DNA of 7,044 nucleotides from Candidatus Aerophobota bacterium (GCA_014859225.1 JACUUP010000078.1:1-7044); one strand, 5' to 3'; positions 1-7,044 are shown, counted from the stretch's first letter. The notes: generated by a model from the letters alone, not told the origin. A program made the numbers and translations.

Positions 1-50
1 CCAGTGGGCAATCGTTGAATTAGGAAGCTCCTTCCGTAAGGGAGGAGTAG

Positions 51-713
51 TTCACAGACAGTCTTCTTGCTCTCATCCTTTATGGTTCCTGGGCAAAAGG
101 CAAAGCAAGGGAAAACTCAGACATTGACCTTCTTGCAATTTTTGAAACAACTGATAAGGAGTTAATCCAAAAGATAAACAAAATATCTTCAGATATAGAG
201 ACTCGCTATGAAAAGGATGTAACCCTTCTTTCCGTGAAAGCAGATGATTTCAGAAAAGAGAAATTTCCCCTTTCCACCGCGGTAAAAAAAGAAGGTGTCA
301 TTATTTTTGGGGATATTGACCTTGAATACAACCCAGAGCCTCCCAAGATAAAATATAAGGATTTTTTTAAAAAATCTTTGGAGTTTGAAATTAACAAGGT
401 GGAAATTGCAGAAAAAATGCTTCAAGATGAGCTTTTCTCAGGAGTTTTTGCTCTTTGTTTTGTGGCTTCAAAACACCTTCTCCAGGCAGCTCTTGCTATG
501 AGAGGAGCGGGTTTTTCCAGCAAGATGAGGATACTTTTGCCGCTTGCGAGAGAGCATTTTGGCTGTGAAGCTGCATCTTCTTTTGCACGACTTTTTTCCT
601 TTTACGTGAGAGAAGAATACAGATTTCAATTTTTAGGCAAAGATGATGCCACGTTGGCTATGGAGGATGCCAGGAAGATAATTGACACGGTGAAAACACA
701 AGCTGCTCTGTGA
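51..713 (+). pseudogene. MNT-type nucleotidyltransferase fused to a HEPN-like domain, 5' end broken
   Basis: The readable frame starts after an in-frame TAG (48-50), with another TAG at 21-23, and runs to TGA at 711-713, about 220 codons. It opens with a strand leading into LYGSWAKGKARENSDIDLL (81-134). This is the GS-x-DxD signature of the minimal nucleotidyltransferase (MNT) fold, with metal-binding aspartates at codons 120 and 126 and a likely third at 216 (YEKDVTLLSV). The second half (from about 350) is all helix, and the segment with VASKHLLQAALAMRG resembles HEPN domains that partner MNTs. I see no R-x(4-6)-H RNase motif in it. No ATG, GTG or TTG lies between the last stop and the GS motif. 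GTG 234 is the first in-frame start, but it would delete the catalytic DxD, so it is not the ancestral start. A purine-rich GGAGGAG (41-47) sits where a ribosome binding site would be, yet no start codon follows it. Known MNT/HEPN pairs act as toxin-antitoxin systems in which the MNT modifies the HEPN toxin. Here the two are in one chain and probably inactive. A sequencing error near the 5' end is the main alternative. Confidence 0.62.
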
Positions 714-857
714 AAACATTAATCTAAAGAGAGGTGTATACACCGAAAAAAGACATGGAGCTTGTTTGCAAAGGACGCTCATTTTGACTTATATTCAGAA
801 ATGTTAGCATTACCTAAAAGTAATACTCAAAAAGATAAGGGTGGAAGAGTATAGTAG

Positions 858-864
858 AAGGAGG
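858..864 (+). promoter_or_regulatory. Ribosome binding site AAGGAGG selecting TTG 871
   Basis: AAGGAGG lies six bases before the TTG at 871. The GTG at 841 is in the same frame but has only AAGG directly abutting it, with no spacer. This makes TTG 871 the better start for the small protein that follows. Confidence 0.6.
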
Positions 865-870
865 AAAACT

Positions 871-1077
871 TTGATTAAAAATGCTGATACCTTGGAGCGA
901 TTTTATGATAAAATGATAAAAGAGGAAAAGCTATCCTTTAAGCAGGCTTTAGCTATTTTTGAGGCTATGTGGCAGGAAGGGGTGAGTCTTGGCGTGCTCC
1001 CCCCCAGGGACCCTTTGGAAGGAATAGATGTAGACATTAAAGTTGCAAGGATTCTCAATTGTTTGAAGAACTCTTAG
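871..1077 (+). CDS. Small uncharacterised helical protein preceding a nucleotidyltransferase
   Basis: From TTG 871 the product is 68 residues. A longer reading from GTG 841 adds ten residues that are mostly the ribosome-binding-site codons (SRRRK), so I prefer the short form. The protein is predicted to be helical throughout: ADTLERFYDKMIKEEKLSF, then KQALAIFEAMWQEGVSLGV, a proline break (LPPRDPLEG), and a last helix (VDIKVARILNCL). There is no signal peptide, membrane segment or catalytic motif. I recognise the general pattern of small ORFs that sit directly upstream of, and overlap, AbiEii/MNT-like nucleotidyltransferase genes in several uncultured bacterial groups, but I know of no assigned function. 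The last 19 bases overlap the next gene, which implies translational coupling and, by inference, a partner or antitoxin role. Its own reading frame looks intact although the partner gene is truncated. Confidence 0.62.
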   Translation: MIKNADTLERFYDKMIKEEKLSFKQALAIFEAMWQEGVSLGVLPPRDPLEGIDVDIKVARILNCLKNS

Positions 1078-1262
1078 CTAAATTGGGTATGTCTCTTGAT
1101 GAGCATAGTATACCGTACATGATTATTGGCGGGCAGGCAGTGCTTCTATATGGGGAGCCACGGCTAACCAGAGATATAGATGTAACTCTGGGAGTTGGAG
1201 TTGATGCCCTTCCACGGATTATTGGCGATTTTTTAATGGGTGCCCATGCTCGTTTTAGCTGA
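1059..1262 (+). pseudogene. Truncated AbiEii/MNT-like nucleotidyltransferase
   Basis: The frame starts at TTG 1059, with AAGG (1047-1050) eight bases upstream, and stops at 1260-1262 after 67 residues. It carries a clear nucleotidyltransferase opening: a helix, then IPYMIIGGQAVLLYGEPR (GG at residues 24-25) and LTRDIDVTLGV with metal-binding aspartates at residues 39 and 41. Family members of this type are usually about 140-200 residues and continue with a third acidic strand and a helical C-terminal part. Here the match fades after DALPRII (about residue 55). A ten-residue tail (DFLMGAHARFS) then leads to the stop, only 41 bases before the next gene, so there is no room for the missing part in another frame. 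The fragment lacks the third catalytic acid and should not fold into an active enzyme. I read it as a deletion remnant of a two-gene module with the upstream small protein. A regulated minimal form is possible but unlikely. Confidence 0.7.
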
Positions 1263-1303
1263 CTCTCTTTTTACCAGAGAGAGGAAATACTGGGGGGAAA
1301 TAA

Positions 1304-3511
1304 ATGCCCCACAAAAAACCAGTTGATGTAACTACACATAAGATTCAGGCTTTCATTAAATCCTTTATTAAGAGCACCAAAATTTTGCTTTTTTATCCAG
1401 AAACCAACCCGATGTGCAAAGTAGCGATTGATGAGTGTCTTGAGCTTCTGAGAGAACTTAAAACGGAAAATGAGATTACCATTACTGTCACTCCAAAAGC
1501 TCTCCTTGTCAAAGAGAGACCAATTGACATGAATTATCCAGGTATTGTGCAGTTTACTCAGAGGCTTTATGTGTTGGGTGTAGAAAAGTTAACCTTTCAA
1601 CAAAATGTTACCTCAAGGGAGCTAAGAAGCCTCTGTGAAATATTTGGGATGCATCCAAAGAAAATAACCCAACACAAAGGCGTTTCCAGTATCTTTAAAG
1701 AAAAAGGCATTGAGCACATCCAGCTTGTAGAATCCCGGGTTCCCGAGATAGTGGAAATAAAGGACGCGGAAAAATTTTTGGCTGACGTAATCATGAGAAC
1801 AAAAAGGCAAATGCAGCATTCCCTTGACCAGCGGCAGGTTATGGAAAAATCAATTTTTTTGAGGCCACGAGTTGTTATTAAAGTAGATGCTGACCTTGAT
1901 TTATCCTCCCTATCCGGGGATGAAATGGAAGAGCTAATAAGTGACTATGAGCAACTGGGCCAGGTTATACGCGAAATACAGAAAAAAGAGACCGAGAGAT
2001 GGGCACATTTTTTTGGACAGAAGTTAAGGGAGATGCAGCAATTTCTTCAAATAACAGAGGGGAGACCAAAAAGCCAGGTTTGGGACAGAATTGCTCATTC
2101 AATCATAGGGATGGATCCTCAAATCAAAGAAGACCTGGTTGGAAGCTGTTTAATCCCCGCTTTGCTGGGGGGACGGGAGGAAGGAGAGATTTTGCGTTTT
2201 TTTCCAGATGCTGCTCTGGCACACTCCCTTGCTCTTTTATGTGAGTCAGGAATTTTTTTGCCCAGGGCTTTCGCCCAGACAATAGAGAATCTGCATCTAC
2301 CAGAGAGGCGAGAATCTATTCTTATACCCATATTGGGGAGTAAATTGCAGAAAAACGGACACAGGATAGATAACATTCCTGCGTTGCAGGAACGCAAAAA
2401 TACTGTTGAAAAAGAAGTTATGGAGAGACAGAAACTGCGTATCAGTGAAAATGAGCTTTCTTCTGGTATTAACCTAAATTATTTTCAAAACTTAGACATA
2501 ATTTTAGACAACAGGGAAAAAGAGGCGCTTAAACAGCTTGCATCTAAAATGGCTGATGTTGATTTAGTTGCAAGTGAGCTGCGCTGTCTTGTTAACCTGA
2601 TTTCCTTGGAAGAAGATTTAGAGACCTGCCGAAGTTTTGTTGAGAGAGTTTCAAATTTGCTTACTCAGCTTATTAACAGCGAGCACTGGGAGGAACTAAC
2701 TTTTTGGTTAACCAAACTAAGAGTGTTAAATGGCATTGCATGGGAAAAAAAGTTTTTAGCCTCCACTCTGATTGAAGATATGCTTTCCTCCCTTGCCTCA
2801 GGCGGTATTGTCCAGCGTTTGGTTGATATGTATCATCAGGAAAAAGATGATAGACGAGGAGAAAAGTACCTGTCTGTTCTGGGTGCTTTAGGTGATTTTG
2901 TCATCCCTGTATTTATCCAGCTCCTGGATAGCGAAGAACATCGCTCAGTCAGGAGAACAATGATGAACATCATGGTTAAGCTTGCTCCTTCATACGATAT
3001 TAACAGATTCGCTTCGTACATGAATCAGCGCCATTGGTACGTAGTTCGCAACATTGTATGGTTGCTCGGCCAGCTGGGACCAGGTAACGAAAATATCATT
3101 GCAAGGGCCCTCAGCTACGGACACCATAAGGTAAAAAAAGAAGCCATTCGTTCCTTGGCTTCCATCGGTAGTCAAGTAGCGATTGAACAGATTATTTTCC
3201 TGCTGGGGTCTGAGGACCATATGATTAGTAGAACGGCTGCTGAGCACCTGTTATATCTACCCGGGAAGGTTTTAGAACCTCATTTAATCAAACTGCTTTC
3301 CAGATCTGATTTTCTTCAAAAAGATGTCTTTATTACACTCCAATTAGTAGAGATTGCGGGAAAGATACAGGGAAAAGAGCTACTAGAATTGCTTCATCGC
3401 CTGAGCTGGTTGCGGTTTTTTTTCTGGAACTGGAAACTTCTGCGTATCGGTCTGAAAGCCTACAGGACTTTAAAAAAAATTCCTGAAGAGAGAAAAAATG
3501 GAAAAATTTGA
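1304..3511 (+). CDS. Large HEAT-repeat protein with an N-terminal domain shared with the downstream HD-GYP protein
   Basis: 735 residues, apparently cytoplasmic, with no signal peptide. ATG 1304 follows a G-run (1292-1297) at ribosome-binding distance. Residues about 14-142 form a domain with the pattern LLFYPETNPM, a helix, EITITVTPKALLV, a helix, LGVEKLTFQQNVTSREL and KGIEHIQL. This matches, block by block, the N-terminus of the next gene's product. Residues about 150-250 are charged and partly coiled-coil-like (AEKFLADVIMRTKRQMQ and DEMEELISDYEQLGQ). Residues about 260-500 are helical and unassigned. Residues about 500-725 are HEAT-like helix pairs, with YLSVLGALGDFVIPVFIQLL, VVRNIVWLLGQLG and AIRSLASIGSQVAIEQIIFLL as the clearest repeats. 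The end (WLRFFFWNWKLLRIGL, 702-717) is strikingly aromatic and probably a degenerate last repeat. HEAT arrays bind proteins, so a scaffold or adaptor role is inferred; no catalytic motif is seen. The stop overlaps the next start, so the two are co-translated. Confidence 0.82.
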   Translation: MPHKKPVDVTTHKIQAFIKSFIKSTKILLFYPETNPMCKVAIDECLELLRELKTENEITITVTPKALLVKERPIDMNYPGIVQFTQRLYVLGVEKLTFQQNVTSRELRSLCEIFGMHPKKITQHKGVSSIFKEKGIEHIQLVESRVPEIVEIKDAEKFLADVIMRTKRQMQHSLDQRQVMEKSIFLRPRVVIKVDADLDLSSLSGDEMEELISDYEQLGQVIREIQKKETERWAHFFGQKLREMQQFLQITEGRPKSQVWDRIAHSIIGMDPQIKEDLVGSCLIPALLGGREEGEILRFFPDAALAHSLALLCESGIFLPRAFAQTIENLHLPERRESILIPILGSKLQKNGHRIDNIPALQERKNTVEKEVMERQKLRISENELSSGINLNYFQNLDIILDNREKEALKQLASKMADVDLVASELRCLVNLISLEEDLETCRSFVERVSNLLTQLINSEHWEELTFWLTKLRVLNGIAWEKKFLASTLIEDMLSSLASGGIVQRLVDMYHQEKDDRRGEKYLSVLGALGDFVIPVFIQLLDSEEHRSVRRTMMNIMVKLAPSYDINRFASYMNQRHWYVVRNIVWLLGQLGPGNENIIARALSYGHHKVKKEAIRSLASIGSQVAIEQIIFLLGSEDHMISRTAAEHLLYLPGKVLEPHLIKLLSRSDFLQKDVFITLQLVEIAGKIQGKELLELLHRLSWLRFFFWNWKLLRIGLKAYRTLKKIPEERKNGKI

Positions 3512-4883
3512 ATTGCTCAGGGCTCTCATCAAGGCAAAAAATGCTCTTTCTCTATTTCCTGAGGGGCATCCCATGATTCAAGAGAAAGTCAGGGAACTTC
3601 TGGAAAACATTGAAGATATAAGGAAAGAAGAAAACCAGACAGAGATAACCATCATCGGTGAGGAACTTTTCATCAATGGTCATTCTCTACGCCAGGAAAG
3701 TCTTGATTTTGCCAGCTTTATAAGAGAAATTGTTAAAGCGGGAATTAATAGAATCGCTTTCCAACCAGGTATCACATCAGCAGAGTTGATTCTATTGTTA
3801 AACTTCCTTAATGAACGCCAGCATAAGGTTTCTTCCTTTAGGTCGCTTAAACAAGAGCTTCAGGCAAGAGGAATAACCCACATCCTGTTAAACAAAATGC
3901 TACCTGTTAAAACTCTAAAGGATAAAAACAGCTCTGAAGCTCAACCTGGAGAATCACCAAGCGAATATGAAGAGTCTGTTTCTAAAATGGAGGACATTTT
4001 TGAGGCGGTTCTTAAAGGAGCTTCCTTCTCCCCTGAAAGTGTCCATTCCATCGTCCACAGACTCATAGAAAGAACAATAAAGGATGAATCTACCCTGAGA
4101 GGTTTGTTCAACATAAAGACATACGATGACTACACTTTCCACCATTCAGTTAATGTGGCTCTTTTGGGTCTACTTATGGGCAAACGGTTAGGAATTAATG
4201 GAGAGCTATTGAGTTTACTGGGCGAGGCAGCTCTTTTGCACGATATTGGTAAGATAATGATACCAGAGCAAATTATTACTAAACCCGACTCTCTAAATCC
4301 AACAGAATGGGAGATAATATCCCGTCATCCTGTTCTGGGTGCAGAAATACTTTCCTCCATTCCGGGGGTTAGTCCTATCACACCTCGTGTTGCCCTGGAA
4401 CATCATATTCGCTGTGATGGCAGTGGCTATCCCTCTTTGAAGGTAAGGAGAAATGATAACCACTTCACTCAAATTGTCAGTATTTGTGACTTCTACGATG
4501 CTCTCACCACCATCCGCCCCTATCGCACGCCAATGTTTCCTCATCAGGCTATCCTGTTAATGCTACATAGAGGTAAAAATTACTTCAATATGATTCTGGT
4601 CAAATTATTTATCAGTGTGGTGGGTTTTTTCCCCGTTGGAACTGTGGTACGGACAAACCGGCGCGAGGTGGGTATGGTAACAGAGGCCAACCCAGATGAA
4701 CCATTGCATCCGGTAATCAAAATATTGGAAGATGAGCAAGGTAGAAAGCCATCCCGGGAACCTCTTGTAGATACATCTGAAAAAAATCCTGTGGAGGGTT
4801 GTTACTTACGTAACATATCTATGGTCTTTAACCGACAAGCTCCTCTCCTGAAATACTGGCTTAGCCTGAAAGACATAGATTGA
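3498..4883 (+). CDS. HD-GYP domain phosphodiesterase with a non-receiver N-terminal domain
   Basis: 461 residues. ATG 3498 lies inside the preceding gene (14-base overlap), with GAAGAGAG (3485-3492) as a likely ribosome binding site, so translation is probably coupled. Residues about 7-131 are the domain shared with the HEAT protein (LFPEGHPM, EITIIGEELFING, AGINRIAFQPGITSAEL, ARGITHILL). Residues 132-165 are a polar linker. Residues about 195-375 are an HD-GYP domain: H216 in HHSVNV, H248-D249 and K252 in LLHDIGKIMIP, H277 in RHPVLGAEIL, H302-H303 with D307 and GYP 310-312 in HHIRCDGSGYP, and D331 in CDFYDALTTIRPYR. All the usual metal ligands I can place are present, so activity is expected. 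HD-GYP proteins hydrolyse cyclic di-GMP to pGpG or GMP, lowering the signal. The usual glutamate after HH is isoleucine here (HHI). A C-terminal part (about 376-461, FPVGTVVRTNRREVGMV onward) is the accessory tail common in this family. There is no receiver, PAS or membrane sensor, so input must come through the N-terminal domain or the HEAT partner. Confidence 0.9.
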   Translation: MEKFELLRALIKAKNALSLFPEGHPMIQEKVRELLENIEDIRKEENQTEITIIGEELFINGHSLRQESLDFASFIREIVKAGINRIAFQPGITSAELILLLNFLNERQHKVSSFRSLKQELQARGITHILLNKMLPVKTLKDKNSSEAQPGESPSEYEESVSKMEDIFEAVLKGASFSPESVHSIVHRLIERTIKDESTLRGLFNIKTYDDYTFHHSVNVALLGLLMGKRLGINGELLSLLGEAALLHDIGKIMIPEQIITKPDSLNPTEWEIISRHPVLGAEILSSIPGVSPITPRVALEHHIRCDGSGYPSLKVRRNDNHFTQIVSICDFYDALTTIRPYRTPMFPHQAILLMLHRGKNYFNMILVKLFISVVGFFPVGTVVRTNRREVGMVTEANPDEPLHPVIKILEDEQGRKPSREPLVDTSEKNPVEGCYLRNISMVFNRQAPLLKYWLSLKDID

Positions 4884-5025
4884 GCTCTGGCTGAAATATT
4901 GTGGAAAAGTTTTATTGGGGAAAAATCACCATGTTCCTCTTCCACCCCACCAAATCTTCCTACCCTAAATTCCTTGAGCCAATAGATGTAGAGATAAAAC
5001 AGAAAAAATAAAAAGTTGTGCTATC

Positions 5026-5058
5026 TTGACAATTAGCCCATTATGAAGATGATATATG
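5026..5058 (+). promoter_or_regulatory. Possible promoter for the transporter gene
   Basis: A perfect TTGACA (5026-5031) stands in the 229-base gap before the transporter gene. The -10 is poor: GATGAT (5048-5053) at 16 bases matches four of six, and TATATG (5053-5058) is too far away. The gap and the unrelated functions on either side make an independent promoter likely here, but these exact boxes are uncertain. I see no clear terminator after the HD-GYP gene in the same gap. Confidence 0.28.
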
Positions 5059-5112
5059 AAATTTTGCTTTTTCCGATGCTATTAAAGTTAGCTTATGAGA
5101 AAGGATTAATTA

Positions 5113-6327
5113 ATGTTTCTCGACCACCGTCTTCCATCCTGGATTCGTGCTAACTACTACTACGATTCTTTAGGGGGACTTTTTTATGGAGCCTTTTATG
5201 GGTTGGCAATTTCCTTTTTCCCTTATGTAGCTAGGAAAATAGGAGCAGAAGATTTCTCACTGGCTCTTCTTACTGCCTCTACTTTCATTGGAGCCTTGCT
5301 CGCCGCATATTGGGGTCATCGCTCATCTAAGCTCACGCGAAAGGTTTCTTTTATTGTCAAAATAAAAGTAGCCGCAAGAATTTTTCTTGCTGTACTAATT
5401 GGTATAAGTTCTCTACCAGCTTTCTATATAACAGTTATTTTAATTTACTGGATTATAGAGTTCATCGCTGACCCTGCCTATGCTCAAACTATGAAGGAGA
5501 TTTATCCTGGGGCTCATCGGGGGAGGGCTTTAGGTTATGTGAGAACCGAGATGGCTTTAGTTGCCATAGTTTTTACCTATCTGGGTGGTGTCCTTCTGGA
5601 TATCACGAGTTACAGAATTATTTTTCCCCTCGGGGCAGGACTGGGAATTCTTTCTTCACTGAGTTTCAGGAAAATAAAGGAGGATTTTTCTAATAAGAAA
5701 AAAGTGGGAGCAGCTGCTCCTTCCTCATCTTTTTTTCGCACGATAAAGCTACCCCTTCGCGATAAAAGATTTCTTCTCTATACATCTATCTCCTTTCTCG
5801 GAGGTGCAGGAAGTTTATTGGTTCTTCCTCTTTACCCTATATATCTTGTAAGCTACCTTAATTTTTCTAACTACTCTATTGGCAAATTGGGGGCTTTGTT
5901 TTCACTGATGTGGATGTTTTCCTATATATTCTGGGGAGAAATTCTTGCTGGAAAGAAACCCACTTATGTGCTTGCCTTTGTATACATATTAGCTTCATTG
6001 GTTCCTTTGTTTTACTATATTGAAAGAAACATCTGGTTTCTTGCTGTGGCAAGTTCTCTTTCAGGTTTTACCTCTGGTGGCTTGGACCTTGGTAGAATAA
6101 CTTACATCACCCGTAATTACTCCATCCAGAAGCTCCCATTTTACTCAGGAGCCGATACCTCATTTATGGGGATAAGAGGAATAATTTTTCCTTTTATGGG
6201 AATAGGTCTTATGCGTCTTTGGGGAATAAAAACGGCTTTCCTTTTTGCTTTCTTGTTCATGTTGGTTAGTGGTGTTTTAACCTGGTACCTCAAGAATAAG
6301 CTGGAAGGAAGTGAGGAAGAAAATTGA
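5113..6327 (+). CDS. Major facilitator superfamily transporter, substrate unknown
   Basis: 404 residues, the usual size for a 12-helix MFS carrier in the inner membrane. AAGGA (5101-5105) lies seven bases before ATG 5113. Hydrophobic helices fall in two groups, about residues 17-183 and 217-394, joined by a polar central loop (186-216, FRKIKEDFSNKKK). The loop after the second helix (YWGHRSSKLTRK, 66-77) sits where MFS motif A belongs and keeps its glycine and basic end, though not the usual aspartate. PAYAQTMKEIYPGAHRGRALG (121-141, between helices 4 and 5) is a segment with a conserved look in one MFS subgroup with arginine-glycine after a YP turn. An acidic-aromatic stretch DHRLPSWIRANYYYD precedes helix 1. 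The C-terminus is short and acidic (EGSEEEN). The gene is flanked by gaps of 229 and 279 bases and so is probably monocistronic. Nothing nearby names a substrate; drug or metabolite export is the usual guess for such proteins and is not supported here. Confidence 0.85.
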   Translation: MFLDHRLPSWIRANYYYDSLGGLFYGAFYGLAISFFPYVARKIGAEDFSLALLTASTFIGALLAAYWGHRSSKLTRKVSFIVKIKVAARIFLAVLIGISSLPAFYITVILIYWIIEFIADPAYAQTMKEIYPGAHRGRALGYVRTEMALVAIVFTYLGGVLLDITSYRIIFPLGAGLGILSSLSFRKIKEDFSNKKKVGAAAPSSSFFRTIKLPLRDKRFLLYTSISFLGGAGSLLVLPLYPIYLVSYLNFSNYSIGKLGALFSLMWMFSYIFWGEILAGKKPTYVLAFVYILASLVPLFYYIERNIWFLAVASSLSGFTSGGLDLGRITYITRNYSIQKLPFYSGADTSFMGIRGIIFPFMGIGLMRLWGIKTAFLFAFLFMLVSGVLTWYLKNKLEGSEEEN

Positions 6328-6392
6328 TATAGCAAAAGAAAAAATAATTGTGGTTTGAAGATAAAAAGTATGGTTGAAAAATGAAGGAGCTC

Positions 6393-6474
6393 TGGATACC
6401 TGCTGGAGTTTATCCCTTTGGATACCTGCTTTCGCAGGTATGACAAAAGGGACAGGTTATGACAAAAGGGACAG
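6393..6474. repeat. REP-like intergenic repeat cluster
   Basis: Three nested elements lie together. TGGATACCTGCT occurs twice (6393-6404 and 6419-6430). The second copy continues into a perfect 8-base hairpin, ATACCTGC-TTTC-GCAGGTAT (6422-6441). This is followed by two copies of TATGACAAAAGGGACAG (6439-6455 and 6458-6474), period 19. Hairpins of the form GGATxCCTGC-loop-GCAGGxATGAC are a familiar dispersed bacterial repeat. The hairpin has no T-tract after it on either strand, so it is not a standard intrinsic terminator, though it could stabilise the 3' end of the transporter mRNA. A minus-strand reading frame through it gives a SYLRKQVSKG-type peptide that I regard as spurious. Confidence 0.75.
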
Positions 6475-6536
6475 AAATGATGGCAACGACCCAACCAACC
6501 ATCCTCAGCTACATTTTATGTGATTTGACACGTTAT

Positions 6537-6565
6537 TTGACAGTTGTTCTTTCTCTTTTTATAAT
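6537..6565 (+). promoter_or_regulatory. Consensus sigma-70 promoter of prs
   Basis: TTGACA (6537-6542), a 17-base spacer, and TATAAT (6560-6565) match the vegetative sigma factor consensus at all twelve positions. Transcription should start near 6572, leaving a leader of about 35 bases before the prs start. A second ATTTGACA (6523-6530) lies exactly 12 bases upstream of the one containing the -35 box (6535-6542) but has no matching -10, so it may be an upstream duplicate or a binding site. Confidence 0.85.
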
Positions 6566-6595
6566 AGTTTGTTCACCATTGAAGAAGTAAATGGC

Positions 6596-6601
6596 AGGAG
6601 G
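6596..6601 (+). promoter_or_regulatory. Ribosome binding site of prs
   Basis: AGGAGG sits five bases before ATG 6607, a strong match to the anti-Shine-Dalgarno sequence. It fixes the prs start and rules out the out-of-frame ATG at 6591, which has no comparable site. Confidence 0.8.
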
Positions 6602-6606
6602 AGTAG

Positions 6607-7044
6607 ATGCAGTTAAATGAGGATTTGAAAATTTTTACTGGCCGAGCTAATGTGCAGCTTGCCAGCAGAATTACTGAGTATCTTAGAATAAATCTGGGAA
6701 AGATGCGGATAAGTTCCTTTAGCGATGGAGAAACCTATTTGAAAATTGATGAAAATATAAGGGGTAGCGATGTTTTTCTTGTGCAATCTACCAATCCACC
6801 GGTTAATGAGAATTTGATGGGACTTTTGATTATGATTGATGCTTGCAGGCGAGCCTCAGCTCAAAGAATAACCGTTGTTATTCCTTATTATGGTTATGCC
6901 CGCCAGGATAGAAAAGATAAACCTCGTGTTCCCATCACTGCTAAACTGGTAGCAAACCTGATAACGACAGCCGGGGCAGACCGTATTTTAACTATGGACC
7001 TGCATGTTGACCAGATCCAGGGATTTTTTGATATAAAGGTGGAC
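6607..7044 (+). CDS. prs: Ribose-phosphate pyrophosphokinase, N-terminal part
   Basis: 146 codons are present and the frame is open at the window edge; the full enzyme is usually about 310-320 residues. It transfers pyrophosphate from ATP to ribose 5-phosphate to make PRPP, the precursor of purines, pyrimidines, histidine, tryptophan and NAD, in the cytosol. Recognisable family blocks in order are [10 protein letters not shown] (10-19), the ATP-contacting SSFSDGET (36-43), [19 protein letters not shown] (56-74), the catalytic-loop region [20 protein letters not shown] (92-111), and [14 protein letters not shown] (120-133), whose last histidine is the metal ligand of class I enzymes. The stretch after it, [13 protein letters not shown], replaces the more common A or P residues at two positions without touching known catalytic positions. 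The PRPP-binding loop (DTGGT-type) lies beyond the edge. The gene has its own consensus promoter and a strong ribosome binding site, as expected for a highly expressed housekeeping gene. Confidence 0.96.

Follow-up and report, generated by a model that had tools for sequence, protein, structure and literature searches.

An unnamed N-terminal domain is shared by a HEAT-repeat protein and an HD-GYP-type phosphohydrolase encoded as a gene pair in several bacterial phyla

The window analysed here, a whole contig of 7,044 nucleotides (C193) from a 1.8 Mb, 91% complete Candidatus Aerophobota genome, carries two overlapping genes whose products begin with homologous copies of one domain and then continue into unlike effectors, a HEAT-repeat protein (protein A) and an HD-GYP-type phosphohydrolase (protein B). 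The A-B pair is a real, widespread and unannotated module, new as a combination and in its domain, with effectors of known types.

Two overlapping genes with a homologous N-terminal domain

The following features of the window are referred to throughout.

1304..3511, plus strand: protein A, shared N-terminal domain followed by a HEAT-repeat protein; open reading frame of 735 aa
1334..1750, plus strand: shared domain, A-type copy, residues 11-149, with the motif FYPETNP; profile E=9.6e-44
1901..2353, plus strand: helical stretch in the middle of A, residues ~200-350; AlphaFold2 confidence low to moderate, pLDDT about 50-75
2576..3475, plus strand: helical solenoid of HEAT type in A, residues ~425-724; all-helical, pLDDT mostly 75-94
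3498..3511, plus strand: 14-base overlap of the end of A with the start of B; 62 of 65 homologous loci likewise have B starting close to the A stop
3498..4883, plus strand: protein B, shared N-terminal domain followed by an HD-GYP-type phosphohydrolase; open reading frame of 461 aa
3498..3911, plus strand: shared domain, B-type copy, with the motif LFPEGHP; profile E=5.8e-42; model pLDDT 90.4, pTM 0.84
4095..4619, plus strand: catalytic HD-GYP region of B, spanning residues 200-374; aligns to PmGH (4mcw) with E=6e-27
4620..4880, plus strand: C-terminal region of B past the HD-GYP part, residues 375-461; motif of the FPVGTVVR type conserved (30 B homologues)

The open reading frames in the window bear out the earlier coordinates of both genes and their 14-base overlap, which probably reflects translational coupling; a purine-rich stretch lies ahead of the ATG in both A and B. 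The original prediction, that the two products have a common N-terminal domain, is borne out by direct comparison: residues 17-141 of A align with residues 6-131 of B over 126 residues with 25% identity, 47% positives and one gap (BLASTP, E=5e-11), and the check that had been proposed, a profile-profile alignment of the two N-terminal domains, gave a probability of 99.8 and E=1.2e-27 over 139 columns when 15 A-type domains were set against 15 B-type domains. This likeness is far beyond chance, and the domains, each ~135 residues long, are homologous. When the B domain was used as a query against the whole 1.8 Mb genome, only two copies were found, B's own and that of A (E=6.7e-11). The best-conserved feature of the domain is a Y-P-x-x-H/N-P motif between its first two helices. 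Behind the common domain the effectors are indeed unlike, with Pfam models over their cut-offs in both proteins, HEAT_2 in A (E=1.5e-8, 35.3 bits against a cut-off of 27.7, best stretch residues 601-650) and HD_5 in B (E=6e-21, 75.4 bits against 27.2).

An AlphaFold2 model of the domain built with 22 related domains (pLDDT 90.4, pTM 0.84) is alpha/beta, with the order helix-helix-strand-strand-helix-strand-helix-helix-strand. The N-terminal domain in the full-length model of A has this same order plus one extra short helix, so the predicted helix/strand order agrees between the A and B domains. The domain is unnamed, as had been claimed: the first ~140 residues of A and B have no significant match in Pfam or NCBIfam, and no named domain was assigned, the single lead being a sub-threshold, isolated match of one of 23 domains to the Kiwa KwaB-like family PF16162 (E=0.0026; 18.2 bits, with the cut-off at 26.3). 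No known fold was assigned either, with no significant match in the PDB (Foldseek best E=0.11) or in the viral structure library BFVD (best E=0.23). The best VIA-align row (Z 4.1, rmsd 4.0 over 65 aligned residues) and those listed with it look like generic helical arrangements. The lack of a significant structural match does not make the fold a new one.

The rest of the window holds other open frames. At 51-713 lies an open frame, possibly missing its start, that resembles an MNT-type nucleotidyltransferase (ILYGSWAKGKARENSDIDLL) and continues into a stretch that resembles HEPN (PF05168, E=0.0019, short of the cut-off). Two short overlapping frames occupy 861-1264, directly upstream of A; the second resembles the start of a nucleotidyltransferase (MIIGGQAVLLYGEPRLTRDIDVTLGV), stops early and is possibly a decayed toxin-antitoxin-type gene. 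Downstream of B are two ordinary neighbours, an MFS transporter (5113-6327) and the start of a ribose-phosphate diphosphokinase (6607-7044). A phage or plasmid origin was rejected after tblastn searches returned no match, as was a defence system, for which PADLOC gave only weak matches to generic HEAT and Cas3-HD models.

Conservation and history of the pair

When 386 diverse bacterial genomes were searched with a profile built from 23 domains, 101 of them proved to carry the domain. Among the 97 loci examined were 65 genes encoding the domain followed by HD-GYP, and 62 of these have a domain+HEAT gene immediately upstream in the same orientation; the start of the B domain lies anywhere from 16 bases before to 169 bases after the A stop. 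The neighbourhood survey, proposed with the remark that homologues rarely found adjacent would speak against a dedicated two-protein unit, thus came out the opposite way and upheld the unit. Two of the three exceptions (L072 and L108) are at contig ends on the upstream side, and the third (L086) stands beside a broken partner; at a further locus (L088) the A gene is followed by a B domain without the enzyme part. Ten more pairs, all from MAGs and with organism names as given in the records, belong to Acidobacteria, Elusimicrobia, Deltaproteobacteria, Armatimonadetes, Nitriliruptoraceae, Gemmatimonadota and a MAG labelled Cyanobacteria. Apparent A-B fusions at three loci (L095, L127 and L128) were rejected, being long open frames that overlap in different reading frames. 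No constant third gene of an operon was found, the commonest neighbour family occurring at five loci in varied positions.

Four loci (L130, L151, L152 and L155) hold tandem A-B-A-B arrays. Each of the four array genes of L151 has its orthologue at the matching place in L152, and L155 shows a duplication of the whole A-B unit, the copies being mutually nearest, so that the pair has been passed on, and multiplied in tandem, as one unit. Distances among A domains correlate with those among B domains (r=0.67 for 61 pairs, against a permutation maximum of 0.16), a correlation to which shared species history contributes. In a phylogeny of 176 domains, A-type and B-type copies lie on opposite sides of a single branch (support 0.855) for 97% of the 146 tips scored, and the A/B labels require 5 changes, whereas shuffled labels need 49 on average. 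A third group, 22 of the 24 tips in one clade (support 0.846), comprises domain+HEAT proteins that lack a B gene; stand-alone proteins within the A clade are, as far as checked, cases of a contig edge, a broken partner or a weak partner.

The clades and tandem arrays together point to an early duplication of the domain, probably in an early ancestor, after which the pair moved and was duplicated as a unit. An old duplication giving two clades is thus the part of the predicted history, duplication followed by effector swapping, that stands; the order of the swap is less certain, since the third clade of stand-alone proteins means that domain+HEAT could be the older form. The existence of stand-alone domain+HEAT proteins also indicates that in some settings the domain can do without a B partner.

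The HEAT and HD-GYP parts

HEAT_2 was found in 50 of 54 A homologues. The full-length model of A is weak overall (pLDDT 74, pTM 0.44) and all helical beyond the N-terminal domain. A shows a weak, HEAT-level sequence likeness to the phycobilin lyases CpcE/CpeY and to NblB, but it scores far below the NCBIfam cut-offs, these proteins lack the shared domain and the gene context differs. Some relatives of A are built differently. One has two tandem shared domains (L082:3449-5551), and six proteins of ~900 residues (L073, L074, L077, L080, L087 and L094) carry an N-terminal extension of ~230 residues ahead of the shared domain and HEAT repeats; in the two that were scanned, the extension had no Pfam match. 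Two longer proteins, of 1565 aa (L113:684-5378) and 1204 aa (L126:1340-4951), combine GGDEF, AAA_16, the shared domain and HEAT in one chain, an architecture that links the shared domain to c-di-GMP synthesis too. No constant neighbours were found for the stand-alone domain+HEAT genes.

The HD-GYP region of B holds H216, H248-D249, K252, H277, H302-H303, G310-Y311-P312 and D331. Seven metal ligands (H, HD, H, HH, D), with roles described for PmGH, are common to both HD-GYP subgroups (PMC4159591), and the window B keeps all seven (H216, H248, D249, H277, H302, H303 and D331), together with K252 and D210 as the equivalents of K225 and D183 of PmGH. A tyrosine (YTF) at the position of PmGH E185 places the window B with the Y/F subfamily of HD-GYPs, which is predicted to be binuclear (PMC4159591). 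The HD-GYP consensus HHExxDGxGYP reads HHIRCDGSGYP in the window B, with DGxGYP kept and the Glu of HHE replaced by Ile; this position, which is not among the listed metal ligands of PmGH (PMC4159591), is mostly L, M, I, V or A in B homologues. Because of this replacement, we file B as a divergent HD-GYP relative rather than as a canonical member.

All seven ligands are kept in 67 of 79 B homologues, one of the remainder being cut by a contig end, and on these sequences B appears to be an active enzyme, both in the window and in the majority of its relatives. The earlier label of B as a cyclic-di-GMP hydrolase is, with seven ligands kept, plausible for the window protein, but it cannot cover every member, because 11 surveyed B proteins, including a whole Myxococcota group, have lost ligands. 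The substrate is probably c-di-GMP, a link that comes from the HD-GYP family only, and 3'3'-cGAMP is a live alternative. GGDEF proteins, which the window genome has, occur in 38 of 38 genomes with the pair and in 35 of 38 without it; since nearly all pair-less genomes are GGDEF-positive, their presence says nothing about the substrate and was dropped as evidence for c-di-GMP. PilZ proteins, present in 31 of 38 genomes and absent from that of the window, were set aside as uninformative, this count having no control genomes.

B resembles PmGH (4mcw) and the Y/F-subfamily HD-GYPs in its HD_5 match, seven ligands, equivalents of the catalytic Lys and Asp, and GYP. It differs from known HD-GYP phosphodiesterases in lacking the HHE Glu, in having an N-terminal domain that is no known sensor and in its obligate HEAT partner gene. 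The N-terminus of RpfG from Xanthomonas campestris is a receiver domain, a type for which we found no match to A, B or the shared domain in Pfam or NCBIfam. RpfG is an HD-GYP protein that acts through protein-protein contacts (PMC4159591, PMC4877007); its partners, however, are GGDEF and PilZ proteins, and it has neither a HEAT partner nor the shared domain. PmxA, a Myxococcus HD-GYP with a Cache-TM-HAMP input (PMC4877007), and other Myxococcus HD-GYPs share the HD-GYP domain with B and come from a phylum that also contains the A-B pair, in Corallococcus, where B, unlike PmxA, is a degenerate HD-GYP.

B has altered ligands and an altered GYP motif, e.g. HHDAHKD and GNI, in Corallococcus interemptor and its relatives, and the B proteins of this group are predicted to be non-catalytic. 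The loci of this Corallococcus-type Myxococcota group, L231:4130-7226 and the related L238-L244, L246 and L247, show loss of metal ligands and GYP from the HD-GYP partner together with strict retention of the A-B pair. Nearly every close Corallococcus-type relative has exactly two copies of the domain, adjacent where both are seen. That the pair is kept although the ligands of B are lost indicates that something besides hydrolysis holds the genes together, and favours an assembly role for the pair. It is also hard to square with the idea that A and B do not work together and lie side by side only as a by-product of a tandem duplication long ago. The N-terminal domains are clearly products of duplication, as this idea says, but order and near-zero spacing have been kept over several phyla, the unit has been duplicated whole and the pair outlives the loss of catalysis by B, and we consider a mere by-product highly improbable.

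A putative second-messenger module

These data lead us to favour, with modest confidence, a model in which A and B make up an obligate second-messenger module of two proteins. The A-type domain would bind its B-type counterpart, or the two would co-assemble, tying B to A; the HEAT part of A would then place B beside a putative target, or gate it; and a cyclic dinucleotide, probably c-di-GMP, would be hydrolysed locally or only when the solenoid of A is engaged. Physical contact between the partners, the substrate, the direction of control and the target of the HEAT part are all suppositions of the model.

The shared domain could instead be a ligand sensor or a localisation tag, with A and B serving one pathway and making no direct contact through their domains. 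This explanation, which we regard as the less probable one, draws on the occurrence of the domain without B, before HEAT alone or between GGDEF-AAA_16 and HEAT, and on the strongly conserved Tyr-Pro-x-x-His/Asn-Pro motif, which could line a pocket; however, no ligand-binding structural relative of the domain was found, and a sensor or tag by itself leaves the presence of A beside nearly every B unexplained. It is rather unlikely that A regulates B through its HEAT part or linker while the domain only homodimerises, giving A2 and B2: HD-GYPs can dimerise through N-terminal regions, as in the PmGH homodimer (PMC4159591), and stand-alone A-like proteins must manage without B, but the same domain on both partners would then go unexplained.

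Returning to the two-protein module, a wider proposal can be put forward tentatively: that the pair represents a new phylum-spanning system in which paralogous domains heterodimerise and so couple a HEAT scaffold to an HD-GYP enzyme, that the domain, which some genomes join to a GGDEF-AAA-HEAT protein, is a general assembly module for cyclic-dinucleotide enzymes, and that the Corallococcus-type enzyme is now a non-catalytic partner. Full-text searches, in a literature set with few subscription papers, turned up nothing about the domain or a pairing of HEAT with HD-GYP, an absence that is weak evidence, and HEAT goes unmentioned in a census of c-di-GMP sensory domains from 2022. Most, or at least many, of the input domains of c-di-GMP enzymes are still unrecognised (PMC8846402). 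The domain described here sits on HD-GYP enzymes in many phyla and, as far as seen, always with a HEAT partner gene. Since the pair is present in Myxococcaceae, where mutants can be made, its function is directly testable, and naming the domain would annotate a large protein family and give a defined pair in which to study the control of a phosphodiesterase by a partner.
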